From a virus: a stretch of 35,860 bases of DNA. The notes beneath the pieces were generated by a model. It saw only the letters and a list, made by a program, of their open reading frames with translations, was not told the DNA's origin and searched no databases. Below are positions 1-35,860 of this stretch, piece after piece. The DNA is taken from positions 1-35,860 of IMG/VR virus record IMGVR_UViG_3300035682_000101, one strand, 5' to 3'. A program made the translations under genes and the position numbers. Position 1 is the first letter of the stretch. The number at the start of each line of letters is the position of its first letter.

Positions 1-51
1 CTGTCGAGATACCGGCGATCCGGCCGGCGCGGATTGCGGGGCAACTTGTAA
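1..51 (+). other. Possible continuation of the right-edge ORF if the sequence is circular
   Basis: If base 35860 is joined to base 1, the plus-strand frame open at the right edge continues here for 16 more codons and stops at TAA 49-51. This is 7 bases from the stop (59-61) of the convergent minus-strand gene. The frame match and the fit between two convergent stops favour a circular or circularly permuted genome. This is inference, because the junction itself is not in the window. No independent gene was seen in this stretch. Confidence 0.45.
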
Positions 52-69
52 GACTTGCTTACAGGTTGC
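41..69. terminator. Hairpin between convergent genes, possible bidirectional terminator
   Basis: Bases 41-52 and 58-69 pair over 12 positions, one of them a G-U wobble, with a 5-base loop. The hairpin contains the minus-strand stop codon (59-61) and the stop (49-51) of the frame that would enter across a circular junction. There is no clear T tract, so it may act as an RNA end-stabilising structure rather than a strong intrinsic terminator. Confidence 0.5.
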
Positions 70-271
70 TGTCATCCTCATCCGGCTCCGCATCCGGCGC
101 GGCAAGGATGCTCAACATCCCCTGCATCACAACGGCGCTCTGATGACCCGGCACCGTGCGCCAATGCACCTCGCCGTTCACTTCCCACGCGATCAAGGCA
201 ACCTCGGCGCCGGCCGCGACTGCCTCGGCGGCTGCGAACTCGATGGGGTGGCAAGCGTCGCGGGGCATCAT
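59..271 (-). CDS. Hypothetical protein, 70 aa, last gene of the late operon
   Basis: This is a small acidic protein with a DAEPDEDDSNL C-terminus. It begins with ATG at 269-271, overlapping the stop of the phosphoesterase gene (268-270) by the ATGA arrangement common in this operon. No signal peptide, membrane segment or known motif was seen. The N-terminal half is alanine-rich and likely helical, followed by a short W-rich segment (AWEVNGEVHWRTV) that looks like a beta hairpin. Position as the last gene, ending inside a hairpin, supports it as real. Function is unknown. Confidence 0.6.
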   Translation of the reverse strand: MMPRDACHPIEFAAAEAVAAGAEVALIAWEVNGEVHWRTVPGHQSAVVMQGMLSILAAPDAEPDEDDSNL

Positions 272-1386
272 GCTTTGCCCGCCGCGACACGCACGCGCGG
301 GCGGCGCAGGAAGCGCAGGTAATCCGCCGCCGCTTCCACGTCCCAGAACACGGTGACCAGCCCGAGCGCATCGCGTGCGGCAGGGTTGATGACCGTCACG
401 GCGGCAGGGACGTTCTCGCGCGGGAAGCCCTTCGCGTCGGCGTAGTCATCATATTTCTTGTAAGCGCCGAGCCGGATCGCGTGCGCGACATGCTGGCCGT
501 CGTTCATAAAGAGCGTGTTGTGCGCCGCCATATGGCGATGCCCGCAGGTATAGATGTGGTCCCGCGCCCATCCCATCCGAGCGGCCTTGGCAGGCGCGTG
601 CGCGCCGTTCCACTGCGATGTGCCGGCGAAGTCGTGCCGGGCGTTGACCCGCACCGGAGGCCCCGCGCTGGCCTGTAGCTCAAGGCGCATCGCGTGCCAC
701 TGGTAGTGGACGCCCGCCTGCCGCGCGAACCACGTCACCGGGTCCGCAGCGCCACTCCACGCGTCGTGATTCCCCCCCACAAGATAGCACCACCGCACGC
801 GGCCAATGAACCACTCGACCATGCGCAGCGCATCGCCCGCCGTCGTGCCCTGCGACGCATACAACCGCGCCAGGCGCCCGACCCAATTATTGTGCAGGTC
901 CCCGACATTGGCCGCGAACAGCCCTTCCGTCTGGTCGATCAGTTCCAGATGCCGCAGCAGCGTTGGCCAGTCGCAGCCATCATCGTCAACGTGCGGATCG
1001 CCCATATGCAAGATGCCATACGGGCCGTCGATCTGGACGCGGACGGGGATCAGGTCGTGCGCCTCGCGCGCCTCCGCCTTGCGAGCAAAGGCCGCCGCGC
1101 GCCGGGCGATCAGGTCTTCTATCGGCTCATCACCAGACGGCAGCGGCGCCACGACGAACGGCGCCGTCTCCACCCGCTTCGTTGTGGCGCCCATCAACGC
1201 CGCCAGCGCCTTGGCGCCGGTCCGAACGTCCGACAGGCCCAACTCTCGCATGGCCCGCCTGTAGCGGTCGCCCATGGTCTTCTGCGCCAGCCCGAGCGCG
1301 GCGGCGGCATCGGTTAGCGTGCCATGCTCGTTGACCGCATCCCACGTTGCGCGGAGTTCGGTCGGTGTCAGTGATGGTGTCGGCAT
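268..1386 (-). CDS. Calcineurin-like metallophosphoesterase with N-terminal HTH
   Basis: This is a 372-aa protein. Residues about 20-51 look like a helix-turn-helix (TLTDAAAALGLAQKTMGDRYRRA). The rest carries the metallophosphoesterase motifs in order: GDPHVDDDG (D130, H132), GDLHNNW (D163), GGNHDAW (N206, H207), a His at about 251 and CGHRH (282-285). These would bind two metal ions for hydrolysis of a phosphoester; the substrate cannot be read from sequence. The ATG at 1384-1386 was chosen over a longer in-frame reading because a 14-codon ORF with a strong AGGAG ends exactly on it (TGATG). The N-terminal 67 residues of the longer reading are low-quality. Related enzymes occur in other phages (lambda encodes a metallophosphatase). 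Its location beside the holin-like gene is unusual. Confidence 0.85.
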   Translation of the reverse strand: MPTPSLTPTELRATWDAVNEHGTLTDAAAALGLAQKTMGDRYRRAMRELGLSDVRTGAKALAALMGATTKRVETAPFVVAPLPSGDEPIEDLIARRAAAFARKAEAREAHDLIPVRVQIDGPYGILHMGDPHVDDDGCDWPTLLRHLELIDQTEGLFAANVGDLHNNWVGRLARLYASQGTTAGDALRMVEWFIGRVRWCYLVGGNHDAWSGAADPVTWFARQAGVHYQWHAMRLELQASAGPPVRVNARHDFAGTSQWNGAHAPAKAARMGWARDHIYTCGHRHMAAHNTLFMNDGQHVAHAIRLGAYKKYDDYADAKGFPRENVPAAVTVINPAARDALGLVTVFWDVEAAADYLRFLRRPRVRVAAGKA

Positions 1387-1430
1387 CAGGGCTGCCGCCG
1401 CAGCACGCCGAAAACCAGGGCATGATCCAT
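1386..1430 (-). CDS. 14-codon leader peptide coupled to the phosphoesterase
   Basis: ATG at 1428-1430 is preceded by a perfect AGGAG (1437-1441) with a 6-base spacer. It opens a 14-codon frame (MDHALVFGVLRRQP) whose TGA (1386-1388) shares one base with the ATG of the phosphoesterase. The phosphoesterase ATG has no Shine-Dalgarno sequence of its own, so it is probably translated by re-initiation after this peptide. The peptide may have no function beyond coupling. An alternative is a programmed shift joining both frames, for which no slippery site was seen. Confidence 0.55.
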   Translation of the reverse strand: MDHALVFGVLRRQP

Positions 1431-1486
1431 GGTGATCTCCTGTGATGCGGAGTTGACCCAGCGGCGCGGGATTGCAGATCTGCGGG

Positions 1487-1717
1487 CTACTGTCCCGCCA
1501 TTGCACGCATGATCGGCAATAGCTGCGTGGCGCCGACACCAGCCACGGAGCCGAGAATCCCAATAATGCCCCAGGCTGCTTTCTCAATCCGCCCGAGCCG
1601 CGCGTTACTCGCGCTCACCATATCCATGATCTGCTGATGGCGCATCGCGCACATCCGAACATGGATGGACAGGTCGCGACCTTCCTCGTCTAGCGCAAGA
1701 CGTTGATTTTCGGTCAT
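1487..1717 (-). CDS. Holin-like small membrane protein
   Basis: This is a 76-aa protein. It has a charged helical N-terminus (residues 1-45, with a stretch resembling XhlA-type proteins) followed by one hydrophobic segment at about 47-68 (AAWGIIGILGSVAGVGATQLL). It starts four bases inside the end of the heme-oxygenase-like gene (ATGA). One C-terminal membrane segment after a soluble helical region fits small phage membrane proteins that serve as holins or holin partners. The position near the end of the late operon supports a lysis role. No recognisable endolysin is adjacent, so the assignment rests on size, topology and position only. Confidence 0.55.
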   Translation of the reverse strand: MTENQRLALDEEGRDLSIHVRMCAMRHQQIMDMVSASNARLGRIEKAAWGIIGILGSVAGVGATQLLPIMRAMAGQ

Positions 1718-2238
1718 GCTGCGGCCTTTGGATGCGCGGATCGCGTGTTCGTCTCAATCTCGTCCATCACCGCCAGCAGCGCGGCGAAGGTCGCCCGCGC
1801 TGGTTCCGCCAGGTCGTCACGCTCACGACAGCCCCGCACGAACGTTTCGGCCTCTGCCGGCATCGGGTATGCCACATGCGCGGTCGGCAGGCCGGCAGCG
1901 CCCATCGTTCGCGCGAGCATGGCCCCGCCACGGCGATGCGCGCCGTGCAGGACGTAGGCAGCACCCTCGCGCTGCGCCTGCGTCGCCAGGCTCGCGGCGT
2001 AGGTCCATGCCGCGTCGCTGGAACGTGGCGCAGGCAACAGAGCAAGGTCGGCGCGCAGTAGCCCCTCGCGCGTCATGTGTGGCGGCAGAATTGGATCTAC
2101 GGTGATGTGGATGACGCGGAACGCCTCAAGCCAATCTGCCCACTCCTGCCGCGTGATGATGCCGGCGGACATGCGCTGACCGACAGGGTGCGCCTCGCAT
2201 GCGTGGTGCAGATCGCGCGTGGCGAGGTAGAGGCTCAT
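1714..2238 (-). CDS. Heme-oxygenase-superfamily protein
   Basis: This is a 174-aa all-helical protein that matches the pattern of bacterial heme oxygenases. ATRDLHHACE (6-15) fits the A-T-x-x-x-H-x-x-x-E signature with H11 as candidate proximal heme ligand. YVLHGAHRRGG (95-105) resembles the glycine-containing YVLEGS-xLGG distal helix of BphO-type enzymes, with G99, G104 and G105. The ending MDEIETN is also family-like. Heme oxygenases open heme to biliverdin, iron and CO using reduced electron donors; whether this one binds heme is unknown. The gene overlaps the fibre-assembly-like gene upstream and the holin-like gene downstream by 4 bases each, so it is a settled member of the late operon. 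Phage heme oxygenases are known from cyanophages. Its role here, metabolic or structural, is open. Confidence 0.65.
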   Translation of the reverse strand: MSLYLATRDLHHACEAHPVGQRMSAGIITRQEWADWLEAFRVIHITVDPILPPHMTREGLLRADLALLPAPRSSDAAWTYAASLATQAQREGAAYVLHGAHRRGGAMLARTMGAAGLPTAHVAYPMPAEAETFVRGCRERDDLAEPARATFAALLAVMDEIETNTRSAHPKAAA

Positions 2239-2747
2239 ATCGACAGGGCTTTCGCAGATCGGAACCGATCATCCAGCCCGCGATCGTTAAGCCCGCACGC
2301 GGCGGCGATCAGCGTGACGAGCGGATGATTGCGCTCCACCGTGTTGCCGTATTCCCAAACCTCCTGCGCGATGGCGCGTGGCGCGTCTGGCATCGCGGCG
2401 ATAGCCGCCTCGACCTGGCCCATCTCGCCGGCCATGCGGAAAATAGCGCGGAGGCGCCACAGCGCGACCTCGGCAGGCACGTCGGCCCGTTCTTGTTCCG
2501 CAATCTCCCCGTCCGTCATCTCGCGCCACGTTTGCGTTTCGATGGCTTCGGTATCGGTGATCTGCCATTCCGAGCCAGTAAATACCGCGCCGGCGGGATG
2601 AGGCACTAGACGATGTTTGCGCCATCCGAGCCTGTAAAGTTCAGGATCTGATAGCGTGTGAAAGTTGGAGACGTTGCGCCATGACTGCGGCAAATAGCTC
2701 GGCCCCAGCACAACAACGCCAGCTTCAGTCAAGCACCAGTTTTGCAT
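2235..2747 (-). CDS. Tail fibre assembly-like protein
   Basis: This is a 170-aa protein following the fibre genes. The middle segment (TDTEAIETQTWREMTDGEIAEQ) resembles the linker of phage tail-fibre assembly proteins. The C-terminal segment (VWEYGNTVERNHPLVTLIAAACGLNDRGLDDRFRSAKAL) is a motif frequently seen after fibre genes in GC-rich phages. ATG at 2745-2747 is preceded by AAGGA (2755-2759), which overlaps the stop of the propeller gene. Most likely it is a chaperone for, or small partner of, the distal receptor-binding proteins. No catalytic motif is visible. Confidence 0.55.
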   Translation of the reverse strand: MQNWCLTEAGVVVLGPSYLPQSWRNVSNFHTLSDPELYRLGWRKHRLVPHPAGAVFTGSEWQITDTEAIETQTWREMTDGEIAEQERADVPAEVALWRLRAIFRMAGEMGQVEAAIAAMPDAPRAIAQEVWEYGNTVERNHPLVTLIAAACGLNDRGLDDRFRSAKALSI

Positions 2748-2759
2748 ACCAGCTTTCCT

Positions 2760-3794
2760 TTAGGCCGGGGGTCCGTAGAGCGCGGGCGGATAGAACGCGA
2801 TGCCGCGTCCTGTGCTGGGCGGCAACACCGTCGGTTCGTTCAGCCGGCTAAACGAGTTACCGTTTCGGCTGTAAATTATAATCCAGGGAGATGCATTGAA
2901 TGTGACCGCGAGGTAAGTGCCGTCCGCTGAAAACGCGACGTTGATTGCGGTGCTGGTGGGTAAATCCCCAGGGTTTGAGAGTTTGGTAAATGTATTGCCG
3001 CTGCGGCTGTAAATCGTGACAAAAGGCGTCGTCAGATGAGCTACAGCAAAATATGCACCGTCCGCTGAAAACGCGACGCTTCGCCCGCTGCCCGCTGGCA
3101 GGTTTGCAGGGTTGCTAATCTTGGTAAAAACATTCCCGCTGCGGCTATAGATCGTGACGTTTGGCGTGTTGTTGTGAGCCACGGCAAGGTGGGTACCGTC
3201 TGCTGAAAACGCGACACCGAACGCAGTAAAAGCCGGTAACGTCGCAGGGTTTGCCAACTTTGTGAAAACATTCCCGCTGCGGCTATAGATTGTAATGTAT
3301 GGCGAACTTGGGTGCCCAACTGCCAGATAGGTGCCGTCCGCTGAAAATGCGACAGCCTGGCCGGTGCTAGCCGGCAAACTTGCAGGATTGCTCAGCTTGG
3401 TAAATGTATTGCCGCTGCGGCTGTAAATCGTGACAAAAGGCGTCGTGTTATGCCCGACAGCAAGATAAGCGCCATCCGCTGAAAATGCGACGGAATTGCC
3501 ATTACTGGCCGGCAAGCTCGCAGGGTCGCTCAGCTTAGTGAATGTATTCCCGCTGCGACTGTAAATCGTGATGTAGGGCGTGCCGCCATGCGCTACCGCA
3601 AGATATGCACCGTCCGCTGAAAACGCGACACCTAGACCGGCTGTGATTGGCAACGTCGCAGGGTTTGAAAGTTTGGTAAAGACGCCGCCGTTCTTGCTGT
3701 AGATCGAGACGAAAGGCGTAAGATCGTGCCCAACCGCGAGGTATCCGTCTGCTGCGTTTGCCGCAGCTTGCTTGTAAAACCTGCGCGCCAACAT
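2760..3794 (-). CDS. Seven-bladed beta-propeller, probable receptor-binding tail protein
   Basis: This 344-aa protein is built almost entirely of seven near-identical repeats of about 46 residues (core AFSADGxYLAVxHxxTPxxTIYSRSGNxFTKLxNP). A C-terminal partial repeat (GRGIAFYPPALYG) would complete the first blade, the usual velcro closure of WD40/YVTN-type propellers. The repeats are also visible in DNA at about 138-base spacing. ATG at 3792-3794 overlaps the stop of the fibre gene (TGATG); a longer start at 3827 is possible. Being encoded immediately after the fibres, it probably sits at the tail tip and binds a surface ligand. No catalytic residues are evident. Confidence 0.75.
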   Translation of the reverse strand: MLARRFYKQAAANAADGYLAVGHDLTPFVSIYSKNGGVFTKLSNPATLPITAGLGVAFSADGAYLAVAHGGTPYITIYSRSGNTFTKLSDPASLPASNGNSVAFSADGAYLAVGHNTTPFVTIYSRSGNTFTKLSNPASLPASTGQAVAFSADGTYLAVGHPSSPYITIYSRSGNVFTKLANPATLPAFTAFGVAFSADGTHLAVAHNNTPNVTIYSRSGNVFTKISNPANLPAGSGRSVAFSADGAYFAVAHLTTPFVTIYSRSGNTFTKLSNPGDLPTSTAINVAFSADGTYLAVTFNASPWIIIYSRNGNSFSRLNEPTVLPPSTGRGIAFYPPALYGPPA

Positions 3795-6721
3795 CAGAAG
3801 CTCTGACCTGCAATAATGGCCATCCATTCGGCGCCGCCATTCGTCGTCGTCATGACGATCAGGTCCTTCTTGGTGTTCGTGCTAGTCAGCGTCGGCGCTG
3901 TGCCGCCAGGCCACTTCACCGCCGCAGGCCACGTCACCGCACGCGCCGTGCCATCGGCAGTCAGAATGAGCGTAAACGACCCGGCGCGTCCGCTTGCTGG
4001 CGGGTTGCTAATAGTCACCGTCGTGATCGCTGCGTTAAGAGCTACATCAAAAACGTTGCCATTTTCGAGGTTGAGCGTCAGCGCGCCGCTACTAATCGCC
4101 GGCGCGGTCACAACTTCGGCGTAGTCTTTGATGTAGGGCCGCGTCAGTAGGTTGTCGGCTATATTCTGCTCGCCGCTGAACGTGTTGGCGGCGAGTGATG
4201 CAGCGCCGCTCACGTCGGCCACCGCCAGCGTCACCGCGCCCGTGCGCCCGGCGACGGACTGCACCGGAGCGCCTGCTGCCGCGATGAACCCGGCATCGTT
4301 GGTCAGGGTGCTGATGGCGTCACCCGGCTGCGTTGCGCTGTCTGCCAGTGCCAGGCTTGCAATGGTGCCACTGGACAGGCTGACGGTGCGGTTGGCGCTC
4401 AGATCACCACCGCCGGACAGCCCGGTGCCGGCCGTCAGCGTGCGCGCGGGCTGCACGGCGCTGTCGGCCAGCGCCAGCGACGCGACCGAGCCGGCGGACA
4501 GGCCGAGCGTGCGATCCGCCGTCAGGTCCCCGCCGCCCGAGAGGCCGGTGCCAGTTGAAACGCTGCGCGCGGTCAGCACCGCGCCGATGCTGGCCGGCGT
4601 GATGCTGACCGCCCCCGCCGCAGTGAGCCGGCCCTGCCCGTCCACGGTGAATGTGCCGACAGCGGCGGACGATCCGTAGCTGCCCGCCGTGACCGCCGTG
4701 TTGGCGAGGCTGATGGTGCGATCGGCAGCCAGTGTACCGCCACCCGTCAAACCAGTGCCTGCCGTCAGCGTTCTCGCTAATGGCGTGTAGGTGTTGGCCA
4801 GAAAGGTCGAAACGGCAAACTGCGTCGGCACCGTGTTGCCATCCGTCGTGCCGGTGCTGGCCAACAGGCTGGTGTTGTTGCTGATCTCCTGCAACTGCAC
4901 CCCGACAGTCGAAAAACCGCCATTACGGGAAAAAGGCCCGATGAAGTTTAGGCCCGACAAATTGAATTGATCGGTATTGATCGTCACCGAGCCAGTCGTG
5001 CCATTCACGTCAAACTGCGGCCCGACCCTAAAATTGCCGAGCTGGTCGGTCGAGCTGAAAAACACGCGCCCGCCGTTTTCCTCAACGATCTCGTTTGCCG
5101 GAATCGGGATGCCGCCATTCCACGGCAATGCGAGATAGTTGGTTCCTGCGCCGACGTATTCCATCGTGTGCCCGCCGGTCGCGATCTGTGAGCGGAGGAA
5201 CATTGCCACCGTCTCGCCGCCATCCAGCGCCGCAGCCAAAAGAGGATAAAACAGCACGTTGTAGCCGCCCGCCACGGGAGACGATCCGGTGACGGTGTAG
5301 GTCGCGCCGTCAACCGTGAACACCATGCCCGCCGCAGGCCGGTTGCTGGCGCCTATGCGGTTGCTTGTCAGGCTGGTGACGGCAATCTGCGCCACACCCA
5401 GCGCAGCCGCGCTCGCCACGCCGGTGAATAGCGGCGTTGCGCTGCGGCCCGTTGCCATCAAGCCATAAGTGCCAAAGTCCGTTGTGGAGTTGGACAGGTT
5501 CACTTGGCCGCCGCTCTCGGCACGAACGTGGTAGGAGCAGAACGTGCCGAAGAAAGACACTAGCTGCGCGTAGGCGTCGTTCTTCACCAAGCAGCCAGGA
5601 CCGTCGAGGTTCACCTGGGTAAAGCTGTCAACAACCATGCTGCGGATTGGGCTGTTCGGCGCGCACTTGGCGCCGTCCACTTCCATCCCGCCGCCGGTCG
5701 TGCCGTCGCTCGTGCTGCCCGCCAAGCCGCTATCGTCCTGCGCCGTGTAGGACGTGCAGTTTTGGATGTATGGGCTTTTAAGCACGTAGGCGCCGAGACC
5801 GCTGGCGCCGATCGCCGTGTTGTTGGCAGCCGCGTTGAACGACACCGCCCAGGCGCCCGCCTGGTGCCGCGCAAAGGTCATGCCGGTCAGGTATGCGCCG
5901 CTGTCCACCAGCCACATATGCTGCGTTGCGGTGCCCGTCGTCGGCCGTACCTCGACGACGCGCAGACCGTCGCCGACAACAGAAACATCGCGCGGCACCA
6001 CCATCGGGCATGTTTCGGTGTAAATGCCCGCCCGCACCCGAATCACGTCGCCGGCCGTGGCAGCAGCAAGCGCTGCGCTGATGGTCCGTTTTGGCGCAGT
6101 TGGCAGATCCCCCGCCGCCGTATCGTTTCCGGCCGGATCGACCCAGATCACGCGCGATGCGGCAACCATACTTCCGGGTTGCAGCGCCGTGTCTGCTAGT
6201 GCCAGGCTCGCGATCGAACCACTGGACAAGCCGACAGTGCGATCGGCCGCCAGCGTCCCTCCGCCTGTCAAACCAGTGCCTGCGGTGATGGTTCGCGCCG
6301 ATGCCGCAGCACCGGACACGTCGGCCACAGTTAGCGTAACAACGCCAGTGCGGCCCGCCACGGACTGCACAAGCGATGACCCGACAAAATCCGGCGCCGA
6401 TACATTTGACGCCATGAAAAAGGCGCGGCGGTCATTTAGCGCACCAGCTGTGGAGCTATCCACGCTGATAGTCCAAGTGCCCGCTTGATCCGGCGTAAAT
6501 ACGCATCGGTAAACGCCTGTTGATTCATTGACCACAGCCGGCGGCGTCCCGGCGGTGCCATCTGCTTTGACGAGCGCAAACGCGACGTTGGCCGCCGCCG
6601 TCAACTGTTGCGTCAACGTGTCGCGGTAGTCTACCCAAACCGTGACGTCGCCGCCGAGCGTGAACGTTGGCCGGTTGTTGTTCGCACGCGCGCCAAAGCG
6701 AATGCTTGCATATATTGCCAT
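3794..6721 (-). CDS. Large tail fibre with beta-helix domain
   Basis: This is a 975-aa fibre. The N-terminus (about 1-105) is an Ig-like beta domain that could attach to the tail. A linker VQSVAGRTGVVTLTVADVSGAA then leads to several copies of the fibre repeat AGTGLTGGGTLAADRT (near 145, 660, 740 and 770). In between, DPAGNDTAAGDLPTAPKRTISAALAAA followed by GDVIRVRAGIYTET is the start of a DUF1565/pectate-lyase-like right-handed beta-helix. The C-terminus (LNLENGNVFDVALN..AAVKWPGGTAPTL) is a common terminal fibre domain. The protein is probably trimeric and binds the host surface. It starts 3 bases after the S74 fibre gene. Repeats make it prone to recombination. Confidence 0.8.
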   Translation of the reverse strand: MAIYASIRFGARANNNRPTFTLGGDVTVWVDYRDTLTQQLTAAANVAFALVKADGTAGTPPAVVNESTGVYRCVFTPDQAGTWTISVDSSTAGALNDRRAFFMASNVSAPDFVGSSLVQSVAGRTGVVTLTVADVSGAAASARTITAGTGLTGGGTLAADRTVGLSSGSIASLALADTALQPGSMVAASRVIWVDPAGNDTAAGDLPTAPKRTISAALAAATAGDVIRVRAGIYTETCPMVVPRDVSVVGDGLRVVEVRPTTGTATQHMWLVDSGAYLTGMTFARHQAGAWAVSFNAAANNTAIGASGLGAYVLKSPYIQNCTSYTAQDDSGLAGSTSDGTTGGGMEVDGAKCAPNSPIRSMVVDSFTQVNLDGPGCLVKNDAYAQLVSFFGTFCSYHVRAESGGQVNLSNSTTDFGTYGLMATGRSATPLFTGVASAAALGVAQIAVTSLTSNRIGASNRPAAGMVFTVDGATYTVTGSSPVAGGYNVLFYPLLAAALDGGETVAMFLRSQIATGGHTMEYVGAGTNYLALPWNGGIPIPANEIVEENGGRVFFSSTDQLGNFRVGPQFDVNGTTGSVTINTDQFNLSGLNFIGPFSRNGGFSTVGVQLQEISNNTSLLASTGTTDGNTVPTQFAVSTFLANTYTPLARTLTAGTGLTGGGTLAADRTISLANTAVTAGSYGSSAAVGTFTVDGQGRLTAAGAVSITPASIGAVLTARSVSTGTGLSGGGDLTADRTLGLSAGSVASLALADSAVQPARTLTAGTGLSGGGDLSANRTVSLSSGTIASLALADSATQPGDAISTLTNDAGFIAAAGAPVQSVAGRTGAVTLAVADVSGAASLAANTFSGEQNIADNLLTRPYIKDYAEVVTAPAISSGALTLNLENGNVFDVALNAAITTVTISNPPASGRAGSFTLILTADGTARAVTWPAAVKWPGGTAPTLTSTNTKKDLIVMTTTNGGAEWMAIIAGQSF

Positions 6722-6724
6722 GGG

Positions 6725-7867
6725 TCAGACCACCGCTTCGAGCGCGATGACGCGCGCCTTGAGCGCCGCAACCTCGTCCAGCAGCGCCACAATGGCGGCG
6801 GTGAACACAGGCGACAGCGGATCATACTGCGCAAACTGCATCGCCTCGCCGTCCTTTTCACCATGAACCGCGTGCGGTGCGATAGCTGCGTATTCGTGCG
6901 CCAGGAACATCGGGCGGGCTGGGGCGGATGCGCTTTCGCTGATAAATCGTCCAGTGAGCGGGCGAAGGGCGCGAAGTCTTGCCGCCGCCGTGGCGCTGTC
7001 TAGATCGACCAGATCGCGCTTAATTCGATAGTCGGACGATGTGCCATAAGTTGTTGAAGAGTCATTCGTGGCGATACCGCCTACTAGCGTTCCGCCCACT
7101 TTGTAGAACGCCACGTTAAATCGAGAGCCTGCACCGGACGTGATGTGGATTCTGCTATCAGCGCCTGGCACAAGCGCAATGCCGTTCGTAGTGCCGTCAT
7201 CTGCACTTGTGCCGACAAGCAAATTACCTCCGGTCGTAACCCGAAACTTTTCAGTAAATACCGTTTCCGCGTCATTCAGTACGCCATACTGAAACACGCC
7301 GGCAGCGTTGCGGATATCCAACTTGCGAGCATCCGCTGATCCACGGACATCATAGAGCAGCACGCGCGGAAAGCCGCCGGATACGTTCAGATTTTCTGCG
7401 CGTATTCCCGAAATGGCGCCATCGCTGCGCGACGCGGTAATCATGTCACTAGGTGACGTAATTCCAATCCCGAGAAAACCGGCAGAAGTCAACCGCATTC
7501 GCTCAGTGCCGTTTGTAGACAACGCCAGCGTGTTAACGCTTGGCGCCCATAGCCCTGTGTCACTATCACCTGCAGGCGTCATGCCTGGCGAACTTGCCGA
7601 CCCAGCCGCAAATATGCCGTTTGGCGTAAATCGGTTGTTGGTCGTATCCACCTGGCCGACGCTGATCCAGTCAGCGCCATCGTAAATGCGCCACGTCCAA
7701 ACCGTGGCAGACGGGCTGTCGTCCTCAACCCATTGCTGCCCAGACAGCGGCGACGGGGGCGCGCCCGTCCCCTTCATGGTAGACCCCAACGCGGCAAAGG
7801 CGCCATTAATGTCCGACCGAACCGTCGATCCAGCCGCGTTGTCGATTACGAGGTCATGTTGCGCCAT
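6725..7867 (-). CDS. Tail fibre with C-terminal S74 intramolecular chaperone
   Basis: This is a 380-aa protein. The N-terminus (MAQHDLVIDNAAGSTVRSDINGAFAAL) is a known fibre attachment-type motif, followed by GQQWVEDDSPSATVWTWRIYDGADW and beta-rich repeats. The C-terminal about 100 residues contain SSDYRIKRDL, the hallmark of the Peptidase_S74 chaperone (conserved Ser-Asp and Lys), and end in a short coiled coil (VAALKARVIALEAVV). The S74 domain assembles the trimer and is usually cleaved off by itself just before the conserved serine. It overlaps the preceding host-specificity gene by one base (TAATG). Confidence 0.8.
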   Translation of the reverse strand: MAQHDLVIDNAAGSTVRSDINGAFAALGSTMKGTGAPPSPLSGQQWVEDDSPSATVWTWRIYDGADWISVGQVDTTNNRFTPNGIFAAGSASSPGMTPAGDSDTGLWAPSVNTLALSTNGTERMRLTSAGFLGIGITSPSDMITASRSDGAISGIRAENLNVSGGFPRVLLYDVRGSADARKLDIRNAAGVFQYGVLNDAETVFTEKFRVTTGGNLLVGTSADDGTTNGIALVPGADSRIHITSGAGSRFNVAFYKVGGTLVGGIATNDSSTTYGTSSDYRIKRDLVDLDSATAAARLRALRPLTGRFISESASAPARPMFLAHEYAAIAPHAVHGEKDGEAMQFAQYDPLSPVFTAAIVALLDEVAALKARVIALEAVV

Positions 7868-10491
7868 TAAGCAACCTCATCTGCTGTGGCGGAAAGTTCC
7901 GCAATTTCGATGTTGTACGTAGCGTCGAACCGCCGTAGCTGCGCCCTGAACTCAAACGCTCGCGCGCGAAACTCCGAAGCTTCCAAGCGCGCCCAGCTGG
8001 ACCAAGTGGGACTCCCAGCAGGATTATCGTCGGTCTGCCGCATTTCAACCCATGCATCTGCTTGGCCGCCGACAACGATATCATCAATGCCGAGCCATTC
8101 GTCTATGAGGTCTGTGCGACTATCCCATAGCGCGCTCTCGTTGATGACGGCGGCGAGGATGCGCCGCGAAAGCCTGACATTCTTTACTGTGCTTAGGTCA
8201 ATTCCAGCAGCAAATGCATAGCTGCCGACGCTTGCGCCGGTCGCGAGCTTTAACCGGCTAGCAGCGACAACGGTGTTCGTTTTCGTGCCGCTAAACGCAG
8301 TATGTTCTGTCGCTGTAGACAGGTTGGAAAACGTCAATGCAGTAGCCGAACGCGCCAAGATAGACGTCGCGCCAGCGGCATACACATGACCTGCGTCAAC
8401 AGCCTTAATGAGGTACGTGCCTGCAAGCATCGGCACCAACGCGAACGTTGCTTCGCCGGTTACGCTATCCGCGATAGTCGTAGCGTCGGACCACAGCGGC
8501 GACGCAGTCAGCGGCGTGTGGCGTATTTCAAATCTGCCACCCACGCGCACATCCAGATCGGGATGACGGTCCCAGCGCAGAAACGCCAAGCCGCCTACGC
8601 TTTGAATTGCGAGGCCAGTAACGTCCGCCGGAGGCATCGCCGCTAACGCGCCAACAAAACGACGCACACTAATCCATGGGCTGTTAGCTACATAACCGAC
8701 CGCGCGAACGCGGAAATCATAGGTATCCGCTGCTACGTCTTCGATTTCATGTTTGTTTTCGATGCCGCCGCCAACGTCGAGCCAATCACTAGACGCAGCC
8801 GTTTTCGCTTGAACCTCGTAACGCCGCACAAAGGCGCTAGGGCTGGCGCCCCAAATCAACTGGATGCGCGTGCGCACGCCCGCGCCATCGCGTGTGGCGT
8901 AGAGTTCCTCTGTCGTTTCAATCCCAGCAGGCGCGGGAATGGTAAAAGGGTTTACCAGATCTGTATCCGGCGCCAGCGGCGACGGAGACGCATTACCAAA
9001 CTGCCACTCGTAGCTCGTTGAGCTTTCTTCTCGGAGCGTCAGGTTGACGATGCCGCTGGCGGGGTCGAACGTCCATGAGACGATGCGAAATGGCTTGTTC
9101 GTCCATCCGAAATGGGACAACGTGACGTTCAGCATCTGCCAGACGGAATACCGCAGGCCGCTGTATTTCACAGCCACCCGAACAGTAAGCGCCTCGCGCG
9201 CCCGGCGCAGCGTGAGTTTGGCCAAACGCTGCGCGCGGATTTCGTCGATAGTAAACGGCCACTCAACGTCCGTTGTGATGGTCTCGCCGTCTGCCGTCAC
9301 TAGGGCAGCTTCGGCGTAAGGCGGAAACTCGGTTGCCTGCCAGTTTCTGGCGCTGCTGATAAACGTGCCGCGAACGGTGTTGAACAACTCGCGGCGGGGC
9401 GGCTTCGTGACCAGCTCAATCGGTCCGGCCAGGTCATCTGTCGTAAGCGTATCGGTCGCGGCGGAGTAGGCGCCTGCGTGCAGGCGATACTTTCCCGCTA
9501 CATACACCAGCGTGCCAGCGCAAGAGGTCAACATCTTGTCGATGATTTCGAGCGGCTTTTCGTCAAGCGAAAAGGTACCGTCCAACTCGTAACGCTTCTG
9601 AGTTGTTCCCGTTGCGTCGATGATAACCGCTTCGTCGCAGATATTTGCGGCCGCGATAAACGACGCAGTATCAATCTCGTCGGCGCTGCACGCCATTCCG
9701 TCCGCGCTTCGCAGATAATCTAGAATGCAAAGCGCCGGATTGTTGGTCCATCCGGATGTATTGGTGCGCGGGTCGAGGATGGTGTCACTGCCCTCGACCT
9801 CGACCGAGATCGCGCCCGGCCCATTGCCGAACACGTCGCGGTCAAACTGCAAGCGCAGATACATATAAGCGGTGCCGCGCAAGACGTGAGCGGAAGACCA
9901 CCCATCATTCGTCTCTGCAATCAGCTCGCTCGACGCCGCCGTCTGCGACCCGTTGAAGAAACGCAAGCGGACGAACGCACGCTCTGGTGTGTAGGGCCAC
10001 GCTACATACGGGCTGTAATAAGGCGCCACCTTGACGAAGCCGTTCCCGTTGTCGCCCGCCTCGCCGATGTCGGCGATAGGAATACGCTTGTCATTGATCC
10101 ACAGCGCGATGTGCCGCAGCACACGATGGCCGGCGACTGGCACGACGAGGTGCAGGTATTGCTTCTGGTCGCCGCTGCTGCTGGCGTAGACGATAGGGCC
10201 TGAAACGCGCGCTGTTCCGTAGACCATCTGGCGCGGCGCAATGCTGCTGCGGATGGTCTGCTTGCGCTCCTGCCCAGCGGCGACGGAACTTTTAGGCGCT
10301 TTCCCCACGCCAAATGCAGCGTTAAGGCCGTAGCCGACCGCCGTCGCGACAACGGCGCCAACAATTGACGAAACGAGCAGCATGCCCGCAAGGCCGAATG
10401 CTGTTTTTAGCGCCACACCCGCCACAACTAATGTTCCGTAAGACGCCGCCGCTCCGGCCACAGCCGCTATAATCGGGATCAAAGCCGGCAT
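7867..10491 (-). CDS. Host-specificity/central tail-tip protein (lambda J type)
   Basis: This is an 874-aa protein. The first 60 residues are hydrophobic and glycine-rich (LIPIIAAVAGAAASYG.. LLVSSIVGAVVATAVGYG). The QTIRSSIAPRQMVYGTARVSGPI segment is typical of the beginning of J-like tail-tip proteins. The middle region (about 270-500) fits the Phage-tail_3 domain. Then come fibronectin-like modules (RIQLIWGASPSAFVRRYEVQAKTA; GLAFLRWDRHPDLDVRVGGRFEIRHT). The protein would form the tail tip that plugs the tube and positions the fibres. It follows the DUF6950 gene by one base and precedes the fibres, the usual order. Confidence 0.85.
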   Translation of the reverse strand: MPALIPIIAAVAGAAASYGTLVVAGVALKTAFGLAGMLLVSSIVGAVVATAVGYGLNAAFGVGKAPKSSVAAGQERKQTIRSSIAPRQMVYGTARVSGPIVYASSSGDQKQYLHLVVPVAGHRVLRHIALWINDKRIPIADIGEAGDNGNGFVKVAPYYSPYVAWPYTPERAFVRLRFFNGSQTAASSELIAETNDGWSSAHVLRGTAYMYLRLQFDRDVFGNGPGAISVEVEGSDTILDPRTNTSGWTNNPALCILDYLRSADGMACSADEIDTASFIAAANICDEAVIIDATGTTQKRYELDGTFSLDEKPLEIIDKMLTSCAGTLVYVAGKYRLHAGAYSAATDTLTTDDLAGPIELVTKPPRRELFNTVRGTFISSARNWQATEFPPYAEAALVTADGETITTDVEWPFTIDEIRAQRLAKLTLRRAREALTVRVAVKYSGLRYSVWQMLNVTLSHFGWTNKPFRIVSWTFDPASGIVNLTLREESSTSYEWQFGNASPSPLAPDTDLVNPFTIPAPAGIETTEELYATRDGAGVRTRIQLIWGASPSAFVRRYEVQAKTAASSDWLDVGGGIENKHEIEDVAADTYDFRVRAVGYVANSPWISVRRFVGALAAMPPADVTGLAIQSVGGLAFLRWDRHPDLDVRVGGRFEIRHTPLTASPLWSDATTIADSVTGEATFALVPMLAGTYLIKAVDAGHVYAAGATSILARSATALTFSNLSTATEHTAFSGTKTNTVVAASRLKLATGASVGSYAFAAGIDLSTVKNVRLSRRILAAVINESALWDSRTDLIDEWLGIDDIVVGGQADAWVEMRQTDDNPAGSPTWSSWARLEASEFRARAFEFRAQLRRFDATYNIEIAELSATADEVA

Positions 10492-10492
10492 G

Positions 10493-10924
10493 TCAGATCA
10501 CCCAGGCGCGGAGCGCACGCGAAGCAGGCAGGAAGTGAAGCCGATCGACACCAGGCACCGCAACCGTATCGCCGAGGCACACGCCGCACATGCGTTGATT
10601 GCCGACCGCGACGAAAACCATGTCGCCGCGCTGCGCAAATGCAGGCGGGCACTCAGGAGCGCCGAACGTCGCCATCGTCGCGGCTACCCACGCCTCCAGC
10701 CCATTTGTCCCGATAATGGCCTCGGCCTGTTCCTCGGTCGCGTAAGCGCCGCGCACGGCCTTGGCGGGGTCGTCGCCGGTCAAGGCAACTACTGCATCAG
10801 CCGCAAGCGTGAAGCAGTCCTGTGCCCCCCACGCGAAGCCATTATTCCGCCGCTGCTCAACGAACTCTGCCAAGCGCTCAGGCCAGTCGTCCGCACGCGC
10901 GCGGATCGGTGCGGGGCGCGTCAC
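10493..10924 (-). CDS. DUF6950/NlpC-P60-like tail-tip protein
   Basis: This is a 143-aa protein with the NlpC/P60-type cysteine motif WGAQDCFTLAADAV (C37) and RGDMVFV, as in tail-tip hydrolases. The position normally holding the catalytic His (HxGI) reads MCGVCLGD, as in DUF6950 proteins, so peptidoglycan cleavage by the standard triad is doubtful. The start is GTG at 10922-10924, sharing GTGA with the upstream gene's stop. It lies between the tail-tip gene and the J-like gene, as in gene transfer agents and lambda-like tails. Its role is most likely in tail-tip assembly. Confidence 0.75.
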   Translation of the reverse strand: MTRPAPIRARADDWPERLAEFVEQRRNNGFAWGAQDCFTLAADAVVALTGDDPAKAVRGAYATEEQAEAIIGTNGLEAWVAATMATFGAPECPPAFAQRGDMVFVAVGNQRMCGVCLGDTVAVPGVDRLHFLPASRALRAWVI

Positions 10925-11496
10925 TGCGGCGGCGTCCAGTTAGAGCCTGGCCAGACGATATCTTTATCGACGGTCGCGGTCAGGAACTGAAAGCCGAGAT
11001 CACCAGGATAAGCGCGCTGCTGATCTTCGTTCGTGTAACGGCGCACGCGCGGACGTTCCCAGTCGGCCATCCGGTTTTCAAGACGAACTGTCACCGCGAC
11101 CGTCTCGCCGAGATCGACCGACATCTGATCCATGCGCCCGCGGAAAATAACTGGCGTCGTGCCGATGGGCGCACCGTTAGCGTCCGCTTGCACCGCGTAG
11201 ACCGTGGCAGGGCGCCCCTGGTATTCCTCTGTGAGCGCGATAGCGATGGCGTCAGGGGGCAGGCCAGTGATGCCGACCGACATGCCATAAGCGCGGGTTT
11301 CAGCGCCTTCTTCCATCGGGCTGATCGTGCCGAGCGCCCCGACACCTAAATAGGTCTCGCCGGCGATAACGATATCCTGCGGAGATCCGTTCCACCGTGC
11401 CGCGCCGGACGTAAACTCCAGCTTGACGGCATAGACTGGCGAGACGATTTCGCCAGTTACCGCCGTGAGATTGGCAGCCGCAAGGCCCCGGCTCAT
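10921..11496 (-). CDS. Tail-tip hub component (lambda L-like position)
   Basis: This is a 191-aa beta-rich protein. It begins MSRGLAAANLTAVTGEIVSPVYAVKLEFTSG and contains VTVRLENRMADWERPRVRRYTNEDQQRAYPGDLGFQF, a C-terminal pattern recurrent in tail-tip proteins encoded between distal-tail and NlpC-like genes. It may belong to the DUF2163-type hub proteins, although the family was not verified. It overlaps neighbours on both sides by 4 bases. The predicted role is structural, linking the distal tail ring to the tip. Confidence 0.65.
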   Translation of the reverse strand: MSRGLAAANLTAVTGEIVSPVYAVKLEFTSGAARWNGSPQDIVIAGETYLGVGALGTISPMEEGAETRAYGMSVGITGLPPDAIAIALTEEYQGRPATVYAVQADANGAPIGTTPVIFRGRMDQMSVDLGETVAVTVRLENRMADWERPRVRRYTNEDQQRAYPGDLGFQFLTATVDKDIVWPGSNWTPPQ

Positions 11497-12104
11497 ACGA
11501 TGGCCTCCACGATAGAGAGAGGCATTGAGCCGATAAGCGGCGGCCGAACGCTCATCTGGCCCTCGTCATCTGACGCCAACATGAAAACGCCGGTCGGCGT
11601 GGTGATCGTGAGTGCAGCGCCGTCAGCGCCAGCGCGGCGGATCGGAGGCGCGATAGATACAGAGGCGACGCCAGACCCGTTTGCAGTAGAGTTTGCCGTG
11701 ACCTGATGCAGTCGGCGCCTGCCCGTCGTGTCTGTGTAGGACAGCCAATCTCCAACAAGGAACGCCTCCGCGCTGGCGGACCATCCGCGCGTTGATAGCG
11801 TCGATCCGGATTGGCTGGCGCCGTTGATAACCGGCGTACCACCGCCTGTGGCGCGACGTGGACCGTGGACAGGCCCGTAAAAGAACCGCCCCGCCATGCC
11901 TCCAAGCGATGAGATGAAGGCTTCCAAGGTGCGGTAATCGGCCACAGACAGCGCGCCCCATGTCAGCGTCGCTTCCCACCGCGCGCCAGGCATGGCGAGC
12001 GTCTGCACCGTGCCGTCGAGCGGCGACGTGTGCGTTTGCGTGCGCGCGCGAAGGCGCCAGGTGACTTCGGACGGGTTTCTAATCGTTGGGAATGCCACGC
12101 TCAT
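11493..12104 (-). CDS. Distal/minor tail protein
   Basis: This is a 203-aa protein immediately after the tape measure gene, where the distal tail protein is normally encoded. MSVAFPTIRNPSEVTWRLRARTQTHTSPLDGTVQTLAMPGARWEATLTW is characteristic of minor tail proteins of this class. It continues with FYGPVHGPRR and a long beta-rich segment. ATG at 12102-12104 shares a base with the tape measure stop (TAATG). The expected role is in the ring connecting the tail tube to the tip. Confidence 0.7.
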   Translation of the reverse strand: MSVAFPTIRNPSEVTWRLRARTQTHTSPLDGTVQTLAMPGARWEATLTWGALSVADYRTLEAFISSLGGMAGRFFYGPVHGPRRATGGGTPVINGASQSGSTLSTRGWSASAEAFLVGDWLSYTDTTGRRRLHQVTANSTANGSGVASVSIAPPIRRAGADGAALTITTPTGVFMLASDDEGQMSVRPPLIGSMPLSIVEAIV

Positions 12105-13903
12105 TATCGGCGCCCCACGATCTTAGCCGCGCTGCCGCCGCGCTGGATGCTGTCTGCAAACTGCGCGATTGTTGATGCCGCGATGGCCTGCGCTTCCATT
12201 CGTGCGCGGGCCAGCGTGTTGGCGTCGGACCCGCGCGCGTCCACGTTGATGGTCGGCGAGAAGGTGATGGCGCCGCCGAGTGCGTTGTTGGGCACAATTC
12301 GGCCGTTTCCTGGCGCAGTAAAAAGTTCCGGGCCTCGCTCGCCGACAAGGTAGGTAGTCCCGCCGTACACTGATCCACCATCAGCGCGGGGGCCGCCAAA
12401 TGGGATGCTTACATTACCGCCGTTGGCTGCAATACCGCCACCGCCATTAAAGAAGCTGCCGAAATTGAAGTTGCCAATGCCGGCTGATATGGCGTTCGCG
12501 AGAGGCGCCGTGACCGTCTGTCGCAGGACAATCCTCGCAAGGTCCTGGATGATGCTTTGCAGCACATCCTTAAACTCCTTGCCCTTGAGGATCGCATCCT
12601 CGAAGGCTGAGCTGAACGTCATGCCGAGTTCGCGGCCCATCGTGCTGGTTTGCTCAACGCCTCGCTCAAGACGCTCAAACTCAGCTAGCGCGGCATCTGC
12701 CGATCGGCTGATGGTTTCATCAGGAATGGGGTTGCCTTCGCTGCGTGCGCGAAGCGCGACCTCTGTTAATTCTTCTAAGCGCCTCTGGTAGCGTTCTATT
12801 GGCGTTTCAACGCTGCGAGTTAGCTGGTCAATCTCGCGCTCTAACGCGGTGGCGCGCTGATTGCGAATGCGGTCAACTGCGCTACTTGGATCGCTGCGGT
12901 CTACAGCGCCGGAAGATCGGCTTGCAGGCTCGCGGTCAAGCCGAGCCAATGCTTCATCGCGTTCACGGCTTGCTTCAACTTCAAGCTCTTGCCTGCGCTG
13001 CGGCGTAAACAGTCCTTGCGCTTCGCCGCGCTGCAAATTTTCGACTTTTGTCTGGTAGTCCTGACGAATCCGCAGTCTGACATCAAGAGAGCGTTCTAGA
13101 TCCCGAGCCGCGTCACGGTCGGCGCCAGATGCCGCGCCACTGCGAGCGCCGGACATCCTTTGATCAAGCAAATCCAATTGCTCTGCTGTGCGGCGTATTT
13201 CTTCTTGAAGCCTATAATACTCTGAGGCGCGGCGGCGTATATTTTCCGGCAGAAATGTGTCGGGGTCAATTGCCTGCGCTGTGCGGACTTGCTCCATTGT
13301 AGGTTCAAGTTCATTCATTCGCTCAGCACGGGAAGCCTGAGTTGTGCGAAGCGAAGCGGCAGCAACAGAGTTGGTCGCGATTACAGCGTTGCGGGCTGCT
13401 GCCTCTAGCCTTTTGACGCGCTCAATCTGCGTTTCAAATAAGTCGTTTGTTGCCTTTGTTGCTTCATCTAGGCGCTTTTGCGCCTCTGCTAACTCGTCCG
13501 TCGCATCACGGCCCGCCAGCAACTGATAAGCCAACAGCCCGACAGTCAGCACCGCACCAGCGATGGCCCCGGCCGGCCCGAACACGCCAAGAAACTGCGA
13601 TCCCTGCTGAGACAGCGCAGTCAGCGCGGACGTGCCGCCCTGCACCTGCACGGCGAAATCTTGCAACTGGAAGCCGGCAGAACCGATGGCGTTTTGCATC
13701 CCGCCAAAATCGCGAGTTGCTGCTTGCGTGCCCGTCGAAATCTGCGACAGGCCGCCACCGCCACCAGTCGCGCGCTTCGCCGCAGCGTCAAGGCGGGTAA
13801 GCGCCCGCTCGCCCGCCTCGCCCATCGCGAGCAGCTGCGTGCGCACAACGTCAGCGTCGCGAACACTGAGGGAGAGCGTAATAGCCCTGCTAGAACCGCT
13901 CAT
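12104..13903 (-). CDS. Tail tape measure protein
   Basis: This is a 599-aa protein. Residues 78-130 contain the frequent tape-measure motif GFQLQDFAVQVQGGTSALTALSQQGSQFLG plus a hydrophobic segment at about 103-130 (VFGPAGAIAGAVLTVGLLAYQLL). Residues about 135-420 are charged and helical, forming a coiled coil. The C-terminal third (GKEFKDVLQSIIQDLARIVLRQTVTAPL, then FGSFFNGGGG) is another common motif. It sets tail length and is ejected on infection. At 599 residues the tail would be fairly short for a siphovirus. AGGGAGG lies just upstream of the ATG, and the gene follows the frameshifted chaperone ORF by 9 bases. Confidence 0.9.
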   Translation of the reverse strand: MSGSSRAITLSLSVRDADVVRTQLLAMGEAGERALTRLDAAAKRATGGGGGLSQISTGTQAATRDFGGMQNAIGSAGFQLQDFAVQVQGGTSALTALSQQGSQFLGVFGPAGAIAGAVLTVGLLAYQLLAGRDATDELAEAQKRLDEATKATNDLFETQIERVKRLEAAARNAVIATNSVAAASLRTTQASRAERMNELEPTMEQVRTAQAIDPDTFLPENIRRRASEYYRLQEEIRRTAEQLDLLDQRMSGARSGAASGADRDAARDLERSLDVRLRIRQDYQTKVENLQRGEAQGLFTPQRRQELEVEASRERDEALARLDREPASRSSGAVDRSDPSSAVDRIRNQRATALEREIDQLTRSVETPIERYQRRLEELTEVALRARSEGNPIPDETISRSADAALAEFERLERGVEQTSTMGRELGMTFSSAFEDAILKGKEFKDVLQSIIQDLARIVLRQTVTAPLANAISAGIGNFNFGSFFNGGGGIAANGGNVSIPFGGPRADGGSVYGGTTYLVGERGPELFTAPGNGRIVPNNALGGAITFSPTINVDARGSDANTLARARMEAQAIAASTIAQFADSIQRGGSAAKIVGRR

Positions 13904-13912
13904 GACGCCTCC

Positions 13913-14670
13913 CTACTCAGACCGCCGCGACGCCACGCCATGCCGGAACCCACCCGCGCATGCCGTGATGAGTTCCGCCGCGACCTGGCGCGGCACGCCG
14001 GACGCCGTGGCGAGGGCTACAGCGCCGGCGACGTCGATATGCGGATCATCCATGCCGCCAGCCCGGATGCAGGCTGTAGCGGCCTCTAAACAGGCCGCGC
14101 CGTCGATCGTCGCAGGCAGATTGACGACGCCCGGACACGCGCCGCAGCGCCCGGCAGGCTGGCGGTTGTGGTCTAGAGGCTTTCCAGGGCAGCCGTCGCA
14201 GTTTCGGGCGCCGCCTTTGCCTCGCCACTCGGCAAGCGCCCATGCCCGTTTTTTTCCGCGTCCAGTTCCTCGATGCCGAACGCAGCCCGGTACGCATCGC
14301 GAAACGCCGGGCCGAGCGCCTGGTGCTGCGCCAGCGCCTCGGCACACGCCACATCCCACGGCATAGCCTCGCCGTCGTCGTTGGCGACGCCTTCCCACGC
14401 GATGATGCCAAACCGCGCAAGTGCCTCGATTTCCCACTGCACGCCATTGCCGACCAGCGCGGAACGATTGGCGGCGGTAAACCCCACCGCGTCGAGAGGC
14501 TGGCCTGCGTCTGCCATCGCCTTCGCCTCGGTCTGTTCAGCGGCTGATCGGCGAATGGCCTCATACTGAGCGGCCTGCGCTACGGCGGTCGTCAGCGGGC
14601 GGACATGCACCCGAACGCCCGCCGGCAGATCCAGCCAAACAGGCGTTTTCTTAATCGTCAGGCGGATCAT
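13913..14670 (-). CDS. Tail assembly chaperone fusion (GT-type, -1 frameshift)
   Basis: This is the inferred product of a -1 frameshift at A AAA AAC (14248-14254). Reading starts at 14670 in the G frame for 141 codons. It then continues in the -1 frame for 111 more to the TAG at 13913-13915, giving about 252 aa. The T-type extension contains CDGC (about 160-163) and CGAC separated by 14 residues, a possible zinc-binding pair, followed by a helical domain (GVVNLPATIDGAACLEAATACIRAGGMDDPHIDVAGAVALATASGVPRQVAAELITAC). The extension frame has no good start of its own. By analogy with lambda G/GT, the fusion would bridge the tape measure and tube protein during assembly. It is absent from the virion. 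Confidence 0.8.
14173..14670 (-). CDS. Tail assembly chaperone (G-type, unshifted)
   Basis: This is a 165-aa helical protein between the tail tube and tape measure genes, the conserved place for the chaperone. It starts with ATG at 14668-14670, overlapping the tube gene's stop (ATGA). Near the end, EELDAEKNGHG is encoded by GAA AAA AAC, the zero frame of a canonical slippery heptamer. Ribosomes that do not slip end at 14173. The upstream portion (MIRLTIKKTPVWLDLPAGVRVHVRPLTTA) resembles the beta start of such chaperones. Confidence 0.8.
   Translation of the reverse strand: MIRLTIKKTPVWLDLPAGVRVHVRPLTTAVAQAAQYEAIRRSAAEQTEAKAMADAGQPLDAVGFTAANRSALVGNGVQWEIEALARFGIIAWEGVANDDGEAMPWDVACAEALAQHQALGPAFRDAYRAAFGIEELDAEKNGHGRLPSGEAKAAPETATAALESL
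14248..14254 (-). other. Slippery heptamer for programmed -1 frameshifting
   Basis: The minus strand reads A AAA AAC in the zero frame of the chaperone gene (codons GAA AAA AAC), an ideal X XXY YYZ site. Both tRNAs can re-pair after slipping back one base. The -1 frame then stays open for 111 codons into a conserved-looking domain. A downstream stimulatory structure was not resolved. Confidence 0.8.
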
Positions 14671-15620
14671 CCGGTATAAGCCGCCACTTGGTTCTTAAGC
14701 GTTACCTTGAGCAAACACGCTTCCGAAGCATCAAAGGCAGCCGTAAAGTTGAACTGCTGCGTGATACCGCTAGGCCCCTCGACAGCCGTGGTGATCGGCT
14801 CAAGGAAGCATCGCGGGTAAAGGAAAGTCACGCTGGTGTTAGCGTCGATGGTGTAAGCAAAGGAGATGCTGGCTGCCGTGTTAGCAATGGAGGCGGTGCG
14901 CAGCGTATGCGAGGCAAAACGCGCAGTAATGGACCCGCCGCCCGTGCTTTCGCCCGCGTCAATGCCGCCAATCCCCGTGCCGCTGCCGATCGTGGGGACA
15001 GGGGTAAAGCCATTGGAAAAACGAATGGTTCCTGCTGTCACACCAGCCAGCGCAGAACCGGCGCGCGATATGCTGCCCTGCGTTGCAAAGAACCGTGTGT
15101 ACGCTGTGACCACTGGCGTCCCGGCGGCAGAAGATCCAGCCAGCGCCTCTGACAAGCACATGATAGGCACGGTGGCCTGAGCCGAACCGTCAGGACCCAC
15201 GCCAATTTCGAAGCCGTTAGCGCGAGCGCCCGCGGCAACTTCGTACCGCGTCAAATCAAGAAAAGCCTTCTCGATTGCACGGGTCGTCAGCGTCGCGGCG
15301 CCTGACTTGAAGACGTGAGTGAAGTTGGTGGAGCCGCTGGATGTCGCGTCGCCCATCATCCATTGCAGCCACTTGCCAAAGTGGACAGTGTCCACCGGCA
15401 CAACCGCTTGCCCCTCAACACGCGCCACGCCTTGATAGGGGTCAGCTGCGTCGCGCGTCGTGCCGCTGGAAAGGATGCTATCGGCGTTGAGAGACGGCGC
15501 CGTGCCTACGCGAAGAGAGAAAGCCGGGAACTGGTCCCAATCGCCCGCCGGAGCTGTGCCTGCAACGCTTTCCTCTTTCCAGTAAAACCGGGCGCGGCTG
15601 CCCACTGCACCAAGCGACAT
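14667..15620 (-). CDS. Major tail tube protein
   Basis: This is a 317-aa beta-rich protein lying between the tail terminator (DUF3168) and chaperone genes, the standard place for the tube protein. MSLGAVGSRARFYWKEESVAGTAPAGDWDQFPAFSLRVG and VHFGKWLQWMMGDATSSGSTNFTHVFKSG are typical tube features. The second half (SITARFASHTLRTASIANTAASISFAYTID) is a further beta domain. A strong AGGAG (15629-15633) 8 bases before the ATG fits a highly expressed structural gene, in contrast to the coupled starts around it. Confidence 0.85.
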   Translation of the reverse strand: MSLGAVGSRARFYWKEESVAGTAPAGDWDQFPAFSLRVGTAPSLNADSILSSGTTRDAADPYQGVARVEGQAVVPVDTVHFGKWLQWMMGDATSSGSTNFTHVFKSGAATLTTRAIEKAFLDLTRYEVAAGARANGFEIGVGPDGSAQATVPIMCLSEALAGSSAAGTPVVTAYTRFFATQGSISRAGSALAGVTAGTIRFSNGFTPVPTIGSGTGIGGIDAGESTGGGSITARFASHTLRTASIANTAASISFAYTIDANTSVTFLYPRCFLEPITTAVEGPSGITQQFNFTAAFDASEACLLKVTLKNQVAAYTG

Positions 15621-15652
15621 GGCGCTTTCTCCTTACAATGATGGGTAGCCGC

Positions 15653-16084
15653 TTAAAGAGCGGCGGTTGTGGATGCTGACGTGAAGTCAAGCTGCGTCCA
15701 TGCGCGGGCGCGGGTCCAGTCGGTGTAGTCACCCGTCTCGCCCGCTAGCAGGATCGGCGCGAATAGCGCGCCGTTCGGCGTCCAGCCCTTGATCGCCGCG
15801 ACAACCTCCGCGATGCAGTCCGCCATGGCTTCGGATGCGTCCTGGCCGCGTTCATCCGAAGTGTTGCTTACTGCGATGGCGACGGCAAAACCCAACGTCA
15901 CGTCCTGCTCCAGGTCGGAAAGCATCGGATCCCCGACTTCCAGCGGCGCACGCACAACGAAGGCGTGCGGAACAGGGAAGTCATCTTGCATCAACGCATG
16001 CTTGAGGCTAGCGGCGCCTGCCACGCGGTTGCTGAAGATCGGGCATCCGCTCCGCAGGCGCGGGATGATGAGAGACGGCCTCAC
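15653..16084 (-). CDS. Tail completion/terminator protein (DUF3168)
   Basis: This is a 143-aa protein of the DUF3168 type (RPSLIIPRLRSGCPIFSNRVAGAASLKHALMQDDFPVPHAFVVRAP, then WTRARAWTQLDFT). It would cap the tail tube and join it to the head, like lambda gpU. It starts at GTG 16082-16084, overlapping the gp10-like gene by GTGA. A small inverted repeat (15648-15653 with 15659-15664) spans its stop codon and may separate it from the strongly translated tube gene. Confidence 0.75.
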   Translation of the reverse strand: MRPSLIIPRLRSGCPIFSNRVAGAASLKHALMQDDFPVPHAFVVRAPLEVGDPMLSDLEQDVTLGFAVAIAVSNTSDERGQDASEAMADCIAEVVAAIKGWTPNGALFAPILLAGETGDYTDWTRARAWTQLDFTSASTTAAL

Positions 16085-16668
16085 CGCGCCACCTGACGCA
16101 GCGCGGTAAGCACTTCGGCCTCAAGCTCCGCGAACGCCTTAGACGCCAGCGGCGACCAGACAGGACGCGGCGCCACGCGGCCGACGTTGCGCGACTTGCC
16201 GCCCTTGGTTGGCTGCGTCCGCTGGGCCGTGCCGAACTCAAGAAGATGCCGATGCGCGGCAAGGCGGCGGTTGCTAAACGTGATCGCCGTGTATCCCTTG
16301 CCCTTGCTTGGGTACTTTGTCCGCACGCCGCGCAGTAGATTGCCGGTAAACTGCGCGGGCGGTTGGCCCGGCGCAGAAGCCCTGTAAACGGCGCCAGATG
16401 CCGCCTGGCGCTGCGTGGTGCGGATGGTAGCCTTGCGCCCACCAAACAACTCCACGCGCTTCCTGACAACCTTGTAGCCCCCGCGCGTGAGGCGATACTG
16501 CTTGCCGCTGCCGGGCTGCGACAAAAGACGGATAACCTCGGCGCGATATTTCGTTGAAAGCTTGCGGACAGAAGCCTTGAGCGCGTCGTCCATGCGCCCG
16601 GCATCAATAGCCAGATCGAGAAACGCCGTGCGCCCGCGTGTGACGTTAAGCCCAACGCCGAGAGCCAT
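16081..16668 (-). CDS. HK97 gp10-like head-tail protein
   Basis: This is a 195-aa basic protein of the HK97 gp10/neck type: LDLAIDAGRMDDALKASVRKLSTKYRAEVIRLL and HLLEFGTAQR, the latter a typical family signature near the C-terminus. The ATG at 16666-16668 was chosen over GTG three bases earlier because a GGAGG run (16673-16680) sits at proper distance and the stop of the previous gene is shared (TGATG). It functions at the head-tail interface. Confidence 0.8.
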   Translation of the reverse strand: MALGVGLNVTRGRTAFLDLAIDAGRMDDALKASVRKLSTKYRAEVIRLLSQPGSGKQYRLTRGGYKVVRKRVELFGGRKATIRTTQRQAASGAVYRASAPGQPPAQFTGNLLRGVRTKYPSKGKGYTAITFSNRRLAAHRHLLEFGTAQRTQPTKGGKSRNVGRVAPRPVWSPLASKAFAELEAEVLTALRQVAR

Positions 16669-16994
16669 CACACCTCCTCCGCGTCTAGCTCAACCGCCAT
16701 CACTTCCAGCACGCGCCGCCGCCCGTCCGGGTCGCGGACGCTCTGCTTGCGAAAGCGGCGGCCCTCGTAGTTGATGTAATTGAAGTCATCCATCGCACGA
16801 CGGCGAATGGTAATGCGATGCGTTGACGCCTCGCCTAACTGAACGCTGGCGAGGTAATCGGAGCCGCGCACGGCGACCATATCGGCCCAGACATCATCAA
16901 CTACCGTGTAGCCGATCGACAAGCCCACGCTTCCATCGGCGCCCTGCGTCCGCTGCTCCAGCGTGACCAAATGCCGGAACCGCCCCGCACTCAC
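16668..16994 (-). CDS. Head closure/head-tail joining protein
   Basis: This is a 108-aa protein of the Phage_H_T_join type: SAGRFRHLVTLEQRTQG at the N-terminus, VWADMVAVRGSDYLASVQLGEASTHRITIRRR in the centre and GRRRVLEVMAVELDAEEV at the end. The chosen start is GTG at 16992-16994, overlapping the previous gene's TGA (GTGA), rather than the TTG nine bases upstream. It closes the portal after packaging and gives the surface for tail attachment. Confidence 0.8.
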   Translation of the reverse strand: MSAGRFRHLVTLEQRTQGADGSVGLSIGYTVVDDVWADMVAVRGSDYLASVQLGEASTHRITIRRRAMDDFNYINYEGRRFRKQSVRDPDGRRRVLEVMAVELDAEEV

Positions 16995-17581
16995 AGCGAC
17001 CAAACCCGATAGGGATCAAGCAGGCGCTTCACCGCCGGGTTCTCAGTCAGCGGGCGCGCCGTCGTCGCCTCGCGGTTTTCATACAACTCGCCAACAATCA
17101 GCAGCATCGCCGCACGCAGCGCAGCAGGCACGTTCGCCGCGCTCACATAACCCGCCGAGAACGTCACCCGCACGGCGTTAACCGTATCCGGCTGCGTTTC
17201 CGGCCAGTTCTCGCCGTATGCCGGCGCCAGGTATCCAGGCTGCGCGTGCGCACCCGATGGCGTCGCCACCTGATACAGCGCGCCAGAAATTGTCTCCGCG
17301 TCGCCGTCCGCGTTCGTGATGGCAACTGAGGTCACCGACACGAGCGGCGGCTTCGGCAGCATGATCGCGCCGTTGTTCGCAGGAAACTCTGGCAGCGTGA
17401 TCTGCCAGGTCTGCGGCATCAGGACGCGGCCCGTATGCGCTTCCACGCTCTCGCGGGCGGCCTGCAAATACGCAGCAATGATCGCCGCGTCGGGTCCATC
17501 GACAGGCGCGCGAACATGCGCCTGCACGTCCGTGAGCGAGACAGGCTCGCTCGTGGGCGCGGTGATTAGCCGAAGGTCCAT
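16991..17581 (-). CDS. Head-tail connector (phiE125 gp8/HK97 gp6 type)
   Basis: This is a 196-aa protein. MDLRLITAPTSEPVSLTDVQAHVRAP and AAYLQAARESVEAHTGRVLMPQTWQITLPEFP are diagnostic of the phiE125 gp8 family of connectors. The C-terminal part is PAALRAAMLLIVGELYENREATT. ATG at 17579-17581 was preferred because GGAG (17590-17593) lies 8 bases upstream; the longer in-frame start at 17605 lacks one. It forms the ring below the portal. Confidence 0.85.
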   Translation of the reverse strand: MDLRLITAPTSEPVSLTDVQAHVRAPVDGPDAAIIAAYLQAARESVEAHTGRVLMPQTWQITLPEFPANNGAIMLPKPPLVSVTSVAITNADGDAETISGALYQVATPSGAHAQPGYLAPAYGENWPETQPDTVNAVRVTFSAGYVSAANVPAALRAAMLLIVGELYENREATTARPLTENPAVKRLLDPYRVWSL

Positions 17582-17632
17582 CAACCGCACTCCGCTAGGC
17601 AGCATGGCGGCACAATGGCCGCCCTACGCCGA

Positions 17633-18067
17633 TCAAGCCGGGCTGACGCGATCCAGAAGGCCGCGCACGCCGATTGCGGACATCGGCGTCGCAACGCCGT
17701 GAGTGCCGCTGAAGTCGGCAAGCAGCTTGAGGTACTGCTTGCGGCCGACATAGCCGACCATCGTCACCGATGGCGTCGCGTGCGCCGCGATGAGCGAGCG
17801 GACGATGCCGCCGGTCGTCACCGTGGCGCCGACCACATCGGCCTGCTCCACGGCGGTATAGGAGCCGCCCGACGTGTCGCAATGCGTCAGCTTGAACTCG
17901 ACCTTGTTCGTGCCGCTGAACGTGATGCCGCCCACGCCAACCTTGATGAAGATCGTGCAGGCGTCGGCCTTGCCCACATCGAAGGCGGCAGGCGTGTTGT
18001 CGGCGTCATAGGCTGCGGCGGGCAGCAGCACATCCGCCGTCATCTTCTGCGATTGATCGAAGCGCAT
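17633..18067 (-). CDS. Hypothetical virion protein, possible head decoration protein
   Basis: This 144-aa protein is encoded between the major capsid and connector genes, where decoration or minor head proteins often lie. It starts MRFDQSQKMTADVLLPAAAYDADNTPAAFDVGKADACTIFI and is mostly beta-strand-like. AGGA lies 7 bases before the ATG. It is separated from the capsid gene by a strong hairpin, which may lower its transcription or stabilise the capsid mRNA. No family was recognised with confidence. Confidence 0.6.
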   Translation of the reverse strand: MRFDQSQKMTADVLLPAAAYDADNTPAAFDVGKADACTIFIKVGVGGITFSGTNKVEFKLTHCDTSGGSYTAVEQADVVGATVTTGGIVRSLIAAHATPSVTMVGYVGRKQYLKLLADFSGTHGVATPMSAIGVRGLLDRVSPA

Positions 18068-18095
18068 GGCGCTGTCCTTTCATGTCGGAATGGAA

Positions 18096-18121
18096 GGCGG
18101 CGCCAGTTTCCCGGCGCCGCC
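18096..18121 (-). terminator. Hairpin directly downstream of the capsid gene
   Basis: A perfect 9-bp inverted repeat (18096-18104 with 18113-18121) with an 8-base loop lies between the capsid stop (18130) and the next start (18067). On the minus strand it is followed by TTCCATTCC rather than a T run. It may act as a partial terminator or as an mRNA-stabilising 3' end for the abundant capsid transcript. Confidence 0.6.
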
Positions 18122-18129
18122 ACGCCGCG

Positions 18130-19350
18130 CTAGCTGGCCGCGTTAATAAACACCTTCACGGCGCCGCCAACGTCGATCAGGTTGCCACCCGAACGCATCC
18201 ACGCGAGGAAGCCAACCTGGCCCTTCTTCGTGAAGGCGCTGTCGGTGAAGCGGAACATCTCGACGGCCATCACGTCGCGGACGTGATAGAACGAGAAGTC
18301 GCCGAACAGGATGGATCGCGCAGACGCTGCCATGTCGGGCATCGACTGGTTGATGGTGATCGGCGCGCCAAGCAGGCGATCCGGCGCACCCGCCGGGTTG
18401 CCCTGCTCATAGCCCGGCGCGAAGATCGGGCGGCTGGAACCATCAACGATCTTGCGCAGCGCCTTGAGCGTGCTGTCGTTGAACATCCAGCGGCCACGGC
18501 CGAGCGCCCGGTAAGCCGGGTCAACCGAGTGCTGCAAGTCAACGAGGCTCGCATAGGTCACGGCAGTAACCTGCGTCGTGCCGTTCGCGGCGGTCACGCC
18601 GGTAGTCGCCGCCGTGTTGACGCCGTTCGGCTGGCCGGAGCCGGTGCCGGTCGTGAAGTGCAGGTTGGTGATGCGGCCCAGCCGCTCCACCAGACGCGCA
18701 CGCACGAACGCCTCAACGTCAACGCTGCTGTCCTGCAAAAGCTCGAAAGGCACGGTCACGACCTTCGAGGAATACTTGTAGACAGGCAGGGCGACGGTGC
18801 CGAAGGTGACATCGGCGTCGCTCGCCGTGCCGTTCTCCGCGACGATCTCGCCAACCTCGGCGGTGCCGTTGCTGGTCGGGAAGGACATGGCGCCGATGCC
18901 AGAGGTCTGGATGACGGTCGCAACTTCGCGAACGCCGCCATATTCCTTGAGCGCATTCAGCACGGACGTTGCAACGGCGCTGTCAACCGTGTAGCCGCCT
19001 TCGCTCGGCGTCGTGGTGGACATCGTGGCGCGGATGGTCGCCCAATCCTCGGCGTTCAGGGCCTTGTCACCGCCCTTGAGCCACTTCGCGTAGACCGACA
19101 GGCCGGGGTCGCGACCATCGCGCCCGCGACGATCAGCCGCCTCGGCGAGATTGCCGTTGCGCGTCTCGGCTGCGATCTTCTCGTTGGCGTCAACAATGCG
19201 CTTGATCCGCGCGTCGATGTCGTCAATCTGCGACATCTGCTGGTCATAGATCGGCTGATCCACCTCGGCGTTCCAGTCGTTCTTCTCGACAAGGGCCTTC
19301 ATCGACGCGCCAACAGCCGCGCGCTGCTCCCGCAGAGCCTGAATGCTCAT
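18130..19350 (-). CDS. Major capsid protein, HK97 fold
   Basis: This is a 406-aa protein. The first about 100 residues are a charged coiled coil (MSIQALREQRAAVGASMKALVEKND, QMSQIDDIDARIKRIVDANEKIAAE), the scaffold-like delta domain. The mature part follows (STTTPSEGGYTVDSAVATSVLNAL, VPFELLQDSSVDVEAFVRARLVERLG, HYHVRDVMAVEMFR-type E-loop/P-domain region). ATG at 19348-19350 has AAGGA 6 bases upstream and was chosen over the ATG at 19365, which has none. The delta domain is normally removed by the protease encoded just upstream. Confidence 0.95.
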   Translation of the reverse strand: MSIQALREQRAAVGASMKALVEKNDWNAEVDQPIYDQQMSQIDDIDARIKRIVDANEKIAAETRNGNLAEAADRRGRDGRDPGLSVYAKWLKGGDKALNAEDWATIRATMSTTTPSEGGYTVDSAVATSVLNALKEYGGVREVATVIQTSGIGAMSFPTSNGTAEVGEIVAENGTASDADVTFGTVALPVYKYSSKVVTVPFELLQDSSVDVEAFVRARLVERLGRITNLHFTTGTGSGQPNGVNTAATTGVTAANGTTQVTAVTYASLVDLQHSVDPAYRALGRGRWMFNDSTLKALRKIVDGSSRPIFAPGYEQGNPAGAPDRLLGAPITINQSMPDMAASARSILFGDFSFYHVRDVMAVEMFRFTDSAFTKKGQVGFLAWMRSGGNLIDVGGAVKVFINAAS

Positions 19351-19399
19351 GGGGTTTCCTTTCATCGTCAGGGTTGAAATGCCTGCGCGCGGCTTGCGC

Positions 19400-20122
19400 T
19401 CAGACCTGGGAGAACGCCATCCGTGCGGCGTGTTGCCGCACGCGCATGGCGCGCATGTCCTGAACCGGCGGCGCCGGCTCGTCCTTGGTTTCGGGGAGTG
19501 ACGGCGCCTTCGCGAAGGCGCTCAAATCCCAACGCGCAGCCGGGCGTTGCCGGTTTTCGCCGATAACGCGATCCGCCAGGCCGGCGGCAACGGCTTCCTC
19601 GGCAGAAAACCACGTCTCGGCGGCCATCTGCTCAAGAAACTCGGCAACATCACCACCCGCGCGACGCGCGTAGCTAACGGCAATCTGCCCGTCGATCTTC
19701 TCAAGCAGGCTCGCCGTCGCAAGCATGTCGTCAGCGTTGCCGATGCTCATTCCCCACGACTTATGGATCATGAGCATGGCGCCGGGCGCCATCTCAACGG
19801 CAGCGGCTTCGGCGGCAATAACCGACGCGGCAGAAGCGGCGAGGCTGTCAATCCGCGCCGTAATCGGGTGCGGATGTTCGCGCATCGCTGCCACCATCGC
19901 CTGCGCGCCGAAGACGGAGCCGCCCGGCGAATTGATGCGAAGCGTAACCGGCCCTGTCGTGGCGCGCAGCGCGGCCATGAACGACTGCGGCGCGACGCCG
20001 CCGAACCAGTCGGCTTCGTCCTGATCGCTGGCAATGGCGTCGTAGAGCCACAGGACATCACCGTCCGCGCGAAACTCGCCCTTGGCTTTGTTGGCGAGGC
20101 GCATGCGAATATGTGGCGTCAT
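19400..20122 (-). CDS. ClpP-like prohead protease
   Basis: This is a 240-aa phage ClpP-type serine protease. LRINSPGGSVFGAQAM (61-76) is the oxyanion and substrate strand, DSLAASAASVIA (92-103) carries the probable nucleophile S97, and MLMIHKSWG (117-124) the catalytic H120. WFSAEEAVAAGLADRVI follows as in ClpP. It would cleave the capsid delta domain during prohead maturation. It overlaps the portal stop by ATGA and precedes the capsid gene, as in HK97-like phages. Confidence 0.9.
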   Translation of the reverse strand: MTPHIRMRLANKAKGEFRADGDVLWLYDAIASDQDEADWFGGVAPQSFMAALRATTGPVTLRINSPGGSVFGAQAMVAAMREHPHPITARIDSLAASAASVIAAEAAAVEMAPGAMLMIHKSWGMSIGNADDMLATASLLEKIDGQIAVSYARRAGGDVAEFLEQMAAETWFSAEEAVAAGLADRVIGENRQRPAARWDLSAFAKAPSLPETKDEPAPPVQDMRAMRVRQHAARMAFSQV

Positions 20123-21375
20123 GCCGGTGTCTCCTGCGGCGCCGGGGCCGTGTATTCCGGCAACTTCCCCTTGACGGTGCGGCTCATGTTCAGCTTTGCG
20201 CGGACTTCCTCGACGCTCATGAACGCAGGCTCGCCAGCGCGGCCAAGGCCGATGCGCAGCGCCTCATACATCGCCTTCGTGTCGCCCCGCTCTAGTTCAG
20301 ACGTGTCGAACTCCGCGACGCGGCCCGCATTGCGGAAGAACTTCCGATTGATCTCGTTCTGAAAGGCGTTCAGATGGTCGCGCAGCGAAAACCGCACGAA
20401 CCCCTTGCCCATCGCCTCAACGCCCGTGCCCCAGGAAGTCGTCTTTTCCGTGTGGCCGATCATGAACGCAGGCACGCCGTAGACCCGCGCGATTTCCTCG
20501 ACCTGAAACTTGCGGGTTTCAAGGAACTGCATGTCTTCCAGCGGCATCGTTAGCGACTGGATAGAAAGCCCGCCCTGCAACACCATGGGCTTGCCGCCCC
20601 GCATGGTGCCGCCGTGGTTGGATGCGACCTGCTCGCGGAGGTCTTCGACCTGCTGCTTCGTCAGGTTGCCGTCAGTCTTGAGCGCATAGTCAGGCCGCGC
20701 CATGTTTTGCAGGAACTGCGCGCTGAAATCCTGCGCGCTGATCGCCAGCCTGCCGGACACCCGCAGCGCATGCTTGAGCGGCGACAGGCCACGCAGCCCA
20801 TTGAAGCCGAACCCCGGCACATGCAACACGTCGTCCTGATCGAGAACGCGAATGCGCGAAACCTCGGGCGCAGGGCGCTCAATCGTCAGGTCGGGATGCA
20901 CTTCGTAGACCAGCCGCGACCCATCAGGAACAGCGACCACGCGCACCCGGTCGGGATGCAACGGCATAAGCCCAACGATGCGCCCGCCAGGCCCGCGCAG
21001 TATTTCCGCGAAGCCGTCGCCGTGCAGCAGCTTCGATCCGACTAGGAAAGACCAGCCGGACGACGCCAACCAACGCGGGCTGAACTGTTCGTTGAGAACC
21101 CACCACAGATCACTATTCAGGTCGCGCGTGCGGTCGCCGTCCTGCGCCTGCCGGTAAATATGCATCGGCAACGCGGCAATGGCGCCCGCAATTAACTGCA
21201 CGCACGCATAGACCGCCGACACAGACAGCGCGGCACGCTCGCTCGGCGCGCCCGACGCCCCGTTCGGGGCGGCCAACGCTTCCCACACGGCATCACCACG
21301 GCGCACAGCGGCACTATCCACCGCCGCGCGAGGCTCTAGCGCACGTGCGATCTGAAACCAGCCCGCGACGCTCAC
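20119..21375 (-). CDS. Portal protein, HK97 family
   Basis: This is a 418-aa protein with typical portal stretches: LSVSAVYACVQLIAGAIAALPMHIYR, LHGDGFAEILRGPGGRIVGLMPLHPDRV, DDVLHVPGFGFNGLRGLSPLKHALR and VYGVPAFMIGHTEKTTSWGTGVEAMGKGFVRFSLRDHLNAFQNEINRKF. It forms the dodecameric DNA channel at one capsid vertex. The start is GTG at 21373-21375, overlapping the large terminase stop. Confidence 0.95.
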   Translation of the reverse strand: MSVAGWFQIARALEPRAAVDSAAVRRGDAVWEALAAPNGASGAPSERAALSVSAVYACVQLIAGAIAALPMHIYRQAQDGDRTRDLNSDLWWVLNEQFSPRWLASSGWSFLVGSKLLHGDGFAEILRGPGGRIVGLMPLHPDRVRVVAVPDGSRLVYEVHPDLTIERPAPEVSRIRVLDQDDVLHVPGFGFNGLRGLSPLKHALRVSGRLAISAQDFSAQFLQNMARPDYALKTDGNLTKQQVEDLREQVASNHGGTMRGGKPMVLQGGLSIQSLTMPLEDMQFLETRKFQVEEIARVYGVPAFMIGHTEKTTSWGTGVEAMGKGFVRFSLRDHLNAFQNEINRKFFRNAGRVAEFDTSELERGDTKAMYEALRIGLGRAGEPAFMSVEEVRAKLNMSRTVKGKLPEYTAPAPQETPA

Positions 21376-22922
21376 AGGAACAGTACCCGAGGTTCCGGCG
21401 CTTCCTCGACCGCAACCGGATCGCCCGCCGTCGCCACTGCCATCGCCAGAGCAATCATACCGTCGATCCTCCGGCTATCGGCCAACTTCACCAGCTTCCG
21501 GTTTCCGGACGGGTCCGACTTCACGACTGAATTGGCCGCGCACATCGTCAGCACGGGATGCCCGCCGTGGCGGAGCTTCCCGTTCAGCAACACTCCGTCG
21601 AGCGCCCGAAGCGCCGGGGTCATGGATTGGAACCCCTGCCCGAACTCCACGAACCGCTCGATTTCCTCGGCAGAAGCCCCCGCGCGCACAAGCGCAGGAT
21701 GGAAAAATCGCATGTTCCAACGGTCGAACGCCACGCGAGCAATCCGCTCGGAACGCAGCATCGCCAGAACCTGCGGCGCCACCCAATCATAATCGACCGT
21801 CCGGCCGGGCGTGGCTTCGAGATGCCTGGCCTTCTGCCACACGTCATAGGGCACGCGATCCGCGCGCGCCTTCTCCACCAGGCCATCGCCCGGCAACCAG
21901 AACTGCGGCCGGACGTGCAGATCGCCGTTGATCCACGCCACCCGCACGAACGCTGTTAGGTCACTCGACGCCGACAGGTCCAAGCCGGCGAACACCTCGG
22001 CGCCATCCCAATCCGCCGCCGGCTCCTTGCCGCATGCGTTCCAGATGGCCGGCGAGACGTAGGGGTTGTTTGCTTCAACCCGCTGATTGAGGACAAGGTT
22101 CCTATACTCGGCCTCTCGCGACGGCATCCGCCGCGCATCCTCTGCCATCGCCAGCACTTCAACCGGGTTCATGAACACGCCGAACGCCGGGTTAGCTAGC
22201 CGAATGGCTTCCTCGCCAAACGGGTCCATGTCCTGCGGCGCTGTGTTGAAACGCAGCGCGGTTCGCGGATCGCCGCCCTTCTGCGCGTCGTCAATCAGGA
22301 CACTCAGAAGGTCGTCATCGTTCGGCGCCTGCGTCGAGATGACGATGGTCAACGGCTGTTCCTGCGCCGCCGTCGCCGTCTCCAAAGCGTCGTAGAGCGG
22401 CGAGCGCGGGCCGCGAACCTGCCCTAGCTCGTCATGGATCGTCAGCACAGGCGACAAGCCGTAAGCCGTCGTCGCGTCAGCAGAAAGCGCCCGGTAGAGC
22501 GTGCCCAAATCCTGGCAGTAGAGTTGCTTCGCCGTGTCTCGGATGCCGACATGCGCACTCAGGTCGGGCGATAACCGCACCATTTTGGCGGCCAGCGCGA
22601 ACAGGATGCTAGCCTGCTCACGAGACTGCGCCGCCGAGTATAGCTGCGCGTTCGGCTTGGCCTCGGGGCCAACCAAATGCAGCAACAAGATCATGGCGCT
22701 CTCAGTCGTCTTGGCGTTCTTGCGCCCTCGGCTGATGATCGCGCGCCGCGTTCCATGCGGGTTGTCGTAGATCGCGCGGAAGTCTTCGCGCATGAACTCG
22801 GCCATTTTGAGCGGCTGGCCGACGAACTTCCCCTCCGGTATCCGGATATGTTTTTCGCACCACCGGATGTTTTGCTCGGCCCGGCTGATAGCCGCCTTCG
22901 GCTCTGCTATTCGCTTTCCCAT
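21372..22922 (-). CDS. Terminase large subunit
   Basis: This is a 516-aa packaging motor of the HK97-like Terminase_1 group. The Walker A-type motif is SRGRKNAKTTES (65-75). Walker B with the catalytic acid is VLTIHDELGQ (DE at 164-165). The RNase H-like nuclease begins at FAGLDLSASSDL (D315, D321), and further acidic residues follow toward the C-terminus. It cuts the concatemer and drives DNA into the prohead through the portal. It overlaps the small terminase gene by 16 bases. Confidence 0.95.
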   Translation of the reverse strand: MGKRIAEPKAAISRAEQNIRWCEKHIRIPEGKFVGQPLKMAEFMREDFRAIYDNPHGTRRAIISRGRKNAKTTESAMILLLHLVGPEAKPNAQLYSAAQSREQASILFALAAKMVRLSPDLSAHVGIRDTAKQLYCQDLGTLYRALSADATTAYGLSPVLTIHDELGQVRGPRSPLYDALETATAAQEQPLTIVISTQAPNDDDLLSVLIDDAQKGGDPRTALRFNTAPQDMDPFGEEAIRLANPAFGVFMNPVEVLAMAEDARRMPSREAEYRNLVLNQRVEANNPYVSPAIWNACGKEPAADWDGAEVFAGLDLSASSDLTAFVRVAWINGDLHVRPQFWLPGDGLVEKARADRVPYDVWQKARHLEATPGRTVDYDWVAPQVLAMLRSERIARVAFDRWNMRFFHPALVRAGASAEEIERFVEFGQGFQSMTPALRALDGVLLNGKLRHGGHPVLTMCAANSVVKSDPSGNRKLVKLADSRRIDGMIALAMAVATAGDPVAVEEAPEPRVLFL

Positions 22923-23344
22923 GGTCGCTTCATCGCCCGGCTGCCGCGCTTCGCCGTACCGGCTGCCCCGTCAGTGCGGGCAGACTGCTGCGCCAGCCGC
23001 ATCGAAGCCGCCAGCGCCTTGAGCGCCGCCGTCTCGCGCGCCTGCATCTGCAACATCTTGTCGAGTGCCCCCACGTCGAGCTGATCGCGCGACATCTCGG
23101 CGTCAATCATCTGCGCCACCCGGCGCGCCGACACCGTGTGCCGGACGTATTGCCGCAACAGCGCGTGCGTCTCGCGCGGGAACCAGTCGGCGGGCATGGC
23201 GTCCACCACCGACACCCACTCGTCTGTTTCCTCTGGCGTCAGGTCCAGCGGCGCCGCAGGGCGCTCCAAGAGCGTTACCGCGCCCGATGCCTCGCCCGCA
23301 GGCGCCGTCAGCGCCGCCAGGCTCTGCCGGCCTCGCTGCCTCAT
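22907..23344 (-). CDS. Terminase small subunit, P27 type
   Basis: This is a 145-aa protein. LTPEETDEWVSVVDAMPADWFPRETHALLRQYVRHTVSARRVAQMID is the signature of P27-family small terminases, followed by a helical region (ETAALKALAASMRLAQQSAR) and a basic tail. It recognises the packaging site and activates the large subunit. The 85-base gap upstream, next to the HNH gene, is a natural place for the packaging site. Confidence 0.85.
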   Translation of the reverse strand: MRQRGRQSLAALTAPAGEASGAVTLLERPAAPLDLTPEETDEWVSVVDAMPADWFPRETHALLRQYVRHTVSARRVAQMIDAEMSRDQLDVGALDKMLQMQARETAALKALAASMRLAQQSARTDGAAGTAKRGSRAMKRPWESE

Positions 23345-23429
23345 AGGTCCGAAACCTCACGATTTATGGCAAATTGGTTTGGGGTGCGGTCCCGGCGCCG
23401 AGGCGTCCCAAAGAATGAGACGCCCCCCC
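23345..23429. other. Gap between HNH and small terminase genes, candidate cos region
   Basis: This is one of the few real gaps in the late operon. It holds an inverted repeat (23402-23407 with 23419-23424) and an AT-richer stretch before the small terminase start. In HK97-like phages cos lies beside the terminase genes and an HNH nuclease assists cleavage. The assignment is inference from position only; no known cos sequence was matched. Confidence 0.3.
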
Positions 23430-23744
23430 CTATGAGACAGGCCACCCGTCCACCCCAACGGCAACCAGCGTCGTCCCGCTCGCCTGCCTCGCGCTCTCGC
23501 CAAGATGGCAAGGCTCGCAGATCGGCTCGCAGTTGCTCGGGTCCAGCCGTAGCGGGTCGTCAATCCCCTGGAACGCCTTGACGTGGTGAACCTGCGTGGC
23601 AGCAGTGACCCGGCCTTGCGATGCGCACTTGCGACACAGCGGCTCGGCGGCCAGCACTTGCAACCGCAACCGGCGCCACTCGCCGTTGTAGCCCCGCGCT
23701 GCGGCGCTTAGGCCGTCCGTGCGATGGAAGCCGGTTCGGGCCAT
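23430..23744 (-). CDS. HNH endonuclease beside terminase
   Basis: This is a 104-aa HNH nuclease. Two Cys pairs (CRKC 37-40, CEPC 76-79) frame the active site: QVHHVK (H53/H54), N71 in DPSNCEP and H80 in CEPCHLGE. The GYNGEWRRLRLQVLAAEPLC start is standard for packaging-associated HNH proteins. ATG at 23742-23744 was chosen because upstream sequence in the same frame is arginine-rich and overlaps a hairpin. It probably supports DNA cutting by the terminase, as shown for HK97. Confidence 0.9.
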   Translation of the reverse strand: MARTGFHRTDGLSAAARGYNGEWRRLRLQVLAAEPLCRKCASQGRVTAATQVHHVKAFQGIDDPLRLDPSNCEPICEPCHLGESARQASGTTLVAVGVDGWPVS

Positions 23745-23762
23745 GGGACGCCTAGAAACACG

Positions 23763-23791
23763 AACGCCCGCAACCTCTCGGCGCGGGCGTT
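23763..23791 (-). terminator. Hairpin between early and late operons
   Basis: A perfect 9-bp inverted repeat (23763-23771 with 23783-23791) with an 11-base loop sits in the 112-base gap between the putative late regulator and the HNH gene. On the minus strand it is followed by CGTGTTTCTAGG, which is weakly T-rich. It could terminate early transcription, so that late genes require antitermination or their own promoter. Confidence 0.5.
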
Positions 23792-23856
23792 GAAACTTGG
23801 GGCGCCTTGATCTGGACGCAGAAAAACGCCTGCAACCCGCTTGCCATACGGCGCCG

Positions 23857-24387
23857 TCACCTGTCAACCGCTGATTTCGCCATGCGCCAGTGATCGGCCA
23901 GCCAGTCCAGCCCATCCCTGACATGCGGCGGGTGCGCGCGCTCATTCCGAAGCACGGCGCCGCGCACAGCGTTGCCCACGCATAGCCCCGCTGCGCCGTC
24001 CAGCCGCGCCATGTAGCCCTTGTAGTCGAACCACGCCCGCGCCGCTGCTGCCTCTTGGTCCGCGCTCAAATGGCGCTTACCGCCGCCACCGGACGCATAG
24101 GCCATGGGCGCCTCGTAGCCCGGCAGGCAGTCGGCCCATAGGCCCCGCAGGTACTCCGCCGCATCGACCTGGCGCCGGCTCAGGCCCATAGACGCTAGCA
24201 CGTCCGCGTCCTGCATTTCGACCAGCCGCACGCCGGCCGCGATCGTCTCCACGTCGCGGGTTGCGCGAGCCTCGGCAGCGCCGCCGGGCGTGCCAGCGAT
24301 GGCCATTGCCGCGCGCTCCCGTGCCGCTCGGGACAGGGCGCGCTTGGAGGCCGCGACGCGGGCGGCGGGGTCAAGCACGGCGTTCAT
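23857..24387 (-). CDS. Hypothetical protein, possible late regulator
   Basis: This is a 176-aa protein, the last gene of the early operon and directly before the late genes. The N-terminus is alanine- and arginine-rich. Then follows LVEMQDADVLASMGLSRRQVDAAEYLRGLWADCLPGYEAPM, which could contain an HTH, and WFDYKGYMARLDGAAGLCVGNAVRGAVLRNE. The layout recalls phage DUF6456-like or antiterminator proteins, but no family is certain. ATG at 24385-24387 overlaps the upstream stop (ATGA); the longer frame before it is not protein-like. Position is the main argument for a role in late transcription. Confidence 0.55.
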   Translation of the reverse strand: MNAVLDPAARVAASKRALSRAARERAAMAIAGTPGGAAEARATRDVETIAAGVRLVEMQDADVLASMGLSRRQVDAAEYLRGLWADCLPGYEAPMAYASGGGGKRHLSADQEAAAARAWFDYKGYMARLDGAAGLCVGNAVRGAVLRNERAHPPHVRDGLDWLADHWRMAKSAVDR

Positions 24388-24743
24388 GGCGCATCTCCAT
24401 CGCTCGCGGGCGGGGGCGACAGAGCGGCGGGGAACACCTGCTCCCATTCGCCAGCCGGCACCGCATACCAGTGCGGCGCTATGTCCGTTACCGCGTGCAT
24501 TTCCAGCAGATCCAGCGCCACCAGCAGCCGCTGCGCCTCGCCCATGGCGCGGTTGAACTCTGCCGCCCATGTCTCGCAATCGGCCCGCAGCCGCGCAATC
24601 TCGGCGTCCCGCGCGGCTAGCGCGTCGGCGGCCATGGCGTTCAGCAGCGGCACCCCGTCGCCGTGGGGTGTGGTCACTCGCACCGCACGTAACTGCGCCA
24701 CGAGGTCGCCCGGCAGCGCCGCGCGCGTGTTTTCAGCGGTCAT
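24384..24743 (-). CDS. Hypothetical protein, 119 aa
   Basis: This is a mostly helical protein with a probable coiled coil (ALAARDAEIARLRADCETWAAEFNRAMGEAQRLLVALDLLEMH, about residues 42-85) and a proline-rich acidic end. Both ends overlap neighbouring genes by 4 bases (ATGA). The function was not recognised. Such coiled-coil proteins are frequent in early operons of GC-rich phages. Confidence 0.65.
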   Translation of the reverse strand: MTAENTRAALPGDLVAQLRAVRVTTPHGDGVPLLNAMAADALAARDAEIARLRADCETWAAEFNRAMGEAQRLLVALDLLEMHAVTDIAPHWYAVPAGEWEQVFPAALSPPPASDGDAP

Positions 24744-24895
24744 GGCAGCGCCTCCGCATCCCCGTCATCCTCGCTTGCCGCCCGCCATTCCTCGCGCTGT
24801 TCGACCATTGCCCCGGCGCGCCACGACGTGATGCGCCACAGCGTGCGGGTTGCCTCGCGCGCGATGACTTCGCACGTTGTCCATTCGCGGTTCAT
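24740..24895 (-). CDS. Hypothetical protein, 51 aa
   Basis: This short gene starts at ATG 24893-24895, one base into the stop of the 95-aa gene (TGATG), and ends in ATGA with the 119-aa gene. The sequence MNREWTTCEVIAREATRTLW and EEWRAASEDDGDAEALP is compact, with an acidic end, and reads as a small folded beta-alpha protein. Function is unknown. The fit of both junctions to the operon pattern is the best evidence that it is real. Confidence 0.6.
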   Translation of the reverse strand: MNREWTTCEVIAREATRTLWRITSWRAGAMVEQREEWRAASEDDGDAEALP

Positions 24896-25182
24896 CACGC
24901 GCCCCTCCCGCACAGCCCATCCGGCTCCTGCATCGGCGCCGGCATCCGCATCCCCGCGATTTCTGCCGCGAGCGACGGATACTGCCGCGCCACGCGGTCC
25001 AGTATCGTGGACTGCGCCACGCGCCATCCGGTGCGCCACGCCTCGGCTTCCCCGGTGGTCATCTCGCCGTATGCCGCGCGCGGGCTGCTGGACGGGGCGC
25101 CAGCGGCTTGCGCTGATAGCTTGGCTACGGTGGTAGCGGAGACGCCACGCAAGCCCTCCATGCGCGCCCTGTCCTGCGTCAT
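24895..25182 (-). CDS. Hypothetical protein, 95 aa
   Basis: This small protein has a possible HTH-like beginning (MEGLRGVSATTVAKLSAQAAG, residues 8-28) and a helical segment (WRTGWRVAQSTILDRVARQYPSLAAEIAGM). It overlaps the 191-aa gene by ATGA. A much longer in-frame extension upstream (to 25707) has the biased composition of an antisense or shifted reading and was not used. Function is unknown. Confidence 0.55.
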   Translation of the reverse strand: MTQDRARMEGLRGVSATTVAKLSAQAAGAPSSSPRAAYGEMTTGEAEAWRTGWRVAQSTILDRVARQYPSLAAEIAGMRMPAPMQEPDGLCGRGA

Positions 25183-25754
25183 GCTGCGTGTTCCTCCTGT
25201 CCAAATGGCACTTCGTCCACCGGCAACCGGCCGGCACGGGGTCGAACGGTCATCGTCGCGCCCGGAAATGCGTCCATGACCCGGCGCGCGACGACTGCGG
25301 CGCTGCCTAGGATTGCGGTCATGGCCTCGGGGCTGCGTGTAATGGCGCAGTGGACCACCTCGACCGCAGGCCAGATGTCCGCATTGACGCCAAGGACATC
25401 CGCCGTTGCCCGCACCCGCTTGCCGTGCGCCTCGCTGGCAACGATGGCGATGTCGTGGTCCAGCAAGTACCAGGGGCGGTCTAGGTCTTCCGGCATGCCG
25501 ATCTGCGGCGAAGTGGCGGTCCATGTGAGGCTTGCCGCCTCGGCAGCCCCCGCCGCAGTTGCCGCAGCGTCCAGCGCCAGCCAGGCGCGGGCCATGCCAG
25601 CGACTAGCTGCGGGGTATGCCCGCCGTCCCGGTAGAGCGCGGTCATCTTGTCGAACTTCGCCGCCAGGTCGGCAGGCACCAGCAGCGGCAGGCGGCCGAT
25701 GCCCCATCGCCGTTCAGTCGGCGCGACGATTAGATCGAGGTCGGCGGGGGTCAT
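25179..25754 (-). CDS. Hypothetical protein, 191 aa
   Basis: It starts MTPADLDLIVAPTERRWGIGRLPLLVPADLAAKFDKMTALYRDGG, followed by an alanine-rich helical region. A second part (WYLLDHDIAIVASEAHGKRVRATADVLGVNADIWPAVEVVH) looks like an alpha-beta domain. ATG at 25752-25754 overlaps the zinc-protein stop (ATGA). No catalytic motif was recognised. It lies directly downstream of the putative origin and may take part in replication, which is inference from position alone. Confidence 0.6.
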   Translation of the reverse strand: MTPADLDLIVAPTERRWGIGRLPLLVPADLAAKFDKMTALYRDGGHTPQLVAGMARAWLALDAAATAAGAAEAASLTWTATSPQIGMPEDLDRPWYLLDHDIAIVASEAHGKRVRATADVLGVNADIWPAVEVVHCAITRSPEAMTAILGSAAVVARRVMDAFPGATMTVRPRAGRLPVDEVPFGQEEHAA

Positions 25755-26152
25755 GCCGACGCCTTGCGGCGGTGTTGGGGGCACCCTTTCGCCACATAAC
25801 CGCTGTTCAAGTTCTTCTGGCTGTTGGTCGTCTCGAAGCCCGCGCCGCAGGTAGCGCATTCGCCCCAGAGCCGGATCGCCACAGTAACGCCGGCCTTGCT
25901 CGGCAGCGGCACCCATCCGAGGCAGACGTATTCGCGGCCCCGGATCGTGGCCTTTCCGCCGTCCGTGAGTGTGTTCCACAAATTGGACGATTGCGCTGCG
26001 TCGGGTCGCAACAGGACAACGTCTGCCGCACACGTGCGTCGGGTCTGCGACGTATGCAGACCGACGCGCGGGTGCGACGGGTCCTTACTGGAAAACCGGA
26101 CCCGACGCACACTTTTTGCGACGGGTCTGCGTCGGGTTATGCGTCGGGTCAT
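25751..26152 (-). CDS. Zinc-ribbon protein whose 5' end contains the iteron array
   Basis: This is a 133-aa protein. The N-terminal 50 residues are very basic (MTRRITRRRPVAKSVRRVRF) and encoded by the repeated 11-mers described separately. The C-terminus has a ribbon-like set ECATCGAGFETTN and GCPQH (C-x2-C, C-x2-H). ATG at 26150-26152 overlaps the primase stop (ATGA). The combination of a basic arm and zinc ribbon suggests DNA binding. Because the origin candidate is inside the gene, the layout resembles lambda, where the origin lies within gene O. Whether the protein itself binds the repeats is unknown. Confidence 0.6.
   Translation of the reverse strand: MTRRITRRRPVAKSVRRVRFSSKDPSHPRVGLHTSQTRRTCAADVVLLRPDAAQSSNLWNTLTDGGKATIRGREYVCLGWVPLPSKAGVTVAIRLWGECATCGAGFETTNSQKNLNSGYVAKGCPQHRRKASA
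25997..26150. repeat. Iteron-like array, candidate replication origin
   Basis: Seven copies of an 11-mer TGCG(T/A)CGGGT(C/T) lie within 154 bases: plus orientation at 25997, 26035, 26073, 26117, 26128 and 26140, and one inverted copy at 26099-26109. The first three are exactly 38 bases apart and the last three 11-12 bases apart. A further imperfect inverted copy is near 26058. The array overlaps the start of the zinc-ribbon gene and abuts the end of the primase-helicase gene. Position and spacing are those expected of initiator binding sites; function is inference. Confidence 0.65.
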
Positions 26153-28290
26153 TGTGCTGCGTACCCCTCTCGGCTTTGGCGTCTCATTTCCTGGATCATG
26201 TCGTGGTTGACGGTGTATCCCTGCCGCTTGTGCCCACGGCGCGGGCTGTCCTCCGGGCCTTCGATCAGGGCGCCGGCTTGCTTCCATGCGCCAAGGATCG
26301 AGGCGGCTTGGCCTTCGGTCTTGCTGTAGGGTTCGGCCATCAGGAGGCGCCCGGCCCAATCGTCGCCGGCCTGCTTCTTGGCCGCGTAGGGAATGCCGTT
26401 GGTGCCCTGCCCGATGGCCGTCAGCACGGCGACGCATTGGGCCATGGACAGGCCGGCGAAGGCGCTAGGCGGCTCCCACGGCAGGCATGCGGCGATGTGT
26501 TCGCCGTTGCCGATCTGGTAGCCTTCCAGCTTGAACCACTCGGCTTCGCCCGCGATGGCGTAGTTGCTCTTGGCGCCATCAATGCGGAAATGCCGGCGGC
26601 GATGCTCTGGCGGGACGCCCAGCTTGTCGGCTTCCTCGGCTGACATCGTGGTCAGGGTCATCATGACGCGAACGGCGCCAGTGATGGCCGAGGCGCCGCG
26701 CATGCGGTCCATGTCGCCGGGCGCGTTGTTGCCCTTGCGGTCGTGATGCAGGATCATCACGGCGATATCCAGGCGCCGCGCGAGGCCACGGAACGCCGCG
26801 ATTACGGACCGCATGGCCGTGTTGTCGTTTTCCTCGGCGTTGTGCAGTTCGGCCAGCGGGTCGCAGATCAGAACCTCGGCCTCGCTCTCCATGCACAGCC
26901 GCTCAAGCGCCTGCATGGCGTTGGTCTCGGCGATGCGCCCGGTTGCTGGATCGCGTTCAAACAGGGTTCCAACGTCGTGCGGGCCGCAGCGGATGATGTC
27001 GGGCATGACTTCCGCGCCGTTGGCTTCCACGGCCATCAGGGCGGCGCTGTATCGGCGCTGCTGTTCCTCGCGGTCGTCCTCAACGTTGTAGTTGATGCAG
27101 CGCATGGGCTTGCGTGGCGTGAAGGCGCCAAGCGCATGGCCGGTGGCACATGAGATTGTCCATGCGACCACGAGTGACGACTTGCCGCCGGCGCCCTGCC
27201 CGCTCAGGACCGACACGGCGCCGCGCATGAGGTATCCAGGGACCGCCCATGGTCGGACCGGGATGGCCGCTGCGTCCCATGCGCTGGCGTCGATCCAGAG
27301 CGGCGAGCGAACAGAGCGAATCGGCCCTAAAGCGCCGTTTTCTGCGGGTTTCAGGCCGTTTTCGGCCCCAGAGGGAATCGGTGCATATTCGCCATCCGGT
27401 ATCCCAAACGGCGCCCGTGCCAGCGTCACGAGCCGCTCTGGCACCTGGCGCGGCGCGGCCATGCCTGCCGCGAACCCTTCGCGCAGGGTGCGCTGTGCGG
27501 CGGGGTAGTCCTCGCACCGGGATTGGATGTCGGCCAGCGCAGCGCGGAGTTCGGACAGCGCGGCGCCTTCGGGCAGTTCGCCCGCCGCGACCAGCCCGGC
27601 CACGGAATACGCGGCTTTGTTCAGAGCGTGGTGCTTCCCGCCGTCCGGCGCGTTGCGGATGTTGGCTGCCTCGCGCTCAAGGGCCGCCCGGCCGTATGCG
27701 CTGCCGTCGCCCGTGTAGGGCTGGCGCGGCATGGACGGCGCGGGGGCTGGCGCCTCATACGGCGGGTCCAGCAGGTCGAGCAGCCATGCCGGCATCTCAG
27801 CGGGCATGGCGTCGTCAGTGATCGTGTAGCCATCGGACGGCGGCACGATCACATAGCCGCCGGCTCCGCGCACATCGACACCCGGCGCCACCTTGCTTGC
27901 GCTGTTCCGGATCGTCCGGCCTGCTGGGTAGTTGAACAGCAGATGGCGCCCGCCGGACCGCGTGCCATGCTGGCGGGTCCGTGGCAGGCGATGGGCGTTG
28001 GCTGCCAGCCATTCCAGCCCGCCGCCGCCGTGCTTTACGTCCAGGTCCACAACGGCCAGCCTGGACGCTGGCCCGGTTGGGACGCCGATAAGCCGTGCGC
28101 CGGGCTGCGCGAACATGGCGCGGACGGCGGCGGGATCGCGGCTGGCATCGTAGAAGCCATGGCTGGTGATGGGGCGCTTATCGACGCCGCAGGGGAACAC
28201 GGGCCATTGCTGCGCGAGGAAGGCTGCTGCGTCGGCAATGCCGGGCCATGCCTTCGCACCGTCGCCGTGGGTTGGTAGGCTGTCCGGCAT
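26149..28290 (-). CDS. Bifunctional primase-polymerase/RepA-like helicase
   Basis: This is a 713-aa protein. The N-terminal Prim-Pol domain has VDLDVKHGG (D82, D84), SGGRHLLF (H116) and GVDVRGAGGYVIVPPS (137-152). A primase-C-like linker follows. The helicase part (AAA_25/RepA type) has SGQGAGGKSS (Walker A, 363-372), EVLICDPLAEL (Walker B, D477) and VMILHHDRKG (512-520). The C-terminal 150 residues may be a DNA-binding domain. It would prime and unwind at the phage origin. ATG 28288-28290 directly follows a GTG that could also serve; only a weak CAGG lies upstream. A strong hairpin precedes the gene. Confidence 0.9.
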   Translation of the reverse strand: MPDSLPTHGDGAKAWPGIADAAAFLAQQWPVFPCGVDKRPITSHGFYDASRDPAAVRAMFAQPGARLIGVPTGPASRLAVVDLDVKHGGGGLEWLAANAHRLPRTRQHGTRSGGRHLLFNYPAGRTIRNSASKVAPGVDVRGAGGYVIVPPSDGYTITDDAMPAEMPAWLLDLLDPPYEAPAPAPSMPRQPYTGDGSAYGRAALEREAANIRNAPDGGKHHALNKAAYSVAGLVAAGELPEGAALSELRAALADIQSRCEDYPAAQRTLREGFAAGMAAPRQVPERLVTLARAPFGIPDGEYAPIPSGAENGLKPAENGALGPIRSVRSPLWIDASAWDAAAIPVRPWAVPGYLMRGAVSVLSGQGAGGKSSLVVAWTISCATGHALGAFTPRKPMRCINYNVEDDREEQQRRYSAALMAVEANGAEVMPDIIRCGPHDVGTLFERDPATGRIAETNAMQALERLCMESEAEVLICDPLAELHNAEENDNTAMRSVIAAFRGLARRLDIAVMILHHDRKGNNAPGDMDRMRGASAITGAVRVMMTLTTMSAEEADKLGVPPEHRRRHFRIDGAKSNYAIAGEAEWFKLEGYQIGNGEHIAACLPWEPPSAFAGLSMAQCVAVLTAIGQGTNGIPYAAKKQAGDDWAGRLLMAEPYSKTEGQAASILGAWKQAGALIEGPEDSPRRGHKRQGYTVNHDMIQEMRRQSREGYAAQ

Positions 28291-28331
28291 CACCTGGCGC
28301 GGCCCTCGCTTGGGGTTTCGTCGTGGTGTGT

Positions 28332-28374
28332 GCCGGGGCGGGCAACGTGGTTGGCGCCTGGCGCCCGCCCCGGC
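28332..28374 (-). terminator. Strong hairpin before the primase gene
   Basis: A perfect 12-bp GC-rich inverted repeat (28332-28343 with 28363-28374) with a 19-base loop occupies the gap between the SSB-like gene (stop 28381) and the primase start. No T run follows on the minus strand. It may be an attenuator, a Rho-linked terminator or an RNA-processing site that lowers primase expression relative to SSB. Confidence 0.6.
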
Positions 28375-28380
28375 GGCTAG

Positions 28381-29118
28381 TCAGCGGAACTCGGGGGCGA
28401 AGGGGATGTCATCGTCCAAGTTGCCCGCCATCGCAGGCACCTTGGCCGGCGGCGGCGCTGCGGCCTGCTGCACAGGCGCCGGACGCGGCGCGGCGGGCAT
28501 GGCGCCGTTGGGCGGCGGCACGGTGCGCTCCCCGAAGCCGGCGGGGCGGTCGATCCAGTTTTCCACGGCGAACACTGGCGCGAAGTTCTTGGTCGTGCCG
28601 TGCTTTCCGCTCGTTTCCAACGTCCTGGTGCTGGCGTGCTTGACGACGGGGATCTTGCCCGTGCGCGCTTCCGGCGCCGCATTGAAGGCGTTGAACAGTT
28701 CCTCCATGGCGCCCATCAGGCTCTTGGACGTGCCGGCAAAGTAGCGCGGCTCCGGATCACCGAACGTCTTGGGCGACATGACCTTGACGCGGAAGCCAGG
28801 CGAGAAAGCGCGCTTCGCCGTCTCGCCGGCCTTGGCGGGCGTGGTCATTTCTTCCGGCTGCTGCGGGATCACCTGGCCAAACGGAACCAGCAGGAAGGAA
28901 GGCGTACCGCCGAGGCGGATATATCCAACTTCAAAACTGCCGAAGTCCACGGCGAAGACGGGGCCGCGATAGGGGTCGCTCGACTGGCTCACCCAACTGC
29001 CGCCCGCGTCCTGCACGCGGTCAACGTTGGTGAAAAAGCCGGATCGCGCGTCGTACTGGATGCGCGACAGGAACGGGCCGCTATCGCTACCGCCGCTGTT
29101 CGGGATGCCAAAGGCCAT
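28381..29118 (-). CDS. Probable single-stranded DNA-binding protein
   Basis: This is a 245-aa protein ending in a flexible Pro/Ala linker (about 196-232) and the acidic tip NLDDDIPFAPEFR. DDDIPF is the partner-binding tail of bacterial SSB. The body (GPVFAVDFGSFEVGYIRLGG, FRVKVMSPKTFGDPEPRYFAG) is beta-rich, consistent with an OB fold, but does not match classical SSB by eye. ATG at 29116-29118 has AGGA 8 bases upstream; a longer start at 29136 lacks one. Its place between the nuclease and primase fits replication or recombination. Confidence 0.65.
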   Translation of the reverse strand: MAFGIPNSGGSDSGPFLSRIQYDARSGFFTNVDRVQDAGGSWVSQSSDPYRGPVFAVDFGSFEVGYIRLGGTPSFLLVPFGQVIPQQPEEMTTPAKAGETAKRAFSPGFRVKVMSPKTFGDPEPRYFAGTSKSLMGAMEELFNAFNAAPEARTGKIPVVKHASTRTLETSGKHGTTKNFAPVFAVENWIDRPAGFGERTVPPPNGAMPAAPRPAPVQQAAAPPPAKVPAMAGNLDDDIPFAPEFR

Positions 29119-29175
29119 TGTCTCGTTCCTATCCATGTGGGGGCTGATTGCCGCCGCCCTCCGTCGCGGATGCTG

Positions 29176-29442
29176 TCAGGCGGGATTGCCTGCCAGGATT
29201 TCGTTGCGCCGCTGTGCGACCAGCCATTGCGCGTGGCGCAGGCCGTCGATCGGCGCTTCCAACTTGCGGTAGCTCTCGACACGGCGCGCGAGCGTTGCGG
29301 CCAGCACGTCGAGTTGCTGCGCCGTGGTGGCTTGCTCCACCGCGATTGCCCACGCCTCCGCGCGAACCTCGGCGCTGATGTGCAGCGCGCGATGCATGGA
29401 GCGTTCGGTGTCGCCCGCGTCGGGGATGCCGAATGCCGTCAT
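29176..29442 (-). CDS. Hypothetical protein, 88 aa
   Basis: This helical protein starts MTAFGIPDAGDTERS, echoing the MAFGIPNSGG start of the SSB-like protein next to it. The rest (ALHISAEVRAEAWAIAVEQATTAQQLDVLAATLARRVESYRKL) is a helical bundle. ATG at 29440-29442 overlaps the VRR-NUC stop (ATGA). The shared AFGIP start may be a common interaction tag or coincidence. Function is unknown. Confidence 0.6.
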   Translation of the reverse strand: MTAFGIPDAGDTERSMHRALHISAEVRAEAWAIAVEQATTAQQLDVLAATLARRVESYRKLEAPIDGLRHAQWLVAQRRNEILAGNPA

Positions 29443-29813
29443 ACCTGCCACCCCCATCCCCGCAGCGCCGCCACGGCTTCATCCTGGCTAGTGACGATGG
29501 CGCAGGGCACGCCAAGCGACGCCAGCAGGTCGTGCGTATCGCGCTGCGCGTCGGACACAGCGCTTGCGGTGTATCCGGGGCGCTTGACTTCAAGCAGCGC
29601 ATGGCGCCCGCCTGCGCCGTAACAGGCGATGTCGGGCCAGCCGGCGCGAAGGCCTTCGGCCTTGAGCATGCGGCCACCGATAGCCGTCCGCTTGCCTGCG
29701 TTGGGCACATGCACAGCGAGGATGCCGAGGAACCGAAGGCGGTCGATGATGGCGCGCTGCACCTTGCTTTCCAGCGGCACGGCGGCGCGGGGCTTGCGTG
29801 GTGCCTTGCCCAT
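29439..29813 (-). CDS. VRR-NUC domain nuclease
   Basis: This is a 124-aa stand-alone VRR-NUC protein. ESKVQRAIIDRLRFLGILAVHVPN (14-38), GWPDIACYG (D61) and HALLEVKRPG (E75, K77) give the PD-(D/E)XK active site. C-terminal QRDTHDLLASLGVPCAIVTSQDEA completes the fold. Such proteins cut branched DNA (junction resolvase-like) in phage replication. ATG at 29811-29813 overlaps the upstream stop (TGATG). Confidence 0.9.
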   Translation of the reverse strand: MGKAPRKPRAAVPLESKVQRAIIDRLRFLGILAVHVPNAGKRTAIGGRMLKAEGLRAGWPDIACYGAGGRHALLEVKRPGYTASAVSDAQRDTHDLLASLGVPCAIVTSQDEAVAALRGWGWQV

Positions 29814-30433
29814 CACACAGCCCCCGTATGCCGAAAGTCGTAGAGGCGCAGGCACTCGGCCCGGATGCGATTGCCGGGGCCTGTGCTGGCGAACATCCTG
29901 TTGCAGCCGCACAGGCATCGGCGCTCTTTGGCCTGCGTGCTGGGCTTCGCGGCAGCCGGCTTCAACCGCGCTTCGTGCTGCTTGCGTCGCGACAACGCGC
30001 GGCCTTCCGCGATGCGGACGCGCTCCCAAACCGTCTGTTTCGATATGCCGAAGTGGGCCGCAATCTCGTCGGTCGTGGCGCCGTTCGCGCGCATGTCCAG
30101 CAGAAGCGCCATCGTCTCGGCGTTCCACTGATATTGCCGCATGCGCGGGATCGTGCCGCGACGCACTGCGTTCTCCAGCGCCTTGATGGTGCGGCCTGTC
30201 GCCGCTGCGATCTGCTCCATCTTGGCGCCAGCGCGCCGCATGGCGCTGATCCGTTCGATTTCCTGCGGCGTGAACCGGCCAGGCTGCACGAACTTCTTTG
30301 AGGAAAGAACGCCGGGGGCGTGCGCACTGGCCGCCCCCGGCGCCAAGTGACCGCCGGCCTCGGCCAGCGGCTCCACGCGCGCGGAGGAGGGAGGAAACCC
30401 CGGCGCGTAGCTGTTGTGGTGCGCGGCGCTCAT
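29813..30433 (-). CDS. Double-HTH, zinc-finger regulator (GcrA-like)
   Basis: This is a 206-aa protein with two predicted DNA-binding helix sets: FTPQEIERISAMRRAGAKMEQIAAATGRTIKALENAVRR (about 54-92) and YQWNAETMALLLDMRANGATTDEIAAHFGISKQTVWERVRIAEGR (about 100-145). Its C-terminus (RRCLCGCNRMFASTGPGNRIRAECLR) resembles the Cys-containing end of GcrA proteins. It starts one base into the methyltransferase stop (TAATG). The first 48 residues are low complexity and contain a terminator-like hairpin in DNA; GTG at 30287-30289 is an alternative start. It is probably a transcription regulator. GcrA acts with methylated DNA, notable beside a methyltransferase gene. Confidence 0.65.
   Translation of the reverse strand: MSAAHHNSYAPGFPPSSARVEPLAEAGGHLAPGAASAHAPGVLSSKKFVQPGRFTPQEIERISAMRRAGAKMEQIAAATGRTIKALENAVRRGTIPRMRQYQWNAETMALLLDMRANGATTDEIAAHFGISKQTVWERVRIAEGRALSRRKQHEARLKPAAAKPSTQAKERRCLCGCNRMFASTGPGNRIRAECLRLYDFRHTGAV
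30311..30341 (-). terminator. Terminator-like hairpin inside the 5' part of the double-HTH gene
   Basis: A perfect 10-bp inverted repeat (30311-30320 with 30332-30341), loop 11 bases, is followed on the minus strand by GTTCTTTCCTC, the best T-rich tail seen in this window. It lies within the first 45 codons of the double-HTH ORF, so it could be an attenuator sensitive to translation of that leader, or the ORF may start downstream of it. Confidence 0.5.
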
Positions 30434-31329
30434 TATTCCGCCGCCACCAGATCGAACAGGGTGGACAAATTGCGTTCGGCGCCGTCGAGATTGCGGCACG
30501 CTTGGCGCCAGTAGCTTTCCTTCAACTCCGTGCCGATAAACTTCCGGCCCATGCGGAGCGAGCAATCGCCCTCGCTGCCGATCCCCATGAACGGCGACAG
30601 AACCACATCGTTGGCATTGCTCCACATCGCTAAGGCGCGCTCGATTACATCGAGTTGCAGCGGGCAAAGGTGTTTCTCGTCCGCTTGCTCGCGCGCGGCC
30701 TTGACGTTCAGGACGCGCGTCTGGCTGACGGTCATCCAGACAGGAGAAGCCCACTCCTGCCATTGAGAGACAGGGAAATCTTCGGGCCGGTGGACGATTG
30801 GCGCCGGGTTGTCGCCGGGCTTACGGAACACCAGCAGATAGTCAGGCATCCCCATGCGCGACCTGGCGCTATCGGCCTTCAGCGTCTTGTAGAGCAGGCC
30901 ATGCGCCTTGGTCCGCGTCATCTCGACCACGGGGCACTTCCAGATCGTGACGCGCGAATGAAGCACCCAACCGGCGGCGATATGCTCGCGGATGATGTCG
31001 CCCGAAAAATCCTTTATGCCGATCTCGCCGTCGCGCCACTTCGTCATCGGGAGGTCGGTGCAATGCACGGCGGTCAGCCGGCCGGGCATAGTCACGCGGA
31101 ACATCTGCGCCACGAGATAACGGTAGTGCGCGGCGAACTCGTCATCCGTCGCGCTGTTGCCCATGTCGGCGGCGCTGTCCGAGTAAACGAACAACGAACC
31201 GAACGGAGGCGAGTAGACGGAGAAGCCGATGGATGCGTCGGGCAACTGCCCCACCACATCGACGCAATCGCCGTGGATCGCCTTGTAGCTGGCGCTCTCG
31301 GCGCTATTCAAACAGCGGATCGCAGCCAT
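30433..31329 (-). CDS. DNA methyltransferase (N6/N4 type)
   Basis: This is a 298-aa amino-methyltransferase. SVYSPPFG (38-44) is catalytic motif IV; HLCPLQLDVIERAL and DVVLSPFMGIGSEGDCSLRMGRKFIGTEL (241-269) form the AdoMet-binding part. This order (IV before I) marks a beta-class enzyme. SPPF is compatible with either N4-cytosine or N6-adenine methylation. ATG at 31327-31329 lies within the end of the helicase gene (22-base overlap). It probably protects phage DNA from host restriction or modulates regulation. No partner restriction gene was seen. Confidence 0.85.
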   Translation of the reverse strand: MAAIRCLNSAESASYKAIHGDCVDVVGQLPDASIGFSVYSPPFGSLFVYSDSAADMGNSATDDEFAAHYRYLVAQMFRVTMPGRLTAVHCTDLPMTKWRDGEIGIKDFSGDIIREHIAAGWVLHSRVTIWKCPVVEMTRTKAHGLLYKTLKADSARSRMGMPDYLLVFRKPGDNPAPIVHRPEDFPVSQWQEWASPVWMTVSQTRVLNVKAAREQADEKHLCPLQLDVIERALAMWSNANDVVLSPFMGIGSEGDCSLRMGRKFIGTELKESYWRQACRNLDGAERNLSTLFDLVAAE

Positions 31330-32687
31330 GCCGGCAACTCCGTCGTGTGGGTTGGGTTGTAGGTAACGCGGGTTGCGGACGCCTTCCCGTTGGCGCGAAG
31401 CATCGCCGCAGCCATCGCGCGCTTCATCGTCGTGTGGTCCGCGCTCTTGCGGTCGATGACGCGGCCGATCTGGTCTTCGCCCTCGGCAACGATCAGATGG
31501 CAGTCCACAGGCCGCACCTGGCCGAACCGCCAGCATCGCCGCACCGCCTGATACCAAGCCTCATATGAAAAGCTGCGGCCTGCGAAGATCATCGTGTTGC
31601 AGTGCTGCCAATTCATGCCGAACCCGGCGACGCTTGGCTTGGTGACCACCACGCGGTGCGTCCCGTCGGCAAAGCCTGCCAGCGTCGCCTCTTTCCTGTC
31701 CGCATCGTGCGATCCTCGCACTTCGACCGCGCAGGGGATGGCGGCGCGGATGGCGTCGGCCTCGTAATCCGTGTCGCACCAGATCACGCAGGCATCATCC
31801 GCAGGAACGAGGCCGGCGCACATCGAGGCGCGTGCATCGGCAGTCTGGCGCTTAACCTCGTGCATCGTGGTCGCGCTGACTTCGCCGGCGAACAACTGAC
31901 CAGCAGCCGCGCGAATGTCGCCCGCCGCCTTGTGTCGATGCACACGCAACGGCGGCAGCACGTAGCGGGATGCGTCGTGGCCAAGATCCGCCGGCGTCTC
32001 AGCCATGCGGCACCACGACGCCATCCAGTCCCAGAACTCCCGCTCCGCGTGGCGCTTGATCCGCCAGGACTGCGATGCCGTCGAACTATCGTTGATGAAG
32101 AACCGACTTAGCATCTCGTTGCCGGTCATCACGCCCAGGAACTCGGCATGGTTGCCAAGCTCCATGTGGTCGTTCGGCGCAGGCGTCGCGGTAGCGGCGA
32201 GGCGGAAGCGATGATGCTTGAAGGCCGCGATCAGCGATTGCGTCGTCTTGCCGGTGAAGCTCTTGATGATCGAACTCTCATCCAGCGCGACGGCGCCGAA
32301 CGCATCCGGGTCAAGCCGGTCAAGCCGATCGTAGTTGCAGACGTTGATGCCGGGCGCCGCGTCGGACTGGTCGCGGATCACGCGGCAGTCGTAGCCGAAC
32401 TTGACGCCCTCGCGTGCGATCTGCGCCGCGACTGCTAGCGGCGCCAGGATCAGCGCATAGCCGTTGGACGCCGCTGCCGCGTGCTTGCTCCATTCAAGCT
32501 CGCACAGCGTCTTGCCGAGACCCGTATCGAGGAACAGGCCAAATCGGCCCATGCGCAAGCCGAACTCGACGCAATCGCGCTGATGCGGAAACAGCGCCGC
32601 GTTGATCGGCGGCACCACGTCCAGCCCAACGGCCAGCGGTCGGGGCTGCTTGCCTGCCAGAAATGCAGAGTAGCTTCGCGCGCTCAT
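31308..32687 (-). CDS. SNF2-like DEAD-family helicase
   Basis: This is a 459-aa superfamily 2 ATPase. DTGLGKT (54-60) is Walker A, ALDESSII (134-141) the DExx box and ATATPAPNDHMELGNHAEFLG (165-185) motif III. VVTKPSVAGFGMNWQHCNTMIFAG and YQAVRRCWRFGQVRPV are motifs V and VI of the second lobe. Phage SNF2-like proteins of this type lie next to methyltransferases or replication genes. ATG at 32685-32687 overlaps the small membrane protein stop (ATGA). The role could be remodelling of DNA-bound host proteins. Confidence 0.9.
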   Translation of the reverse strand: MSARSYSAFLAGKQPRPLAVGLDVVPPINAALFPHQRDCVEFGLRMGRFGLFLDTGLGKTLCELEWSKHAAAASNGYALILAPLAVAAQIAREGVKFGYDCRVIRDQSDAAPGINVCNYDRLDRLDPDAFGAVALDESSIIKSFTGKTTQSLIAAFKHHRFRLAATATPAPNDHMELGNHAEFLGVMTGNEMLSRFFINDSSTASQSWRIKRHAEREFWDWMASWCRMAETPADLGHDASRYVLPPLRVHRHKAAGDIRAAAGQLFAGEVSATTMHEVKRQTADARASMCAGLVPADDACVIWCDTDYEADAIRAAIPCAVEVRGSHDADRKEATLAGFADGTHRVVVTKPSVAGFGMNWQHCNTMIFAGRSFSYEAWYQAVRRCWRFGQVRPVDCHLIVAEGEDQIGRVIDRKSADHTTMKRAMAAAMLRANGKASATRVTYNPTHTTELPAWLRSAV

Positions 32688-32818
32688 GGTATCGCCCCGC
32701 GCCAAATCACGACCATCGCGGCAAGCCACAGCAGCCAGCCGATGCATGCGATGCAGCGCCACATCGCGCGGCTGGCCTCGGCGTCCATCACGCGCCATTC
32801 GAGGTCGTCGTCATGCAT
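32684..32818 (-). CDS. Small membrane protein, 44 aa
   Basis: This short gene has an acidic N-terminus (MHDDDLEWRVMDAEASRA) and one hydrophobic helix (MWRCIACIGWLLWLAAMVVIW, residues 19-39), so it is likely inner-membrane anchored with the acidic end in the cytoplasm. It starts within the last codons of the 74-aa gene and ends ATGA with the helicase. Function is unknown; superinfection exclusion is one possibility from size and topology, but untested. Confidence 0.6.
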   Translation of the reverse strand: MHDDDLEWRVMDAEASRAMWRCIACIGWLLWLAAMVVIWRGAIP

Positions 32819-33035
32819 GGGTTGGAACCCCGTTGACTAGCGTGGGGAACCTCGGCGCGAACATCGGCGCGCCGCTGCGGTTGGTCGTGACTTGCTCGAC
32901 CACGTAGGGAACGTCGTGCCCGGCCTTCGCCCATGCAGCGCGGGCAATCTCGCCTAGCGCCGTGGCGCCGGCATGCGACAGCCAATCGCGGTGATGCGTC
33001 GCGCCGGATGTCGCGAATGGGGGATGTTTAGCCAT
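32811..33035 (-). CDS. Hypothetical protein, 74 aa
   Basis: MAKHPPFATSGATHHRDWLSHAGATALGEIARAAWAKAGHDVPYVVEQVTTNRSGAPMFAPRFPTLVNGVPTHA contains a helical middle segment (residues 23-39), suggesting a small soluble alpha/beta protein. ATG at 33033-33035 is preceded by AGGGAG at proper distance. No family was recognised. Confidence 0.55.
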   Translation of the reverse strand: MAKHPPFATSGATHHRDWLSHAGATALGEIARAAWAKAGHDVPYVVEQVTTNRSGAPMFAPRFPTLVNGVPTHA

Positions 33036-33159
33036 GACCGCGCTCCCTGCGGTGCTTGCTGCGTTTGGCGCGGAAGCCGCACCACTCTGCGATGTCCCAC
33101 GCGGCATCACCGGCTCGCCCCCATGCGCGAGCTGCGACCATCCAGAGCCGTTCCGTCAT
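33028..33159 (-). CDS. Small basic protein, 43 aa
   Basis: ATG at 33157-33159 follows GAAAGG with a 7-base spacer. The product (MTERLWMVAARAWGRAGDAA, then WDIAEWCGFRAKRSKHRRERGHG) is an amphipathic, tryptophan-rich helix with a strongly basic end. It overlaps the end of the HTH gene by 53 bases and the 74-aa gene by 8. The large overlap is the main reason for doubt; the ribosome site and protein-like sequence support it. Confidence 0.5.
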   Translation of the reverse strand: MTERLWMVAARAWGRAGDAAWDIAEWCGFRAKRSKHRRERGHG

Positions 33160-33487
33160 CAAGCTGCCTTTCTATTTCCGCCAGTTCGGCGCGTAATTGC
33201 GCGGCTCGTTCGCGCCGTAGGGTCACGGCGGCTGCTAGGACGGTGTGAGGCGCGATGCTGGCGCCTGACGTGCGATGCAGCCGGATTTCCTGCGCCGTCC
33301 GCTCGCTGATGCCGAGCAGCGCGGCCACGCGGTGCAGCCCGCGCTTCATCCCCTGGGTTGCAATCGCCATGTCAATTACGTCTCGGACATGTGACGCGTT
33401 TTTCAACGTGGCGGATGCTCGGCGACGTGCGGCAGTGTCGTCGGCAGGCAACGCCTGATGTCCGGCCAATCGAGATGAGCCAATCAC
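33107..33487 (-). CDS. HTH regulator in the CII position
   Basis: This is a 126-aa protein. MAIATQGMKRGLHRVAALLGISERTAQEIRLHRTSG (about 40-75) is a helix-turn-helix and TLRRERAAQLRAELAEIERQL a following coiled coil, perhaps for oligomerisation. The start is GTG at 33485-33487, sharing GTGA with the Cro-like gene stop, with an AGGG run (33497-33505) upstream. It is second in the leftward early operon after Cro, the place of lambda cII. Whether it activates lysogeny genes is inference. Confidence 0.65.
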   Translation of the reverse strand: MIGSSRLAGHQALPADDTAARRRASATLKNASHVRDVIDMAIATQGMKRGLHRVAALLGISERTAQEIRLHRTSGASIAPHTVLAAAVTLRRERAAQLRAELAEIERQLDDGTALDGRSSRMGASR

Positions 33488-33687
33488 GACGAAACAGCCC
33501 TCCCCCGCGGCTTGGCCACCGGCAGCGCATCAACTTGCACGCCGAGGGCGGCAGCTACCTGCGCAGCACGTTTCGCCGGAATGCGGCGCCACTTGCTGAC
33601 GGCGGCGGTGGAAATTTCCAGAGCGGCGGCGATGCGGGTTACGGCACCGCGCCGCGCCAACAGTTCGGTCAGGTTTGGGTCTCGCAT
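33484..33687 (-). CDS. Cro-like XRE repressor
   Basis: This is a 67-aa protein with one compact HTH: LTELLARRGAVTRIAAALEISTAAVSKWRRIPAKRAAQVAAALGV. It diverges from the repressor gene at 33770. ATG at 33685-33687 was chosen because the next upstream start (TTG at 33723) would run the coding region across the operator. No Shine-Dalgarno sequence precedes this ATG and the operator lies 8 bases upstream, so the mRNA may be leaderless. It would bind the palindromes between the two genes and favour lytic growth. Confidence 0.75.
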   Translation of the reverse strand: MRDPNLTELLARRGAVTRIAAALEISTAAVSKWRRIPAKRAAQVAAALGVQVDALPVAKPRGRAVSS

Positions 33688-33695
33688 AGCCAAAC

Positions 33696-33712
33696 GGTTA
33701 GCATTGCTATCC
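33696..33712. promoter_or_regulatory. Operator O1, upstream of the Cro-like gene
   Basis: The 17-mer GGTTAGCATTGCTATCC is an imperfect palindrome (arms 7 of 8 matching). Its reverse complement matches the palindrome at 34180-34196 in 15 of 17 bases. It probably covers the leftward early promoter start and the -35 of the rightward repressor promoter. Confidence 0.65.
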
Positions 33713-33729
33713 TGCGGCTGCAAGCAAAA

Positions 33730-33754
33730 CTAACCACGCATCGGTTAGCAAGCC
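33730..33754. promoter_or_regulatory. Operator-like repeat between Cro and repressor genes
   Basis: This contains CTAACC and GGTTAG as a 6-bp inverted pair (33730-33748) plus GGTTAGCAAGCC (33743-33754), sharing the GGTTAGCA half-site of O1. It is likely a second binding site controlling the divergent promoters. Confidence 0.5.
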
Positions 33755-33769
33755 GCGGCATCGTCCGGC

Positions 33770-34138
33770 ATGGCTAGAAGCAAGACAGACCGCACTCCGC
33801 ACGCCGTCGCGATTGGGTCGCGAATAGCGACTGCACGCGAACAAAAGGGATACTCTCAGGAACTCCTTGCTAGTAAGGTGGGGAAGACCAAGGGGGCTGT
33901 AGGCCAGTGGGAGATCGGCGCGACAACGCCGCGCCCTGCCCTTTTCCCCGAGATTGCTGCGGCGCTGGGGGTGGAAATGCGGTGGCTTTTGAGGGGCGAT
34001 GAACCCGACGCAGATGTTAAGGCGGTCACCGTCACAGAGAAAAATATCCTACACCTCGCTCGGGGCCTCACCCCTGACGAACAGGCTCGCGCGCTGGCCA
34101 TGCTGAAGGCCGCATTTGCTCCAATCACGAAGAAGTAA
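33770..34138 (+). CDS. Short XRE-family phage repressor
   Basis: This is a 122-aa protein. The HTH_3 domain is IGSRIATAREQKGYSQELLASKVGKTKGAVGQWEIGATTPRPALFPEIAAALGVEMRWLL (16-75), followed by a short helical region (ILHLARGLTPDEQARALAMLKAAF) probably for dimerisation. It lacks the S24 self-cleavage domain of LexA/CI-type repressors, so induction by RecA-mediated cleavage is not expected. It is transcribed opposite to the Cro-like gene and has operator-like sites on both sides. Confidence 0.8.
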   Translation: MARSKTDRTPHAVAIGSRIATAREQKGYSQELLASKVGKTKGAVGQWEIGATTPRPALFPEIAAALGVEMRWLLRGDEPDADVKAVTVTEKNILHLARGLTPDEQARALAMLKAAFAPITKK

Positions 34139-34145
34139 CCGCGCC

Positions 34146-34162
34146 GGCTAGCGTTGCTAACT
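34146..34162. promoter_or_regulatory. Operator O3, downstream of the repressor gene
   Basis: The sequence GGCTAGCGTTGCTAACT matches the O1/O4 pattern (core TAGCGTTGCTAAC identical to O4). It lies 34 bases from O4 in the 85-base gap before the next plus-strand gene, suggesting that the rightward genes are under repressor control. Confidence 0.55.
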
Positions 34163-34179
34163 TTCTGCTTGCGCCGTTG

Positions 34180-34196
34180 GGATAGCGTTGCTAACC
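34180..34196. promoter_or_regulatory. Operator O4, before the rightward genes
   Basis: The sequence GGATAGCGTTGCTAACC is a palindrome (GGATAGC with GCTAACC, one mismatch) and the reverse-oriented near-copy of O1. It is 27 bases before the ATG at 34224, where a promoter would be expected. Confidence 0.65.
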
Positions 34197-34223
34197 ATTC
34201 GGCATCCACAGAGGATGCCAGCG

Positions 34224-34604
34224 ATGCCCGACACCTCCACACCCGACGTGATGCTTGGCCGCGCGCAGGACGAACCGCGCTTCTGCCAGATCACTGGCCA
34301 CCGCATCCCCGCCTTCCGCGACGAGCGATACATGGCGCTCGCCCGCACGCTGGCGCAGCCGGTGCAGCCGGCGCAGATGCCCGAGCCGGCGATCATGGCG
34401 CGGCTCGACGCCATCGCAGACAGCGTTGGCCCTGATGCCGTCGCGATGGTGACGCTCCGGTCGCGCGGCCGTGCCGGCGGCGCTGCGTGCGCGTCTGTTT
34501 ATCCGCGTGGCGTCGGGCGCGACGGCGCCACGTTCGCGTTCGCTGACGATGTGACAGAGGCGCTGGATGCGCTGGCGGCGGCGCTGCTGGTTGGCGTGGC
34601 ATGA
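34224..34604 (+). CDS. Hypothetical protein, 126 aa
   Basis: This is the first rightward gene after the repressor, with GAGGA 8 bases before its ATG. It begins MPDTSTPDVMLGRAQDEPRFCQITGHRIPAFRDERYMALARTLA and ends with an acidic helical segment (DDVTEALDALAAALLVGVA). A central part (VAMVTLRSRGRAGGAACASVYPRGVGRDGATFAF) looks like beta-strands. No family was recognised. The operator sites before it suggest it is silent in the lysogen. Confidence 0.6.
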   Translation: MPDTSTPDVMLGRAQDEPRFCQITGHRIPAFRDERYMALARTLAQPVQPAQMPEPAIMARLDAIADSVGPDAVAMVTLRSRGRAGGAACASVYPRGVGRDGATFAFADDVTEALDALAAALLVGVA

Positions 34605-34912
34605 ACCACATTCGCGCTGTAGACGCCGCGCGCGTCGAAGGCGAACGCGCCGTTGCAGCCGTCGAGCGCATCGCCGCGCATCTCGACAGGCACGGCGATG
34701 ATTGGGGCTGGTGCAGCGAGGCGCAGTTGTCGGCGATGGCCGATCTGCTGGAAGCGTTCGCCCGCGACGTGGAGGCGCTGTTGCCCGAGCCGCGCGTGGT
34801 GCGTTTCGGCGTGTTGATGCCGTGCCCCTACGCCGACGCCATCGACAGGCACACGAACGGCGGGCACGCGGATGCGGCGCGGGTTGCTGCGCTGCTGGCG
34901 GTGCCGAGGTGA
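34601..34912 (+). CDS. Hypothetical protein, 103 aa
   Basis: This is a helical protein (MNHIRAVDAARVEGERAVAAVERIAAHLDRHGDDWGWCSEAQLSAMADLLEAFARDVEALL) followed by a short beta segment. Both junctions overlap (ATGA with the gene before; TGATG with the gene after), so the three rightward genes form one operon. Function is unknown. Confidence 0.6.
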   Translation: MNHIRAVDAARVEGERAVAAVERIAAHLDRHGDDWGWCSEAQLSAMADLLEAFARDVEALLPEPRVVRFGVLMPCPYADAIDRHTNGGHADAARVAALLAVPR

Positions 34913-35568
34913 TGCGCGAGGCGTTCGCCGCAGCGGGCTTTCAAACCCCCGTGCAGCGCCTTCACGCTTGCATCCTGGCAGCCATCCGCGCGCCGACTGA
35001 CAAGCCATCCAACGACCCTGAAACTGGTCCTGTCGCCGCTGCGCGACTGCACGAGGTAGCCATGAGCGCAGTAAGGCAATCGCCACGAAATTGGGATGGC
35101 GCCCGTGACGCCTTGATCAAGGCTGTCCGCGCCGATGCGTCCCTGATATGGGAACTGTTCGCGCCGTATCGCAACCAAGCCTTGCAAGCCGTGCTGACGG
35201 CTGCGGCTACGGAATTGCGGCGGCAGGAGATGCCTCGGCGCGAGCCGGGGCAGCGTGGGGCGGGCCACACACTCGGTGGCGACCATCATGCAGCTGCCCG
35301 CCCCACGCGCATTTCGCTCGATGCAATCAGCGCCGTTAGCCGCACGGCGGCGGCATCGTTGCTTGATACCTTCCAGGTCAACGGGATGCCGCTTGGCGAC
35401 GTGACCGCGCGCGAGGCGTCGAAGTGGGCAGGCGCGCGGGCACGAGATGCGCGGTTCGTGCGGTTGATGGCGGAAAACTTGCCGCCCAACGATCCCATCC
35501 GCAAGTGGCGTACGCCAGAGGATGCGACTGCGGCATATGCGTTGGCGCGGGAGACGGCAGATGCTTGA
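34912..35568 (+). CDS. Hypothetical protein, 218 aa
   Basis: ATG at 34912-34914 shares one base with the previous stop. The middle (RQSPRNWDGARDALIKAVRADASLIWELFAPYRNQALQAVLTAAATELRRQ) and the C-terminal domain (SLLDTFQVNGMPLGDVTAREASKWAGARARDARFVRLMAENLPPNDPIRKWRTPEDATAAYALARE) are both helical. The C-terminal domain resembles a conserved unknown phage domain, unnamed here. It could be a DNA-binding early protein, but no evidence decides. A 334-residue open frame on the other strand is an antisense shadow. Confidence 0.65.
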   Translation: MREAFAAAGFQTPVQRLHACILAAIRAPTDKPSNDPETGPVAAARLHEVAMSAVRQSPRNWDGARDALIKAVRADASLIWELFAPYRNQALQAVLTAAATELRRQEMPRREPGQRGAGHTLGGDHHAAARPTRISLDAISAVSRTAAASLLDTFQVNGMPLGDVTAREASKWAGARARDARFVRLMAENLPPNDPIRKWRTPEDATAAYALARETADA

Positions 35569-35860
35569 CGCGACGATACGTGACGAGATGCCCGTGCAGG
35601 GCGAGCGACGGGGGGCCGATAAGGGCCTGGTAGCCATCCATAATGTGCCCCCCGTGGCGATTGAGATTGCGGGCCATAAAGAGGATGCAAGCCATCGTTC
35701 TGATGCCGGCAAGCGGGGGGCCATTGGTGTATCGGCTGCCATTGATAAAATGCCCCCCGCACCTATCGAGATTGCGGGCCAGGATCGAACTGCTAGCCAT
35801 TTGGCTGGTGCCCGCAAGCGACGGGGGGCCATTACGCCCCCGGCAACCTGTATGCGGGTG
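35561..35860 (+). CDS. Repeat-containing protein, open at the right edge
   Basis: This is a partial gene: ATG at 35561-35563 overlaps the previous stop by 8 bases, and 100 codons are open to the edge. The sequence holds imperfect repeats of 35-36 residues: IEIAG at 34-38 and 69-73, ASH at 43-45 and 78-80, and [EK]R(R)GA at 15-19, 51-54 and 86-90. Copies differ by a whole codon and by synonymous changes (ATT/ATC, GCA/GCT), which favours translation in this frame. No family was recognised. If the genome is circular it ends after 16 more codons, about 116 aa in total. Confidence 0.5.
   Translation, partial: MLDATIRDEMPVQGERRGADKGLVAIHNVPPVAIEIAGHKEDASHRSDAGKRGAIGVSAAIDKMPPAPIEIAGQDRTASHLAGARKRRGAITPPATCMRV
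35601..35841 (+). repeat. Tandem 105-108-base repeats with G6/C6 inverted arms
   Basis: G-run elements at 35608-35617, 35713-35722 and 35821-35830 alternate with complementary C-run elements at 35647-35655, 35751-35760 and 35834-35841. Each G/C pair can form a hairpin. The unit also includes ATTGAGATTGCGGGCCA-like segments at 35660-35676 and 35765-35781. The repeat lies inside the open frame above, so it may be coding, structural, or both. Confidence 0.65.

Follow-up and report, generated by a model that had tools for sequence, protein, structure and literature searches.

A 174-residue protein, P0001, encoded in a 35,860-base virus record (the whole stretch analysed, hereafter the window), is a member of the heme-oxygenase (HO) superfamily, in a divergent branch borne by phages, and has the HO fold. 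Genes of this branch are usually placed at the end of a tail-fibre cassette, they co-occur with one rare beta-helix fibre domain, and they are under strong purifying selection. Alignment suggests that the residues that hold heme have been kept and that the distal network of HO-1 has been swapped for an equally invariant set. On balance, opinion tips slightly toward a distally rewired, heme-binding branch of the superfamily that is kept as an accessory of the tail-fibre module and acts late in infection.

The open reading frame (ORF) proposed in a sequence-only reading of the window is real but lies on the minus strand (Table 1). That reading coupled it to a fibre-assembly-like and a holin-like gene in a tail/lysis cassette, and the coupling stands: 4-nt ATGA overlaps join the HO-like gene to both neighbours (2235-2238 and 1714-1717). 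The identity of the assembly-like gene also holds up, since the phrog_6034 match covers its C-terminus and its cluster includes a member matching Phage_tail_APC at 2.5e-21. The small ORF that follows can be called holin-like only as a guess, its match to Pfam Phage_holin_2_1 (E 0.25) being under the cut-off. As no endolysin was recognised among the annotated genes beside the HO-like gene of the window, the lysis setting is unconfirmed; the cassette is a tail-fibre cassette. The small ORF is followed in turn by a metallophosphoesterase-like gene (phrog_7339), a relative of which also comes after the HO-like gene in locus L067. The beta-propeller ORF shares 34 nt with the fibre ORF and is built of near-identical repeats (FSADGxYLAVxHxxTPFVTIYSRSGNTFTKLSNPA); its product is probably part of the receptor-binding tip and may be a fast-varying one. 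Elsewhere in the window, the portal and capsid regions share short stretches of 73-77% identity with Pseudanabaena phage Pan4 and Microcystis phages Mae-JY02/Mel-JY03.

Table 1. Features of the HO-like gene and its neighbourhood, in window coordinates.
Feature	Position	Strand	Basis or remark
Metallophosphoesterase-like protein (phrog_7339), helix-turn-helix-like N-terminus	268-1587	minus	after HO-like and small ORFs
Small protein, 76 aa, one hydrophobic stretch (hydropathy)	1487..1717	minus	downstream of HO-like gene, ATGA-coupled
HO-like protein P0001, 174 aa	1714..2238	minus	ORF; profile, profile-profile and AlphaFold comparison
R138 codon; counterpart of Arg183 in HO-1, which binds a heme propionate	1825..1827	minus	HMM alignment; invariant
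H101 codon; position of the catalytic Asp140 in HO-1	1936..1938	minus	invariant in family; Asp in known phage HOs
H44 codon; position of Tyr58 in HO-1	2107..2109	minus	alignment to HO-1; invariant
H11 codon; counterpart of His25 in HO-1, the proximal ligand of heme	2206..2208	minus	HMM and structural alignment
Tail-fibre-assembly-like protein, 170 aa	2235..2747	minus	phrog_6034 8e-15; ATGA overlap with HO-like gene
Beta-propeller repeat protein, 355 aa	2760..3827	minus	WD40-like propeller matches; flanked by the fibre and assembly genes
Tail fibre protein, 975 aa	3794..6721	minus	phrog_17885 tail fiber 2.9e-53, phrog_29288 1.4e-63
Beta-helix (DUF1565-like) fibre domain	4991..6163	minus	local HMM search and whole-record search

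Single-sequence searches of Pfam, PHROGs and the PDB with P0001 gave nothing useful, a search of NCBIfam returned only noise, and the family profile alone was informative. When a profile of 28 relatives was compared with the PDB, all 18 matches were heme oxygenases (best E 5e-4), and profile-profile alignment (hhalign) of the family with seven bacterial HOs of the BphO/HemO type gave an E value of 1.7e-13. PF01126 was matched at E <= 1 by 20 of the 28 members (best 2.9e-6), P0001 itself having no match. The AlphaFold model of P0001 (mean pLDDT 96.2) aligned with rat HO-1 (1dvg) over 167 residues at 2.5 A (Z 18.7, VIA), and among the best-ranked PDB fold matches (VIA) at least 47 top entries were all HOs; the best structural matches thus lie within the superfamily. 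Foldseek related the model to HmuO at E 1.7e-4, with a probability of 1.00 throughout, and the only strong matches in BFVD were two uncultured Caudovirales phage entries that carry the automatic name 'heme oxygenase'. Profile, profile-profile and structure comparisons hence all support the HO relationship that the sequence-only reading had put forward.

The heme pocket was mapped by HMM alignment, multiple alignments and structural alignment, with model residue 1 at HO-1 residue 15 (offset 14). The resulting correspondences (HO-1 = P0001) are Thr21=T7, His25=H11, Glu29=E15, Tyr58=H44, Glu62=D48, His132=A93, Arg136=L97, Gly139=A100, Asp140=H101, Gly143=G104 and Arg183=R138, with Phe207=F151 placed by position in the C-terminal helix. 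The proximal pattern A6-T7-x3-H11-x3-E15 is present as first described; H11, which alignment puts where HO-1 has its proximal His25, is invariant in the family and is kept in bacterial and phage HOs as well. E15 and R138 are likewise aligned and invariant. The distal motif, YVLHGAHRRGG at 95-105, contains G99 and G104 as reported. Four residues separate G99 from the GG pair, which is HO-1-like spacing, and the BphO-type YVLEGSxLGG is one residue shorter. The pocket is not simply HO- or BphO-like, since Asp140 and Tyr58 are replaced by an invariant His/His pair (His101 and His44). In a remote prophage relative (L124), Thr stands at the Asp140 place and H11, H12, H44, H121 and R138 are kept. Invariant residues occupy 18 of the 23 positions that the literature gives for the HO-1 pocket, versus 11 elsewhere. 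The proteobacterial enzymes NmHO and PigA are active HOs that have Ser instead of Asp140, and the bacterial HO homologs aligned here have Ser or Thr at that place. Because BphO-type bacterial enzymes also lack it, the missing Asp alone does not exclude HO activity. In HO-1, the distal Asp140 and Tyr58 are part of the oxygen-activating hydrogen-bond network, the D140A mutation turns the enzyme into a peroxidase, and the position of Tyr58 is a Glu in diiron proteins (PMC5623701).

Scans of IMG/VR with the HO-like protein recovered 40 viral relatives (40-70% identity) and, in a second scan, 106 contigs, such that more than 100 uncultured viral contigs, together with Rhodobacteraceae prophages, carry relatives of P0001. 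Relatives were found in three Rhodobacteraceae genomes (Roseovarius TE539, Aliiroseovarius S1123 and one MAG), and the Rhodobacteraceae genomes that bear these prophages have no Pfam-level HO of their own. L124, with 36% identity to P0001, lies in another alphaproteobacterial genome, and a viral scan with it as query found no relatives. Named phages gave no match to P0001, and a search of plasmids and INPHARED yielded no relatives except the HO of phage Mosig (24% identity, E 6e-3). Across 28 diverse family members, 29 positions are invariant, including H11-H12-A13-C14-E15-A16-H17, W36, H44, D48, D64, Y95-V96-L97, G99-A100-H101, G104-G105, H121, R138 and F151, and dN/dS between close pairs of HO-like genes is 0.04-0.24. 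Given the many viral relatives, the invariant residues and the low dN/dS, the ORF is not a chance one.

The usual gene order among 37 representative loci is fibre, small proteins, fibre-assembly protein and, last, the HO-like gene. With genes called by a simple ORF picker and many records being fragments, the HO-like gene overlaps the preceding gene by 4 nt or 1 nt in 20 of 34 loci. What follows it differs: L055 has a terminase module there and L080 has fibre-assembly genes, while L046, L048 and L120 encode three tail proteins, one for tail assembly, a peptidase-like minor one and a very large one. In 21 of the 29 loci with enough sequence, a beta-helix fibre domain of DUF1565-like type is no more than 5.2 kb from the HO-like gene. 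By raw counts that ignore kinship, the domain is present in 22 of 35 HO-bearing virus records and, among the 10 such records that reach 50 kb, in 9; of the 13 HO-bearing records without it, 9 are under 13 kb. This domain is rare, with weak matches in 22 of 50,697 INPHARED records, none of them over 80% of the domain length. The converse relation is looser, an HO-like gene being near the beta-helix fibre domain in 20 of 80 loci, and a whole search of 29 larger fibre-domain records found an HO-like gene in two, one of which was in the earlier count. The HO-like gene is thus absent from most viruses that carry the fibre domain, and the fibre therefore does not need it; as HO-like genes in turn mostly come with the fibre domain, the gene looks like an accessory to that fibre. 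In the clade L072-L089 the HO-like gene is far from any fibre; G404 and G439 of that clade nonetheless carry the fibre domain, the two genes being far apart in G404. In the L124 prophage the HO-like gene is 44 bp from a beta-helix fibre gene, in opposite order. A test of whether HO and fibre evolve in step showed only a weak correlation of their distances (Mantel r 0.26, p 0.02). None of the papers searched describes a fibre-linked HO.

Two further features of these cassettes were seen. In L066, L067 and L116, a protein of 354-364 aa whose start resembles, by eye, a family-2 glycosyltransferase is encoded a few genes before the HO-like gene, which suggests fibre glycosylation there. The fibre gene of L120 (Roseovarius TE539; 2142-4131) has one in-frame TAG, and this prophage may therefore be decaying or the base miscalled.

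P0001 is probably a heme-binding protein. Heme would be held by H11 as axial ligand, with R138 at a propionate, and His101 and His44 in the distal pocket would be expected to alter the handling of bound O2 or peroxide because they replace the Asp140-Tyr58 pair of the HO-1 oxygen-activating network. The protein would be made late, jointly with the tail fibres, and the lasting tie to the fibre module speaks for action late in infection, close to assembly or adsorption. Within heme binding, about equal weight is given to ring opening, with late release of iron and CO, and to a heme-carrying or peroxidase-like role in the fibre or in adsorption; a biliverdin-forming activity of P0001 is possible. 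In one form of the latter role, considered unlikely, P0001 would carry heme as part of the tail-fibre system: it would either be built into the virion, letting the fibre tip engage heme or iron uptake receptors or mimic their cargo, or act in fibre maturation as an oxidase or peroxidase that depends on heme. If true, no HO-fold protein before it would have had such a role. The virion variant would be the 'Ferrojan horse' idea transferred to heme; that idea is a possible frame for P0001 rather than evidence, and in a paper that cites it, infection by phages presumed to rely on it was not lowered by TonB mutations (PMC10892097). Against the rewired, fibre-accessory reading stand the apparent change of Asp140, Gly139, Tyr58, Arg136 and His132 of HO-1, all five, in the P0001 family, and the fibre-domain viruses without the gene and the L072-L089 clade described above.

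A substantial, though minority, share of probability goes to a working HO borne as an ordinary auxiliary metabolic gene, degrading host heme to biliverdin, CO and iron and placed in a late operon for expression timing only. The HO fold and proximal His would fit, as would the active proteobacterial HOs that also lack Asp140. Active phage HOs from non-cyanobacterial hosts exist (PMC11480375), but known phage HOs keep the GDLSGG motif that the P0001 family has replaced, loss of Asp140 by D140A makes HO-1 a peroxidase (PMC5623701), and none of 38 HO-bearing records has a bilin reductase, whereas Mosig hemO lies beside one. Metabolism alone would also leave the lasting link with the fibre domain unexplained. 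That link could itself reflect no more than common descent, or a site near fibre genes that often takes up cargo, without any tie in function, though this is rather doubtful. Close relatives do share both genes, the weak correlation of distances points the same way, and cargo genes are common in late regions between fibre and lysis genes; yet the pairing persists with different following genes, recurs in opposite order in the remote L124 prophage, and is retained in records such as G404 where the two genes are far apart.

The fibre-cassette position, the coupling to fibre or assembly genes and the loss of some canonical catalytic residues would also suit an HO fold that has lost heme binding and been recruited as a structural protein or as a chaperone for the fibre. 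This is held to be improbable: invariance concentrates on pocket positions, which weakens any purely structural reading, and an invariant His ligand, Glu and Arg would be needless for a chaperone. Less probable still is a metalloenzyme from the broader HO-like superfamily that works without heme, in which His11, 12, 17, 44, 101 and 121 with E15 and D48 would hold iron. The number of invariant His and acidic residues is unusual, and the Tyr58 place is Glu in diiron proteins (PMC5623701), but His11, E15 and R138 correspond one-for-one to heme-site residues, and all PDB sequence-profile matches and best-ranked fold entries are heme oxygenases. The familiar three-His/three-carboxylate diiron motif was not seen by eye, and the 50 fold matches listed include no HO-like diiron oxidase, a listing that is no measure of absence.

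Phage HOs have so far been read as genes of pigment or iron metabolism, and a large, mostly unnamed branch with a rebuilt distal pocket and a tie to fibres, found in alphaproteobacterial prophages and uncultured viruses, is a misfit to that account. The altered pocket and the tie to one kind of fibre hint that heme is used late in the infection cycle or when tails are built or deployed. Whether phages draw on the chemistry of heme or iron for adhesion, or late in infection, can be tested directly with this branch. The family also provides a natural Asp140His/Tyr58His variant for the study of HO oxygen activation.

Phage HOs are not confined to the cyanophages that the sequence-only reading named. 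Pelagiphages have them too, as does a freshwater phage with presumed alphaproteobacterial hosts, and the enzyme of this freshwater phage makes biliverdin (PMC11480375). HO-fold genes are borne by cyanophages S-SSM6a, P-HM1 and P-SSM2, pelagiphage Mosig and freshwater phage CB_2 (vHemO), and the Mosig HO is the only convincing INPHARED match to the P0001 family. The HOs of S-SSM6a, P-HM1 and Mosig have GDLSGG, with Asp kept, whereas the P0001 family has YVLxGAHxxGG; those of P-HM1 and Mosig are found among metabolic genes (bilin reductase, ferrochelatase, psbA), in contrast to the fibre cassettes of the P0001 family. Mosig hemO adjoins its bilin reductase, and a search of the 38 HO-bearing records, many of them fragments, for ferredoxin-dependent bilin reductase (PF05996) found none, the control search finding that of Synechococcus. 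In P-SSM2 (L223:4710-7728), a canonical cyanophage HO is encoded two genes away from a tail-fibre-like protein in which a distant form of the beta-helix domain occurs; this is probably coincidence and was not accepted as the same link, most cyanophage HOs having no such neighbour. With canonical HOs (HO-1, HmuO and cyanobacterial HO; PF01126), the P0001 family shares the fold (Z 17-19 over ~165 residues), the proximal His, the Glu29 and Arg183 equivalents and the distal Gly143-Gly144; it differs in being ~40 residues shorter, in its own invariant HHACEAH motif and, relative to HO-1, in the changes of Asp140 to His, Tyr58 to His, Gly139 to Ala, Arg136 to Leu and His132 to Ala. The BphO/HemO-type bacterial HOs resemble it in profile-profile comparison, in the proximal His and in lacking Asp140, and differ in their shorter distal motif and in having no HHACEAH. 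The closest viral-model structures, UniProt A0A6J5RJ96 and A0A6J5KN38 (TM 0.83-0.84), are similar in length to P0001 but only 20-21% identical to it in sequence.
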